A stretch of DNA of 54,262 nucleotides, taken from contig NZ_BAIN01000014.1 of NCBI RefSeq assembly GCF_000613285.1, positions 1 to 54,262 of the forward strand. The letters run 5' to 3'. Position 1 is the first letter of the stretch. Each line of letters starts with the position of its first letter. This DNA is from Acetobacter papayae JCM 25143. Its GTDB lineage: Bacteria; Pseudomonadota; Alphaproteobacteria; Acetobacterales; Acetobacteraceae. Below are positions 1 through 54,262 of this stretch, piece after piece. The notes below the pieces were generated by a model, which saw only the letters and a program-made list of their open reading frames with translations, did not search any database and had not been told where the DNA came from. Position numbers and translations under genes: made by a program.

Positions 1-168
1 TTTGAAATAGTGGAAACGATGAAATATCTGCCGCATAAGACATGGTCGCAGCAGTGTGTAATGGCGATATTTTTCTTATCGTTTCGACGTTCACCGAACT
101 ATATGGAATCGCCATAGCGGGGAAAAATTGATATTGGACGAAGCAGCCATAATAGAACAGGGGCTGTA

Positions 169-309
169 ATGTTATCCGCTGAGGGGCAGACGATACTGGA
201 TGTGATCTCTCATTTCCATCAGCGGTGGCGGGTGGTATCCGGCTCTGGGCTGTTGGTTGGCTGTGGCATGGGTAGGCGCGCAGGCGTGCCGTATAGGGCC
301 TGTGCATGA
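169..309 (+). CDS. possible 46-aa leader ORF before the glycan operon
   Basis: A short frame with ATG at 169 ends in a TGA that overlaps the ATG of the first glycosyltransferase (ATGA at 306-309), the same coupling used throughout this operon. The peptide resembles no family I know and has no signal or membrane segment. It could be a leader peptide, the tail of a decayed gene, or chance. Bases 1-168 are A+T richer and show no gene; the operon promoter could lie there but no clear -35/-10 pair stands out. Confidence 0.2.
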   Translation: MLSAEGQTILDVISHFHQRWRVVSGSGLLVGCGMGRRAGVPYRACA

Positions 310-1556
310 GTCCTGTTTCGGCGGGTGAGGCCGCTCAACACCCTGTTCGCGCGCGTTTGCGTATCCTGCATGCCTATAAGGTGTATCTGCCTGATGTCGA
401 AGGCGGTGTGCCTTCGGCCATCCGGGCGCTGACAGCCCGCATGGCAGCACGCTGCCAGTCTGCCATTCTGGCCACAAGGCGGTGGGGCACGCCCCGCACG
501 ATTATTGTGGACGATATTCCGGTTACGCGCTCACTCGCATTGATGACGCTGCGTTCGCTGCCACTGGCCCCGTTTTATCCGCTGGCCCTGCTGGCCAGAG
601 CCCGCAAGGCGGATGTTGTGGCCCTGCACACGCCGTTTCCGTTGGCGGATGTGCTGACAGGCCTGTATTTTCCGCGGCGCTGCGCCTGATTGTTCACTGG
701 CATTCCGATGTCGTGCGCCAGAAATGGCTGCTGCGGCTGGTGGCCCCGCTCATGCGCCGGACAGTGCAGCGCGCTGACCGTATTTTGGTTTCCAGTGCGC
801 CCATGGTCACGCATTCGCCCTTTCTGCGCCCGCTGGCGGATAAGTGCGAAATTGTGCCTTTCGGCACGGATTTGACCTACTGGCCCCACCTCAATACAAA
901 AGAAGAACAACGGGTTGCGGCCCTGCGTAGGCAGTATCCACGTCTGGTCGTCACTACGGGGCGGCTGGTGTCTTACAAGGGGTTCGATGTGCTCATCGAG
1001 GCCTTTTCCTCAGTAAACGGTCAGTGCGTGATTGTGGGCGAAGGCCCGCTGGACAAGCAGTTGCAGCAGCAGATTGACGCACTGGGCCTGCAGGACCGGG
1101 TGCATCTGGTGGGGCGGCTTGAGAGAGACGAATTGAAGTGCATGCTCCACGCAGCCCGGATTTTTGCCCTGCCTTCCATCAGCCCGGCGGAAACCTTCGG
1201 CATTGCCAGATGGAAGCCATGGCTTGCGGTCTGCCAGTGGTTAACACGGATGTGCCTACGGGCGTGCCATGGGTGGCTCGCCACGGGCATGAAGGCCTGA
1301 CCGTGCCAGCCGGTCAGGCAGCCCCGCTAGCACAGGCACTCAGCACCCTGCTGGATGATGACACCCTGCGGCTGCAAAGTGGTAAGCCGCCGCGGCGCGG
1401 GCTGCCGAGCTGTTTGATGAGCGGCAGTTCATTGAAAAAACATACTGGATTTATGAAACAGAGGCTCAACGGGCAAAGGAGCGCCTGTCCGCCACCCGCG
1501 CGCCCGGTATTGCAAACAAGACCACCGAACACAGGACCGACACCTATGGCCACTGA
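306..1556 (+). CDS. GT4-family glycosyltransferase, frameshifted as read
   Basis: A GT-B fold glycosyltransferase expected to add a sugar to a lipid-linked glycan at the cytoplasmic face of the inner membrane. Donor and linkage cannot be read. The acceptor half opens with ILHAYKVYLPDVEGGV. The donor half has TGRLVSYKGFDVLIEAF and, after repair, the ETFGIAQMEAMACGLPVV nucleotide-sugar region. The reading runs through three successive frame changes: one base is missing near 680 (TGCGCC for TGCCGCC), near 1207 (GCCAG for GCCCAG) and near 1386 (AAGCC for AAGGCC). Repaired length is about 417 aa, normal for the family. The stop overlaps the Wzm start by 11 bases. It is the first clear gene of the glycan operon. 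Confidence 0.85.
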
Positions 1557-2328
1557 AAGCATCGTCGATAAGCTGACGCATTACAGCGAGCTTTCCTATA
1601 TCCTGTGGAAGAAGGAGATCAAGGTTCGGTACAAGAACAACTTCTTCGGTTATCTGTGGTCGCTGGCCAATCCGCTGTCTTTTGCGCTGGTGTTCTATTT
1701 TGCGTTCAATGTCGTGTTCAAATCCGGGGAGAAGAACTTTGTTCTTTTCCTTATTTCCGGGCTGTTTGCGTGGCAGTGGATTGCAAATTACATTATCGGC
1801 TCATGCAATGTGTTTGTCTCGAACGGCAGTATCATTAAAAAATCGCTGTTCCCCCGCATTGTCCTGCCACTTTCGCTGTGCATGCAGGATGGCTTTCATT
1901 ACGTGATGTCCATTCCGGTTATTGCTGTTGCCAGCCTGTATTATGGCGTGCCGTTCGGCCTGACGACACTGGCCGGTATTGTGCTGATATCCGTTGCCCA
2001 GTTCCTGCTCCTGTTCGGGATCGGTCTGGCCATGGGCACGGCCAATCTGTTCTTCCGGGATATGGAAAAGCTGGTCGGTATTCTTCTGAACATCCTGTTC
2101 TATGTCACGCCGGTTCTTTACCCCATGACAAAAATACCCGAACAATACGTCAAGTTCATTCTGCTTAACCCGTTTGCACCCCTTATCAATGCGTGGCATG
2201 CCCTGTACCTCGAACAGAGGATTGACCTGTACAATGTTGGCCTGACCTATGCGTATGCCGTGGTCAGCCTGATTGTCGGTCTGGTCATTTACCGCCGCAT
2301 GGTCTGGCGCTTTGCCGAAGTGCTGTGA
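1546..2328 (+). CDS. wzm: ABC-2 polysaccharide export permease (Wzm type)
   Basis: Membrane subunit of an ABC-2 exporter that moves a finished lipid-linked polysaccharide across the inner membrane. The 260-aa protein starts MATESIVDKLTHYSELSYIL and has the family N-terminal pattern WKKEIKVRYKNNFFGYLWSL before about six hydrophobic segments. The frame is open further upstream, but that part is the neighbouring glycosyltransferase in a shifted frame, so ATG 1546 is chosen. The ATPase follows 9 bases after the stop. The pair could serve O-antigen or a capsule-like polymer. No polymerase or flippase of the Wzx/Wzy kind is present, which fits ABC-dependent export. Confidence 0.92.
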   Translation: MATESIVDKLTHYSELSYILWKKEIKVRYKNNFFGYLWSLANPLSFALVFYFAFNVVFKSGEKNFVLFLISGLFAWQWIANYIIGSCNVFVSNGSIIKKSLFPRIVLPLSLCMQDGFHYVMSIPVIAVASLYYGVPFGLTTLAGIVLISVAQFLLLFGIGLAMGTANLFFRDMEKLVGILLNILFYVTPVLYPMTKIPEQYVKFILLNPFAPLINAWHALYLEQRIDLYNVGLTYAYAVVSLIVGLVIYRRMVWRFAEVL

Positions 2329-2337
2329 GATAACGAC

Positions 2338-3108
2338 ATGACAGCGATCCTTTTCGAGAATGTAACCAAGACATTCAGCCCCCATGGCCCGCATACTGGT
2401 GGGTTGAAAAACCTGCTGCTCAACGGCTTTCGGGGGAACCGGCATCAGGCCGAGCCGGTGCCGATCATTACCGATGCGAGCTTTTCCATTCCCCATGGGC
2501 AGGCGGTTGCTTTTGTGGGCCGTAATGGCGCGGGCAAAAGCACGCTGCTGAGCCTGATTGCGGGGGTTCTGCGGCCTAACAAGGGGCGTGTTGTGGTGGA
2601 TGGCCGCCTTTCGCCGCTGCTGGAACTGGGGGCGGGTTTTCACCCGGACCTGACCGGGCGCGAAAATATCGAACTTTACGGTGTGGTGCTGGGGTTCGGG
2701 CGTCAGGAAATCCGCCAGCACATGGATGCGGTGATCGAGTTTTCCGAACTGGGTGAACATATCGACCGGCCTGTCCGCTATTATTCCAGCGGTATGCTGG
2801 CCCGGCTGGGCTTTGCCGTGGTCTCGCAGCTTGATCCCGAAATCCTGCTGATTGATGAGGTGTTGGCGGTTGGGGATTACAAGTTCGGGCAGAAATGTCT
2901 GGATGTGATGCACGGCTTCCGCAAGGCAGGGAAGACCATTGTTTTCGTGTCGCACTCCATGCAGGACGTCGTGAAACTGTGTGACCGCGCCCTGCTGATC
3001 GACCAGCACCGCATTGTGGCGGATGGCCCGGCCAAGGACATAGCCCTGCTTTACCAGCCCGACCTTGTCATTGAGCCCACAAAGGAAGAAGCTCAGGGCA
3101 ACATATAA
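2338..3108 (+). CDS. wzt: ABC-2 polysaccharide export ATPase (Wzt/KpsT type)
   Basis: ATP-hydrolysing partner of the preceding permease. Walker A is GRNGAGKST (about residues 61-69), the signature region is YYSSGMLARLGFA, Walker B is EILLIDEVLAVGD, and the switch His is in VFVSHSM. At 256 aa it ends soon after the nucleotide-binding domain, so it lacks the C-terminal carbohydrate-binding domain of Wzt proteins that recognise a capped O-antigen end. This is the short KpsT/TagH-like form and suggests export not gated by a terminal sugar modification (inference from family knowledge). The next gene begins 7 bases after the stop. Confidence 0.93.
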   Translation: MTAILFENVTKTFSPHGPHTGGLKNLLLNGFRGNRHQAEPVPIITDASFSIPHGQAVAFVGRNGAGKSTLLSLIAGVLRPNKGRVVVDGRLSPLLELGAGFHPDLTGRENIELYGVVLGFGRQEIRQHMDAVIEFSELGEHIDRPVRYYSSGMLARLGFAVVSQLDPEILLIDEVLAVGDYKFGQKCLDVMHGFRKAGKTIVFVSHSMQDVVKLCDRALLIDQHRIVADGPAKDIALLYQPDLVIEPTKEEAQGNI

Positions 3109-3114
3109 CGAGGA

Positions 3115-4321
3115 ATGAACGGTTTGGTCGTGACTGCATCTGATGCTTCGTGGCGCCCGCAGGGGGCTGTCCGTATTGTCGCACGCGATATCTGGCGGCG
3201 TGATGCGATTGGCAATTTCTGTTTCCAGATAGCCGATCTGCTGCGTGCGGCCGGGGTCGAGGCCGTGCTCTATGCGGAAAATTTCAGCCCGGATGAGGAT
3301 ATCAGGCCTCTGGCTGATGTGTTCACCCAGACCGTTCCAGCCGATATCCTGTTCTATCATTTTTCCATTGAAGATCCGGCTTTCGAGGCGCTGTCGCAGC
3401 TTGCCTGCGCCAGAATCCTGTATTTCCACGGCATTACTCCGGCCCGGTTTTTCACTGATAGTGACCCCCATACCGAAGGCTGGTGTCACGCGGCCTGAAC
3501 CAGCGCCCGCTGGCCCGCCATTTTGATGTGCTGATGGCCAATTCACGCACCACAGCCGCCTGCCTGATCGAAGGCATGGGGCCAGAGGCTCCGGCTGTGG
3601 AGCAGGTGCTGGCCTGCCCGCCGGTGCTGGGGCTGAACCGCTGGCAGAATATTGTGGCAGAACCGGCAGATGTGCCGCAAAGCCCCCGGCTGCTGCTCTA
3701 TGTCGGGCGGCTGAGCCGCATAAGGGGGTGGATGACCTGCTGGAAATTTTCGCGCATCTGGCGCGGCTGGACCCTGATGTGCATCTGGCCATTGTGGGGG
3801 GCGGCTCTGCCGAGCAACTGGCGCGGCTGGCGGACATTGCCAGCGGCGCAGGCGTGGCGGAGCGCGTTACGTTTCTGCAAAATGTTACCGATGGCGTTAT
3901 CAAGGCTCTTTACGAGCGGTGCGATGGCCTGATCTCATGCAGCCAGCATGAGGGATTCTGTGTGCCGATTGCCGATGCCATGCTGCTGGACAGGCCGGTT
4001 TTCTGTCGCCCTGACCCCGCCATGCTGGAAGTGGCGGGCGATGCCGCCGTGATTTTGCCAGACGGGCAGGATGCACAGGCCAAAGCCCGGCTTATTGCCG
4101 ATACGCTGGCTGATCCCGCCCGCCTCAGCGCCCTTGCCGCCAGCCGTCAGGCGCGGCGCGCAGCACTGGCGCCGGGGCTTGAAGGGGCGATTATCTGGCA
4201 GGCGCTGCGGCAGGCCCAGCCTGAGAGGGGAGCCGCCCCAGAAGGGACGCAGAGAGGCGGCGCGGCACCCTGCCGCAATAGCCTGACGGTACGGACGCAA
4301 GGACAGGGGAAGCAGGTTTGA
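3115..4321 (+). CDS. GT4-family glycosyltransferase, frameshifted as read
   Basis: Second GT-B glycosyltransferase of the operon. The N-terminal half contains RDIWRRDAIGNFCFQIADLL and a pattern of ILYFHGITP. The donor half carries LLYVGRLSRHKGVDDLLEIF (repaired), and SQHEGFCVPIADAMLLDRPV with the conserved Glu. Two bases are missing: near 3498 (GCGGCC for GCGGGCC) and near 3720 (CGCATA for CGCCATA). Repair gives about 402 aa. The C-terminal tail is rich in Ala, Arg and Gln and looks unstructured. The stop TGA overlaps the TTG start of the next gene (TTGA), so translation is probably coupled. Confidence 0.83.
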
Positions 4322-5298
4322 AAGTCGCATTCAATACATATCCGTGGGCGTTCTGCTGCCCGGGCGGCGGCGAGCAGCAGATTGTGTATTACAGGGACTT
4401 TCTCCCCGGAGCGGGGGTCGAGGTCATCCCGCATGACATCTGGGCTCCGCGTCTGGCGGAGGTGGATGCGGTGCATTTCTTCTCGGTCATGGGCGGGTCT
4501 TCCGCGTTCTGCGGTTATGTCAAAGCCATGGGCAAGCCGCTTGTCGTCTCGTCCAGCCTGTGGGTTACGCCTGAAACAACCGGGCTGTATCCGATAGACG
4601 AGATTAGGCATCAGCTCTCTCTGGCCAATGTAATCGTGCCGAACTCCCACCGCGAGGCGGATGCCCTTTCCTCTGTGCTGGGGCTGCCGCGTGAGCGTTT
4701 CATGCCGGTTTATAACGGGGTAGACCCCCTGTTTGCCGAACCCGTGCCCGGAGCGCTGTTCCGTGAGCGGTTTGGTATTGAGGGCGACTTCATTCTCAAT
4801 GTCGGCAATATCGAGCCACGCAAGAACCAGCTTGGGCTGGTGCGGGCCGCACAGGGGCTGGACCTGCCGGTTATTCTGGTCGGCCATGTGCGTGAACAGG
4901 CCTATTTCGATCAGGTTATGGAGGAGGCGCAGGGGCGCGCGCGCTATGTCGGCGCGCTGGCGCATGAAGACCCCGCCCTGCGCTCGGCCTATGCCGCCTG
5001 CTCGGTATTTGTCCTGCCCAGCACGCTCGAAACCCCCGGTCTGGCGGCTCTTGAGGCCGCGGCAACCGGCGCGCGGCTGGTGGTGACCGCCGAGGGATCG
5101 ACGGAAGAATATTTTGGTGACATGGTACACTATGTCGATCACACGGCACCGGACGACATACGCGCCAAAATTCAGGCCGCACTGGCCGCCCCGGTGGCGC
5201 CTGCCCTGCGTGAGCGGGTGCTAACACGCTTCTTGTGGCCGCAGGTAGTCAAGGAACTGCGTGCGGTATATGCCGCAGCCATTGGCGGCACCCCGTAA
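4318..5298 (+). CDS. GT4-family glycosyltransferase (TTG start)
   Basis: Third glycosyltransferase, 326 aa and unbroken. It begins at a TTG whose last bases form the upstream TGA; the protein reads MKVAFNTYPWAFCCPGGGEQ, a normal GT4 opening, so the rare start is credible. Donor-domain motifs are ILNVGNIEPRKNQLGLVRA and VLPSTLETPGLAALEAAATG with the conserved Glu. The gap to the next gene is about 87 bases, the widest inside the operon. Substrate unknown. Confidence 0.88.
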   Translation: MKVAFNTYPWAFCCPGGGEQQIVYYRDFLPGAGVEVIPHDIWAPRLAEVDAVHFFSVMGGSSAFCGYVKAMGKPLVVSSSLWVTPETTGLYPIDEIRHQLSLANVIVPNSHREADALSSVLGLPRERFMPVYNGVDPLFAEPVPGALFRERFGIEGDFILNVGNIEPRKNQLGLVRAAQGLDLPVILVGHVREQAYFDQVMEEAQGRARYVGALAHEDPALRSAYAACSVFVLPSTLETPGLAALEAAATGARLVVTAEGSTEEYFGDMVHYVDHTAPDDIRAKIQAALAAPVAPALRERVLTRFLWPQVVKELRAVYAAAIGGTP

Positions 5299-5385
5299 AA
5301 CAGGCGCATGCCTTACCGCCCCTTATCGTTATCTCAGCAGGGGTAACCCCGGCCCCGCGTTGCGGCTGAAGACGGAATTTTGCAG

Positions 5386-6750
5386 ATGCTGATTTTTCCC
5401 CACCACCTTGCTCAGGGCCTGCTGGCCGAGTTTGTTGCCTATCCTCTGGCAACCCGGCGCGAAAAGCGCGAGATCGCCAGCAAGGAAGCCTGGCTGAAGG
5501 CGGAAATGGCGCGTCCTTTCGCCGAGCGCCGTCAGCGCAGCCAGAAGGCGCTGGCCGAACTGGTAGGGTGGGCCGGTGTGCATGTGCCGTATTACAAGGA
5601 CCTGTTCGCCAGCCTGAACTTTGACCCTGCCAAGCTGGAGCAGGATGCAGGCTGGCTGAACGACCTGCCTTACCTGACCAAGGATATTATCCGCGAACAG
5701 GGCGAACGCATGATGCGGCAGGACCGCGAAGGCCTGCGGATTCATGGTTGCAAGACCGGCGGCTCCACCGGCGTTTCCGCCATTATCTATTACGATCAGG
5801 AGGCGGCTGACTGGTCATCAGCCGTGACGCATTACGCCAGACGCAGCGTGGGTAAGCACCACTTCATGCGCGAACTGCATTTTGCCAGCCGCTTTCCCGA
5901 GAAATTTCCGCTCCGGGCGCGGGTTATCGAGCATATCAAGTGCCTGTGCATGAACCGCACCAATATCTTTTTCGATGATTTTTCGCCCGCCAGTCTTGAA
6001 GCGATCTGGCGGCAGGTGCGCCGTAACCGGCCGGTGCTGGTGCATGGCCACCCGTCCACGCTCTACCAGTTGGCGCTGCACATGGCCGATGCCCATGGCG
6101 GCGGCAAGGCGTTCGATATTTTCGAATCCAGCGGGGAACTGCTCGAGCCCCATCAGCGCCGCACGATCGAAACCGCCCTGCGCTGCCGGGTGGTGGACCG
6201 CTACGGTTTGGCCGAGTTCGGGGTGGTGGCCTATGAAGGGCACAAGGGCTCGACATGGCGCGATGTATACGACCCCATAGCTTGGCCGGAAATTGCCGCC
6301 GTAGACGGCAGCGATGCCAGCGCCATTGCCCATGAGCGTGGCCAGAGCGGCGAACTGGTGCTGACAGGGCTGAAAAACCGCCTCATGCCGCTTATCCGCT
6401 ACCGCACGGGTGATCTGGCGGCACTGGGCGAGGAGCCGGACCGGGGCTTTGTGCTGTATGATCTGGTCGGGCGTATTCATGATGTCGTGCGTATTGGCGG
6501 CAAGGACTACGCCACCCATTACATTCAGGACATGCTCGACCGTCTGGGCAGTATCCGCGAGTTCCAGATTGCTGTGGGCGGGGCTGTGCCGGTTCTGCGG
6601 CTGGTGCTCGAACCCCATGCCACGCGTGAGGAGGTAGAAGCCCGTATCCGCCAGTGGTGGGGGCAGTCCATAGAGCTGGAGTTTATTGATACGACCCAGA
6701 TCCAGCTACAGGGCGGGCGCGCCAAGTTCCGCCATGTGGTGCCGGCATGA
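5386..6750 (+). CDS. PaaK/CapK-like adenylate-forming enzyme
   Basis: Member of the phenylacetate-CoA ligase-like branch of adenylate-forming enzymes, often found as CapK in capsule loci. Motifs seen: the phosphate loop GCKTGGSTGVSA (near residue 122), DRYGLAEFG (equivalent to the YG-x-E adenylate motif) and LIRYRTGDL with the ATP-ribose Asp. The 454-aa length fits. It probably activates an acyl group or a small carboxylic acid used to decorate the glycan; the true substrate is unknown. ATG 5386 is chosen; an in-frame TTG lies 6 bases upstream. The stop overlaps the deacetylase start (ATGA at 6747). Confidence 0.82.
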   Translation: MLIFPHHLAQGLLAEFVAYPLATRREKREIASKEAWLKAEMARPFAERRQRSQKALAELVGWAGVHVPYYKDLFASLNFDPAKLEQDAGWLNDLPYLTKDIIREQGERMMRQDREGLRIHGCKTGGSTGVSAIIYYDQEAADWSSAVTHYARRSVGKHHFMRELHFASRFPEKFPLRARVIEHIKCLCMNRTNIFFDDFSPASLEAIWRQVRRNRPVLVHGHPSTLYQLALHMADAHGGGKAFDIFESSGELLEPHQRRTIETALRCRVVDRYGLAEFGVVAYEGHKGSTWRDVYDPIAWPEIAAVDGSDASAIAHERGQSGELVLTGLKNRLMPLIRYRTGDLAALGEEPDRGFVLYDLVGRIHDVVRIGGKDYATHYIQDMLDRLGSIREFQIAVGGAVPVLRLVLEPHATREEVEARIRQWWGQSIELEFIDTTQIQLQGGRAKFRHVVPA

Positions 6751-8307
6751 TCGGCGTTGCGTTCGCCCCGGGCGATGCGGCGGGGCCGGTTGTTGAGGCA
6801 GGCCTGATCCGTTCTTTCACCACGTCGCAGGTGCGCCGGGTGGATGGACCTGCGCCAGAGGGCATGGCGTTTCTGGTGGTGGTCAACCCGCAGGGCGCGC
6901 TGTCGTCTCTGGCCGGGCAGGTTGTGGCACAGGGCGGCAAGGTGCTGCTGCTGGGCGCGCTGGATACGGCTGCTGCCGCTCTGGCCGGTGTGGTGGCCGA
7001 ACCCCTGCCAGCCGATACGGCTGCGTGGGCGGCCTGCGCGTCCGCCCCCACCTATGGCACAACAGCCAGTGACGGCTGATCCGCTATACCGATCACCCGC
7101 TTGCCGGGGCATCGCCTTTTCAGGAAAGGCCTCTGCTGCGCTTCGATTTTACCGAGGAATGGAACAATCTGGGCTATGGCCGCATTGAAGGGGCCGGCCA
7201 GTGGGGTCTGGCGCAGGGCGCGCGGTGCGATGGCGCAAGCCTGATTGCCGCCGTCAATGTGGGAGGGGAGGACAGGCTGCCTTTCATCACCCTGCATGAC
7301 CAGACCGCTGGGGGCTCCGTGCTGTGGATCAACCGTGCGGTTGGGCTGGTGGATAGTCTGGAATGGGCGCTGGTCGAGGCGTTTTTCAGCGATTACCGGC
7401 CTGATGACCGGCCCTGCCTGCCGCATCTGCGTGAGGCCCCGTACGGGATTGGCGCGGTTGTGAGCATGCGGCTTGATTGTGATGAGGATATCAAATCGGC
7501 TCGTCCGCTGTTTGAGCTGTACCGTAGCCGTGGCGTGCCGTTCTCGCTGGCGGTCAAGACCGCGCAGCCTGCGGTGGAGGAAGACTTCGCCCTGCTGCGC
7601 GAGGTGGCGGCGGCTGGCGGGGCCGTGCTGTCGCATTCGGTCAACCACTATGTGCGCTGGGGGATGATCCCGGCATAGCCTTGCAGGAGGCGGTGGACTC
7701 GCGCGCATGGTTGCAGGAGCACCTGCCGCATATTCCCATCCGCCATATGGTGTCGCCCTTCCATCAGACCCCGGTTTTTGTGCCGCCTCTTCTGGCGCAG
7801 GCGGGGTATGAAGGTTTTATCGGCGGGGTGGTTTCGGCTGAGCCGGACTATATTCTGGCCCGTGGCGGCATTGTGCCGGGTGCGGCTTTTCCCTTTGTCT
7901 CCCACGCGCAGCAATGCATGGTGCATGGAGATTGCCTGCTGGCCGAGGGCGACCCGCTGGCGGTGTACAAGCGTGCGTTCGATGCCGCACTGGCGACATC
8001 AGCCATTTTCGGCTTTCTCGATCACCCGTTCTCGCCGCGCTATTCCTATGGCTGGCTTGATGAGGCGCAGCGGCTTCAGGCTCATGCGGCGTTTCTTGAT
8101 TACATACAGGCCAGCGCACAGCCCGCCGGGGGCGTTTGGTTCGTTAATGAAGACCAGTGCCTTGATCTGGTGCGCCGCCGCATGGCCTGCGCGCTCAATG
8201 TGGAAGAGGGGCTGGTGCGGCTGACCGACCCGCTGGCGGGCGACGGGCCGCCGCTGGCGGTGCGCTGGCGTGGTAAAACCCTGTCGGCCACGGAGCTTGG
8301 TGCATGA
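6747..8307 (+). CDS. polysaccharide deacetylase family protein, frameshifted as read
   Basis: NodB-type carbohydrate esterase domain that would remove acetyl groups from N-acetylated sugars, fitting the neighbouring UDP-GlcNAc epimerase. The metal-binding first motif appears as MRLDCDEDIKSARPLFELY and the second as LSHSVNHYVRWG (the H-S-x-x-H pattern). An N-terminal region of about 230 residues precedes it and has no clear family. Two bases are missing: near 7073 (GACGGCTG for GACGGGCTG) and near 7663 (a run of five Gs where six restore WGDDPGIALQEAV). Repair gives about 520 aa. No export signal is visible, so it may act on cytoplasmic intermediates. Start and stop overlap both neighbours by ATGA. 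Confidence 0.78.
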
Positions 8308-9473
8308 GCAGGCGGGTGATGGTTCTGTTCGGAACCCGCCCTGAATGTATCAAGCTGGCTCCGGTTGTGCGGGCTTTGCGCGCCCGGCCGGACGATTTTC
8401 ATGTCACGGTGTGCTCCACCGGGCAGCACCGCGAGATGCTGCACATGACGCTGCAAAGCCTTGGCCTGACAGTGGATGAGGACCTGGACGTCATGCGCCC
8501 GGACCAGACCCTGCCGCAACTGACAGGGGCTATTCTGAGTGGCTGCGCGGAACTGATCCGCCGCCATAGCCCGGACTGGATGCTGGTGCAGGGCGATACC
8601 ACCACCGCTTTCGTGGGGGCGCTGGCGGCATTTTATGGCCGTGTCAGAATTGGCCATGTCGAGGCAGGGCTGCGTACCGGGCGCAAGGACAACCCGTTTC
8701 CCGAAGAGATCAACCGCCGCCTGATAACCCCCATGGCGGATCTGCATTTCGCACCAACGCCCCGCGCAGCCGCGGCCCTGCTGGCCGAAGGGGTTAGCCC
8801 GCAGAGCGTGCATGTGACCGGCAATACGGGTATCGATGCCCTGCTGGCCCTGTGTGCCCGCTGGCAGTCTGGCGAACAGTCCATTGACCCATCTGGCAAC
8901 TATGCTGCTGATCATGCGGGCAGCCCGGAGGGGGTGGAACCCGCCGTTGCGGCGTTGGCCGGGGCCAGCCCGCTGGTGCTGATAACCTGCCACCGGCGCG
9001 AGAATTTTGGCCCGGAACTGGAGGCAATCTGCAAGGCCCTGCGGCATCTGGCTGAAACATGGCCTGCCGCGCAGTTTGTTTTTCCTGTCCACCTCAACCC
9101 GTCGGTGCGCCGTGCCGTCATGCCGCTGCTGGGGGGGATTGCCAACCTGCACCTGCTTGAGCCGGTGGCGTATGACACCATGGTGTTTCTGATGCGCCGC
9201 GCCACGCTGATCCTGACAGATTCGGGCGGTATTCAGGAGGAAGCGCCAACCTTTGGCGTGCCGGTGCTGGTCATGCGCGCCACCACCGAGCGGCAGGAGA
9301 GTGTCGAGGCCGGTTTTGCCCGGCTGGTGGGCAGCAATGCAGACATGATCGTGGCCGAGGCCAGCCGTATCCTGTCCGCCGGAGGGTGCCCGGAACTGAG
9401 CGGACGCCCCAACCCGTATGGAGATGGCCACGCGGCGGAACGTATTGCCGCCATTCTGGCCGAAACCCCATGA
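8304..9473 (+). CDS. wecB: UDP-N-acetylglucosamine 2-epimerase (non-hydrolysing)
   Basis: Interconverts UDP-GlcNAc and UDP-ManNAc in the cytoplasm and so supplies ManNAc-type donors for the glycan. The 389-aa protein has the full set of family motifs: GTRPECIKLAPV, the catalytic Asp in VQGDTTTA, Glu in GHVEAGLRTG, Glu in NPFPEEINRR, His in TCHRRENFG and the nucleotide-binding DSGGIQEEAPT. GTRPEC replaces the more usual GTRPEA, a mild variation. It overlaps both neighbours by ATGA and is unbroken. Confidence 0.93.
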   Translation: MSRRVMVLFGTRPECIKLAPVVRALRARPDDFHVTVCSTGQHREMLHMTLQSLGLTVDEDLDVMRPDQTLPQLTGAILSGCAELIRRHSPDWMLVQGDTTTAFVGALAAFYGRVRIGHVEAGLRTGRKDNPFPEEINRRLITPMADLHFAPTPRAAAALLAEGVSPQSVHVTGNTGIDALLALCARWQSGEQSIDPSGNYAADHAGSPEGVEPAVAALAGASPLVLITCHRRENFGPELEAICKALRHLAETWPAAQFVFPVHLNPSVRRAVMPLLGGIANLHLLEPVAYDTMVFLMRRATLILTDSGGIQEEAPTFGVPVLVMRATTERQESVEAGFARLVGSNADMIVAEASRILSAGGCPELSGRPNPYGDGHAAERIAAILAETP

Positions 9474-10665
9474 AAGGGCAGCCGGAGGCTGGCGGCACGG
9501 TTGTCATGTTTTCAACCGCCGACTGGGCCGCACCATGCTGGACCAATAAACAGCATATTGCCCGCAGGCTGGCCGAGCGTGGCTATACCGTGCTGTATAT
9601 CGAAACCGTGGGTCTGCGCCGCCCGTCGATAAACAGCCTTGACCTGACACGTATTATCCGGCGGTTGCGCTCGGGCCTCAAGCCGCCGCACCGGGTGGGC
9701 GAGCGGTTGTGGGTGCTCTCTCCGCTAACCCTGCCGCTGGGCCAGCGCCATGGTTTTGTCCGGCATTTCAATGCGTGGATTCTGCGCACCGCCATCCGCC
9801 TGTGGCTGCGCAGGCATGGCGATGGCACGCCCCCGCTGGTCTGGACCTATCACCCGTATATGCTGGAGGCCATTAGCGGCCTCAAACGCAGTGCGCTCGT
9901 CTATCACTGTGTCGATAACATTGCCGCCGTGCCGGGGGTGGATGCCACGGCCTTCGCGCAGGCGGAAGAGGCATTGCTGGCCCGCGCCGATGCCGTGTTT
10001 ACCACAGCCCCCGCCCTACAGGCGCATTGTGCACGGATTGCCCCGCACACCACGCATTACTTCCCCAATGTGCTGATCTGGCGCATTTTGCGCAGGCGCG
10101 GCATGCGGGGGCCGTGCCGCCTGAACTGGCGGCTATTACCGGGCCGCGTCTGGGCTTTATTGGCACGCTGACTGATTTCAAGGTCGATTTTGCATTGCTG
10201 GAGCATGTGGCTCTGGCCCGGCCCGACTGGCATCTGGTGGTGATTGGCGATGAGCGCGAAGGACAGGCCGACCCGGTGCTGGAGCGCATGCGCAGGCTGG
10301 ATAACGTGCATATGCTGGGCTGGCGGCCCTATGCGGTGCTACCGGATTACCTGCGGGGGCTGGATGTGGCGCTTCTGCCGCTCCTGCTGAACGATCACAC
10401 CCGCGCTGTTTTTCCTATGAAGTTCTTTGAATATCTGGCGGCGGGCTGCCCGGTGGTTGCAACCAGCCTGCCTGCTCTGGCTGATTTTTCCAGCTATTGT
10501 CGACTAACGGACAGTGCAGAGGCCTTTATGGAAGGCATCAGCAATGCCCTGACGGCCCCTCAGGTCATACCGGAGAATGACCCGGTGCTGATGGAAAACA
10601 ACTGGGATAGGCGGCTGGATAAAATGCTGGCCGTGCTGGGGCCTGCGGCGGCACGGGCGGGTTAG
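9470..10665 (+). CDS. GT-B glycosyltransferase, frameshifted as read
   Basis: Last gene of the glycan operon. The N-terminal half (VMFSTADWAAPCWTNKQHIA, then VYHCVDNIAAVPG) resembles glycosyltransferases that build teichuronic-like or exopolysaccharide chains. The donor half has GPRLGFIGTLTDFKVDFALL and FPMKFFEYLAAGCPVVATSL with the conserved Glu. One base is missing near 10072 (GTGCTG for GTGGCTG, restoring YFPNVADLAHFA), giving about 398 aa. Its TAG overlaps the stop of the convergent oxidase gene; no hairpin terminator is visible at the junction. Confidence 0.83.
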
Positions 10666-11951
10666 GACAGGCCCAGCCTGTCCTGCACGCGGCCCAGCAG
10701 AATGCGCGCGGCAACTCCTGCCCGCCAGAAACCATGCAGCGCAATGGGTTTGACTGGCGAGAGCGGGAACAGGGGGGGGCCTCCCTGCACCAGATAGGCC
10801 GCAAGCTCCCGCCCGGCCAGCGTGGCCATGGCCACACCCCGGCCGTTATAGCCCAGTGCCGCCAACAGGCCGGGTTCGGGTTCATGCCAGTGCGGGTAAT
10901 GATCCAGCGTTACCGCAAGCTGGCCGTTCCAGCCTTGTGTCCAGCCGATAGTGCGCAAGGCGGGCCAGAGTTTTTGCGCCCGCGCCACCAGATAGTGAAA
11001 CGCCACCGCCCCCTGTGCAGGGTGGGAGAAGGATCGCCCGCCCATCAGCAGCCTGCCGGTGCCATCCACCCGGTAATAGGTGGTGATCTGCCCCAGCTCA
11101 TACAGGGATTCGCGCTCATGCAGAATGGCCCTTTGCAATGGCGCGGGCAGGGGTTCGCTGGCGACAATACCGCTGTAAACCGGCACGATGGAGCGGCGGA
11201 GGGCGCCGCGCAGGGTATCCGTATACCCATTGGTGGCCAGCACCACCCGCTCGGCCACAACACAGCCGGTGCGGGTCTGGGCCAGCCAACGCCCGCCTGC
11301 CCGTTTGAGCGAGAGCACCGGGCTGTAACAGAACAGGCTCGCGCCTTCCTGCACGGCAGCCTGTGCCATGCCCTGCGTATAGGCCAGCGGGTTAACCTGC
11401 CCACCGCGCCTGTCCAGCAGGCCGCCGCAATAATGGTTGTGGCCGGTGCGTGCGGCCACAGCCGCGCTGTCCAACCATTGTACGGGCCAGCCCCGTATCT
11501 GGCACTGCTGTTCGAGCGTGCGTAAGGCGGCAAGCTGGCCTGTGGCGGTGGCAGCACGCAGGGTGCCACCCCGTGCGGCATCGCACGCAATGCCGTAGCG
11601 TTCGATCAGGTCGAACACCAGATCCGGCCCTTCCTGCCAGGCTAGCTGCACCAGCCGGTGGCCATGTTCGGGGCCAAAATCGGCCTCGACCGTATCGGGC
11701 GGGGGTTTCAGCCCGGGGTTGACCTGCCCGCCATTGCGGCCCGAGGCCCCCCAGCCCGGCCCATAGGCTTCCAGCACAATGCATCTGGCCCCCTGCCGAG
11801 CCAGATGCAGGGCGGTGGAAAGGCCCGTAAGCCCCCCACCAATAACCAGAACATCGGTTTCAACCCGTTGTGTCAGTACGGGCCAATCCGGTGCGGCGGG
11901 GGCTTGCGCTTCGTAAAGACTGCCGCAGGCCGCGCCGGAAGGCCCGTGCAT
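10662..11951 (-). CDS. FAD-dependent amine/amino-acid oxidase (PuuB/DadA family)
   Basis: Flavoprotein that oxidises a primary or secondary amine to an imine/aldehyde. The dinucleotide fold is VLVIGGGLTGLSTALHLA (about residues 33-50), followed by ASGRNGGQVNPG typical of gamma-glutamylputrescine oxidase and relatives, and it ends with the second FAD contact GYNGRGVAMATLAGREL. The frame is open upstream but ATG 11951 sits on the aldehyde dehydrogenase stop (TGATG), so that start (429 aa) is chosen. Being co-transcribed with an aldehyde dehydrogenase and opposite a polyamine importer points to putrescine-type substrates, but gamma-glutamylputrescine synthetase is not in the window, so the substrate stays open. 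Confidence 0.85.
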   Translation of the reverse strand: MHGPSGAACGSLYEAQAPAAPDWPVLTQRVETDVLVIGGGLTGLSTALHLARQGARCIVLEAYGPGWGASGRNGGQVNPGLKPPPDTVEADFGPEHGHRLVQLAWQEGPDLVFDLIERYGIACDAARGGTLRAATATGQLAALRTLEQQCQIRGWPVQWLDSAAVAARTGHNHYCGGLLDRRGGQVNPLAYTQGMAQAAVQEGASLFCYSPVLSLKRAGGRWLAQTRTGCVVAERVVLATNGYTDTLRGALRRSIVPVYSGIVASEPLPAPLQRAILHERESLYELGQITTYYRVDGTGRLLMGGRSFSHPAQGAVAFHYLVARAQKLWPALRTIGWTQGWNGQLAVTLDHYPHWHEPEPGLLAALGYNGRGVAMATLAGRELAAYLVQGGPPLFPLSPVKPIALHGFWRAGVAARILLGRVQDRLGLS

Positions 11952-13390
11952 CAGGCTTCTCCGTAGCCGATAACGGCCTTGAGTTCGAGAAAGTCCATCA
12001 GGCCGAACACGCTGCATTCACGCCCGTTGCCGGACTGCTTGTAGCCGCCAAAGGGAGCCTTGACCGTCCATGCGCCCTGATTGAGCGTGACATTGCCCGC
12101 GCGCAGCCTGCGGGCCACCGCCCGCGCATGGGCCAGATCGCTCGACTGCACATAGGCTGCCAGCCCGTAAACCGTGTCGTTTGCAAGACGGATGGCGTCT
12201 TCTTCATCCGCATATCCGATAATGGAGAGAACGGGGCCAAAGATTTCTTCGCGCGAGATGGTCATGTCAGGGGCAACCTGCCCGAAAACCGTGGGTTTGA
12301 CATAGTAGCCAACCTCAAGCCCAGCCGGTTTGCCAGTGCCGCCGCCAACCAGCGTCGCGCCTTCCTCGATCCCTTTTGCAATCAGGGCCTGAATGCGCTC
12401 GAACTGCAGGGCGCTGACAACGGGGCCGTATTCCGTTTCCTCATCCGCCGGGTTGCCCATGCGCAGCTCGGACAGCACCGCCTTGGCCACGTCCATGGCC
12501 TCGGCCATGCGGGCCTGCGGTACCAGCATGCGGGTGGGGGCATCGCAGGTCTGGCCGGAATTGCCCATGCAGCGGCGCACGCCATCGCTGACAGCGGCCT
12601 GAAAATCAGCGTCGGGCAGAATGATATTGGCTGATTTACCGCCCAGTTCCTGCAAAACGCGCTTGATGGTGTCGGCCGATGCGCGGGCAACCGCAGCCCC
12701 CGCACGGGTGGAGCCGGTAATGGACATGACATCCACATCCGGGTGGCGGGCAAGCGCCTCGCCCACATCGGGGCCGCTGCCGTTGATCATGTTGAACACG
12801 CCTGCCGGTACCCCGGCCTCGTCCATGATTTCGGCAAACAGCAGGGCGCTGAGCGGAGCGACCTCGCTGGGCTTGAGCACCATGGTACAGCCTGCGGCAA
12901 GGGCAGGGGCCACCTTGCAGGCAATCTGGTTCATGGGCCAGTTCCACGGTGTAATCAGCCCGGCTACGCCCGCGGCCTCGTGGGTCAGCAGCATGTCGTC
13001 ACGCACGGTGTCGAAAGAGAAGGCGCGCAGGGCGTCGAGCGTTTCCTGCATGTGGCCATAGCCCGACCATGCCTGACTGTCGCGCGCGCGGGCGATGGGC
13101 GAGCCCATTTCAAGCGAGATGGCCTGCGCCATTTCTTCCGACCGGCGCTGGTAGATGGCAATCACCTTTTCCAGCAGGGCGATGCGCTCTTCCTTGGAAG
13201 AGGCAGACCACGCGGGAAAAGCCGCGCGTGCGGCCGCCACGGCCCGCTCGACATCCTGTGCGTTGCCCATGGCAATGGTGGCGCAGGCGGTTTCTGTTGC
13301 GGGGTTGATCACATCCAGCCGCTCGGTGCCTGCTGGCGCGCACCATTGGCCGTTGATGTAGAATTCGAGTGCGTGTGAAGAAACAGTCAT
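11951..13390 (-). CDS. NAD(P)-dependent aldehyde dehydrogenase
   Basis: Oxidises an aldehyde to the acid, probably the product of the downstream oxidase. The 479-aa protein has LITPWNWPMNQIACK for the oxyanion Asn, KPSEVAPLSA for cofactor binding, ITGSTRAG, the general base Glu in QELGGKS, and the catalytic Cys in GNSGQTCDAPTR. The CDAPTRML context matches a broad-substrate aldehyde dehydrogenase subgroup rather than betaine aldehyde dehydrogenase. First gene of a two-gene unit transcribed leftward from the 13391-13695 intergenic region. Confidence 0.92.
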   Translation of the reverse strand: MTVSSHALEFYINGQWCAPAGTERLDVINPATETACATIAMGNAQDVERAVAAARAAFPAWSASSKEERIALLEKVIAIYQRRSEEMAQAISLEMGSPIARARDSQAWSGYGHMQETLDALRAFSFDTVRDDMLLTHEAAGVAGLITPWNWPMNQIACKVAPALAAGCTMVLKPSEVAPLSALLFAEIMDEAGVPAGVFNMINGSGPDVGEALARHPDVDVMSITGSTRAGAAVARASADTIKRVLQELGGKSANIILPDADFQAAVSDGVRRCMGNSGQTCDAPTRMLVPQARMAEAMDVAKAVLSELRMGNPADEETEYGPVVSALQFERIQALIAKGIEEGATLVGGGTGKPAGLEVGYYVKPTVFGQVAPDMTISREEIFGPVLSIIGYADEEDAIRLANDTVYGLAAYVQSSDLAHARAVARRLRAGNVTLNQGAWTVKAPFGGYKQSGNGRECSVFGLMDFLELKAVIGYGEA

Positions 13391-13695
13391 GTCAGTTCCT
13401 GAACATTGAAAGCTGTTGAAACCCTGCAGGACGCCGCATTCCGTGCCGCCTGAAACCGCCGCGGGGCGGAACGCTGCAAAAACAGGCCCGGTTTCGATAC
13501 TGGTATCGTCACAAAAACCTTTTTTCTTTTCAAGTGTTTTATGTGCCGTTTTGCTGAGGGCTGCGTTGTGGCGGGCCTTTGTGCGGCGGAGGGGTGTGAG
13601 TGTCTTTTTATTACTATTCCAAAATATTCCGTTGACGTAAATTATTCAAGTGTGAAAAAACTGACTCGTATTTCACGTTTCGGAAGTCGCGCCGC
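13391..13695 (+). promoter_or_regulatory. divergent control region with palindromic operator candidate
   Basis: 305 bases between the divergent dehydrogenase and importer operons, with no gene of their own. A perfect palindrome CGATAC-TG-GTATCG lies at 13495-13508. A TTGACG hexamer at 13632-13637 could be a -35 element for the rightward operon, but no convincing -10 follows. The XRE-cupin protein encoded in the importer operon is the natural candidate to bind here (inference). Confidence 0.45.
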
Positions 13696-14577
13696 ATGTC
13701 TTTCGCACCGTCATCACAGAAAACAGGCCTTAGGGAAGCGCTCTTTCGGGCCTTCATGATGGTGCCGGGGGGCGTGCTGGGCTGCGGGCTTATTGTGTTT
13801 TCGCTCGGGCTTCTGGTCTTTTTGTCCCTGCGCCATAATGATGGCTCGCTGTTGGGTGTGGGCATTACGCTCCAGAACTTTGTCACACTCCTGCAAGACC
13901 CGCTTTACGCACGGGTGGCGGGGCGATCACTCGTTATTGCGGGGCTGGTTACGGCGGCGACTGTGGTTACGGCTTATCCGGTGGCCTATTTTCTGGCGTT
14001 CCATGCCGGGCGTTACCGCGCCATTTTGTTGTTTCTGGTCACGCTGCCATTCTGGACCAGCTATCTGCTGCGGGTGTTCGCATGGAAAATCGTGCTGGCC
14101 TATAATGGCGTGCTCAATTCCTTCCTGACCGGAACAGGGCTTTTGGCATCACCCTCGCTGGCATTTTTGAATACGCCCGCCGCTGTGGTGGTAACGCTGG
14201 CGCATGCCTATGCGCCCTTTGCCATCCTGCCGATTTTCACGGCACTGGAAAGCATGCCGCGCTCGCTGTTTGAGGCCGCGGCGGATCTGGGGGCGCGGCC
14301 TTTCACGACTTTCCGCCGTGTTGTGCTGCCCTATTCCATCAAGGGTGTTCTGGCGGCGGTAACGGTCGTGTTTATCCCCACCGTGGGGGATTACGTAACC
14401 CCGGCACTGGTGGGCGGGCCTAACAGCATCATGATCGGCTCGCTTATTCAGGTGCAGTTCGGCCGGGCGAATGACTGGCCATTCGGGGCGGCGCTTTCGG
14501 TGGCGGTCATGGTGCTGATTGCCTTGGTTATCGGCCTGTTGCGCAAGGCAGACCGGCAGGGGGAGAAAACGGCATGA
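13696..14577 (+). CDS. polyamine-type ABC importer permease (PotB/PotH)
   Basis: First of two inner-membrane subunits of a spermidine/putrescine-type importer. The 293-aa protein has about six membrane segments and the cytoplasmic EAA loop EAAADLGARPFTTFRRVVLP that contacts the ATPase. PFWTSYLLRVFAWKIVL is a typical PotB/PotH stretch. The stop overlaps the next permease start by ATGA at 14574. Confidence 0.9.
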   Translation: MSFAPSSQKTGLREALFRAFMMVPGGVLGCGLIVFSLGLLVFLSLRHNDGSLLGVGITLQNFVTLLQDPLYARVAGRSLVIAGLVTAATVVTAYPVAYFLAFHAGRYRAILLFLVTLPFWTSYLLRVFAWKIVLAYNGVLNSFLTGTGLLASPSLAFLNTPAAVVVTLAHAYAPFAILPIFTALESMPRSLFEAAADLGARPFTTFRRVVLPYSIKGVLAAVTVVFIPTVGDYVTPALVGGPNSIMIGSLIQVQFGRANDWPFGAALSVAVMVLIALVIGLLRKADRQGEKTA

Positions 14578-15397
14578 AAACGCTTCTGCCTTTCTACAAA
14601 AAGCCGCTTTCTCCGGGGACTGGTCTTGGGATTTATGTCGGGCTTTACCTGTTCTTTCTGTATCTGCCGTATGCCTTATCCCGCTGTTTTCGTTTAACGA
14701 TTCCATTCAGGCGGCTTTTCCCCTCAAGGGCTTTACCCTGAACTGGTACAGAGCGTTGCTGCATAACGATGGCGTGCGCCGTGCCCTGCTGACCAGCCTT
14801 GAAGTGGGCAGTATTTCGGCTTTTCTGGCAACACTCTGTGGCCTGACACTGGCCTATGCACGGGTTTTCATGCGCACGCGGCTGAGTGTGCTGCTGTCCG
14901 GCCTGTGCCAGTTGCCGCTGCTGATACCGGGCGTGATCGTGGGCATTGCCATGCTGATTGTCGTGAACGTTATCGGGGTAGGGCCGTCGCGGGTGGCGCT
15001 TGTGTGCGGGCATATGCTGGTGGGCCTGCCTACAGCCTTCATGATCCTGCACGGGCGACTTTCCGGGCTTTCACGCTCCATATCCGAAGCGGCGGAAGAC
15101 CTTGGCGCGCGGGAATGGACGACGTTTTCACGCATTATCCTGCCGCTGGCCATACCGGCTCTGGGGTCCGCCTTCATGCTGGCGTTTTTGACCAGTTTTG
15201 ATGAGTTCATCATCGCTTTTTTCCTGACCGGTTCAGAACCGACACTGCCTGTCTATATCTGGGGGCAGTTGCGCTTTCCGCGCTCGCTGCCGTTGGTTAT
15301 GGCGCTGGGCAGTTTGATTCTGGCGGTCAGTATCGTAATCGCGGCGGTATCGGAGCTGATGCGCCGCCGGGGAAAACTGACAGAGCGGCAGGCCTGA
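14574..15397 (+). CDS. polyamine-type ABC importer permease (PotC/PotI), frameshifted as read
   Basis: Second membrane subunit, about 274 aa after repair. The EAA loop is EAAEDLGAREWTTFSRIILP, and TSFDEFIIAFFLTG and LPVYIWGQLRF are family hallmarks. One base is missing near 14672 (GCCTTATCC for GCCCTTATCC, restoring IPLFSFNDS). The first ~33 codons from ATG 14574 and the rest are otherwise normal. It pairs with the preceding permease as a heterodimer. Confidence 0.86.
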
Positions 15398-15426
15398 CCT
15401 GACGCGCAACCGTGGAGTATTCTGAT

Positions 15427-16514
15427 ATGACAGGCAAAGAAAAGTCTTCCATCGTCAAAAAGATTTCCACACAGGCTCTGGCTTTTGCCATGGCGGCCTC
15501 CATCGTCTCCCCCATGGCCACGGCACGGGCTGAGGAGGGAAAACTCACCTATCTGACATGGTCAGGCTATGAACTGCCCGAATATGATGAGGCCTATCTG
15601 AAGGCGCATCCCGGTGCGGTAGATATTTCCGTTTTTGGTGATGATGACGATGCCTTTACCAAACTCAAGGCAGGCTTCCGCCTGATGTCGCGCATCCGTG
15701 CTATGATAAGATCCAGCGCTGGAACAAGGCAGGGCTGATCGAGCCGATCGATACGAGCCGTATTGCCAACTGGAACCAGATTTTCCCCATTTTCCGCAAC
15801 CTGCCCGATATTCAGGCAGGCGATGGCAAAGTGTGGATGGTGCCATGGGACTGGGGCAATACCTCCATCCTGTACCGTACCGACCTGTTGCCAAAAGATG
15901 TAGAGCAGAGCTGGAACCTGTTGTGGGACCAGAAATATGCCGGGCGCATGTCCACGATCGATGCCGTGCATGACACGCCTATCGTTGCGGCTCTGGTTGC
16001 GGGGGTTAATCCGTTCGACCTGAGCCCGGCTGACATGGAAAAAGTGGCTACCAAAATGCGCGAACAGCGCCCGCTCATGGCCTCCTACACCACGGATATG
16101 ACATCGGTTGAGCAGTCTCTGGCCAGTGGTGCGCTGGTTGCGGCCATGACATGGAATGCCTCTGCCGTAGCGCTGCGCAAGCAGGGCGTGCCAGTTGCTT
16201 TCATGAACCCCAAGGAAGGCATGCTGACATGGAGCTGCGGTTTCGTGATGATAAAGGGCACAAAAAACAAGGATCTGGCGTATGATTTCATCAACAGCCG
16301 CCTTGATCCCTCCTCAGGCAAGCACCTGATCGAGAATAATGGCTATGGTGCGTCCACCAGCACGGCGTTTGCTGCGGTTCCGGCAGAAAAACTCAAGGAG
16401 CTTGAACTGCCGTCAGACCCGGAGGTGATGCTCAAGAAGACCGTTTTCACCGGCCCCATGAAACAGGCGGAAGAACTCGGCAAACTACTTGAAAAAATCA
16501 AGGCCGGTGGCTGA
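15427..16514 (+). CDS. polyamine-type periplasmic binding protein (PotD/PotF), frameshifted as read
   Basis: Periplasmic substrate receptor of the importer. A signal peptide (basic start, hydrophobic run, ATARAEEG cleavage region near residue 35) precedes LTYLTWSGYELPEY, the family N-terminus. Later stretches such as WMVPWDWGNTSILYRTD and WSCGFVMIKG are typical of PotD/PotF. One base is missing near 15690 (CGCCTG for CGCCCTG, restoring GFRPDVAHPCYDKIQRW); the repaired length is about 362 aa. ATG 15427 is chosen because GTGGAG at 15412 looks like its ribosome site. Confidence 0.87.
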
Positions 16515-16522
16515 ATACAGCC

Positions 16523-17167
16523 ATGGCGCCTGCAAATAGCGTTGAAAGGAACAGGGGGTTGGGCACATCAGCGGAAATGGCTGCACAAAGCAGGGCGCCG
16601 GATGCCGATGTGCTGATCGGCCGCAGGCTGCGGGCCTTGCGGCTGGAGCGCGCCATGTCACTCATGGATCTGGCCAGCCGGGCAGGCATATCCGTCAGCG
16701 CACTTAGCCAGATCGAGCGGGGTATTTCCTCGCTCAAGATCAAGGTCATGTGGCCACTGGCGGCTGCCCTGAATGTCGAACCGGGTGCCCTTCTGGGGGA
16801 AAGCGGGCAGAAACATAGTGATCTGTACTGCGTATCTTCCAAAGCGCGCAAACGCCTGCCCGTTCACTCGGACGGGATCGAAAAATGGCTGCTCTCACCC
16901 CCCGGTGCGGCCCTGACGGGTATTCTGGTCAGTGTTGTGCCGGGCGGCACTACGGCAGGTAGCTATACCCATGCGGGGCATGAATTTGGCTACGTGCTGA
17001 GCGGCCAGCTTGAACTGACCATAGACGGCGTTTCCTACCAGTGTGGTCCGGGTGACAGCTTTGCCTTTCGCAGCACGCTGGATCACGCTTTTTCCAATCC
17101 GGGGCAGGAACCCGCCCAGATATTATGGGTCAATACAACCAAACCGGGAGAAAGCCGCGATGGCTGA
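16523..17167 (+). CDS. XRE-family regulator with C-terminal cupin (PuuR-like)
   Basis: A 214-aa DNA-binding regulator with an N-terminal helix-turn-helix (about residues 33-88, including MDLASRAGISVSALSQIERG) and a C-terminal cupin sensor (GGTTAGSYTHAGHEFGYVLSG, with metal or ligand residues His/Glu). This architecture is that of PuuR and related repressors of polyamine use. Its place between the binding protein and ATPase genes, overlapping the ATPase start by 8 bases, makes it the likely local regulator. Confidence 0.87.
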   Translation: MAPANSVERNRGLGTSAEMAAQSRAPDADVLIGRRLRALRLERAMSLMDLASRAGISVSALSQIERGISSLKIKVMWPLAAALNVEPGALLGESGQKHSDLYCVSSKARKRLPVHSDGIEKWLLSPPGAALTGILVSVVPGGTTAGSYTHAGHEFGYVLSGQLELTIDGVSYQCGPGDSFAFRSTLDHAFSNPGQEPAQILWVNTTKPGESRDG

Positions 17168-18242
17168 TGCACTGCTCAGGTCGATCATGTCAGCAAGGTT
17201 TTTGCCGGCGGGCATAAGGGGCTGGATTCCATTGATCTGGATATTGCGCAGGGCGAGTTTCTGAGCCTGCTCGGCCCTTCTGGCTGTGGTAAAACCACAA
17301 CCCTGCGGGTTATCGCAGGGTTTGAAAGCCCCACACAGGGGCGGGTGCTGCTCGATGGGCAGGACATGACGGCCCTGCGCCCGTGTGAGCGGCCCATCAA
17401 CACCGTTTTTCAGGACTATGCGCTGTTCCCGCATATGAATGTCAGCCAGAACATTGCGTTCGGCCTGTCGCTGCGGGGGGTAGGGTCTGCAGAAACCCGG
17501 CGTAAGGTCATGGAGGTTCTGGAACTGGTGGGCCTGCCGGACAAGGCGCAGGCACGGGTGGGCAGCCTGTCGGGTGGGCAGAAACAGCGTGTGGCGCTGG
17601 CGCGCGCCTGGTGTGCCAGCCCCGCCTGCTGTTGCTGGATGAACCGCTCTCCGCCCTCGATGCCAGCTTGCGCGAACACATGCAGGCCGAACTCAAGCGC
17701 TTGCAGAAAGAACTGGCACAACCTTTGTCATGGTCACACATGACCAGACGGAGGCCCTGTCCATTTCTGACCGGATCGTGGTGATGAATGCCGGGCGGAT
17801 CGAGCAGATTGCCCCGCCGGATGTTTTGTATGACCGCCCGGCCACGCAGTTCGTGGCCAGTTTTATTGGCACCATGAACCTGCTGAGTGCCCGTCCCGGC
17901 ACTCAGCGCGACGGGCGGACATGTTTTGCTATCGGGCCGGTATGGCAGCCCGCCATAGCCCTTGATGGCACTATGCTCCTGCCATCCGACAGGCCGGTAA
18001 CACTGGGTATCCGCCCTGAAGATCTGGTGCTGACGGAGCAGAGGGGGGATGAGGTGCTGGATACCACGGTTGTTTCCGTGGCGTTTCATGGGCGCTCATT
18101 TCGTGTGCAGGTAGAGGCGGCAGGGGGGCAGAGCCTGTTTGCCGATATCCCGCGTGAGGGCGAGCAGGCCCGGCTGGTGCCGGGGCAGGCAATCAGCCTT
18201 GCCCTGAAAAAAGATGTATGCCCGCCAGTTTTTGTCAACTGA
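17160..18242 (+). CDS. polyamine-type ABC importer ATPase (PotA/PotG), frameshifted as read
   Basis: Energising ATPase of the importer. Motifs: Walker [12 protein letters not shown]-loop [10 protein letters not shown], signature [14 protein letters not shown], repaired Walker [16 protein letters not shown], switch His in MVTHDQ, and a C-terminal TOBE domain ([13 protein letters not shown]). Three bases are missing: near 17183 (AGGTC for AGGGTC), near 17610 (GCCTGG for GCCCTGG) and near 17716 (CTGGCAC for CTGGGCAC). Repair gives about 361 aa. It ends 20 bases before the convergent tetR stop; no terminator is visible there. Confidence 0.85.
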
Positions 18243-18262
18243 GTCTAAAACACACTTCCGCC

Positions 18263-18937
18263 TCAGGGTTCGGTAAAACTGCGGAGTAGGCCAGAGGTGA
18301 AAATGGCGGTGGTAAAGCGTGCGGTTTCATCAATATCGCTGAACGGGTTTTTGGAAAGATGTAGCAGGCTTTCCAGCCCCGCCATGAAAATGATCGAAAC
18401 CGCAAGGGCAAGTTTGTCCGGTGCAATAACGGGTGATTGAATTCGGGCCTGAAGGCGGGCTTTCAGGTCGTCCGTCATGTCCTTTGCTGTAGTGGAGCTT
18501 AACAGCCGCGCGCGGATATGGTGCTGGTTCAGCTCGAAAAACCGTGCCGCACCATGTAGGCTCAGCAATTCGCGAAAAGAGGCGGCATAGGCTTTGACCA
18601 GCATGGTTTCGAGGTCATCCTCATCCGAGCGGCAGAGCAGGACGGCCTCTTTGGCGCGGGCGATCACCAGATCGAGCAGGGTGTCGAAAATGACTTCCTT
18701 GGTCTTGAAGTAATTGTAAAAGCTGCCGGGCGAGAGGGTGGTGGCTTTGACAATGTCCCTGACCGTGGCCGTGTCCAGCCCCACGGTGGAAAACACCTGC
18801 CACGCCGCACGCTCGAACTCCTGCTGCTTCATGCGCCGAGCGGATTCCCGTTTTTCAGAAACACGGTATTTCGTGCGTGGCGGAGCAGGCGGGCGGGTCT
18901 GGTCTGGTGTTTCCCTGTTACGTGGGGGCACTTTCAT
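18263..18937 (-). CDS. TetR-family transcriptional regulator
   Basis: A 224-aa repressor-type protein. The N-terminal helix-turn-helix includes ATVRDIVKATTLSPGSFYNY followed by FKTKEVIF, and a helical ligand-binding domain follows. About 35 basic residues precede the HTH; a later ATG before KQQEFERAAWQVF is a possible alternative start. It is the last gene of the leftward HlyD-RbbA-YhhJ-NodT block (70 bases after nodT), so it probably controls that exporter. Confidence 0.88.
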   Translation of the reverse strand: MKVPPRNRETPDQTRPPAPPRTKYRVSEKRESARRMKQQEFERAAWQVFSTVGLDTATVRDIVKATTLSPGSFYNYFKTKEVIFDTLLDLVIARAKEAVLLCRSDEDDLETMLVKAYAASFRELLSLHGAARFFELNQHHIRARLLSSTTAKDMTDDLKARLQARIQSPVIAPDKLALAVSIIFMAGLESLLHLSKNPFSDIDETARFTTAIFTSGLLRSFTEP

Positions 18938-19006
18938 GGTCCTGACCTAAGGTGCTGGAGCGCGGGTTACCCTGCGCGATACAGGTGTGTGCGATGTGGC
19001 CGGGCC

Positions 19007-20440
19007 TTACGGTGCGCTGGCGGACCAGCCACCGCCAAGGGCGCGGGCCAGCCGCACGGTTGAAAGGGCGCGGGCTGTCTGGGTTTTGACCAGTTCGTCC
19101 TGCGCATCAATCAGGCGCAGGCGGGCTGTCAGCACATCCTGCAAGGTCACCTGTCCCCCTTCAAACAGGCCATGGCTCATGGTCGCGGCTGTGCTGGCGG
19201 CTTGCGTGCGGGCCTGTAGGGCAGCGGCGCTGGTGTCGAGCTGGGAGCGCTGTTCGCTGGCATTTTCAATTTCGGCTAGGGCGTTCAGCAGGGTCTGGTC
19301 ATAGGCGGCCACGGCCTCATCCAGCCTGCTATCGGCCTGTGCAATCTGGGCGTGTATGCGCCCGGCGGTGAAAATGGGCAGGGTGGCGGTCAGGGCCGCC
19401 AGCCCGCCGGTGCCTGAAAGACCGGGAATGCCATCAAAACGCAGGCGGCCATCACCCCCGAAAAACTCAAGCCCAAAGCGGGGCAGAAGTTCCGTTTTGG
19501 CGCCCACAAGGCGTTGTGCCGCGGCCTCCACCATATGGCGGCGCAGCAGGATATCGGGCCGGTTGCTCAGGATGGTGCTGGGCAGCATGGCCCGTGGGGG
19601 GGCAGGGATACTGAAGGTGTCAGGCCCGGACAGGTCGGGGGCGTTATCCGGTGTGCGCCCACTCAGAATGGCCAGCCTGCGGCGGAAGGTATCATAGGCC
19701 GCAACCAGCACGGGCCGGCTGCCGCGTAGGGCTTCGATCTGGGCGCGGATGCTTTCAAGGTCGGCCTGATTGGTCTGCCCGGCCTCAAAGCGGGCGGTGG
19801 CGTAGGCCAGCAGGCTTTCGAGTGTCTGCTCGGAACGATCAAGCAGGGCAAGGCGCTGGCTGATGCCGAGCGCGCTCAGATAGCTGGAGGCGACATCGGC
19901 GGCAATGGTCATATGCGCGCCGTGCAGCAGGTCCTGCGCCGTCAGTTCCATGGCGCGGCTGGCTTTCAGGGTGGCGGTGTTGTGGCCAAAAACATCCGGC
20001 TCCCATGCAATGCCCACCCCCGCCAGATGCCCATCGGTCATGGGGTCACCCAGATTGGGGTCTATGCTGCTGGCCAGCGGAGGTGTGGCCTGCCGCCAGT
20101 TCATGCCGCCGCCCGCAATGCTGCCCGTGGCACCAATGGTTGGATACAGCGATGATTTGGCCATTTTGGTATAGGCGCGGGCCTGTTCCACCCTGTCGCG
20201 TGCCTGACGCAGCTCTGGGTTGGCGGCCAGCGCTTCTTCCACCAGCTTGGTCAGGCGCGGGTCGTGCCAGTCGGTCCACCAGTGGGTGAGGTCAACACGG
20301 CCCGCGCTGGCCTCGGCCGCTGTTCCGGCGGGAATGGTCACGTGCGAGGGCGGGATGTCCGCATGGAAGGGTGAGCAGGCGGCCAGCGCAACCGGCAGGG
20401 CAAGGACAACCGCGCGAAAGGGGAGGGGGCGAGCAGACAT
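19007..20440 (-). CDS. NodT-type outer-membrane efflux lipoprotein
   Basis: TolC-like outer-membrane channel of the export system. From ATG 20440 the 477-aa protein has a lipoprotein signal with the lipobox Cys at about residue 22 (VALAACSPF), then the two repeated efflux domains, with ELRQARDRVEQARA in the first and VQLQARTQ-type helices near the end. An earlier ATG in frame lies inside the permease gene and is rejected. It starts 7 bases after the permease stop. Known NodT relatives export drugs or aromatic compounds. Confidence 0.9.
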   Translation of the reverse strand: MSARPLPFRAVVLALPVALAACSPFHADIPPSHVTIPAGTAAEASAGRVDLTHWWTDWHDPRLTKLVEEALAANPELRQARDRVEQARAYTKMAKSSLYPTIGATGSIAGGGMNWRQATPPLASSIDPNLGDPMTDGHLAGVGIAWEPDVFGHNTATLKASRAMELTAQDLLHGAHMTIAADVASSYLSALGISQRLALLDRSEQTLESLLAYATARFEAGQTNQADLESIRAQIEALRGSRPVLVAAYDTFRRRLAILSGRTPDNAPDLSGPDTFSIPAPPRAMLPSTILSNRPDILLRRHMVEAAAQRLVGAKTELLPRFGLEFFGGDGRLRFDGIPGLSGTGGLAALTATLPIFTAGRIHAQIAQADSRLDEAVAAYDQTLLNALAEIENASEQRSQLDTSAAALQARTQAASTAATMSHGLFEGGQVTLQDVLTARLRLIDAQDELVKTQTARALSTVRLARALGGGWSASAP

Positions 20441-20447
20441 GTCGGGT

Positions 20448-21572
20448 TCAGTCCTGACGAGCAAGCATGGAGCGGAAACGCAGCAGCGCCAGTGCGAGAA
20501 ACAGCGTTGAGGCGCATAGAATGGACAAAATGGCGGGCCAGATGGTTTCAACCCCGGCCCCCCGGTAGAGAATGGCTTGTGCTATTTTGACAAACTGCGT
20601 GGTGGGCAGCACACGCACGGCCATTTGCATGATGTCGGGCATGCTCTCGATCGGGGTGGCCGCACCGGAAAGCAGATAGGCAATGGCATAGACCGGCACA
20701 GCCAGCAGGCCGAATTGCGGCATGGTGGGTGCGAAAATGGCCAGCACCATGCCCAGCGATGTGACCGAAAAAAGATAGAGGACAAGGCAGGCCGCAAACA
20801 GCAGCAAAGACCCCGCAATGGGCACCCCCAGCCACAGATGCACGACAAACCAGAGCGATGCCATGCTGGCGACAAAAATGACCGCGCCATTGGCCAGAAT
20901 TTTGGCCACGGCAATTTCACTGGCCGAAACAGGCAGCACCAGCAGGTGCTCAATGGTGCCGTGTTCGCGCTCGCGGATAACCGCGGCCCCTACAAGAATG
21001 ATCGACAGCACCGTGGCGTCGGTTACCACCTGCATGACGGCGGTAAACCAGAAGGATTCACTATTGGGGTTGAAGCGGATACGGCTTTGCGTGCGAAAGG
21101 GAAGCTGCTGCTCGGCGGGGGGAGCGTGCATAAAATGGCTGATCTGGGATAGAAAGATACGCTGGAGATACACATCTCCCAGTCCGGCCTGTGTCATGGC
21201 GGTGGCGTCAATCCGCTCCTGTATGGCGGGGCTGCGCCCGGCCAGCACATCGGCCTCGAAACGGGGCGGGATATCAATAACAAAATTGTAGGTGCCATGA
21301 TTCATGCCCGCATTTGCCGCGGCCCGGTCAGTCAGAACCGGCGGCTTGAAATAGGGCAGCAGCACCCCGGCCTTCAGTTCGCGCGACAGGGCCGAGTGGT
21401 CTTCATCAATAAACGCCACTGTTGCGTTCGAAACATCGATTTTCACGCCATCGGCCACAATGACAACGGCAAAGGAAAAGGCGAAGAGAATAAGCCCGAA
21501 CAGGATAAAATCCCTGAACAGGCTTCTGAACTCCTTGCCGCTGAGCAGTGCTACATTAACCAGCCAGCGCAT
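20448..21572 (-). CDS. yhhJ: ABC-2 transporter permease (YhhJ-like)
   Basis: Membrane subunit with an N-terminal segment, a large periplasmic loop and about five C-terminal membrane helices. It starts MRWLVNVALLSGKEFRSLFRD at ATG 21572, two bases after the RbbA stop. ABC-2 features include VGAAVIREREHGTIEHLLVLP and ATPIESMPDIMQ. At 374 aa it matches the YhhJ length as I recall it. The upstream open frame belongs to RbbA in a shifted frame. Works with RbbA and the HlyD protein. Confidence 0.88.
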   Translation of the reverse strand: MRWLVNVALLSGKEFRSLFRDFILFGLILFAFSFAVVIVADGVKIDVSNATVAFIDEDHSALSRELKAGVLLPYFKPPVLTDRAAANAGMNHGTYNFVIDIPPRFEADVLAGRSPAIQERIDATAMTQAGLGDVYLQRIFLSQISHFMHAPPAEQQLPFRTQSRIRFNPNSESFWFTAVMQVVTDATVLSIILVGAAVIREREHGTIEHLLVLPVSASEIAVAKILANGAVIFVASMASLWFVVHLWLGVPIAGSLLLFAACLVLYLFSVTSLGMVLAIFAPTMPQFGLLAVPVYAIAYLLSGAATPIESMPDIMQMAVRVLPTTQFVKIAQAILYRGAGVETIWPAILSILCASTLFLALALLRFRSMLARQD

Positions 21573-21574
21573 GG

Positions 21575-24307
21575 TCAGACATCCTGCTTGCGAAGGAGAA
21601 GGCACGCACTGCCGATATACAGGCAGGCAAATCCTACCAAGCTGCATACATGGGTATGAAAAACCGCACCCCCAGCCCCTTGGTAAAGGCCCCAAGGCTG
21701 ATAAGCTGGAACCATGTGGCGGGAAAGGCCTCGCCAAAATAATAGGGTATGCCAACAAGGGTGGATGTGGGGTAAAGCAGGCCGGAAAAATTGACAGCCG
21801 GGATAAGGCAGATAATAGCAGTGCCGAAAATGGCGGCCACCTGTGAGCGCACAAAGGTTGATATCAGCAGGCCAAAGCCGGTGCTGGCCAGAATATAGAA
21901 CAGAGCGCCAAGACTCAGCCTATGAAAGAGCCTTTCAGTGGCACGCCCAGAAGGGTGACGGATAGAAAAACCAGCGCCAGATACGACAGAATGGCCAGCC
22001 CCACATAAGGAAGCTGCTTGCCCAGCAGATACTGCCCCGTACTGGCGGGTGAGGCATACAGGTTCATAATGGAACCGATTTCCTTTTCGCGCACAACGCC
22101 CAGAGCCGTGAGCATGGTGGGAATAAGGATCAGTGCCAGCATGATAACGCCGGGGGTTATGGCGTAAATGCTGCGGAATTCCTGATTATAGGCAAAGCGC
22201 GGCACAATGCTGACAGGCATGGCCGCACTGGCTGTGGGCAGCGGGCTGGTGCGGGCCAGTTCCTGCCCGTAGCGCACCAGTGTGCCCTCGACATAAGCGC
22301 GGATATTGGCACCCAGAAAAGGCATGGCCCCGTCAATGATAATATCAAGCTCAGGCTTTCTGCCCGCGAGCATGTCACGCCCGAAATTGGCGGGAATATC
22401 AATACCCAGTGCAACCTCGCCATGTTGCAGGCGGGTCTGGAGGGTGTGCAGGTCGGGTGTTGGGGTTGTCTGCCTGAAATAGCGCGACCCGCTGAACTGC
22501 TCGGCCAGCGTGCGGCTGATCTGTGACTGATCGTGATCGATCAGGGTGTAGCGGATGGTGTTGATGTCAAAAGACACGCTATAGGCGGCAATCAGCAGCA
22601 GGCTGACCGGCCCGAGAATGGCAAAGGCAAGGCGCAGGCGGTCGCGTAGCAGCTCCACCGTTTCGCGGCGTGCGAAAGCCCAGAGACGTGAAAACCAGCG
22701 CAAAAGCGGTGGCACGGCTTTTGTGGCCTGCGGCGGTGTTTGTTCGGCAGCGGGCGTGCTGGCAACGGCCACGGTGTTTCCGGCCTGTTCCAGACAACGG
22801 ATAAACGCATCTTCCAAAGAGGTAGCCCCAGCCTGCTGGATGATTGCGGCCGGGGCGTCCATGGCCAGAACGCGGCCCTTGTCCATAAGGGAAATGCGGT
22901 CGCAGCGCATGGCCTCGTTCATGAAATGGGTGGAAACGAAAATCGTTACCTTTCCATCACGCGAGAGGCTGACAAGATGTTTCCAGAACATATCGCGCGC
23001 GGCGGGGTCCACGCCGGAGGTGGGTTCGTCCAGTATCAGAATATCGGGGTTGTTGATGCATGCCGCCGCAAGCTGGAGCCTTTGCCTGTAGCCAAGGGGC
23101 AGGCCGGTGGGGCGTTCATCCGCATGGGCGGTAAGCTCGAAATCCTCCAGCATGGTGTTGACACGTTCTGTCGCCTGCGCGGGTGAAAGCTGGAATAGTC
23201 GTGCCTGCAGCACAAGGTTCTGCCGTACACTCAGTTCTTCATACAGCGAGAAAGCCTGCGACATGTAGCCAACCCGCATGCGGGTATTCATATCGCCCGC
23301 GCTGACAGGGCGGCCAAACAGGGTGGCGCTGCCGCTGGTAATGTCGAGCAGGCCTGTGAGCATTTTCATGGTGGTGGATTTGCCGCAGCCGTTCGAGCCG
23401 AGAAAACCGAATATTTCTCCACGCCGGATACGGAAGCTGACATGATCCACCGCCGTAAAGGTGCCGAACTGGCGGGTCAGGTTTTCCGCCTCGATAACGG
23501 GGGGCGTGCCGTCATCCACATAAGGGGGAATTTCAAAACCGCTGACGGCCTGCCGGGCGGCGGCGGGCAGTAGGGAAACATAGGCGGCCTCCACACTTGT
23601 GGTGCCGGTTTTTTGCAAAACGGCCTGTGTTTCATCGCAGGCGAGAATATGCCCGTCATTCATGGCGACCAGCATGAAAAGCGATCCGCCTCATCCATAT
23701 AGGCAGTGGAAACCAGCACGGTCATGCCCGGTCGCTCGCGCCGCATCTGATCCACCAGCGCCCAGAACTGCCTGCGCGAGAGCGGGTCCACGCCGGTTGT
23801 GGGCTCGTCGAGTATCAGCAGGTCTGGCTCATGCACCAGCGCGCAGCATAGGCTGAGTTTCTGCTTCATGCCGCCAGAAAGTTTCCCCGCTGGGCGGTCA
23901 GGAAAGGGGGCAAGCCCGGTGGCGTTCAGCAGGTGGGTAATATGGGTTGCGCGGGTTCTGGCATCGAGGGCGAAAAGACAGCCAAAAAAATCGATGTTTT
24001 CGCGTACTGAAAGCGTGGGATAGAGGTTTTTGCCCAGACCCTGCGGCATAAAGGCCAGACGCGGCAGAAAAGCCTCACGCGCGGCGCGGTTGCCGATATC
24101 AACCCCTAATGTGCTGATCCGCCCGCTCTGGAGCTTGCGCACCCCCGCAATCAGCCCCAGCAGCGTGGATTTACCCACGCCATCCGGCCCGACAAGGGCG
24201 ATGGTCTGCCCCGCCGGAAGGCTGAGCGCAATATCGTGCAGAACGGTCTCACCCCCATAACGGTGAGAAACCCCGCTGACTTCAATCCCGGCTGCGGGTG
24301 CGCTCAT
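21575..24307 (-). CDS. rbbA: RbbA-type ABC fusion (two ATPases plus permease), frameshifted as read
   Basis: One polypeptide with two ABC ATPase domains followed by an ABC-2 permease. ATPase 1: GPDGVGKST, LSGGMKQKLSL, LILDEPTTGVDP. ATPase 2: GSNGCGKST, LPLGYRQRLQLAAA, LILDEPTSGVDP. The permease part contains VREKEIGSIMNLYASP. Three bases are missing: near 23676 (joining MDEADRF to MLVAMNDGHILA), near 21917 (GGCTGAG for GGCCTGAG) and near 21645 (TTGGTAGG for TTGGGTAGG). Repair gives about 911 aa, the size of RbbA/YhiH as I recall it. RbbA has been described as ribosome-associated in E. coli; with HlyD, YhhJ and NodT neighbours, export is the likelier job here. Confidence 0.87.
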
Positions 24308-24313
24308 GGTGGC

Positions 24314-25294
24314 TTACCGGCCTGTGGCCACAGTAGCGGGCCAGGGCGCATCGGGGCTGGACTGGATATAGGCCTCGCCCGTCATGCCCGCTTTGAGCAG
24401 CTTGCCATATTGTGCCTGTTCCGCCTGCGTGATGCGGAGCTTGACGCGATAGACAAGCTGTTCGCGCTCGCTCGCGGTTTCCACATATTTGGGGGTAAAC
24501 TGCGCGCTGCTGTCGATATAGGAGACTTCAGCGGCAATGGGGTTTGGCAGGCCATCGAAAACAATGCGCGCGTGGTCACCCGTTTTCAGGGTCATGACCT
24601 GAGCGGTCGGGAAAAAGACCGTCATATACGGGTCAACCGGGTCAATCAGGGCGTAAACGCGCCCGCCTGCAGGCAGCACGCTGCCCGGCTCTACCACACG
24701 GTATTCTACCCGCCCGGCCACCGGGGCGGTTATGGTCAGCTCATCCAGCGCGGCCTGCACCTCGTTTACCTGCGCCGTGGCTGCCTGTGTGGCGTGCTCG
24801 GCTTCCGCCACGGCCTGTGTGGCGGCTGTTACGGCGGCCTGTGCCGCGTCAACCGCCGTGCGGCGGCGTTGGGTTTCCATGTCCGAAATCAGGCTGCGGG
24901 CCTGCATGCTCTGCGCGTGGCGCAGTTCGTCCGTATCGAGCCGCAGGGCGGCCTGCCGGGCCGTAAGCTCCGCCTGTACCCGTTCGCGCGCGCTTGTGGC
25001 GCGTTCGCGCTGTGCAATAGCCTGCGCGTATTGCGCCTGCACGGTTGCGGTATCCTGCTGAGCCATGATCTGGCCTGCGGTAACGGTATCCCCCTCGCGC
25101 GCCATGAGCTGTATCACCCGGCCGGGATATTTGACCGCGACATCAACCCGCGTGAACTCCAGCCGGCCATTGCCATGCAGGATACCGGGTGGCAGGGCGT
25201 TCAGCGCCTCGTGGTGCCGCCAGAACAGCCCTCCTGCGAGAGCCGCCACCGCCAGCCCCCCCACCACCGCAATGCGGATAACGGCCCTTTTCAC
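24314..25294 (-). CDS. HlyD-family membrane fusion protein (YhiI-like)
   Basis: Periplasmic adaptor linking the inner-membrane ABC complex to the NodT channel. A membrane anchor at residues 5-24 is followed by the lipoyl half (FTRVDVAVKYPGRVIQLM), a long Ala/Gln/Arg-rich coiled coil (about residues 70-170) and the second lipoyl/barrel region (ITAPVAGRVEYRVVEPGSVL). The 326-aa protein is unbroken and is the first gene of the leftward export operon, 6 bases before rbbA. Confidence 0.9.
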   Translation of the reverse strand: MKRAVIRIAVVGGLAVAALAGGLFWRHHEALNALPPGILHGNGRLEFTRVDVAVKYPGRVIQLMAREGDTVTAGQIMAQQDTATVQAQYAQAIAQRERATSARERVQAELTARQAALRLDTDELRHAQSMQARSLISDMETQRRRTAVDAAQAAVTAATQAVAEAEHATQAATAQVNEVQAALDELTITAPVAGRVEYRVVEPGSVLPAGGRVYALIDPVDPYMTVFFPTAQVMTLKTGDHARIVFDGLPNPIAAEVSYIDSSAQFTPKYVETASEREQLVYRVKLRITQAEQAQYGKLLKAGMTGEAYIQSSPDAPWPATVATGR

Positions 25295-25658
25295 AACGCG
25301 CTCTCGGTAGAGGGGAAAAGAAAGGCCGTGCGGCGGGGGAGATGGGTCATTCTGCGTCTTTCCGGTGTCGTGATGGCGGAACAGCGTAGGCCTTTGCCTG
25401 ACAGGAGTCTGTATCAGGGCCCATAACAGGCGGAGGGGGCGGTTAGCATATTCGTGATACCTATGTCAAAAATATATAACAGACGTTTAAAGCTAATTAA
25501 TATAGTATTGGAAAGTAGTTTTCTGTGTTTTGTTATCGTTATGGTAACCTTTTACTCATGATCTGGATCATTGAGCGAGAAAAATTTTTGACGTAAGTGT
25601 CGAGAAATTAACGCATGCCGCTTACAATCCACAGGAATGTAAGGGCGGGGGAGCGCAT
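25295..25658 (+). promoter_or_regulatory. A+T-rich divergent intergenic region
   Basis: 364 bases between the leftward export operon and the rightward pyruvate oxidoreductase operon. There is no gene. The part from 25440 to 25620 is markedly A+T-rich against its surroundings, as expected for two divergent promoters. A TTGACG at 25588-25593 may be a -35 element for the rightward operon, though the -10 (ACGCAT region near 25611) is weak. The FNR-type palindrome is listed separately. Confidence 0.5.
25558..25571 (+). promoter_or_regulatory. FNR/FixK-type binding site
   Basis: The sequence ATGATCTGGATCAT is a perfect palindrome, ATGAT-N4-ATCAT, matching the core TGAT-N4-ATCA of the FNR/FixK consensus TTGAT-N4-ATCAA. 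Its centre is about 94 bases before the start codon of the Fe-S flavoprotein gene. With the tentative -35 at 25588 it would sit near -60, an activating position for this regulator family. It fits oxygen-limited expression of an operon that encodes an oxygen-sensitive enzyme. Confidence 0.65.
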
Positions 25659-27351
25659 ATGTCGTTGAAACTTCACGATCTTGGCCAGATCATGCAGGAA
25701 ACCACACGGCGTGGCGTTGGTAGCCGCCGCTGGCAGCATCCCGCCTATGTGTCGTTCATGCCGCCGTGCAACAATGCCTGTCCGGCGGGCGAGAACATTC
25801 AGGGCTGGCTGGCGCTGGCCCAGTCAGGCGAATACGAAGCCGCATGGCGACTGCTGACACAGGAAAACCCGCTGCCCGCCACGCATGGCCGCGCGTGCTA
25901 CCACCCGTGCGAGACTGCCTGCAATCGTGGTGAACTCGATGAGCCCGTGGCCGTGCATGCGGTAGAGCGGTTTTTGGGCGATATGGCGGTGGAAAAAGGC
26001 TGGGTGGTGGCGTGCAGCCCGCCTAGTGGCAAAAAAATTCTGGTGGTGGGGGCAGGGCCTGCGGGCATTGCCTGCGCCTATCATCTGGCGCGCAAGGGCC
26101 ATGCGGTGGAAATCCGCGATGCGTCGGAGGAGCCCGGCGGCATGATGGCTCATGGCATTCCCGCATACCGGCTGGCGCGCGAGACCCTGCGGGCGGAGCT
26201 GTCGCGCGTGCTGGCCATGCCGGGGGTAACCCTGCGCAGCAATACCCGCGTGCGCGATGTGGCGCAGGCTATGGCGGAAGGCGGGTTTGATGCGGCTTTT
26301 GTGGCTGTCGGGGCCTCGGTTGCCAATCATCTGGATGTGCCGGTCGAGGATGGGCACAGGCTGCTGAACGCCATTGATCTGTTGCACGATGTCAGTTCGG
26401 GGGCGCGCCCCCTGCTGGGCCGGGTTGTGGCGGTGATTGGTGGTGGCAACGTGCCATGGATGCCGCCCGCACGGCCCGGCGGCTGGGTGCGCGCGAGACG
26501 GTGCTGGTGTTCCGCTATGACGCCGCCCATATGGAAGCCCTGCCAGCAGAAGCGGCGGAAGCCCGCGTGGAAGGCACGAAAATCCGCTGGCTCAGTGTTG
26601 CGGAGCATTTCGGCGCAGATGGGCTGACGGTCGAAAAAGTCGTGATGAACCCGGATGGTTCCGTAACCCCCACGGGTGTTACGGAGCAGGTTGCGGCAGA
26701 TGCCGTCATTATGGCGGTGGGCCAGCATGCGGATCTTTCCCTGTTATCCGCCCTGCCGGATGTGGCGATAGCAAGGACGATACGGTGGTGGTCAACGGGC
26801 ATTTCATGACCGGGCATGCCGGTATTTTCGCTGGAGGAGACTGCATCGGTGGTGCACGCACCATGACAGCGGCCACCGGCCACGGCAAACGCGCAGCCCG
26901 CGAAATTGATGCGTATCTGTATGGTCAGGCATGGGAGCACCCACCCACACCACCGCTGGTGACATTCGATATGCTGCATCTGCCTGATTACATGGATGCC
27001 ACCCGCACCCCGCAGCCCGAACAACCTCTTGCCGCCCGTACGGATTTTAGCGAGGTGGTGGCCGGGTTTGACGCACCACAGGCCCGGCGCGAGGCTGCGC
27101 GCTGCCTGTCCTGTGGAAACTGTTATGAGTGCGACAACTGTTTTGCCGCCTGCCCTGAGCAGGCGATTACGCGCCGGGGGCCGGGGCGGGGGTACGAGGT
27201 ATCGCTTGATCTGTGCTCGGGCTGTGCGGCCTGCGCGGAACAATGCCCGTGCCACGCCATAGACATGGTGGCCGAACCGCAGAACCAGCCTGCGCCTGTG
27301 GGCAGTCTGGGCGAGCCACTGGCTCCTGCACGTTTCAGGGTCAGGGCATGA
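25659..27351 (+). CDS. GltD-like NAD(P)-binding Fe-S flavoprotein with ferredoxin tail, frameshifted as read
   Basis: Flavin oxidoreductase of the glutamate-synthase small-subunit type. It has an N-terminal Cys motif (PPCNNACPAGENIQ, about residue 35, plus CYHPCETACNR), an FAD fold (ILVVGAGPAGIACAYHLA), an NAD(P) fold (AVIGGGNVAMDAARTARRLG, repaired), and a C-terminal two-cluster ferredoxin domain (CLSCGNCYECDNCFAACP and CSGCAACAEQCP). Two bases are missing: near 26450 (GTGCCATGG for GTGGCCATGG) and near 26773 (ATAGCAAGG for ATAGGCAAGG); repair gives about 564 aa. No large glutamate-synthase subunit is present. Its coupling (ATGA) to PFOR suggests electron transfer between NAD(P) and PFOR (inference). 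Confidence 0.83.
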
Positions 27352-30300
27352 TGGGGGGCGGGATGATGAACACCAACACCACACAGGCAGGTTCGCTCCC
27401 TAGTGCGGCTTCCGCTGCTTCGACACCCCCCGGCTCAACGCAGCCCAGTGCCGCCGATAACGCGGCAGCTCCTACCAGTGCTACGGATGCACAGGCCGTA
27501 ACCACCACTATCGACGGCAATACGGCTGTGGCCCATATCGCCTACAGGGTGAACGAGGTCTGCGCGATTTTTCCCATTACCCCGTCTTCTCCCATGGCGG
27601 AACTGGCGGATGTGTGGGCGGCGCAGGGTATTGCCAATCTATGGGGGGCGGTGCCGGTCGTGCAGGAAATGCAGGCCGAAGGCGGGGCTGCGGGCTGCGT
27701 GCATGGGGCGGTGCAGAGCGGCGCGCTGACAACCACCTTCACCGCATCGCAGGGGCTCATGCTTATGATCCCCAACATGTACAAGATCGCGGGGGAGCTC
27801 ACCTCCACCGTCTTTCATGTAGCGGCGCGCGCGCTGGCGGCAGGGGCTTCCTCCATTTTTGGCGATCATCAGGATATCATGGCCGTGCGCCAGACAGGCT
27901 TTGCCCTGCTGGGTGCCTCCAGCGTGCAGGAAGGGCATGACCTTGCCGTTATCGCACAGGCGGCCACCTTGCGCGCCCGTGTGCCTTTTATCCATTTTAC
28001 CGATGGTTTTCGCACATCGCACGAATACAACACGCTCTCTATCCTGCCGGATGCGACAATCCGCGCCATGATCGACGATGAGCTTGTTTATGCCCACCGT
28101 GCCCGCGCTCTCAGCCCGGATCATCCGTTCATTCGGGGGACATGGCAGAACCCCGATACGTATTTCCAAACCCGCGAGGCTGTCAGCCCCTATTACGCCA
28201 AGGCTCCCGCTATTGTGCAGGAGGCCATGGACCGTTTTGCGGGCCTGACCGGGCGGCAGTACAGCCTGTTCCGCTACGATGGCCCGCAGGATGCCGAGCA
28301 TGTTGTGGTGTCCATGGGCTCGGGGGCGGAGGTCGTGCGCGAAACCGCCCTGTGGCTGAACGCGCAGGGCAAGGCGGATCAGCCCCGACTGGGGGCGTTG
28401 CAGGTGCTGCTGTACCGTCCGTTCTCGGCGGAGCATTTTCTGGCGGCCCTGCCCCCCGGTGTAAAGGCCATAGCTGTTCTGGACCGCACCAAGGAGCCGG
28501 GAGCCCCGGCGGAACCGCTGCTGGCCGATGTGCTGAGCGTGCTGGCTGAAGCCGTGGCCGATGGCAGGCTGGAGCGCATGCCGCGCGTGATCGGTGGCCG
28601 GTATGGGCTGTCCTCGCGCGATTTCCACCCCGGTATGGCGCGCGCGGTGTTTGATGAACTGGCCCGCCCCAAACCGCGCAACCACTTTACCGTGGGGCTG
28701 GTGGATGATGTGTCGCATTCCAGCCTCGATTATGATGACACGCTGGATATCGAACCCGCAGGCACGACACGCTGCCTGTTTTTCGGTCTGGGTGCGGATG
28801 GCACGGTGGGGGCCAACAAGAACAGCGTGGAAATTCTGGGCAACCAGCCCGGTCGCTACGCGCAGGCTTATTTTGATTACGACTCCCATAAATCCGGGGC
28901 GGAAACCGCCTCGCATCTGCGGTTTGGCGCGGCCCCTATCCGCGCGCCCTATCTGGTGCGGCATGCTGATTTCGTGGCCTGCCACAAGTTCGAATTCCTG
29001 TTCCGGCGCGATGTGCTGGGGGCTGCGAAGGAAGGCGGTATTTTCCTGCTCAACAGCCCCTACGGCCCCGATGAGGTCTGGGACCGCCTGCCACGCCGCG
29101 TGCAGGAGCAGATCATAACCCGCAGGCTGTCGTTTTACGTGATCGATGCCTCAGCCGTGGCGCAGCGCGTGGGGCTTGGCCCACGGGTCAACACCATTCT
29201 GCAGACCTGCTTTTTCCATCTCTCCAATGTGCTGCCAGCGGATGAGGCCATCCGCCAGATCAAGGCGTTTATCCAGAAATCCTACGGCGACAAGGGCCCG
29301 CGCATTGTCGAGCTGAACAACGCGGCGGTGGATGCCGCAGTGGCTGCACTGCATGCCGTGCCGGTGCCTGCGCAGGCAACCGGCACCGTGGCCATGCCAC
29401 CAGTCGTGCCAGCGGATGCCCCGGCTTTCGTGCGCGAGGTTACGGGCGAGATCATGGCCGGGCGGGGAGATATGATTCCCGTCAGCCGCATGCCGGTTGA
29501 TGGAACATTCCCCGGTGGCACCACGCAGTATGAAAAACGCAATATCGCGCTGGAGGTACCGCTCTGGGACCCCGAAACCTGTATCCAGTGTGGCCAGTGC
29601 AGCATTGTCTGCCCGCATAGCGTTATTCGCGCCAAAACTTATGAGGCCGCCCGGCTTGAAAACGCGCCGGGCAGTTTCAAGTCAGCCCCGGTCAATGCAC
29701 GAGGCTACCCTGATTCCCTGTTTACCCTGCAATTCTATGTGGAAGACTGCACGGGTTGTGGGGTGTGTGTGGAAAACTGCCCCGCTATTGCACAGGATGG
29801 GCAGACCCGTGCCATCAATATGGGTGAAAAACTGCCTATCTTGCAAACAGAACGCGAAAACATCCAGTTTTTTGAAACCATTCCTCAGATGGATCGCCGC
29901 CGGGTCAATGCGGCCAATGTGCGCGGCGTGCAGTTTCTTGAACCTCTGTTCGAGTTCAGCGGGGCCTGCGGCGGTTGTGGCGAGGCACCCTATCTCAAGC
30001 TGATTTCGCAGCTTTTTGGCGATCGGCTGCAAATTGCCAATGCCACGGGGTGCTCCTCCATTTTCGCCGGCAATACTCCCGCCCACCCGTGGAAAGCTAA
30101 TGCGCAGGGGCGTGGGGTAGCGTGGTCCAACTCCTTGTTTGAGGATAATGCCGAGTTCGGTCTGGGCTTTCGCCTTGCCATAGACCAGCAGACCGAACTG
30201 GCGCATGCGCTCTCACGTAAACTGTCTGACAGAATAGGTCAGGATCTGGTTTCTGCCCTGCTGGATGCGCCACAGCGCACGGAATCCGAGTTCGATCTCC

Positions 30301-31076
30301 AGCGCGCCCGCGTGGCGGCCCTGAAGGAAAAACTGGCAGGCTCCACCGATGCCGAGGCTAAAATGCTGCTTAGTGTAGCGGATTGTTTCGTCAAGCGCTC
30401 CGTCTGGATCGTGGGGGGAGATGGCTGGGCGTATGATATTGACTATGGCGGGCTTGATCATGTTCTGGCGCAGGGGCGCAATGTCAATGTGCTGGTGCTG
30501 GATACGGAGGTGTATTCCAACACCGGCGGGCAGTCCTCCAAGGCGACACCCATAGGAGCATCCGCCAAGTTTGCGGCGGCGGGCAAAAAGGTGCCGCGCA
30601 AGGACTTGGCCATGCAGGCCATTGCCTATGGCTATGTTTATGTCGCGCAGATTGCCATGGGGGCCAATGCCGAGCAGGCGCTGATCGCCCTGCGCGAGGC
30701 CGAGGCCTATGATGGGCCTTCCATCGTGCTGGCGTATTCGCAGTGCATCGCTCATGGGATCGATATGCGCACGGGCATGAAGCAGGCGGCCCGTGCGGTG
30801 GCCTCTGGCTACTGGCCGCTCTTCCGTTTTGACCCGACCATGCGGCGTGCGGGGCTCAACCCCTTCCGGCTGGATTCCACCCGCCCGCGTATTTCGCTGG
30901 AAGACTATGCCTACCGCGAACTGCGCTACAAGACACTGGAGCGCACAAACCCCGAAAACGCCGCCCATCTCATGCACCAGGCGCAGGCCGCGGCCGATGA
31001 ACGCTACCGCATGTATGAGGATCTGGCCGCGCGCGATGGCAGCCGCTTCCTGCCCCATTGGGAGGACGTGACATGA
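27348..31076 (+). CDS. nifJ: pyruvate:ferredoxin (flavodoxin) oxidoreductase
   Basis: Homodimeric PFOR that converts pyruvate and CoA to acetyl-CoA, CO2 and low-potential electrons. It is a single 1242-aa chain and unbroken over 3.7 kb. Order: a roughly 55-residue Ala/Ser/Thr/Pro-rich leader, the pyrimidine domain (FPITPSSPMAELADVW), mid domains, an inserted two-cluster ferredoxin domain (CIQCGQCSIVCP near 744 and CTGCGVCVENCP near 800), the proximal cluster Cys (ACGGCGEAPY near 873, NATGCSSI), and the thiamine diphosphate site (GDGWAYDIDYGG near 1024, DTEVYSNTGGQ). ATG 27348 overlaps the upstream stop; ATG 27363, preceded by GGGGGGCGGG, is an alternative start. The low-complexity leader is unusual. 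Confidence 0.94.
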   Translation: MMGGGMMNTNTTQAGSLPSAASAASTPPGSTQPSAADNAAAPTSATDAQAVTTTIDGNTAVAHIAYRVNEVCAIFPITPSSPMAELADVWAAQGIANLWGAVPVVQEMQAEGGAAGCVHGAVQSGALTTTFTASQGLMLMIPNMYKIAGELTSTVFHVAARALAAGASSIFGDHQDIMAVRQTGFALLGASSVQEGHDLAVIAQAATLRARVPFIHFTDGFRTSHEYNTLSILPDATIRAMIDDELVYAHRARALSPDHPFIRGTWQNPDTYFQTREAVSPYYAKAPAIVQEAMDRFAGLTGRQYSLFRYDGPQDAEHVVVSMGSGAEVVRETALWLNAQGKADQPRLGALQVLLYRPFSAEHFLAALPPGVKAIAVLDRTKEPGAPAEPLLADVLSVLAEAVADGRLERMPRVIGGRYGLSSRDFHPGMARAVFDELARPKPRNHFTVGLVDDVSHSSLDYDDTLDIEPAGTTRCLFFGLGADGTVGANKNSVEILGNQPGRYAQAYFDYDSHKSGAETASHLRFGAAPIRAPYLVRHADFVACHKFEFLFRRDVLGAAKEGGIFLLNSPYGPDEVWDRLPRRVQEQIITRRLSFYVIDASAVAQRVGLGPRVNTILQTCFFHLSNVLPADEAIRQIKAFIQKSYGDKGPRIVELNNAAVDAAVAALHAVPVPAQATGTVAMPPVVPADAPAFVREVTGEIMAGRGDMIPVSRMPVDGTFPGGTTQYEKRNIALEVPLWDPETCIQCGQCSIVCPHSVIRAKTYEAARLENAPGSFKSAPVNARGYPDSLFTLQFYVEDCTGCGVCVENCPAIAQDGQTRAINMGEKLPILQTERENIQFFETIPQMDRRRVNAANVRGVQFLEPLFEFSGACGGCGEAPYLKLISQLFGDRLQIANATGCSSIFAGNTPAHPWKANAQGRGVAWSNSLFEDNAEFGLGFRLAIDQQTELAHALSRKLSDRIGQDLVSALLDAPQRTESEFDLQRARVAALKEKLAGSTDAEAKMLLSVADCFVKRSVWIVGGDGWAYDIDYGGLDHVLAQGRNVNVLVLDTEVYSNTGGQSSKATPIGASAKFAAAGKKVPRKDLAMQAIAYGYVYVAQIAMGANAEQALIALREAEAYDGPSIVLAYSQCIAHGIDMRTGMKQAARAVASGYWPLFRFDPTMRRAGLNPFRLDSTRPRISLEDYAYRELRYKTLERTNPENAAHLMHQAQAAADERYRMYEDLAARDGSRFLPHWEDVT

Positions 31077-32104
31077 AAGGGGATGCGGGTATGAGCCTTG
31101 CAACAGCCTATCTGGGCCTGACACTGTCTCATCCGGTGGTTGCGGCGGCCTCGCCACTTAGCGCGTCGGTAGAGGGTATTGTGCGTCTGGCGGATGCCGG
31201 GGCGGCGGCCGTGGTTATGGCCTCGGTTTATGAGGAGCAGATTGCAGCACAGGAACTGGCCGAGGCCGCCTTGTGGTCTGCCGGGCAGGAAAGCCATGCC
31301 GAAATGGGGGCGTATTTTGCCCCGCAGGCGCAAGCCCGCGTGCTGGATGGCAGGCTTAATACCCTGCGCCGGGCGGCGGAGCGGGCGGGGGTGCCTGTTA
31401 TTGCCAGCCTGAACGGCTGCACGGATGAAGGCTGGCTGGATTTTGCCCGCCAGATGGAACAGGCCGGGGCAAGTGCTATCGAGTTGAATTTCTCGCATAT
31501 TGCCACTGACATTACCCAGAGTGCCCATGCAGTCGAAGCCGAGTATGCTGATGTGGTGCGCCGGGTCTGTGCGGGGGTGGGTATTCCGGTTTCGGTCAAA
31601 CTGCCCTCGACTTTTACCGCGCCGGGCCATGTGGTACGCTCTCTACTGGATAATGGCGCGGCCGGGGTGGTGCTGTTCAGCCGGTTTTATGGGCCGGGGC
31701 TGGATATTGCGGTCATGGAGCCGGATGAACGCCTGTGCCTGAGCACCCCGGCAGAACTGAACCTGACGCTGATGTGGCTGTCCCTCCTTTCCGCCCGGCT
31801 GGGTGGCAGTTTTGCTGCAGGCTGCGGTGTATGGAGCGCCGCAGATGTGGTGCGCTGCCTGCTGGCGGGGGCCAGTGTGGTGACAACGGCCTCGGCCCTG
31901 CTGGAGCGGGGGCCGGGGCATATCGGCACGCTGGTGGCAGGCCTGCGGGCGTGGATGCACGCACAGGGCCATACCAGCCTTGCGGATTTTCAGGGCCGAT
32001 GCGCCGCGCGCGGCACGCCAGAGCAGGCTCGCGCGTTTGTGCGGCGCGAATACTACCGGCTGATGACGCTACCCGTGGAGCGCATGACCGTAACGGGCGC
32101 ATAA
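31073..32104 (+). CDS. dihydroorotate dehydrogenase-like protein
   Basis: FMN-type TIM-barrel protein of the class often encoded beside pyruvate:ferredoxin oxidoreductase. It has 343 aa from ATG 31073 (ATGA overlap); an internal ATG at 31091 is an alternative. Seen: LGLTLSHPVVAAASPLS, IASLNGCTDEGWLDF, ASAIELNFS, VSVKLPSTF and the phosphate-binding end region GCGVWSAADVVRCLLAGASV. The catalytic-residue context differs from PyrD, and no pyrimidine genes are near, so orotate synthesis is unlikely. Its true reaction is unknown; a redox partner or reductase role in the PFOR operon is plausible. Confidence 0.8.
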   Translation: MKGDAGMSLATAYLGLTLSHPVVAAASPLSASVEGIVRLADAGAAAVVMASVYEEQIAAQELAEAALWSAGQESHAEMGAYFAPQAQARVLDGRLNTLRRAAERAGVPVIASLNGCTDEGWLDFARQMEQAGASAIELNFSHIATDITQSAHAVEAEYADVVRRVCAGVGIPVSVKLPSTFTAPGHVVRSLLDNGAAGVVLFSRFYGPGLDIAVMEPDERLCLSTPAELNLTLMWLSLLSARLGGSFAAGCGVWSAADVVRCLLAGASVVTTASALLERGPGHIGTLVAGLRAWMHAQGHTSLADFQGRCAARGTPEQARAFVRREYYRLMTLPVERMTVTGA

Positions 32105-32116
32105 GGGAAAGGGAGC

Positions 32117-33118
32117 ATGATGGGGGTGGATATGCCGCGTGTCTCGTCAGTAAGCGAGGCCATGGAAATCGGTTCCGCCAGAGAGCAGAACCAGCATGCG
32201 CTGTTTGCCGACCTTGTGCGCAAGGCGTCCAAACTGGGGCCTGTGCCTTATGCGGCGGTCTGGCCGTGCGAGCAGCACGCCCTGCAAGGTGTGGTGGATG
32301 CGGCCGCGCGCGGCATACTTACCCCCGTTCTGGTGGGTGATGGCGCGGCCATGGCGGCCCTCGCGCGGGAAAGCGGGCTGGATATCAGCGGGTTGAAGCT
32401 GGTGGAAGCCTGCTCCCCGGCGGCGGCGGTGGAGCAGGCCGTAGCCCTTGTCCATACGGGTGAGGTGCACGGGCTGATAAAAGGCAGCCTGCATACGGAT
32501 ATTCTCATGCACGGGGTGGTTGGCCCCCAGAGCGGGCTGCGGACAGAGCGCCGTATGAGCCATATCTTTCTGATAGCTGCCCCCTCTTATGACGGGCTGC
32601 TGTTCGTGACCGATGCCGCCATCAATATCGTGCCTGATCTCGAGACCAAGCGCGATATTGTCCAGAATGCCATAGACCTGCATCTGGGCCTTGGTCTGGG
32701 CGCACCGCGCGTGGCGATCCTCTCGGCGGTCGAGACGGTCAACCCGAAAATACAGGGCACGCTGGATGCCGCCTGCCTGTGCAAGATGGCGGAGCGGGGG
32801 CAGATTACCGGCGGCGTGCTGGACGGGCCACTGGCCATGGATAACGCTGTGGATGGCGAGGCCGCGCGGATCAAGGGTATTGTCTCTCCTGTTGCGGGGC
32901 GGGCACAGATTCTGGTCACGCCTGATTTGGAAGCAGGCAACATGCTGGCCAAGAACCTTATTTTCATGGCGGGGGCGGAATCCGCCGGTATTGTCATGGG
33001 GGCAAAAGTGCCTGTACTGCTCACCAGCCGGGCGGATAGTGTGCAGGCGCGGCTGGCTTCTGCTGCTGTGGGTGCGTTGTATGCGCGTTACCTCAGAACA
33101 CGGCCTGCCTGTGGCTGA
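32117..33118 (+). CDS. pta: phosphate acetyltransferase (Pta/Ptb superfamily)
   Basis: Converts acetyl-CoA and phosphate to acetyl phosphate and CoA. The 333-aa short form has ARGILTPVLVGDGAAMAALA, GLIKGSLHTDILMHGVVG, FVTDAAINIVPDLETKRDIV, and GVLDGPLAMDNAV near the C-terminus, a motif set shared by phosphate acetyl- and butyryltransferases. The position between PFOR and acetate kinase favours acetyl-CoA as substrate. Ribosome site AGGGAAAGGGAG lies just before ATG 32117. Confidence 0.85.
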   Translation: MMGVDMPRVSSVSEAMEIGSAREQNQHALFADLVRKASKLGPVPYAAVWPCEQHALQGVVDAAARGILTPVLVGDGAAMAALARESGLDISGLKLVEACSPAAAVEQAVALVHTGEVHGLIKGSLHTDILMHGVVGPQSGLRTERRMSHIFLIAAPSYDGLLFVTDAAINIVPDLETKRDIVQNAIDLHLGLGLGAPRVAILSAVETVNPKIQGTLDAACLCKMAERGQITGGVLDGPLAMDNAVDGEAARIKGIVSPVAGRAQILVTPDLEAGNMLAKNLIFMAGAESAGIVMGAKVPVLLTSRADSVQARLASAAVGALYARYLRTRPACG

Positions 33119-33159
33119 TGTTGCGCGGTGCATATGGTTTTTTCTGAAAGACAGAGCGT

Positions 33160-34377
33160 ATGGCTGGTGTAATCCTTGTTTTCAATGTGGGTTCTTCCAG
33201 CGTCAAGTTTACGGTGTTCGATGTTGGGGCCGGGATTACGGCACAGGACGCGCCAACCCGGCTGGTGCATGGCGAGATTGAAAACCATGCTGATGGGTTC
33301 AGTTTTCACGTAAACGACCGCACAGGCACGCGCTGTGTGGATGAGCGGATTACCACCACAGACCCCCACCCGCTCGATCATCTGCTGAAATGGCTTTCCG
33401 CCCATGCGGAGGGGCGCAGCCTGCTGGGTGTTGGCCACCGGATTGTCCATGGCGGGCCGGAATTTTCCGCTCCTGTGCGTATTACGCCCGATGTGCTTGA
33501 CCAGCTTGAGGCACTGACCCCGTTTGCACCGTTGCACCAGCCCGCAACTCTGGCCCCTGCACGGGCCATTGCTGACTACAGGCCCGACCTGCTTCAGGTT
33601 GCCTGTTTTGATACGGCATTCCATCAGACCATACCCGAAATGGCGCGCCTGCTGCCGCTGCCCCGCCGCTATGCGCAAAAAGGCGTGCAACGCTACGGTT
33701 TTCACGGGCTCTCCTATACATGGATCGCGGAACGCCTGAAACTGTGCGACCCAGCCCTGTATGCAGGCCGCACGCTGATAGCCCATCTGGGCAGCGGTGC
33801 CAGTCTATGCGCGTTAAAAGGCGGGAAAAGCCTTGAAACAACCATGGGGTTTTCAGCGCTGGATGGTTTGATGATGGGCACGCGCACAGGCATGATAGAC
33901 CCCGGTGCGCTGCTTTACATGATGCAGGAGGAAGGTGCAGGCTGGTGCACGCTGGTGGATGTGCTTTACCGCCAGTCCGGCCTGTTGGGGGTTTCGGGCG
34001 TTTCGTCCGACATGCGGCTGCTGCGCCAGAGGCTAGTGGAGGAAAAAGACCCCGAAATCAGCAAGGCTGTCGCGCAGGCGCTAGATTTGTTCGAATACCG
34101 GATTATTGAAGAAACCGGCGCGCTGGCGGCTGTTATGGAAGGGCTGGATGGTCTGGTGTTTACAGCCGGGATTGGTGAGCATGACAGCGTCCTGCGAGCT
34201 AATGTTTGTGCAAGGCTGGGCTGGCTGGGTGTAAAGCTGGATGCCAAGGCCAATGCCTGCCATGCCAGTGTTATCAGCACCCCGGACAGTGCCGTGAGGG
34301 TGCGGGTTGAACCCACGGATGAGGAAGCCGTTATCATGCGTGATGTTCTAGCGTTTATCACGCAGGCTGCGGCGTAA
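33160..34377 (+). CDS. ackA: acetate kinase
   Basis: Transfers phosphate from acetyl phosphate to ADP, giving ATP and acetate. The 405-aa protein has the N-terminal phosphate-1 motif FNVGSSSVKFTVF, GVGHRIVHGG, the catalytic Asp in ACFDTAFHQTIPEMA, RYGFHGLSYTWIA, AHLGSGASLCA, TGMIDPG and FTAGIGEHDSVLRANV. It closes the fermentation operon 41 bases after pta. SSSVK replaces the more usual SSSLK/SSIK. No defect is visible. Confidence 0.95.
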   Translation: MAGVILVFNVGSSSVKFTVFDVGAGITAQDAPTRLVHGEIENHADGFSFHVNDRTGTRCVDERITTTDPHPLDHLLKWLSAHAEGRSLLGVGHRIVHGGPEFSAPVRITPDVLDQLEALTPFAPLHQPATLAPARAIADYRPDLLQVACFDTAFHQTIPEMARLLPLPRRYAQKGVQRYGFHGLSYTWIAERLKLCDPALYAGRTLIAHLGSGASLCALKGGKSLETTMGFSALDGLMMGTRTGMIDPGALLYMMQEEGAGWCTLVDVLYRQSGLLGVSGVSSDMRLLRQRLVEEKDPEISKAVAQALDLFEYRIIEETGALAAVMEGLDGLVFTAGIGEHDSVLRANVCARLGWLGVKLDAKANACHASVISTPDSAVRVRVEPTDEEAVIMRDVLAFITQAAA

Positions 34378-34480
34378 AGGTCGCACCCAGTGGCCGGGCA
34401 GGGTGTCTTGGCCATAAAAGAGTCTTGGTGGTTTTTATCGTGTGCGGCATCGACTGTGCCAGTGTTGAGCGCGCAGGGCC

Positions 34481-34506
34481 ATGGGCCGGGTGTTACCCCG
34501 GCCCAT
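34481..34506. terminator. GC-rich hairpin between convergent ackA and pirin genes
   Basis: Perfect 10-bp arms ATGGGCCGGG (34481-34490) and CCCGGCCCAT (34497-34506) with a 6-base loop. It sits between two convergent genes and could stop transcription from both sides, although there is no T tract on either strand. Confidence 0.55.
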
Positions 34507-34520
34507 GAGCCGCTGGCTGG

Positions 34521-35220
34521 TTATGGCACGGTATCAACCAGCACCACTTCCGTATCCTCAAGAGCGAGAACAGACAGCACATCCGTTTTGGAAATGGCGG
34601 CACCGTCACGCTCGTTCAGGGTTTTGCCTTCGATTTCGACAGACCCCTTAGCCACGACCAGATAGCCCAGCCTGTCAGCACCAAGGTTATAGCTGGTGGT
34701 TTCGCCCTTTTTCAGCGTAGCCCCCAGCACGCGGGCATCGGTATTGATGGGGAGCGCGTCATCTGCATCTGGCTGGCCAGATGCCAGAACGACAAACTGC
34801 CCGGCCCGGTCGCCCCGTGGGAAAGCCCGAGTGCCCCATGAGGGCGCATGGCCTGCCCGGTCAGGCAGAATCCAGATCTGGAACAGGCGGGTTGTTTCGT
34901 CTTCCAGATTGTATTCGCTGTGGCGGATTCCCGTACCTGCCGACATGACCTGCACATCACCCGCGCCGGTGCGCCCCCGGTTGCCTAGGCTATCCTCATG
35001 CGTAATGGCCCCTTCACGCACATAGGTAATAATTTCCATGTTGTCGTGCGGTGGGTGCCAAAGCCCGTGCCGGGGGCAATGGCATCATCATTCCATACGC
35101 GCAGCGCGCCCCAGTGCATCCGTGCGGGGTCGTAGTAACTGGCGAAGGAAAAATGGTGGCGGGCATCAAGCCAGCATGATTGGCGTGGCCGAGTTTATCA
35201 AAGGGCCTGACTTCAATCAT
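34521..35220 (-). CDS. pirin family protein, frameshifted as read
   Basis: Two-domain cupin of the pirin family; some members have quercetinase activity and others bind metal in redox responses. From ATG 35220 it reads MIEVRPFDKLGHANHG, then after repair WLDARHHFSFASYYDP, GALRVWNDDAIAPGTGFG and HDNMEIITYVREGAITHED. Two bases are missing: near 35180 (CATGCTGG for CATGGCTGG) and near 35052 (CACCGCAC for CACCCGCAC). Repair gives about 233 aa, normal for pirin. It is divergent from a LysR gene, a common pairing. Confidence 0.87.
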
Positions 35221-35387
35221 TGTCGTTACTCCACTGTGCAAGGGTACTGGTTCATGTGGACACGGTAACGGAGGGGGCGGCCATCAGTATATGGCAATCA
35301 TGGAAAGGTATCGTTTCCGTTTGTTGGTTGTTGGGGCATTTGGCGGTATGGATAGCGGTACGGCTCACGAACGGAGGAGAAAACACC

Positions 35388-36341
35388 ATGCGCCTGCCGG
35401 ATTTTGAAGCATGGGCCATTTTTGCAAAAGTGGCCGAGTTTGGCTCCTTCGCGCGCGCGGCGGAAGAAATCCAGCTTTCCAAGCCGACGGTTTCAAAAGC
35501 GGTCAGCCGCCTTGAGCAGTCGCTCGGCATTGCGCTGTTCAACCGCAATTCGCGCCATATGTCCTTGACAGAAACCGGCCGCGCCCTGCTCGGGCATGCC
35601 AACCGCCTGCTGATGGAAGCCGAGGCGGCAGAAACCGAGGCACGGGGCGATATGCGCCGTCCTTCAGGGCGTGTGCGTATTGCAGCTCCCATGACCTTTG
35701 GCATACGGCACCTAGCTCCGGTTCTGCCTGCGTTTTTGGAACGCTACCCTGATATAGACCTGACCATAGATTTCAGCGATGCGGTGGTGGACCTTGTGGC
35801 GGCTGGGTACGATGTCGCATTACGCATTGCATCACTGGCGGATTCCTCGTTGCGGGCCAGAAAGCTGTGCGACCTGCGGCTGCTGCTGGTTGCAGCGCCC
35901 GCATGGCTGGATCGTGTGGGCAGGCCCACTCACCCACGCGAACTCGAGGCCCATAAGAGCTTTGTTTATACCAACGGCACTGCCCCCGGCATGATCCGCT
36001 TACGCAAGGACGGGTCGGGTAAGGAGTTTGTTCTAAGCCAGACAGCCCGTTTCAAGGCCGATAATGCCGAGGCCTTCCTGCCCGCGCTGGAAGCCGGTCT
36101 TGGCTACGGGCTGTTTCCTGAATTCATGGTGTGGGAAGGGTTATACAACAAGCGGCTGGAACGCATTCTGCCAGAATGGGAAGGCCCGCTTATCAGCCTG
36201 TATCTTGTAACCCCCGCCAGTTCCGCTCGGCCCACGCGGGTAACCGCACTGCTGGACTATCTGGTCAAGGCGTTCGAACACTCACCATGGGCCGCCCCGT
36301 GCGCGGGCCTGCCACCAGAAGCTGCTTCCAGCACAGTTTAG
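35388..36341 (+). CDS. LysR-family transcriptional regulator
   Basis: A 317-aa LysR regulator. The N-terminal winged helix is seen in FARAAEEIQLSKPTVSKAVS and RLEQSLGIALFNRNSR, and the effector-binding domain runs from about residue 92. The start ATG 35388 is fixed by a strong ribosome site GGAGGA ten bases upstream; the frame is open further up but without support. Divergent from pirin, which it probably controls. The last 20 residues after the effector domain are variable. Confidence 0.92.
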   Translation: MRLPDFEAWAIFAKVAEFGSFARAAEEIQLSKPTVSKAVSRLEQSLGIALFNRNSRHMSLTETGRALLGHANRLLMEAEAAETEARGDMRRPSGRVRIAAPMTFGIRHLAPVLPAFLERYPDIDLTIDFSDAVVDLVAAGYDVALRIASLADSSLRARKLCDLRLLLVAAPAWLDRVGRPTHPRELEAHKSFVYTNGTAPGMIRLRKDGSGKEFVLSQTARFKADNAEAFLPALEAGLGYGLFPEFMVWEGLYNKRLERILPEWEGPLISLYLVTPASSARPTRVTALLDYLVKAFEHSPWAAPCAGLPPEAASSTV

Positions 36342-36435
36342 TAAGGCTGGTGCTTTTTGGGGGCAGGGTGCCTTATATAAAATAGTGTTGAATTCGAAAG
36401 AGATTCCCCTAACAGGTTACGTCACTGCATAGCCT

Positions 36436-36920
36436 TCAGGTTGTAACGCGCTCAGGTATGTCTTGCAGTAATATGTACTTCGCGAAGGGTAAATGAAGCA
36501 ACCTTGCACCGTTGACCCGTTCAGTGATTTCAAACGCCTGTTGCCACGATAACAGTATATCGTCGTTACTATGCACTACGAGCAACGGACATTGGATATT
36601 TTTTTGCATATGTGATGCCATGTTAAATAATTTTCCAAAATATTGTTCGAGATTTTCTGCATTGTAGATCGAGATTTTGTTCCCGAACATCTCACGCCAT
36701 TTTTCAAAAGTGATGGTCTGATAAACCTGCCGGGTCGGATCATTTTTCGGTAAAATCATCCTGAAGTTGTCGATAGGGCCGAGGGCAACCCCGATACCAG
36801 ATCGACCATGCTTGCGTGTATCAAGAGCAATCAGCGTGTACTTTTCTGACAGATACTGCGCGAGAGGAATAAAATAGACCCGACTTTTCCTTGCGATTTT
36901 CCGGATTCATAGACGAACAA
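36436..36920 (-). pseudogene. alpha/beta hydrolase remnant
   Basis: Degraded hydrolase. A frame open from about 36912 reads IPLAQYLSEKYTLIALDTRK then HGRSGIGVALGPIDNF and the C-terminal CPLLVVHSNDDILLSWQQA, the usual acid-residue strand. FVYESGKSQGKVGS occurs just upstream in a different frame. Between HGRSG and ALGPI a normal enzyme has the nucleophile elbow (G-x-S-x-G) and surrounding helices; here they are absent, so internal sequence has been lost. The C-terminal catalytic His is also not evident. It cannot be a working enzyme. Confidence 0.65.
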
Positions 36921-37467
36921 ATTTGTGTCGCCACAAACATTCAGTGGCTTTCATAAGGTCGAGTGCTCTGGATCGTGCAGTGAAAGTATCGCGTGTAACA
37001 CTCTATTTTCAAGGTTTACTAAGCATACTTCAGAAGAAGGCGTTAACGTCGTTCAACATGCCGTTTAGACCAATAAGCGTTTCTGCTATTTTACGTAAGG
37101 CGCAGACAGCGGTCATTCTACTCCTCACCTTAACTACCTGTCTGTCTGGAAAACGTACATCTGACAGGCAGTAGTCGTCCTCTTATTGGTCATTTTCGTC
37201 ATTCAATAAGCTTCTACGAACCGCACATGACTGGAAGAGGCCACTTGACTGTTGCCGCTGGTGTCAGCAAAGTCGTTTTTGCCTAAAAAGACAGCGATAC
37301 AGGTATGGTGACAACCTGTGGTCTCTTCAGAGACAGTCACGCTTGAGCGAGTAAGACCGCTCTTGGCCATGGCCGGACACGACGAGGATAGGCCTCGTTT
37401 GTGGTCGGTCGTCGTTGTCCTTGTTGCGACCGGCTTGTGTCCGTCTTACCAACGGAAAGGCACAGCC
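36921..37467. other. intergenic stretch without a recognisable gene
   Basis: About 550 bases between the hydrolase remnant and the VOC gene. Short frames on both strands look like no known family and lack good ribosome sites. It is A+T richer than the core genes around it and probably holds decayed sequence. A CCTGTCTG motif at 37137-37144 recurs in several other intergenic spots of this accessory region. Confidence 0.4.
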
Positions 37468-37875
37468 ATGAAGCTGAACCACATCAACTTGTACAGCCAC
37501 GATACTGAGGCTGATCGCGCAATGTTCGAACAGTATTTCGGCCTGCGCACTCTTGTTGTGCGTGGAACCAAGATGGCCATCATGCAGGATAATGATGGGC
37601 TGGTACTGATCGTCAACCATTTCGAGAACAAGCTCGACGGCTTCGATTATCCTAGGCAATTCGATATCCTGCACATTGGTTTTATCCAAAAGTCTCGCGA
37701 GGACGTCGATGCTCTCTATAGACGCCTGAGCGAGGACGGCTGGGAGGTGCAGGTGCCACGCGATGCACATGGTGCGTGGTCTTTCTACTTTCGAGCCAAG
37801 GGTGGCTACTTCATCGAAATCACGACATTAACGCCAGTTCGGCCCGTAGAAGCGTATCAGGGAAACACGCAATGA
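37468..37875 (+). CDS. VOC-family (glyoxalase/dioxygenase-like) protein
   Basis: A single vicinal-oxygen-chelate domain of 135 aa: MKLNHINLYSHDTEADRAMF, FEQYFGLRTLVV, QFDILHIGFIQKS and GGYFIEITTL, where His5, His in DILHIGF and Glu in IEITT are at metal-ligand positions. ATG 37468 is chosen; the frame is open 50 codons upstream but those codons do not resemble the family. Substrate unknown; members include glyoxalases, fosfomycin/bleomycin resistance proteins and dioxygenases. Confidence 0.82.
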   Translation: MKLNHINLYSHDTEADRAMFEQYFGLRTLVVRGTKMAIMQDNDGLVLIVNHFENKLDGFDYPRQFDILHIGFIQKSREDVDALYRRLSEDGWEVQVPRDAHGAWSFYFRAKGGYFIEITTLTPVRPVEAYQGNTQ

Positions 37876-37904
37876 TGCCCGGCATGAGTGGCTGAGTAAC
37901 CTGA

Positions 37905-37944
37905 ACAGCCTGTCTGATTTACAATGCGGGATTAGACAGGCTGT
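37905..37944 (+). terminator. hairpin after the VOC gene
   Basis: Perfect 11-bp arms ACAGCCTGTCT (37905-37915) and AGACAGGCTGT (37934-37944) around an 18-base loop, 30 bases after the VOC stop. No T tract follows, so it may be a Rho-assisted stop or a repeat-type hairpin rather than a classic terminator. Confidence 0.45.
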
Positions 37945-38006
37945 AATGGCCTTCACCCAAGGCGTAAAAGATAACGCAGAACTTTTGACTTGTCAGGAAC
38001 CCTGCC

Positions 38007-39172
38007 ATGTCCAATAAATACTCATCACTAAAGCCTTTATAGCGTTTTCTGCTTGTCTTCGACGTTACCTCAGCTCTCCCGCAGGCGGAGCGTCCGTTCT
38101 CTTGCTTGCGTCTATTGCGGGACTTGTGTTGGCAAATTCGCCGTGGGCGTTGGGGTATACATCCCTGATAACGACACCCATGAAGCTTTCTTTTCTAGGC
38201 CCGCATGGACCGGAAAACATAGAGGCATGGGTTTCAGACGGGCTTATGACCCTGTTTTTTCTGGTGGTCATTCTCGAAATCAAGAAGGAAATCGTCTCCG
38301 GCCACCTCTCGTCACTACGCCGCGTGGCCCTGCCGCTTGTCGGAGCGCTAGGCGGAATGATTGTGCCCGCCCTGACGTATCTTCTGGTGATACACGGGCA
38401 TCCGGAAGCGACGCGCGGATGGGCCATTCCTGTTGCCACGGATGCTGCGTTTACGTTGCCTATCATTCTTGCTCTTGGGCGACATGTCTCGCCCGGTGCC
38501 AGAGCCTGGCTGATGGCGTTGGCTATTTTCGATGATGTGCTGGGTATCGTGGTGATCGCCCTGTTTTACGGGAGTGCTCTGTACTGGCCCGCTTTGGTGG
38601 CCGCCACGCTTGTCACGGCATCATTGATCGGAGCGAACAGGGCTGGGATCAGGACGTTATGGACTTATGCTATCGGCGGCGTCGCGCTGTGGATTGCACT
38701 TCTGCACTCTGGGCTGCATCCAACTCTTGCAGGAGTGATAACAGGACTTTGTCTGCCGGCAACAATATCTGGAAAAGATACAGGACAGGCTACGCCTCTT
38801 GATAGAACCAGCTCCCTGCTGGCCCCCCTCGTCACGTGGGTGATCCTGCCGCTTTTCGGTTTCATGAATGTGGGCGTATCGCTGGTGGGTCTTTATCCGG
38901 GCATGATGCTGGAGGCTGTTCCGTTAGGGATCATGTTGGGGCTGATTATTGGCAAGCCGGTCGGTGTCTTTGGCGCGACGCTGCTTTCGACCCGGTTAAA
39001 AATCGCTACGCTTCCGGCTGAAACCCCAATAGGAATGTTGTTTGGTCTTTCGCTGCTGTGCGGCATTGGCTTCACGATCAGCCTGTTTATTGCGAACCTG
39101 GCATTCGCCGGATCAGACCTTGTGACCCCAGCCAAGATGGGCATTTTTGTCGGCTCTATTTTGTCTGCCTGA
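38007..39172 (+). CDS. nhaA: Na+/H+ antiporter NhaA, frameshifted as read
   Basis: Inner-membrane sodium/proton antiporter with about 12 membrane segments, used for pH and sodium control. Motifs: SSPAGGASVLLLASIAGLVL at the N-terminus, FFLVVILEIKKEIVSG, the paired aspartates in MALAIFDDVLGIVVIALFY and GIGFTISLFIANLAF near the end. One base is missing near 38035 (AAGCC for AAGGCC), which joins MSNKYSSLKAFIAF to the rest and gives about 388 aa, the normal NhaA size. The AT-richer start of the gene and its neighbours suggest an accessory setting. Confidence 0.88.
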
Positions 39173-39264
39173 TCGGATGGTTCTGGTTGCGTTTCTTACC
39201 CCGGCATAACCAGCCATCTGCTCGCTAGAAATGTCCGGCAAGGAGGGGGAGCTTGTCATCCAGC

Positions 39265-39281
39265 TAGACGATAATCGTCTA
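39265..39281. promoter_or_regulatory. 17-bp perfect palindrome downstream of nhaA
   Basis: TAGACGAT-A-ATCGTCTA at 39265-39281 is perfectly symmetric with a one-base centre. It lies in the 216-base gap between nhaA and the lysozyme remnant. It could be an operator or the edge of a lost element; there is nothing nearby that decides. Confidence 0.35.
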
Positions 39282-39388
39282 CATGGAGATTTCGAAAAAG
39301 CCCCTTTTTTATTCGCCTGTAAAACCATAACCCATTGATATTTCTACTACAGGAAAAAGAAAAATAGCGGTTTTTCGAACCTCCCCGG

Positions 39389-39648
39389 TCAATCTTCCGA
39401 GCTATGAGGCAATCGTTCGGCGGGGCATTCCTGTCGATCTGACACGAAACGAGTTCGACGCCCTCGTTTCGTTCGCCTACAACCCAGAAAGAGGCTGGTC
39501 GGGTGTCCGTGCTGCCATCAACAGCGGCGACAAGTGCAAGGCCATCAGGATTATCGAAGGGCAGGTGCGCTCGAAAGGCAATGTCATGAACGGTTTGGTC
39601 AAGAGACGGCACAACGAGGCCATGCTTCTGCTGGAAGGACAATATTGA
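39389..39648 (+). pseudogene. phage-type lysozyme (GH24) C-terminal remnant, copy A
   Basis: An open frame without a start reads LPSYEAIVRRGIPVDLTRNE then FDALVSFAYNPERGWSGVRA, AINSGDKCKAIRII and NGLVKRRHNEAMLLLEGQY, which is the C-terminal two thirds of a GH24 endolysin/muramidase (NEFDALVSFAYN and GLVKRR..EA are family hallmarks). The N-terminal third with the catalytic Glu is missing; unrelated sequence lies upstream. Its stop overlaps the start of the next gene (TGATG at 39646-39650), so the two were once translationally coupled. Confidence 0.72.
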
Positions 39649-40082
39649 TGATCCGCGCTATCCTGAGCCTGATTTGCGCCCTTTGTATCGGCGGCACAGC
39701 ACACGCGGGTACCAAGCCGGAGTCCCTAGAGGAGCTGACCTACAATCTCAACACGGTGCTCAACGAGGAACTCGATGGAAAGGCGTTTCTCAATGGGCGG
39801 TTGATCGTGCGTGTCGAGCGTGTTTCGACCTGTGTATCTGCGGTCTGGACCCGCAGCGGTGATGTCGGATCGCCGTTGCGGCGCGACCTGCTGGAATGGG
39901 ACAAGATGTTTAATGGCGATCCTCGGATAGAGGCTGGGTCTTACTATTTGACGTTTGTCTATGCCGATCATCGAAGCGACGATGTCGTGTCCATGCCTCT
40001 CACGGCGCATCCGGATCGTTTTGAAGATACGGCCGGTGTCAACCTCCCATCGTGCCAACCGAAACAGCATCATCGCCAGTGA
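39648..40082 (+). CDS. small secreted protein of unknown function, copy A
   Basis: A 144-aa protein with a clear signal peptide (MIRAILSLICALCIGGTAHA) and a mature part of about 124 residues with two Cys (STCVSAVW, PSCQPK) that may form a disulfide in the periplasm. I recognise no family. A close paralogue (47030-47464) exists in the inverted copy, with changes such as ELTYNLNTVL against EQSYNGNTVF. In both copies the start overlaps the stop of a lysozyme gene. The frame is open upstream, but that part is lysozyme in another frame. A partner or inhibitor of the lysozyme is possible, but unproven. Confidence 0.7.
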   Translation: MIRAILSLICALCIGGTAHAGTKPESLEELTYNLNTVLNEELDGKAFLNGRLIVRVERVSTCVSAVWTRSGDVGSPLRRDLLEWDKMFNGDPRIEAGSYYLTFVYADHRSDDVVSMPLTAHPDRFEDTAGVNLPSCQPKQHHRQ

Positions 40083-40315
40083 TAGTTTTGCGCCGGGCGA
40101 TCCCTGAGGAAACGTAACGCTCGGCGCGTTTTCCAGAGTAGAGCTCATTCAGATGGGATTATCTGAATGGGTGAAGAGGCTTACAAAAACCAATGAAATA
40201 GAGAGTTTCTGCTGAACCAGAGTTTAGTGAAAAGTCTCCACACATCGTTTATCTTCCAAAGCTGCCTCTCCGTTTTGCACAATCAACCAAGAGGCTGTGA
40301 ACGCTTTAGATGCAG

Positions 40316-41223
40316 TCATACTTTATGGCGGCTGGTCTTCGCATAATGCGTCAACTCCCTTACCAGATAATCGAATATCAATCGGATCCGACGGTCGTTG
40401 CGCATGTCGGGATGAATCGCAACCCAAACATCCATAGAGAAAAGTAACTTGTTGTGAAGAATAGGAACGAGGTTTCTGTCGCGTTTTGCGATCCCCAATT
40501 GGCTTGCGCCAATGCCGAATCCTGCACGTAATGCTGCAAGCTGTGCGAGATCGCTATCTGAGCGAAACGCAAACATTGCGTGAGTAAGAGGCACTCCCAT
40601 CATTTCGATCATCCGAGAGTGGGCTGGATTTCGGTCATATCCAATCAACGCATGTTGATGCAGATCGTGGAGACAAAGTGGTATCGGATGCGCTTTCAGG
40701 TAATGCTGATGAGCGTAAAGTCCTGCGTCAATTTTTCCGATCCGTTTGGCTACGAGCGCAACCTGACTGGGCCGGACCATGCGGACTGCGACATCGGCAT
40801 CGCCGCGCAACAGATCCTCATTACGGTTCGACAGGACGAGTTCTACCGAGATTTGAGGGTAGAGCGCATGAAACCCGGCGAGGATGGTGGGAAGAACTTC
40901 GCCTCCAATCACTTCGCTCGCGGTGATCCGTACGGTTCCGCGCGCTTCATCAGCCTTACCCGAGCTAAGCGCCATGCCGTTTCAGCAGCCGCTGCCATTG
41001 CTTCGGCCGACGGGATCAATCTCAAGCCTGCTTCTGTCGGTGATAGGCCGTCAATCGAGCGCGTGAAAAGCTTGACCCCAAGAGATGTTTCCAGTGCCGC
41101 GATTTGGCGGCCCATAGTGGGTTGTGTCGTGGCAAGCGTGCGGGCAGCGCCCGACAGGCTGCCTTCACGCACAACCGCAAGAAATGCCCGAAACAAGTGC
41201 CAGTCTGGGACATGAGTATCCAT
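40316..41223 (-). CDS. LysR-family transcriptional regulator, frameshifted as read
   Basis: LysR regulator with the N-terminal HTH in LFRAFLAVVREGSLSGAART and TQPTMGRQIAALETSLGVKL, and an effector domain beginning RGTVRITASEVIGGEVLP. One base is missing near 40977, between the two parts; repair gives about 302 aa. It is divergent from an alpha/beta hydrolase gene (gap 41224-41319, A+T-rich with candidate TNA-type half sites), which it probably controls. Confidence 0.85.
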
Positions 41224-41319
41224 GCATTATTGTATGCTCAATGTACATTATTAGGCAATTAATGTTTGGATGCCTGCGGCTTAGGGTGTGGACAAATCAT
41301 CCATATCTGGAGAATTCCC

Positions 41320-42207
41320 ATGCCTGCAAATTCAATGTCTAATATCTCTATGACCACTCATGACTGTAGCCCTTATACAAAGGGAGGTGAGATAATCGCC
41401 TTGGAGACACGTTTCCTGACGGTTGATGATGGTCATATTGCTTACGACGATACAGGCGGAGATGGCCCATTGATCGTTGCGATCCCCGGAATGGGCGACC
41501 TGCGTTCCGAGTATCGGCTGTTACGCCCAATCCTGCAAAATGCGGGGTATCGGGTGGTTACCATGGATGTGCGCGGCTTTGGTGAGACGTCAGCGCAATG
41601 GCCCGACTATTCAGCGCATGCTGTTGGACGCGATGTGCTGGCATTGATCGAACATCTGAAGTCTGGGGCAGCTATTATTCTGGGAAACTCGTTTGCCGCA
41701 GGGGCCACGTTGTGGGCTGCGCACGATGCGCCGACATGTGTGAGCGGCGTGGTGCTGCTTGGCCCTATTGTGCGAGACCTGAAGGTGTCGTGGTTTGCAA
41801 TGTTTGTTTTGCAGCTTGGCTTCGCAGGGCCGTGGCGTGTCTGGTTCTGGGCTACTTATTGGAACAGCCTGTTTCCGACGCACAAACCTGCGGATCAAGA
41901 GCAAGTCAAAGCCGCCATCATGAAAAACCTACGTGAACCGGGGCGGATGGCAGCACTCCGAACGATGATCAGCCTGTCAAAGGCAGATACTGCCGCTCTT
42001 ATACCTCGGAGCCGAGTACCCGCCCTTGTGGTGATGGGCACCCGCGATCCAGACTTTCCAGATGCAGAAGCCGAAGCGCGCTGGCTTGCTAACCAGCTTC
42101 ATGCCGACAGCCTGATAATTGACGAGGCGGGACACTACCCACATACCGAAATGCCGGAGCGAGTTGCACCTGAACTACTATCATTCATTGCGCGCGTGCA
42201 TGTTTAA
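41320..42207 (+). CDS. alpha/beta hydrolase
   Basis: A 295-aa serine hydrolase with an intact catalytic set: oxyanion region VAIPGMGDLRSEYR, nucleophile elbow LGNSFAAGATLW (Ser), acid in VVMGTRDPDFPD (Asp) and base in IDEAGHYPHTEMP (His). ATG 41320 is preceded by GGAGA. The cap domain includes WFWATYWNSLFPTHKP. The substrate is unknown; family members include esterases, haloalkane dehalogenases and epoxide hydrolases. No signal peptide is clear. Confidence 0.87.
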   Translation: MPANSMSNISMTTHDCSPYTKGGEIIALETRFLTVDDGHIAYDDTGGDGPLIVAIPGMGDLRSEYRLLRPILQNAGYRVVTMDVRGFGETSAQWPDYSAHAVGRDVLALIEHLKSGAAIILGNSFAAGATLWAAHDAPTCVSGVVLLGPIVRDLKVSWFAMFVLQLGFAGPWRVWFWATYWNSLFPTHKPADQEQVKAAIMKNLREPGRMAALRTMISLSKADTAALIPRSRVPALVVMGTRDPDFPDAEAEARWLANQLHADSLIIDEAGHYPHTEMPERVAPELLSFIARVHV

Positions 42208-42505
42208 TTCGAGATGAATGTCTAAGTTTCATGCGCCACAGCTTAGTGCGATTTGGCAACGTAGGCACTGCGGGGGCCTGTCTGTCTTTGCTCGTCAGGA
42301 TGTTTCAAGTGTTCGGATCATGGTTTGAGCGGCCTCATCTTATACCTCATAGGGTTGATGATTAGCCGGTTTCTTCCTGCTGTAGTGCTTCGTGTAGTAA
42401 CATCAACTTTTCTGGTTAGGGCGAACCATTCCATTCGTTGTCTATGTCGTTATTGAAATCAAGCAGGCGCTATAACGCTTGGGCCAAACTGGAGGATAAA
42501 AAAGT
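42208..42505. other. intergenic stretch, no gene seen
   Basis: About 300 bases without a recognisable gene on either strand. It contains one CCTGTCTG motif (42277-42284) and, at its end, a good ribosome site (GGAGGA near 42489) for the following small gene. Confidence 0.4.
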
Positions 42506-42844
42506 ATGGTAAAACCTTACGAAGATGCGCTGTCTGAAATCTTATCCTTTATTTCTGAGCAAGTTCCGGGGCCGAAACCACGCGAAGTGACAGAAAATAC
42601 GACATTGCGAGGCGATCTTCGTATGTATAACGACGACGCAGAGAACCTAATGCGCCTTTATTTTGAACGCTTTGATGTAAACGCTCAAAATTTTGATTTT
42701 GAAAAATATTTCCCAGAAGAGGGGGAAGGAATCATAGGAGCGCTGCTATTTGGTTTTCTGAATAGAAAGCGCCCTCAGTCAGATCCTAAGCCCCTGACTA
42801 TAGCTATGTTAGCGCATGCTGTCTCTGTTGTTTCTTGGGAATAA
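42506..42844 (+). CDS. DUF1493-like small acidic protein
   Basis: A 112-aa acidic protein with the pattern TENTTLRGDLRMYNDDAENL then MRLYFERFDVNA and FEKYFPEEGEG, matching the small DUF1493 group, which has an acyl-carrier-protein-like look but no known role. It is A+T-richer than most of the window, suggesting transfer. It stands alone with its own ribosome site. A weakly hydrophobic stretch (IIGALLFGFLN) is near residue 77, probably not a membrane helix. Confidence 0.68.
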   Translation: MVKPYEDALSEILSFISEQVPGPKPREVTENTTLRGDLRMYNDDAENLMRLYFERFDVNAQNFDFEKYFPEEGEGIIGALLFGFLNRKRPQSDPKPLTIAMLAHAVSVVSWE

Positions 42845-43089
42845 CATTAATAATATAGATATTTATGATGTGATAAGTGCCTTCTGAGGCAGCCTATCAG
42901 CTGCTCGATCTGGGGGCTTTCCGTTCTTGACTAAAATTAGTGCCATTTATAGAGGTAAGATGCGTCCGGAGAGCATGATTTTTAGAGTGTAAAGCTTCAT
43001 CTTTCTTCCAGACCCTTCTGATACTTCAGGCTTACAAGAGCGAACAGTTCACTAGCGATGAGCGCCATAAGAAAGCTGGCATCAAATCA

Positions 43090-43845
43090 TCATCCTGCTC
43101 CCCCCATCAGATCCCGCGCATGGTTGGCGAGACGATGCAGATCTCCGTCAGGCGTGTCTGCTACCAGACTGATGCCCAGCCCGTCCTGCGCCCAGATATA
43201 GCCCGGCATATGCCGCATCGGGCGCATGGGAGCCGTCATGTCGTGGCCATACATGGGCCGCACGAACAGGGAAATCCGGCTGCCACTGCCGTCCTTGTAG
43301 AAAAAGACGCAGGCGGGGCCATGATCCGTTGTGACCAGTTGGCCGCCCGTCAGGTGATACCCAGCCGCCGACAGGTCTGGGGGGCGGACCGGTCGCCCGA
43401 GTGTTCGCCCACCCCACGCTGCCAGTTGCGCGACATTGCCTTGCGTGATTGTGCTGCCCTTACTGGCGTCATGCACGATCGTCGCTTCCTGCTCGACCGA
43501 GACAAGGCCTAGGGGCACTTCCCGGTCACGAAGCATCCATCCACTTCCCAAACCCAGAGACAGGGCTAGTGCGATGGACGCGGCCATTTGCGGCAGGCTG
43601 AAACGGCGGGCTTTGCGTTGTGTCAGCCGAGCGATATCGAAACGGGCTGGTACGGGCTGCCGGAGTTCAGCATCCATTGCTGCCTGTAACAGGTTGCGTT
43701 CAGTGCGCCATGCCGTGACGCGCGCTCGCGCATCTGGGTTGGCATCCAGCCATGTTTCCACTGTTCGTAGTCGTTCGGGGGACAGAAGATCATCGACCCA
43801 AGCCTGAAGATCGTCTTCGGTCACGGGGCGGTCGGGCCGTGTCAT
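43090..43845 (-). CDS. membrane anti-sigma factor with Met/His-rich periplasmic part
   Basis: A 251-aa single-pass protein overlapping the sigma gene by ATGA. The first ~80 residues (TEDDLQAWVDDLLSPERL) are the cytoplasmic sigma-binding domain. A membrane helix follows (MAASIALALSLGLGSGWML, about 91-109) and then a periplasmic domain of about 140 residues. That domain contains RPMYGHDMTAPMRPMRHMPG, with five Met and two His in 20 residues, which could bind metal or sense oxidants. There is no Cys/His zinc motif of the ZAS type in the cytoplasmic part. It would hold the ECF sigma factor inactive until a signal arrives. Confidence 0.85.
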   Translation of the reverse strand: MTRPDRPVTEDDLQAWVDDLLSPERLRTVETWLDANPDARARVTAWRTERNLLQAAMDAELRQPVPARFDIARLTQRKARRFSLPQMAASIALALSLGLGSGWMLRDREVPLGLVSVEQEATIVHDASKGSTITQGNVAQLAAWGGRTLGRPVRPPDLSAAGYHLTGGQLVTTDHGPACVFFYKDGSGSRISLFVRPMYGHDMTAPMRPMRHMPGYIWAQDGLGISLVADTPDGDLHRLANHARDLMGGAG

Positions 43846-44348
43846 TTTACCCTCCTGAGCATGGGACGCTCCTCATGGTCGACAAGCTGGTGCAACGCCG
43901 TTCTGGCGCGCGACAGCCGGGACATTACGGTACCCACCGGTAACCCCAGTATGTCCGCAACCGTTGCGTATTCTAGCCCCTCGACACCGACGAGCATCAG
44001 CACCTGTCGGTGGTCGTCGGAAAGACGGTTGAAAGCATCCGCCACTTCCTTCCATTCCAGATGCGGAATCTGTCCGGCCTCCTGCATAGGTTCCGCATCG
44101 GATGTTTCCACTAGGGGGATTAGGCGCCTCAGACGCCGCCAGTGGCTGATATTGAGATTATGGGCGATGGTGAACAGCCAGGGCCGCAGGTCTGGCCTAC
44201 CGCGCACCTGATGCAGCCGGGTCAGGGCGCGCTCTAGACAGTCCTGCACCAGATCGTCAGCCTGATGCGGGTCGCGCGTCAGCACACGGGCGTACCGTCT
44301 CAGCGCCGGTATGGCGTTCTGCAGCCTGATGTCATCACCGTCGCTCAA
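43842..44348 (-). CDS. ECF RNA polymerase sigma factor
   Basis: A 168-aa ECF sigma factor. Region 2 is seen in DPHQADDLVQDCLERALTRL and LRPWLFTIAHNLN, and region 4 in LSDDHRQVLMLVGVEGLEYA and VADILGLPVGTVMSRLSRAR. Co-translated with the anti-sigma factor. Divergent from the catalase-like/b561 operon, with matching promoter elements in both directions (see 44392-44494), so it probably activates itself and that operon. Confidence 0.93.
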   Translation of the reverse strand: MSDGDDIRLQNAIPALRRYARVLTRDPHQADDLVQDCLERALTRLHQVRGRPDLRPWLFTIAHNLNISHWRRLRRLIPLVETSDAEPMQEAGQIPHLEWKEVADAFNRLSDDHRQVLMLVGVEGLEYATVADILGLPVGTVMSRLSRARTALHQLVDHEERPMLRRVK

Positions 44349-44391
44349 CCCTGCTCGTGCCTCGTATGGTTTCCGATATCATTGCTGATGA

Positions 44392-44418
44392 AGACGCGCC
44401 GAACACCAGTTTATTCCC
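44392..44418 (-). promoter_or_regulatory. ECF-type promoter for the sigma/anti-sigma operon
   Basis: Read on the minus strand, GGGAATA (44418-44412) is followed after 15 bases by CGTCT (44396-44392), about 45 bases before the sigma start codon. The same two elements occur on the plus strand before the catalase-like gene. ECF promoters generally have a GGAA-type -35 and a CGTC-type -10. Confidence 0.65.
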
Positions 44419-44466
44419 GCCCACATGAGGTTAGTGCAAAATATTTCGCGCAACATGCCGCGCGAA

Positions 44467-44494
44467 GGGAATAGATTCACGCCATCAGGCGTCT
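44467..44494 (+). promoter_or_regulatory. ECF-type promoter for the catalase-like/b561 operon
   Basis: GGGAATA (44467-44473) is followed after 16 bases by CGTCT (44490-44494), about 32 bases before ATG 44526. The match to the divergent promoter at 44392-44418 suggests both are read by the ECF sigma factor encoded here. Confidence 0.68.
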
Positions 44495-44525
44495 CCCCGT
44501 CAGACGCTTTCAAAGGATCGAAACC

Positions 44526-45619
44526 ATGGCGACGAAACCACTCGTGCCCCCTGCCTCACCCTTGCGCTGGCTTGGTGTAGTTGCGGCCCCTACGGCGCTT
44601 GCGCTGGGTTTCCTGTGGGCGGGTGGCTGGCTGACGCCTCATCGCCTGACACAGACCAGCCTGTTGGATACCCTGCGTACAGTGGACGGCCCGCATCCGG
44701 GCTTTCGGCGCAATCATGCCAAAGGTGTCTGTGTAACAGGCTGGTTCGAGGGTAACGGCAATGCGGCCGGTATTTCGACGGCATCGATTCTGCAACCGGG
44801 CAGGGTTCCCGTGGTCGGACGTTTTGCCCTTGCAGGCGGCATGCCCTTTCAGGCCGATGCACCGGCAAAGGTTCGCAGTCTGGCGCTGCGCCTGATGCCA
44901 CCCGATGGTCAGGAATGGCGTATAGGCACCAACGACATTCCGGTCTTTCCCGTCCGAACCCCGCAGGAGTTTCGGGCGCTTCAGTTGGCATCGCGTCCTG
45001 ATCCGGCAACCGGAAAACCCGATCCTGCACGGGTGAAGGCTTTCCGTGCGGCTCATCCCTGGTTGCAGACAGCGGCGCAACAGCTCTCCCATCGGCCTCT
45101 GTCGTCAGGTTTTACTGATGATACCTATCGCAGTCTCGATAGTTTTCTGTTCGTAGCGAAAGACGGCACGGAGACAGCCGTGCGCTGGGCCATGGTGCCT
45201 TTGCAGACCATCGCACCGATAGATGGTCATGCAGATGACCACGATTACCTCTTCCGCCAGTTGATTGATGACATTCACGCTCAGCCCCGACAATGGCGGC
45301 TGATGGTAACGGTTGCGGGCCGTCACGACATCATTGACGACTCGAGCCAGAGCTGGGCGGATGATGACCGGCAGATCGATGCCGGAACTCTCACACTCAC
45401 GACTGTCGAAAGCGAAGAGGGTGGCCCCTGCACCGGCATCACCTTCGACCCGCTGGTTCTACCACAGGGTATCGTACCATCCGGTGATCCGATCCTGCAG
45501 GCCCGGTCGGCTGCTATATGCGTTCATTTGCCGCACGCTCGGGCGAAAAGCCCCCGGTCCCCACCATCACCCCGACCATGACGGCCGCGCCTAGCGGTGC
45601 CGAAGGGAAAAAATCATGA
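44526..45619 (+). CDS. membrane-anchored catalase-family peroxidase, frameshifted near its end
   Basis: Small catalase-related heme protein (SrpA type) of about 364 aa with one N-terminal membrane anchor (LGVVAAPTALALGFLWAGGW), so the heme domain faces the periplasm. The distal His lies in GFRRNHAKGVCVTGWFEGNG. One base is missing near 45511 (GCTGCTAT for GCTGCCTAT); repair restores ILQARSAAYMRSFAARSG, whose R-x3-Y pattern fits the proximal heme Tyr of catalases, and moves the stop from 45581 to 45619, where it overlaps the b561 start by ATGA. It probably reduces peroxides with electrons from the b561 partner (inference). Confidence 0.85.
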
Positions 45620-46146
45620 GCAGTGCAAAATCCTTTTCTTTGCCTTCGCGTATCCTGCATTGGCTGATGGCCGTCATGATTCTTGCGATGCTGTTTATAG
45701 GCGTGTTCATGGCCTCGACCGTGGGGCCGAACTATTATCGGCTGGTTACACTGCATCACCCGCTGGGTATTGCCATTCTTGTTCTTGCGCTCTTGCGTTT
45801 GGCAAACCGCTTTCATTCACCGCCACCGGCGCTTCCGGCAGAATTGCCCCCCCTAATGAAAACCGCGGCCAAGGCATCACATATTCTGCTCTACGCGCTG
45901 ATGATCGCCATGCCACTCGTCGGCTGGGGTATGCTGTCGGCTGGTGGCTACCCCATTCCGTTATGGGGGCAGTCCGTGCTTCTGCCGCCGATCCTGCCTC
46001 ATGATCCAGCTTTGTGGGCATGCCTGCGATCCACCCATACCGTGCTGGCCTTCCTGCTGTTCGGGATGGTGCTGCTTCACGTTGGCGCTGCCCTGTTTCA
46101 CGGACTAATCCGGCGAGATGGCGTTTTACGGAGCATGACCCGATAG
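45616..46146 (+). CDS. cytochrome b561
   Basis: A 176-aa four-helix diheme membrane protein. His ligands are visible in SRILHWLMAVMI, LVTLHHPLGIAI, AKASHILLYALM and MVLLHVGAALFH. Proteins of this kind take electrons from quinol or pass them across the membrane. Coupling to the catalase-like gene and the ECF promoter suggests it feeds that peroxidase. The region after it (46147-46368) holds no gene, an 8-G run at 46261 and A+T-rich sequence. Confidence 0.92.
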   Translation: MSSAKSFSLPSRILHWLMAVMILAMLFIGVFMASTVGPNYYRLVTLHHPLGIAILVLALLRLANRFHSPPPALPAELPPLMKTAAKASHILLYALMIAMPLVGWGMLSAGGYPIPLWGQSVLLPPILPHDPALWACLRSTHTVLAFLLFGMVLLHVGAALFHGLIRRDGVLRSMTR

Positions 46147-46368
46147 GGAGAGCACGGTTAAGGCCGAGACGTTCCACTTCTTAATACGACACCGCAAGCA
46201 TGGCCGAATAAATTTAAACTCAGTTTCTGCTTAACGTTTTCCGAACAGACAGGTAGATAAGGGGGGGGCGGAACGGCCGCTCTTAGTAAAAACCAACAGA
46301 AAGTGGGCGCCGAATTCTATGGCGACTTAAAGGGTGATAATAAAAATGTAAATAATAGTCTATATATT

Positions 46369-46788
<420 letters not shown>

Positions 46789-46916
46789 TTAATATAAGAA
46801 ACGGCTTTGCGTCGATGCATGACTAACAGGTAACTACGGCATTCATGTCAACTTTTGGTGTGTCGAGATCGAAGATCGAACAGCCGAGATGAGGGCGACC
46901 GCCGCCTGTCTGTTCG

Positions 46917-47653
46917 ATTGGTTTTTGTAAGCCCCTTCACCCATTCAGATAATCCCATCTGAATGGGTTCTATTCTAGCAAACGCGCCGGGTGTTATGTT
47001 TGCGGCGGGATCGCCTGACGGGAAGATCGTCACCTGCGATGATGCCGTTTCGGTTGGCACGATAAGAGGGTGACACCGGCCGTATCTTCAAAACGGTCTG
47101 GATGCGCCGTGAGAGGCATGGACACGACATCGTCACTCCGATGATCGGCATAGACGAATGTTAAATAGTAAAACCCAGCATCGATCCGAGGATCGCCATC
47201 AAACATTTTGTCCCATTCCAGCAGGTCACGCCGTAGCGGCGATCCGACGTCGCCGCTGCGGGTCCAGACCGCCGACACACAGGTCGAAACACGCTCGATG
47301 CGCACGATCAACCGCCCATTGAGAAACGCCTTTCCGTCGAGTTCCTCGTTGAACACCGTGTTGCCGTTATAAGACTGTTCCTCCAAAGACTCCGGCTTGG
47401 TGCCCGCGAGGGCGGTTCCACCAATACAGAGGGCACAAATCAGGCTCAGAATAGCGCGAATCATCAATATCGTCCTTTCAGCAGCATGGCCTCGTCGTGC
47501 CGTCTCTTGACCAAACCGTTCATGACGAGCGCACCTGCTCCTCGATGATCCTGACGGCCTTGCGTTTGTAACCGCTGTTGATGGCAGCACGGACACCCAG
47601 TCAGCCTCTTTCTGGATTGTAGACGAACGATTGCCTCATAGCTCGGAAGATTG
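46917..47653 (-). repeat. copy B of long inverted duplication
   Basis: Reverse-complement counterpart of 39389-40195. It contains the second secreted-protein gene and part of a lysozyme remnant. Its hairpin (46940-46967) has longer, 11-bp arms CCCATTCAGAT / ATCTGAATGGG with a 6-base loop. Relative to copy A it lacks about 50 bases between two TCGTTCG repeats and a few bases near 47530. The lysozyme part continues past the shared segment to about 47757. Confidence 0.85.
47030..47464 (-). CDS. small secreted protein of unknown function, copy B
   Basis: Paralogue of the protein at 39648-40082, also 144 aa, with signal peptide MIRAILSLICALCIGGTALA and the same conserved Cys (STCVSAVW, LSCQPK). 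Most of the mature sequence is identical, including TRSGDVGSPLRRDLLEWDKM. The start overlaps the lysozyme-remnant stop (TGATG). Both copies stay intact while both lysozymes are broken, which hints at selection for this protein. No family recognised. Confidence 0.72.
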   Translation of the reverse strand: MIRAILSLICALCIGGTALAGTKPESLEEQSYNGNTVFNEELDGKAFLNGRLIVRIERVSTCVSAVWTRSGDVGSPLRRDLLEWDKMFDGDPRIDAGFYYLTFVYADHRSDDVVSMPLTAHPDRFEDTAGVTLLSCQPKRHHRR

Positions 47654-47757
47654 GCCTGTAGAAGATGTTTCTGCTGATCGTCCGTCAGAGTAACGATGTT
47701 TCTGTTATCCGTGGCGAACCTCGTGGCTGCTTCGCCACGCAGAGCGGGGTGCAGGTT
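47464..47757 (-). pseudogene. phage-type lysozyme (GH24) remnant, copy B
   Basis: Reads FATDNRNIVTLTDDQQKHLL then QANLPSYEAIVR, then breaks. About 50 bases present in copy A are missing between TCGTTCG repeats, an in-frame TGA follows the RG codons, and the end NGLVKRRHDEAMLLKGRY appears in a different frame. It keeps more of the N-terminal half than copy A but still has no start or catalytic Glu segment. Clearly non-functional. Confidence 0.65.
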
Positions 47758-47796
47758 GGTATTCGATATGACATGTCCTGAAATGTAGACGTTAAA

Positions 47797-47822
47797 AAAG
47801 CCTGCCGATAAAGGCGGGCTTT
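47797..47822 (-). terminator. Rho-independent terminator
   Basis: Arms AAAGCCTGCC (47797-47806) and GGCGGGCTTT (47813-47822) pair with one G-T wobble around GATAAA. On the minus strand the stem is followed by a T run (six A at 47794-47799 on the plus strand), so it stops leftward transcription, plausibly that of the FAD monooxygenase. Confidence 0.7.
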
Positions 47823-48169
47823 ACGTGCTCCGAACTATAGCTGTTATGCAGCAAAAATTGCGCATGGAGACCAGATGGAAACTGGGCTGATCTGGAGTCT
47901 ATCAATGTCCGGGTTTGTAAAATTTTAAGCTACAAAAAAGGTGTCGATCATGAAGATGAATGTTGAATCCCTGTGGCAGGTTACGAATGACCGAGAGCAG
48001 CTATTCGTAGCGTGGACGTTTATGGCGGTTAATTACTGTAATGAGATATAGCTGTCAGGTAGACAGACGCACGTCTGTCCGAGCGTCAGACCCAATCTTT
48101 CTACGCCCTGTTTGTCAGAACCGGGCGTTGTTATTGAAGTGAGATGTAAATTACCTTGGGTCATTCAGT
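47823..48169. other. intergenic stretch, one doubtful small ORF
   Basis: About 350 bases between the terminator and the monooxygenase. A 33-codon plus-strand frame (47950-48051, MKMNVESLWQVTNDREQL...) has a fair ribosome site (AAGGTG) but matches no family. A perfect palindrome GACAGACG-CA-CGTCTGTC sits at 48062-48079. Nothing else is recognisable. Confidence 0.35.
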
Positions 48170-49657
48170 TCAGGACGGTAGCGCGTGTGCAAGGTACCGC
48201 GAAAGCTCCGCTTCCAGCCCGTCGGAAGAAAAAATCCCGGCGATATAGCCGTCCGGACGCACGAGCACCCATTGACCGGGTTCGATCCCATACGCTTCGG
48301 CAATATGGCCATTATCGTCAACGAGTTCATGCGTTGCGCCGATGGTGACGATACGGACGCCTGCGGTGGGCGATGGCCGTTCGTGCGTCTCATAGCCGAG
48401 TAAGGTCCAGTGAGGTCCTTGAAAAATCGTGAACAGCCGTGTCCGTTGCCCCGCCTGTCCGCGACAGGGAGCATCGGGGGCGCGGTCGCCAGCCTGCACT
48501 TTACTATTCGCTGGGCCGGGCATGCTTAACGATGAACCGCGATAGCCGAGGTCGAGCTGCCGGGCTTCGCGGTCGCGCCGCATGGTACCTTGCTTTGCCT
48601 CGCCAAGTAGCCGCGTCGAGAGACGGAGCATGTTCGACGCGATCGGTCGGCGCTCTGCCTCGTAGCTGTCGAGCAGCGTCTCGGGTGCCCCCGCGAGCAC
48701 GGCCGCCAGCTTCCAGCCGAGATTATAGGCATCCTGAACGCTGGTATTGAGACCCTGACCACCAGTGGGCGGGTGAACATGGGCAGCATCCCCCGCAATG
48801 AAGACACGCCCGACCCGGTAGCGATCAGCCAGGCGCACGTTCATCGTATAGACCGAGGACCAGGACACCGAACGGACGATGATGTCCCCTCTGCCGGTTC
48901 GGTTCTGGATGAACTCGGTCAGTCCAGCAGGAGATAGGTCGATTTCTCCTTCCAGCGCCACGGGTGCTTGAAGTTGAAACAGATCCGTTCCTGCCAGTGG
49001 GCAGATCATCACCTGTGTTTCGGGTAAACCGAGTTGGAAGCGGTGCCAGTTGAGACGATCAAGACCCTCCAGCCGCACATCGGCAACGATCGCGCGTACC
49101 CCCAATGTTTCTCCGGGAAAATCGATAGCCAAGGCATGGCGCACGAAGCTGCGGCCGCCATCGGTGCCCACGAGGAACCGGGCACGGATAACATGCTCGC
49201 CGGTTTCCTGTTCGATCCTCGCCGTCACACCATGGGAGTCCTGCTCAAAGCCCACTAGCCGTGTGCTGAAGCAAGGATAATGGCCGAGTTCGGCAAGCCG
49301 TTCCCGCATAACGGCTTCGGTTGCGAACTGCGGCAACATCAGCGGTGCGGCATAAGGCTCGGCTGGATTTGGCAAAACTTCCGCCTCCGTCAGAAGTTGT
49401 ACTTTATAGCTTCCATCAGGACGATACTGACAAAGCAACGGATAGGGTCCGCCTGCCGCCGCCATGCGGTCGACAAAGCCGAGATCTTCGAAAATCTCCA
49501 GTGTCCGGGGCTGGATACCCTTACCGCGTGACCCGTTGAACGGCTGCGCGTTCTGCTCGATCAAGCGAAACGAAACCCCGCGACGGGCGAGGTCGATTGC
49601 AAGTGTCAGGCCTGCGGCTCCGCTACCCGCTATCAGGACATCTGTATCGAAAGACAC
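48170..49657 (-). CDS. FAD-dependent aromatic monooxygenase (PheA/MhpA-like)
   Basis: Group A flavin hydroxylase of 495 aa that would hydroxylate a phenolic or quinone substrate with NAD(P)H and oxygen. Motifs: FAD fold VLIAGSGAAGLTLAIDLA at the N-terminus, the DG motif FLVGTDGGRSFVR, and GRVFIAGDAAHVHPPTGGQG binding the FAD ribityl chain. A C-terminal thioredoxin-like domain (from about residue 390) is present, as in phenol hydroxylases. Divergent from a MarR gene with shared operator-like repeats, suggesting induction by an aromatic compound. Confidence 0.88.
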   Translation of the reverse strand: MSFDTDVLIAGSGAAGLTLAIDLARRGVSFRLIEQNAQPFNGSRGKGIQPRTLEIFEDLGFVDRMAAAGGPYPLLCQYRPDGSYKVQLLTEAEVLPNPAEPYAAPLMLPQFATEAVMRERLAELGHYPCFSTRLVGFEQDSHGVTARIEQETGEHVIRARFLVGTDGGRSFVRHALAIDFPGETLGVRAIVADVRLEGLDRLNWHRFQLGLPETQVMICPLAGTDLFQLQAPVALEGEIDLSPAGLTEFIQNRTGRGDIIVRSVSWSSVYTMNVRLADRYRVGRVFIAGDAAHVHPPTGGQGLNTSVQDAYNLGWKLAAVLAGAPETLLDSYEAERRPIASNMLRLSTRLLGEAKQGTMRRDREARQLDLGYRGSSLSMPGPANSKVQAGDRAPDAPCRGQAGQRTRLFTIFQGPHWTLLGYETHERPSPTAGVRIVTIGATHELVDDNGHIAEAYGIEPGQWVLVRPDGYIAGIFSSDGLEAELSRYLAHALPS

Positions 49658-49675
49658 TGGCTACTCCGCAAATTA

Positions 49676-49692
49676 GTGTGTATTATTCACGT
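49676..49692. promoter_or_regulatory. MarR operator candidate, left half
   Basis: GTGTGTATTATTCACGT occurs here and its exact reverse complement occurs at 49723-49739. Within it GTGTATTATTCAC is itself nearly symmetric, typical of MarR sites. It overlaps the space between the divergent monooxygenase and MarR genes, so binding could block both. Confidence 0.7.
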
Positions 49693-49694
49693 AT

Positions 49695-50177
49695 ATGAGT
49701 TTGGTTTCCAAGGCAACAATAAACGTGAATAATACACACGATCCCGAGATCCTAAGCAGACTGCAAGCTGCAGTCATTGATCTGGTTGATGAAATCAACC
49801 GGCCTCGCCGTGATGATCGATTGATCGAAGAAGCGGGTATTCCACTGGATCGGGCTCTGTTTCCTCTTCTGGCGCGGGTGTGGCGGTACGGTCCTATCGG
49901 GGTTGTCGATCTGGCAGACCGGATCGGTCGTGACCACACCACGATCAGCCGGCAAATGAGCAAGCTGGAAGAACTTGGCCTTATCGAGCGCCAGCCTTCC
50001 GCAACGGACAAACGTGTTCGCGAAGCAACCGTGACTGGCAAGGGGCGAGAAATGGTCGGCGTGCTGAATGCAGCCCGCGAAAGGCTGGCCAACCGCATTC
50101 TTGTCGACTGGACAGATGCTGACCTTGGTCAGTTACAAGTGCTTCTGCGACGCTTTGCTGACGACCTGATGCGGTGA
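49695..50177 (+). CDS. MarR-family transcriptional regulator
   Basis: A 160-aa winged-helix regulator: GPIGVVDLADRIGRDHTTIS and RQMSKLEELGLIERQPSATD then KRVREATVTGKG form the DNA-binding domain and wing. ATG 49695 gives 160 aa; the GTG at 49725, with AAGGC upstream, would give 150 aa and free the second operator half from the coding region. It probably represses the divergent monooxygenase and itself, released by a phenolic ligand. Confidence 0.88.
   Translation: MSLVSKATINVNNTHDPEILSRLQAAVIDLVDEINRPRRDDRLIEEAGIPLDRALFPLLARVWRYGPIGVVDLADRIGRDHTTISRQMSKLEELGLIERQPSATDKRVREATVTGKGREMVGVLNAARERLANRILVDWTDADLGQLQVLLRRFADDLMR
49723..49739. promoter_or_regulatory. MarR operator candidate, right half
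   Basis: ACGTGAATAATACACAC, the exact inverse of 49676-49692, with 47 bases between the site centres. It lies inside the MarR frame if translation starts at ATG 49695, or at the start if the in-frame GTG at 49725 is used. Confidence 0.7.
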
Positions 50178-50308
50178 TAAATCCATAAAAATCATAGATA
50201 CGCAAACAAGATGTATATTTCGAAAGGGGGGATTTGGCCTGTACGCGGAAAAATATTTTCCGTGTAAGAAGGTAAGCTCAAGGCCGATTGTCTGCGTGTT
50301 CCGCAGAA

Positions 50309-50343
50309 CCGCCTGTCTGCTCCAAAATCAGGCAGACAGGCGG
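50309..50343. terminator. hairpin between convergent MarR and WrbA genes
   Basis: Perfect 11-bp arms CCGCCTGTCTG (50309-50319) and CAGACAGGCGG (50333-50343) around a 13-base loop. It lies between two convergent genes; no T tract is seen. The CCTGTCTG core recurs in other intergenic hairpins of this region. Confidence 0.5.
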
Positions 50344-50368
50344 AAATTGTAATAAGAGATTACAAGTT

Positions 50369-51024
50369 TCAGGCTGCGAGTTTTTTGGTGATACCGGCTA
50401 CGTGCTGGCCGAGGAATTTCGCGCCTTCGAGTTCGTTGCGTCCGGCTGGCGGGAGCCGTCGCCTGCGGCAATGGTGGTGGCGCCATAGGGCGAACCACCC
50501 GTTACGGCATCAAGCTTGAGCTGGCCCTGAAAGCTGTAGGGCAGACCGCTGATGACCATACCGTGGTGGATCAGGTTCGACATGAGCGAATACAGGGTCG
50601 TTTCCTGTCCGCCATGCTGCGATGCGGTGGAGGTAAACACCGCGCCCACCTTGCCAATCAGCGCACCTTGCAGCCACAGGCCGCCGGTCTGGTCCCAAAA
50701 ATTGGCCATCTGAGCGGGCAGGCGGCCAAAGCGCGTGGGTGCGCCAAGGATAATGGCATCGTAATCTGCCAGTTCGGCCGGGGTGGCCAGCGGCGCGGAC
50801 TGCTCGGTTTTGAAGTGGTGGGCCTTGGCTACATCTTCGGGCACCAGTTCAGGCACACGCTTCACATCGGCTGTAAGCCCTGCGGCGCGTACGCCCTCGG
50901 CAACGGCATTGGCCATGGTTTCGATATGGCCGTAGGAGGAATAGTAAAGAACGAGAACCTTGGGCATTTTTGTTTCTTTCACTGGTGTTGAAAACAGTTT
51001 CCGTAAGGTGTTCAGAAACCCCAT
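50369..51024 (-). CDS. wrbA: WrbA-type NAD(P)H:quinone oxidoreductase, frameshifted near its end
   Basis: Flavodoxin-fold FMN enzyme that reduces quinones by two electrons. Motifs: [38 protein letters not shown] and [14 protein letters not shown]. One base is missing near 50437 (ACGAAC for ACGGAAC); repair restores [20 protein letters not shown] and a stop at 50369. From the ATG at 50967 the protein is about 199 aa, the normal WrbA size. An upstream ATG at 51024 has the better ribosome site (AGGA) and adds 19 residues ([19 protein letters not shown]), so the start is uncertain. Downstream partner of doxX. Confidence 0.87.
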
Positions 51025-51108
51025 GACGATAATTCCTGTGAGAAAGAGGGCTACACCAAAGTCAGAAACGCTCTATTTCTGATTTTGACATGGTTTGCTC
51101 TAGGGGTA

Positions 51109-51543
51109 TTACGAGCGGACATTCCGGGTAGTGGAGTTCAGCAGCGTATCGAGCGAGAAACGCCCCGGCCCTGCACTGGCTAGTGCGAGAAAACCACCGG
51201 CAATGCTGAAGTTTTTGTAGAAGTGAATCCACATATCGTACCGTTCCATGCCGGAAAATGTCCAGTAATGGTGGCCGATAAACGCGGTTACGATGGTATA
51301 GAGCGCAAAGAGAGTGGCAATGGGTGCGGTGAATGCGCCAAACGCCAGCAGTGCGCCAAGGCCAAGCTCGACCACAATGGAAATAACGGCGGAAAGGCTG
51401 GGCAACGGCGCGCCGGTGGCGGCCATGTAAGCGATTGTGCCGGAAAAGCCTGTCAGCTTGCCCCAGCCCATCATGACAAAAAGAGAAGACAGCAGCAGGC
51501 GGGCTACCAGCAGAACCGTATCGCGCGGGAAAATGGATTTCAT
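51109..51543 (-). CDS. DoxX-family membrane protein
   Basis: A 144-aa protein with four membrane helices: LLVARLLLSSLFVMMGWGKL opens the DoxX domain, GHHYWTFSGMERYDMWIHFY and FLALASAGPGRFSLD follow. DoxX proteins are linked to redox enzymes and quinone or thiosulfate metabolism. It is co-directional with wrbA 84 bases downstream, a pairing that suggests a quinone/electrophile stress unit. A large palindrome lies upstream at 51625-51672. Confidence 0.87.
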   Translation of the reverse strand: MKSIFPRDTVLLVARLLLSSLFVMMGWGKLTGFSGTIAYMAATGAPLPSLSAVISIVVELGLGALLAFGAFTAPIATLFALYTIVTAFIGHHYWTFSGMERYDMWIHFYKNFSIAGGFLALASAGPGRFSLDTLLNSTTRNVRS

Positions 51544-51624
51544 GACAGCGTACCTTATGTTTCAGAAGGGGGGCTGGCCTGTGTTTCAGGCTGCCGATGT
51601 CTTTCTGTTTACGCTGGATTTGAG

Positions 51625-51672
51625 AGATAAATAATAGAAATGGTATAAACTTAAAGTTTCTATTTTTTATCT
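51625..51672. promoter_or_regulatory. large imperfect palindrome upstream of doxX
   Basis: Arms of 16 bases, AGATAAATAATAGAAA (51625-51640) and TTTCTATTTTTTATCT (51657-51672), pair at 15 of 16 positions around 16 bases. The centre holds a second palindrome, AAACTT-A-AAGTTT (51647-51659). The A+T-rich block is 80-130 bases before the doxX start, where its promoter should be, so it looks like a dimer-of-dimers operator. Confidence 0.55.
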
Positions 51673-51723
51673 GTAAAGGAGCCGCAGACACGATCCGGCG
51701 CGTAAAATGCTGTGGCACATAGC

Positions 51724-51760
51724 AAAACCGGCGGCAGGGAGAGGCTCCCGCCGCCGGTTT
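51724..51760 (-). terminator. terminator after the YceI/b561 operon
   Basis: A strong GC hairpin (arms AAACCGGCGGC and GCCGCCGGTTT, with further pairing GGGAG/CTCCC inside) followed on the minus strand by a TTTT run. It lies about 100 bases after the leftward yceI stop and separates that operon from doxX. Confidence 0.75.
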
Positions 51761-51857
51761 CTGGGCAATGTCATGGGGCCGGAAGACTCCGCCCCCGCTT
51801 TTGCCGCAACAGAACGGCTGTCAGCACCGGGCAGGCGTGCGAAGAACACCCGGTGGG

Positions 51858-52424
51858 TCAGCCGCCCTGTGCTGTCACGTCAACATCCACGCCCACGTCA
51901 AGGGCAACCCATTGTCCGGTAGACCATGGGCCAATCCCGACATTGAACGCCGAGCGCACAAGCGGCAGGTGCCCCTTGGCATGCAGGGTGGTGCCGGTGG
52001 TGTCGATGGTCAGTGACAGGGTAACAGGTTTGCTCACGCCCTTGATGGTGAGCGTGCCTTCGGCGTCAAACGCGTTACCGCCTTTGGCTTTGAAGTCCTT
52101 CACCTCAAACACGGCGGTAGGGAAGGTTTTTACATCGAACCAGTCATGGCCGGGCAGGGCGCCATCACGCTGGGCATCGCCCGTTGTCGCGCTGGCCATG
52201 TCGATGGTGATTTTGGCATGACCGGCTTCGGGGTGGGCCGGATCAAACGTTATACTGCCATCGTATTTTGTGAAATGCCCCTCAAACGTCTTGCCCGTCT
52301 GGGTGCCGGAAAAACCCAGCGTGCCGTTGCCCGCAGCCAGTGTCCAGTCGGCAGCGAAAACAGGAGTGCTGAGCAGCAGTCCGGCCACCATGGCAGCCGG
52401 CAGGAATGGGGTAAAAGCCTTCAT
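51858..52424 (-). CDS. YceI-family periplasmic protein (lipid/isoprenoid binding)
   Basis: A 188-aa secreted beta-barrel of the YceI family, which binds isoprenoid quinones or similar lipids. A signal peptide (MKAFTPFLPAAMVAGLLLST, cleavage near VFAAD) precedes TLGFSGTQTGKTFEGHFTKY, DWFDVKTFPTAVFEVKDF and GTLTIKGVSKPVTLSLT. It overlaps the b561 gene by ATGA, and is the last gene of a YceI-b561-YceI unit. Confidence 0.9.
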   Translation of the reverse strand: MKAFTPFLPAAMVAGLLLSTPVFAADWTLAAGNGTLGFSGTQTGKTFEGHFTKYDGSITFDPAHPEAGHAKITIDMASATTGDAQRDGALPGHDWFDVKTFPTAVFEVKDFKAKGGNAFDAEGTLTIKGVSKPVTLSLTIDTTGTTLHAKGHLPLVRSAFNVGIGPWSTGQWVALDVGVDVDVTAQGG

Positions 52425-53041
52425 GGGGTTTCTCCCTTCTGGCGTGATGGGAATGATCTGCCCGTACCGGGCAGCATCTGGCTCATAACGGTGTCATGCA
52501 GGACAAAACGGTGGCGCAGGGCAGCGGCCACATGCAGGATAATCAGCCCCAGCAGACCCCACGCGGCCCAGTGGTGAAAGCCTTTGAGGGCTGCTTCAAC
52601 AGGGGCCTTGTCGCTCAGGGTTGAAAGCACGGGCAGGTCTGGCCAAGGCAGGGTGCCAAACAGCACCGTGGGGATACCCAGCACGGAAACCGACACCATG
52701 GCCCAGCCACTGAGCGGTAGGGCAACCTGCAAACCGTAAAGGGCCAGATGCGCCAGATGCGCGCCTTTTTTCTCCCGTGCGGGCATGTCTGCGGGCAGGG
52801 GGGGCGCTGTATGCGTCAGCCGCCAGCCGATCCGTAGTGCAATAAGAAACATGACGCTGATACCGATGGATTTGTGTAGCTGGTAGAGCTGGAACACACG
52901 CATCGGATCAAGGATGAGGTGGTCCATGACCAGCCCCATGGCAATCAGCGTCAGGATACCCAGTGCGATCATCCAGTGAAGGATGATCGCAACCGTGGTG
53001 TACCGCGTGACCCCGCTTGCTGTGCTCGCGGGCGTGGCCAT
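52421..53041 (-). CDS. cytochrome b561 (YceJ-like)
   Basis: A 206-aa diheme membrane cytochrome with four helices; His ligands in IILHWMIALGIL, LYQLHKSIGISV, HLAHLALYGLQ and LIILHVAAALRHRF. ATG 53041 (MATPASTASGVTRY) is chosen over an upstream ATG lying in the neighbouring yceI. It sits between two yceI genes. E. coli yceI-yceJ has the same pairing. Probable quinol oxidase or quinone-linked electron carrier. Confidence 0.9.
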   Translation of the reverse strand: MATPASTASGVTRYTTVAIILHWMIALGILTLIAMGLVMDHLILDPMRVFQLYQLHKSIGISVMFLIALRIGWRLTHTAPPLPADMPAREKKGAHLAHLALYGLQVALPLSGWAMVSVSVLGIPTVLFGTLPWPDLPVLSTLSDKAPVEAALKGFHHWAAWGLLGLIILHVAAALRHRFVLHDTVMSQMLPGTGRSFPSRQKGETP

Positions 53042-53045
53042 GGTG

Positions 53046-53663
53046 TCAGCCCTGACGTTCGAAAGCGCCGGCAATGTGCAGGCGCACATCATCACCAACA
53101 TAGGGGACATACATCTTCACGCCGAAGTCGCTGCGCTTGATGGTGCCGGTGGCTTCAAAGCCGGTGGTGTATTTCTTGTCCATCGGGTTCACGCCTGCAC
53201 CGATAAAGCGCACTTTCAGCGTTTCGGGCTTGGTTACGCCATGCAGCGTCAGGTTGCCGGTCACGACAGCTTCGTTATGGCCGGTCAGGTGCACGGAGGT
53301 GGATTCAAACGTGGCCTTGGGGAACTTGGCAGAGTCGAACCACTGGTCGCCCTTGAGTTCTTCATCCAGCTTGGAGCTGGTGGTCTGCACGGAGTCCACC
53401 GGAATGGTCACGGACAGCTTGGAAGCGGCGGGGTTTTTCGTATCCAGGTTTAGGGTGCCGGACACGTTGGAGAAAACGCCACTGTAGTTGGTGAAGCCAA
53501 AATGCAGGACGGAAAAATCAACCTGCGTGTGGCCGGGTTCCACGTCATAGGTGCCGGATTCGGCCTGTGCGGCGTTGGTCACAACCTGTGCGGAGGCCGG
53601 GTGGGTGGCCAGCAGGCCAAGAGTGAGCGCCATGGCGGAGGCAGAGAACATGCTGAGCTTCAT
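53046..53663 (-). CDS. YceI-family periplasmic protein
   Basis: A 205-aa YceI protein, first gene of the unit. A signal peptide (MKLSMFSASAMALTLGLLAT, cleavage near PASAQ) precedes YDVEPGHTQVDFSVLHFGFT, DQWFDSAKFPKATFESTSVH and TLHGVTKPETLKV, the family core. It differs clearly from the downstream YceI, so they are not a recent duplication. Upstream (53664-53824) is a leader region of 160 bases with the AT-rich palindrome ATGGAAA / TTTCCAT at 53795-53815. Confidence 0.91.
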   Translation of the reverse strand: MKLSMFSASAMALTLGLLATHPASAQVVTNAAQAESGTYDVEPGHTQVDFSVLHFGFTNYSGVFSNVSGTLNLDTKNPAASKLSVTIPVDSVQTTSSKLDEELKGDQWFDSAKFPKATFESTSVHLTGHNEAVVTGNLTLHGVTKPETLKVRFIGAGVNPMDKKYTTGFEATGTIKRSDFGVKMYVPYVGDDVRLHIAGAFERQG

Positions 53664-53824
53664 GGTAAGGATACTCCGGTTGGTAAGCACATCTGAAACG
53701 GGCATCAGCCCCGAAATCCCGCTGGGGGAAGGCATGATGGCGTTTCGTCTAACGTTTTGAATACCGGGCTGGATGTGGGGAATAAACAACAACAATGGAA
53801 AGATAATATTTCCATATTTTACAC

Positions 53825-54262
53825 CTATGCGGGGCGAACCGTTTCGGCCCGCCATGCCTGCATCCGCTCGAACGATGAGGGAATGCCCAGCATCCTGCGG
53901 TATTTCACCACCGTACGGCGTGAGAGGCTGAAGCCGTGCTGGCGCAGGGCCTCGGCATAATCCTGATCGGAGCGGACTCTGTGTGCCGTCTCGCTTTCCA
54001 GCAGGTGCAAAAGGCAGGCCCGCGCGGCGCCGCTAGCCTGTGCAGTGTCCGTATCCGCCCCCAGTGCGGCTGAAAAAAAGGCGCGCAGGGGCAGTGTGCC
54101 GCGCGGGGTCTGCACATATTTGTTGGCAACAATCCGGCTGATAGTGCTGTCGTTCAGCCGCAGGGCGCGGGCTACCTGCACCATGCTCAAAGGGCGCAGG
54201 GCCTGCGGGCCGTGGTCCAGACTGGCGGCCTGATAGTGCAGCACATGCCGCGCCACGGCCAG
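53825..54262 (-). CDS. rpoN: RNA polymerase sigma-54 factor, C-terminal part (runs off the window)
   Basis: The last ~145 residues of sigma-54. The DNA-binding helix-turn-helix reads RPLSMVQVARALRLNDSTIS then RIVANKYVQTPRGTLPLRAF, and the RpoN box is SRRTVVKYRRML (consensus ARRTVAKYRE). The frame stays open to the window edge, so the N-terminal activator-binding and core-binding regions lie beyond 54262. The usual rpoN neighbours cannot be checked from here. Confidence 0.9.
   Translation of the reverse strand: MAVARHVLHYQAASLDHGPQALRPLSMVQVARALRLNDSTISRIVANKYVQTPRGTLPLRAFFSAALGADTDTAQASGAARACLLHLLESETAHRVRSDQDYAEALRQHGFSLSRRTVVKYRRMLGIPSSFERMQAWRAETVRPA

Follow-up and report, generated by a model that had tools for sequence, protein, structure and literature searches.

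A pyruvate:ferredoxin oxidoreductase operon behind a candidate FNR-type box in Acetobacter papayae

In Acetobacter papayae JCM 25143 (GCF_000613285.1, a draft of 177 contigs that is 87% complete), five closely packed genes on one strand (25659-34377) follow a palindromic box on contig NZ_BAIN01000014.1. All positions refer to the window, that is, the whole stretch of 54,262 nucleotides analysed (1-54,262 of the contig). The genes may constitute an operon of acetic acid bacteria in which a pyruvate:ferredoxin oxidoreductase (PFOR), an acyltransferase and an acetate kinase (AckA) provide a route to acetate and ATP, gene 1 serves as NAD(P)+ outlet and FNR raises transcription when oxygen is scarce; for this scheme as a whole our confidence is evenly divided. 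Other acetic acid bacteria share this cluster, which as such is no novelty. It is an ordinary operon with plausible regulation and one interesting partner pair, genes 1 and 3, and the domain set of dihydropyrimidine dehydrogenase (DPD) found across these two genes is the newer part of the findings.

Table 1. Positions of the operon genes and of the elements upstream of them in the window
Feature	Position	Strand	Basis
FNR-type box ATGATCTGGATCAT	25558..25571	.	motif search, A. peroxydans comparison
Conserved block, probable core promoter	25585..25608	+	located 3' of the box; alignment with A. peroxydans
Gene 1, PRK12771-type NAD(P)/FAD/Fe-S oxidoreductase with C-terminal 2[4Fe-4S] domain	25659..27351	+	profile matches, three frames
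Gene 2, pyruvate:ferredoxin oxidoreductase (nifJ/PFOR)	27348..31076	+	TIGR02176, PDB PFORs
Gene 3, DHOD-like flavoprotein, PRK07565 subfamily	31073..32104 (alternative start 31091)	+	profiles, predicted fold
Gene 4, phosphate acyltransferase, Ptb-like PRK11890/PRK08190 subfamilies (annotated Pta)	32117..33118	+	profiles
Gene 5, acetate kinase AckA	33160..34377	+	TIGR00016 / PF00871

Gene content and the acetate route

The first-pass annotation of this DNA had described five coupled genes, and the common strand, the close packing and the protein families agree with it, but gene 1 is spread over three frames in this assembly. Genes 2 to 5 are open frames arranged head to tail, joined by ATGA overlaps or separated by gaps of 12 and 41 nt, and a terminator scan from the last stop at 34377 up to 34700 returned no site. 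Matches of gene 1 to its family, PRK12771, run through three consecutive frames (roughly 25659-26455, 26456-26772 and 26773-27351), each below the family cut-off of 516 bits (349, 84 and 192 bits), whereas the sister species A. peroxydans possesses an intact copy of 564 residues (L002:6280-7971) reaching 661 bits. The two frameshifts, single-base deletions relative to A. peroxydans, could mean that this strain is losing the operon, with gene 1 a pseudogene and the pathway broken or rerouted. Of 14 further Acetobacter-genus copies that include the start of gene 1, 2 are also broken, at different positions. However, in the comparison of the two species, for which 20 orthologous ORFs were suitable, single-base shifts affect 2 of the 19 others as well, as expected of a noisy draft. 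The four remaining genes are uninterrupted and 84-93% identical to their A. peroxydans counterparts. Because of the shifts in other ORFs, an assembly or sequencing error appears likelier than true decay, which we hold to be quite improbable.

PFOR scores 1686 bits with the single-chain family TIGR02176 (cut-off 911; profile positions 2-1166 of 1167). Since the family match begins only at residue 53, translation may in fact start downstream of 27348. In the oxygen-stable PFOR of Desulfovibrio africanus, a C-terminal extension after about residue 1170 has a protective role. An extension of this type is absent from the A. papayae protein, whose alignment ends at residue 1230 of 1242, opposite chain residue 1169-1170 of 1231-1232. 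The acyltransferase exceeds the cut-off of PRK11890, a Ptb-like phosphate acetyltransferase subfamily (437 against 413 bits), misses that of the TIGR00651 pta equivalog (55.6 against 311 bits) and has phosphate butyryltransferase as its nearest relative in the PDB. AckA exceeds both cut-offs, TIGR00016 (334 against 293 bits) and PF00871 (334 against 22 bits), and is the sole PF00871 match in the 87% complete genome.

From these families, PFOR would convert pyruvate to acetyl-CoA and CO2, and the Ptb-like acyltransferase together with AckA would yield acetate and one ATP. The cluster should consequently form acetate from pyruvate at a gain of one ATP, and this claim of the first-pass annotation holds in outline, with PFOR, AckA and, for Pta, a Ptb-like acyltransferase. 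Anaerobes carry out acetate fermentation by PFOR, Pta and AckA with one ATP per pyruvate, and the three reactions and the ATP yield match those of the A. papayae cluster, which differs by standing beside pyruvate dehydrogenase (PDH) in an aerobe, by its Ptb-like acyltransferase and by gene 1, which probably delivers the electrons to NAD(P) where the anaerobes use hydrogenase or Rnf. PDH E1 was over its cut-off in all five genomes searched. With PDH E1 present, PFOR was rejected as the sole source of acetyl-CoA, and since the cell also has PDH we regard the PFOR operon as an auxiliary route.

Electron outlet and the pairing of genes 1 and 3

The route of the low-potential electrons attributed to this operon probably leads to NAD(P)+ via gene 1 and not to a ferredoxin sink. 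The search for ferredoxin outlets covered Rnf and [NiFe] hydrogenase. All Rnf matches in the five genomes searched stayed below the family cut-off, and the [NiFe] hydrogenase of A. peroxydans has a gene for a b-type cytochrome beside it and resembles uptake enzymes; a ferredoxin sink through either of them is therefore unlikely. Neither the A. papayae nor the A. peroxydans genome contains narG.

Gene 1 combines a Fer4_20 domain, FAD/NAD(P) domains and its own 2[4Fe-4S] domain, and it is this last domain that makes it the probable outlet. PFOR electrons would be taken up on these clusters and passed via FAD to NAD(P)+, and the NAD(P)H formed would be reoxidised by the respiratory chain. Nfn subunits are among its nearest solved relatives, and gene 1 resembles NfnAB and pyruvate:NADP+ oxidoreductase (PNO) as a Fe-S flavoprotein joining ferredoxin-level electrons to NAD(P). 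Gene 1 differs from NfnAB and PNO by its fused 2[4Fe-4S] domain.

Class 1 dihydroorotate dehydrogenases (DHOD) exhibit an N-x-S-C-P-N loop with the catalytic cysteine. This loop is missing in gene 3 and in all 42 homologues, of 43 found, whose match covers it, and gene 3 scores below the class 1 cut-offs (61 against 269 and 60.5 against 270 bits), so that assignment to this class was rejected. The predicted fold of gene 3 is nearest to the FMN domain of DPD, and the DPD domain set is complete across the two genes, with Fer4_20, FAD/NAD(P) and 2[4Fe-4S] in gene 1 and the predicted FMN-domain fold in gene 3. In contrast to DPD and bacterial PreT/PreA, the two genes are split around PFOR, and gene 3 has ELNFSHIATD instead of the catalytic loop, which is ELNxSCPN in DPD; lacking the cysteine loop, it is not expected to use a pyrimidine substrate. 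Gene 1, PFOR and the DHOD-like protein lie side by side at 28 of the 80 most similar PFOR loci of 178; hosts of this trio among these best 80 belong to Acetobacteraceae, Burkholderiales, Actinomycetes and others.

Fold and linkage make the DHOD-like FMN protein a probable further electron-transfer partner of gene 1. More speculatively, and with clearly more doubt than belief, genes 1 and 3 might encode the two parts of a DPD-like FAD/Fe-S/FMN enzyme which, its pyrimidine chemistry lost, is now a dedicated electron-transfer partner of PFOR, taking pyruvate electrons onto the fused ferredoxin domain and passing them to NAD(P)+ plus another acceptor at FMN. If this is true, aerobes could operate PFOR with no need of free ferredoxin, Rnf or hydrogenase. 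Gene 1 and the DHOD-like protein adjoin PFOR in several phyla, and naming their substrate would reveal the use that aerobes make of PFOR electrons.

The upstream box and its candidate regulator

The palindrome ATGAT-N4-ATCAT reported by the first-pass annotation is indeed present upstream of the operon, 87 nt from the ATG of gene 1 (25659), and is the sole exact copy in the window. With at most one mismatch, the pattern was found 5 times in the window against 1.31 expected (2 of 100 shuffles reach 5); the stricter FNR consensus TTGAT-N4-ATCAA, with at most two mismatches, was not enriched there (19 against 15.2 expected, 20 of 100 shuffles). Genome-wide, 16 sites against about 10 expected (Markov model of the window, 3 Mb) represent a mild enrichment. 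Enrichment in the window or genome, being weak, was dropped as proof of FNR control, and the presence of the box in A. peroxydans and the gene context were used as evidence instead.

The counterpart box of A. peroxydans, ATGATTTAGATCAT, is at equal distance from the first gene, with both half-sites kept and changes in the spacer only. The two promoters are identical at 170 of 231 positions (74%), and by our own arithmetic the ten half-site bases would be retained by chance with odds of roughly 5%, so that conservation of the box is suggestive and not decisive. TTGAT-type boxes were found by the fnr/OmpW, formate dehydrogenase-N (FDH-N) and LysR/PotD genes in both genomes, and a further box is ahead of a pntA-like ORF in A. 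papayae. Some of the genes at the shared intergenic boxes are FNR-controlled in other bacteria. A pattern this common by chance, of which 11 of the 15 genome sites read overlap an ORF of at least 100 aa, could also be no working FNR site, the operon being transcribed from a housekeeping promoter or one of another kind; the box differs at both outer positions from TTGAT, the type of the remaining conserved intergenic boxes, the two promoters are largely identical anyway, and other Acetobacter promoters contain different conserved palindromes. This explanation, which we consider somewhat unlikely, fits less well with the recurrence of the site in A. peroxydans at an unchanged distance, with membership of the small intergenic set at the same genes in both genomes, and with the random expectation: W-TGAT-N4-ATCA-W appeared in the 232-nt intergenic region in about 0.2% of 20,000 Markov-model draws (for the best FNR-like site in 450 nt, a looser test, p = 0.020).

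FNR-type regulators are recognised by four cluster cysteines and an E-xx-SR recognition helix. A search of the genome with the Crp-type profile PF00325 gave one match (G000:C115). This protein exhibits an N-terminal C-x2-C-x7-C motif, with the third cysteine spaced x7 and not x5, a further cysteine aligning with one in the solved "FNR type regulator" 9qlt, and ETVSR in its helix-turn-helix. It thus shows the FNR-type features, with a predicted Fe-S cluster, and scores below the NCBIfam cut-offs for FnrL (146 against 300 bits), FixK (124 against 300) and Fnr (81 against 228). The earlier reading presupposed an FNR/FixK-type regulator in the genome, and one of FNR type is present. By type it can be compared with GoxR of the acetic acid bacterium Gluconobacter oxydans; according to PMC9429829, GoxR is an FNR-type regulator with an Fe-S cluster that acts on respiration and redox genes, and its host is called obligatorily aerobic.

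Recurrence of the box in A. peroxydans, together with the TTGAT-type boxes at the same genes in both genomes, makes FNR control of the operon likely in this lineage, where the regulator bound to the box would raise transcription when oxygen is scarce. In class II FNR promoters the box is centred near -41.5 from the transcription start; a start of this class, if used, would be near 25606. Should FNR control prove real, some of the acetic acid bacteria would retain an oxygen-triggered route to substrate-level ATP, which bears on survival in vinegar, cocoa, fruit and insect guts at low oxygen. Elsewhere, TTGAT-N4-CTCAA occurs at three Asaia-type loci and TTGACCTAAATCAA at one Acetobacter locus, each at distances other than in A. 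papayae. The A. pasteurianus group has no common FNR-like box upstream, and seven such loci keep the operon regardless.

Distribution, acetate assimilation and phylogeny

PFOR had been called unexpected in what looked like an acetic acid bacterium, a view that the distribution does not support. It is present in 14 of 49 Acetobacter-genus genomes, and a proteomic study of A. pasteurianus (PMC10742644) annotated PFOR, Pta and AckA and quantified them as proteins in flasks shaken at 170 rpm. The five-gene order is kept in 12 of 15 PFOR loci examined in the genus besides the window, A. peroxydans itself included; two of the other three end at contig edges, and that of A. senegalensis has no ackA within 4 kb after pta. 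The A. pasteurianus genome shows the identical order, with a PFOR 79% identical to that of the window and no clear FNR box upstream (loci L004/L143).

Acetic acid bacteria live in acetate, and AckA with the acyltransferase might instead work toward acetyl-CoA, PFOR acting as pyruvate synthase or acetyl-CoA feeder, in the service of acetic acid resistance and not of low-oxygen energy. Retention of the operon by the A. pasteurianus group without a shared FNR-like box agrees with this, but pyruvate synthesis requires strongly reducing electrons, no Rnf was over its cut-off, and the FNR-type box of the A. papayae lineage hints at oxygen and not at acetate. The proteomic values of PMC10742644 point both ways: AckA/Pta are listed as an acetate-assimilation route, Pta was up in all four comparisons and PFOR was up (1.89 and 2.32) at 3% acetic acid in exponential phase, but PFOR and AckA were down (0.37-0.42), opposite to Pta, at 6% in lag phase. 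On balance we find assimilation improbable as the role of the operon and retain the acetate- and ATP-forming direction. The terms "self-contained" and "low-oxygen" used for the module at first are nevertheless unproven, as the A. pasteurianus group has no shared box and its three proteins were quantified in shaken cultures (PMC10742644).

In PMC10742644 the proteins fig_HN.783,.784,.786 and.787 are numbered as near neighbours and presumably correspond to this cluster; the word "oxygen" has no occurrence in the main text. Our literature search, with most subscription journals outside it, found the cluster in Acetobacter in this article only and no report of its control by oxygen; PMC12913781 deals with PFOR in Dysgonomonas.

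A recent import of PFOR from anaerobes was not supported by a FastTree tree of 75 chosen PFORs, and replacement within the family is possible. The joining of its two Acetobacter-containing groups with Gluconacetobacter was less firmly placed in the tree (93). In one of them the window PFOR groups with A. peroxydans, Asaia and the genome G192 (starred, 100), and the other is a separate group of 13 rows from the other Acetobacter (starred, 99).

The five-gene operon and its broken first gene

The window contig belongs to a draft genome of 3.04 Mb (177 contigs, 87% complete), and its pyruvate:ferredoxin oxidoreductase (PFOR) shares 93% identity with the enzyme of Acetobacter peroxydans NBRC 13755, a species with a single contig of which the window is largely collinear from 10.7 to 36.3 kb. 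Five genes, all on its strand, follow the palindrome; genes 1/2 and 2/3 overlap by ATGA, and the later junctions have gaps of 12 and 41 nt. The PRK12771 match to gene 1 was spread over three successive frames, and the intact A. peroxydans gene 1 (564 aa) passed the cut-off of 516 bits with 661 and contains Fer4_20, FAD/NAD(P) and 4Fe-4S dicluster domains. Gene 2 codes for a single-chain PFOR (1686 bits, cut-off 911). The C-terminal extension of D. africanus PFOR is a known oxygen shield; since the alignment to gene 2 stops where this extension starts, the shield is missing from the window PFOR. Gene 3 falls in the PRK07565 DHOD-like subfamily, and gene 4 codes for a Ptb-like phosphate acyltransferase that reached the cut-off of PRK11890 and remained below that of TIGR00651. 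Gene 5, an acetate kinase gene, is the sole PF00871 match in this incomplete assembly and in A. peroxydans. The pyruvate-to-acetate route proposed in the first-pass annotation is right in outline, and its observation of a box with a five-gene cluster is sound, but gene 1 is broken in the window.

Compared with A. peroxydans, this gene has two one-base deletions that break it. From 77 A. peroxydans ORFs kept for comparison, 20 had a window orthologue at 70% identity and coverage, and three of the 20, gene 1 included, were shifted. The simplest reading of these frameshifts is a noisy draft. Gene 1 was open at 12 of the 14 other loci of the genus that reach its start and shifted at two (L150 and L154). 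Single-base frameshifts against A. peroxydans also affect two more window ORFs, one of them coding for an ABC transporter ATPase/permease, and the shifts in the L150 and L154 assemblies lie at places other than those of the window.

Features of the window and ORF-free box sites of the A. papayae genome
Feature	Position	Remark
Palindrome ATGATCTGGATCAT	25558-25571	87 nt 5' of first start codon
Further frameshifted window gene	21603-24307 (- strand)	versus A. peroxydans
Further frameshifted window gene	15412-16511	versus A. peroxydans
ORF-free site 1		between fnr and OmpW-like gene
ORF-free site 2		5' of pntA-like ORF
ORF-free site 3		5' of formate dehydrogenase-N gene
ORF-free site 4		5' of five-gene PFOR operon

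Candidate regulator and conservation of the box

One gene with a Crp-type HTH (PF00325) was found in the A. papayae genome. The protein has an N-terminal C-x2-C-x7-C motif, an additional cysteine aligned with a cysteine of an FNR-type regulator of solved structure, and an HTH that contains ETVSR; the FnrL, FixK and Fnr models matched it, all below cut-off. The cysteine pattern and the ETVSR helix make it a candidate for the FNR/FixK-type regulator that the earlier reading called for. W-TGAT-N4-ATCA-W occurs at 16 sites in this genome, compared with about 10 predicted by a Markov model built on the window, a count that alone says little, and the reversed pattern at none. Among the 15 sites inspected, four touch no ORF of at least 100 aa and 11 overlap one; one of the latter, flanked by a LysR gene and a PotD-like gene, was also classed as intergenic, giving five places. 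A. peroxydans has 12 sites and shares four of these five places, the pntA site not being found there with the strict pattern. The operon promoters of the two genomes are identical at 170 of 231 aligned positions (74%), with box differences confined to the spacer; by simple arithmetic, the chance of keeping all ten half-site bases at this identity is roughly 5%. Judged from these sequence features, FNR is likely to control the operon in the lineage of A. peroxydans. That an FNR-type regulator, GoxR, governs respiratory and redox genes in a Gluconobacter termed obligatorily aerobic is already known (PMC9429829).

Elsewhere in Acetobacter the site is weaker, displaced or missing. Upstream of gene 1, L150 carries TTGACCTAAATCAA near -170. 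Sites of ATAAT type stand near -169 to -166 in L147, L149 and L155, and one of CTAAT type stands at -218 in L154; none of these four did better than shuffles at p = 0.2. No common box was found in seven A. pasteurianus-type loci (L141-L146, L148), with GTGAT-N4-ATCAA at -406 in L146 as the sole case, nor any box upstream of L152. A perfect TTGAT-N4-ATCAA stands at -146 in the relative G192, TTGAT-N4-CTCAA near -150 to -157 at three Asaia-type loci, and TTGAC-N4-GTCAA at -194 to -215 at six Gluconacetobacter loci. This last palindrome is conserved in Gluconacetobacter, and TGACG-N4-CGTCA is conserved 5' of gene 1 in several Acetobacter (loci with such other palindromes: L147, L149, L150, L154, L155; L005, L006, L009, L010, L021, L025).

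Electron outlet and oxygen

Of five genomes searched, none had Rnf and all had PDH E1 over cut-off; narG was absent from A. papayae and A. peroxydans. Both carry a [NiFe] hydrogenase (A. papayae contig C94; A. peroxydans contig C4, about 9.4-19.5 kb), and no PF00374 match was found in three other PFOR-bearing Acetobacter genomes. The A. peroxydans enzyme has a Tat-type small subunit and comes with a b-type cytochrome, features that mark uptake hydrogenases. Upstream of this uptake-type set lie a sensor-like second pair of subunits and a histidine kinase gene. Gene 1 carries a 2[4Fe-4S] domain of its own, and among its relatives of solved structure are chains of formate dehydrogenase, Nfn and DPD. 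Because no Rnf over cut-off and no narG was found, the hydrogenase looks like an uptake type and gene 1 has this domain and these relatives, we infer that NAD(P)+ is the likeliest outlet: electrons from pyruvate would pass from PFOR to NAD(P)+ and then into respiration. The pair of gene 1 and the DHOD-like gene is the most interesting part of the operon.

In a proteomic report, PFOR, Pta and AckA of A. pasteurianus were quantified from flasks shaken at 170 rpm. With 6% acetic acid in lag phase, PFOR and AckA dropped to 0.37-0.42 and Pta increased to 1.78; with 3% in exponential phase, PFOR went up to 1.89-2.32 (PMC10742644). That the three proteins were present in shaken culture speaks against a module used strictly at low oxygen, in A. 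pasteurianus at any rate.

Distribution of PFOR and the cluster

PFOR exceeded the cut-off in 14 of 49 Acetobacter genomes, A. papayae counted (16 loci), and in 39 of 200 genomes drawn from the family; some match was present in 105 of the 200, those below cut-off being mostly weak and partial. At 12 of the 15 genus loci besides the window, including A. peroxydans, the five genes stand in order; two others are interrupted by contig ends, and at the A. senegalensis locus no ackA was found within 4 kb downstream of pta. The acyltransferase match at L150 is restricted to residues 120-331. Among the best 80 of 178 PFOR loci by similarity, from named genomes and many of them truncated on one side, gene 1, PFOR and the DHOD-like gene stand side by side at 28, with pta and ack also beside them at eight, and PFOR and the DHOD-like gene occur where gene 1 was not seen at 12 more. 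Six Gluconacetobacter loci have the acyltransferase and no ackA found nearby, and neither the DHOD-like gene nor ackA was found near two Asaia loci. PFOR is therefore a regular though patchy trait of acetic acid bacteria, not the unexpected one it was first taken for, and the operon, already present among them, is not new.

A record titled Mycobacterium interjectum ATCC 51457T holds a gene 1-PFOR-DHOD-like cluster whose PFOR is 77% identical to the window PFOR and adjoins acetic acid bacteria in the tree, as would result from transfer or from a record that is contaminated or wrongly labelled. The assemblies of A. pomorum LHT 2458 (L003, L011) and A. cerevisiae LMG 1625 (L008, L013) each hold the five-gene cluster twice, as diverged copies.
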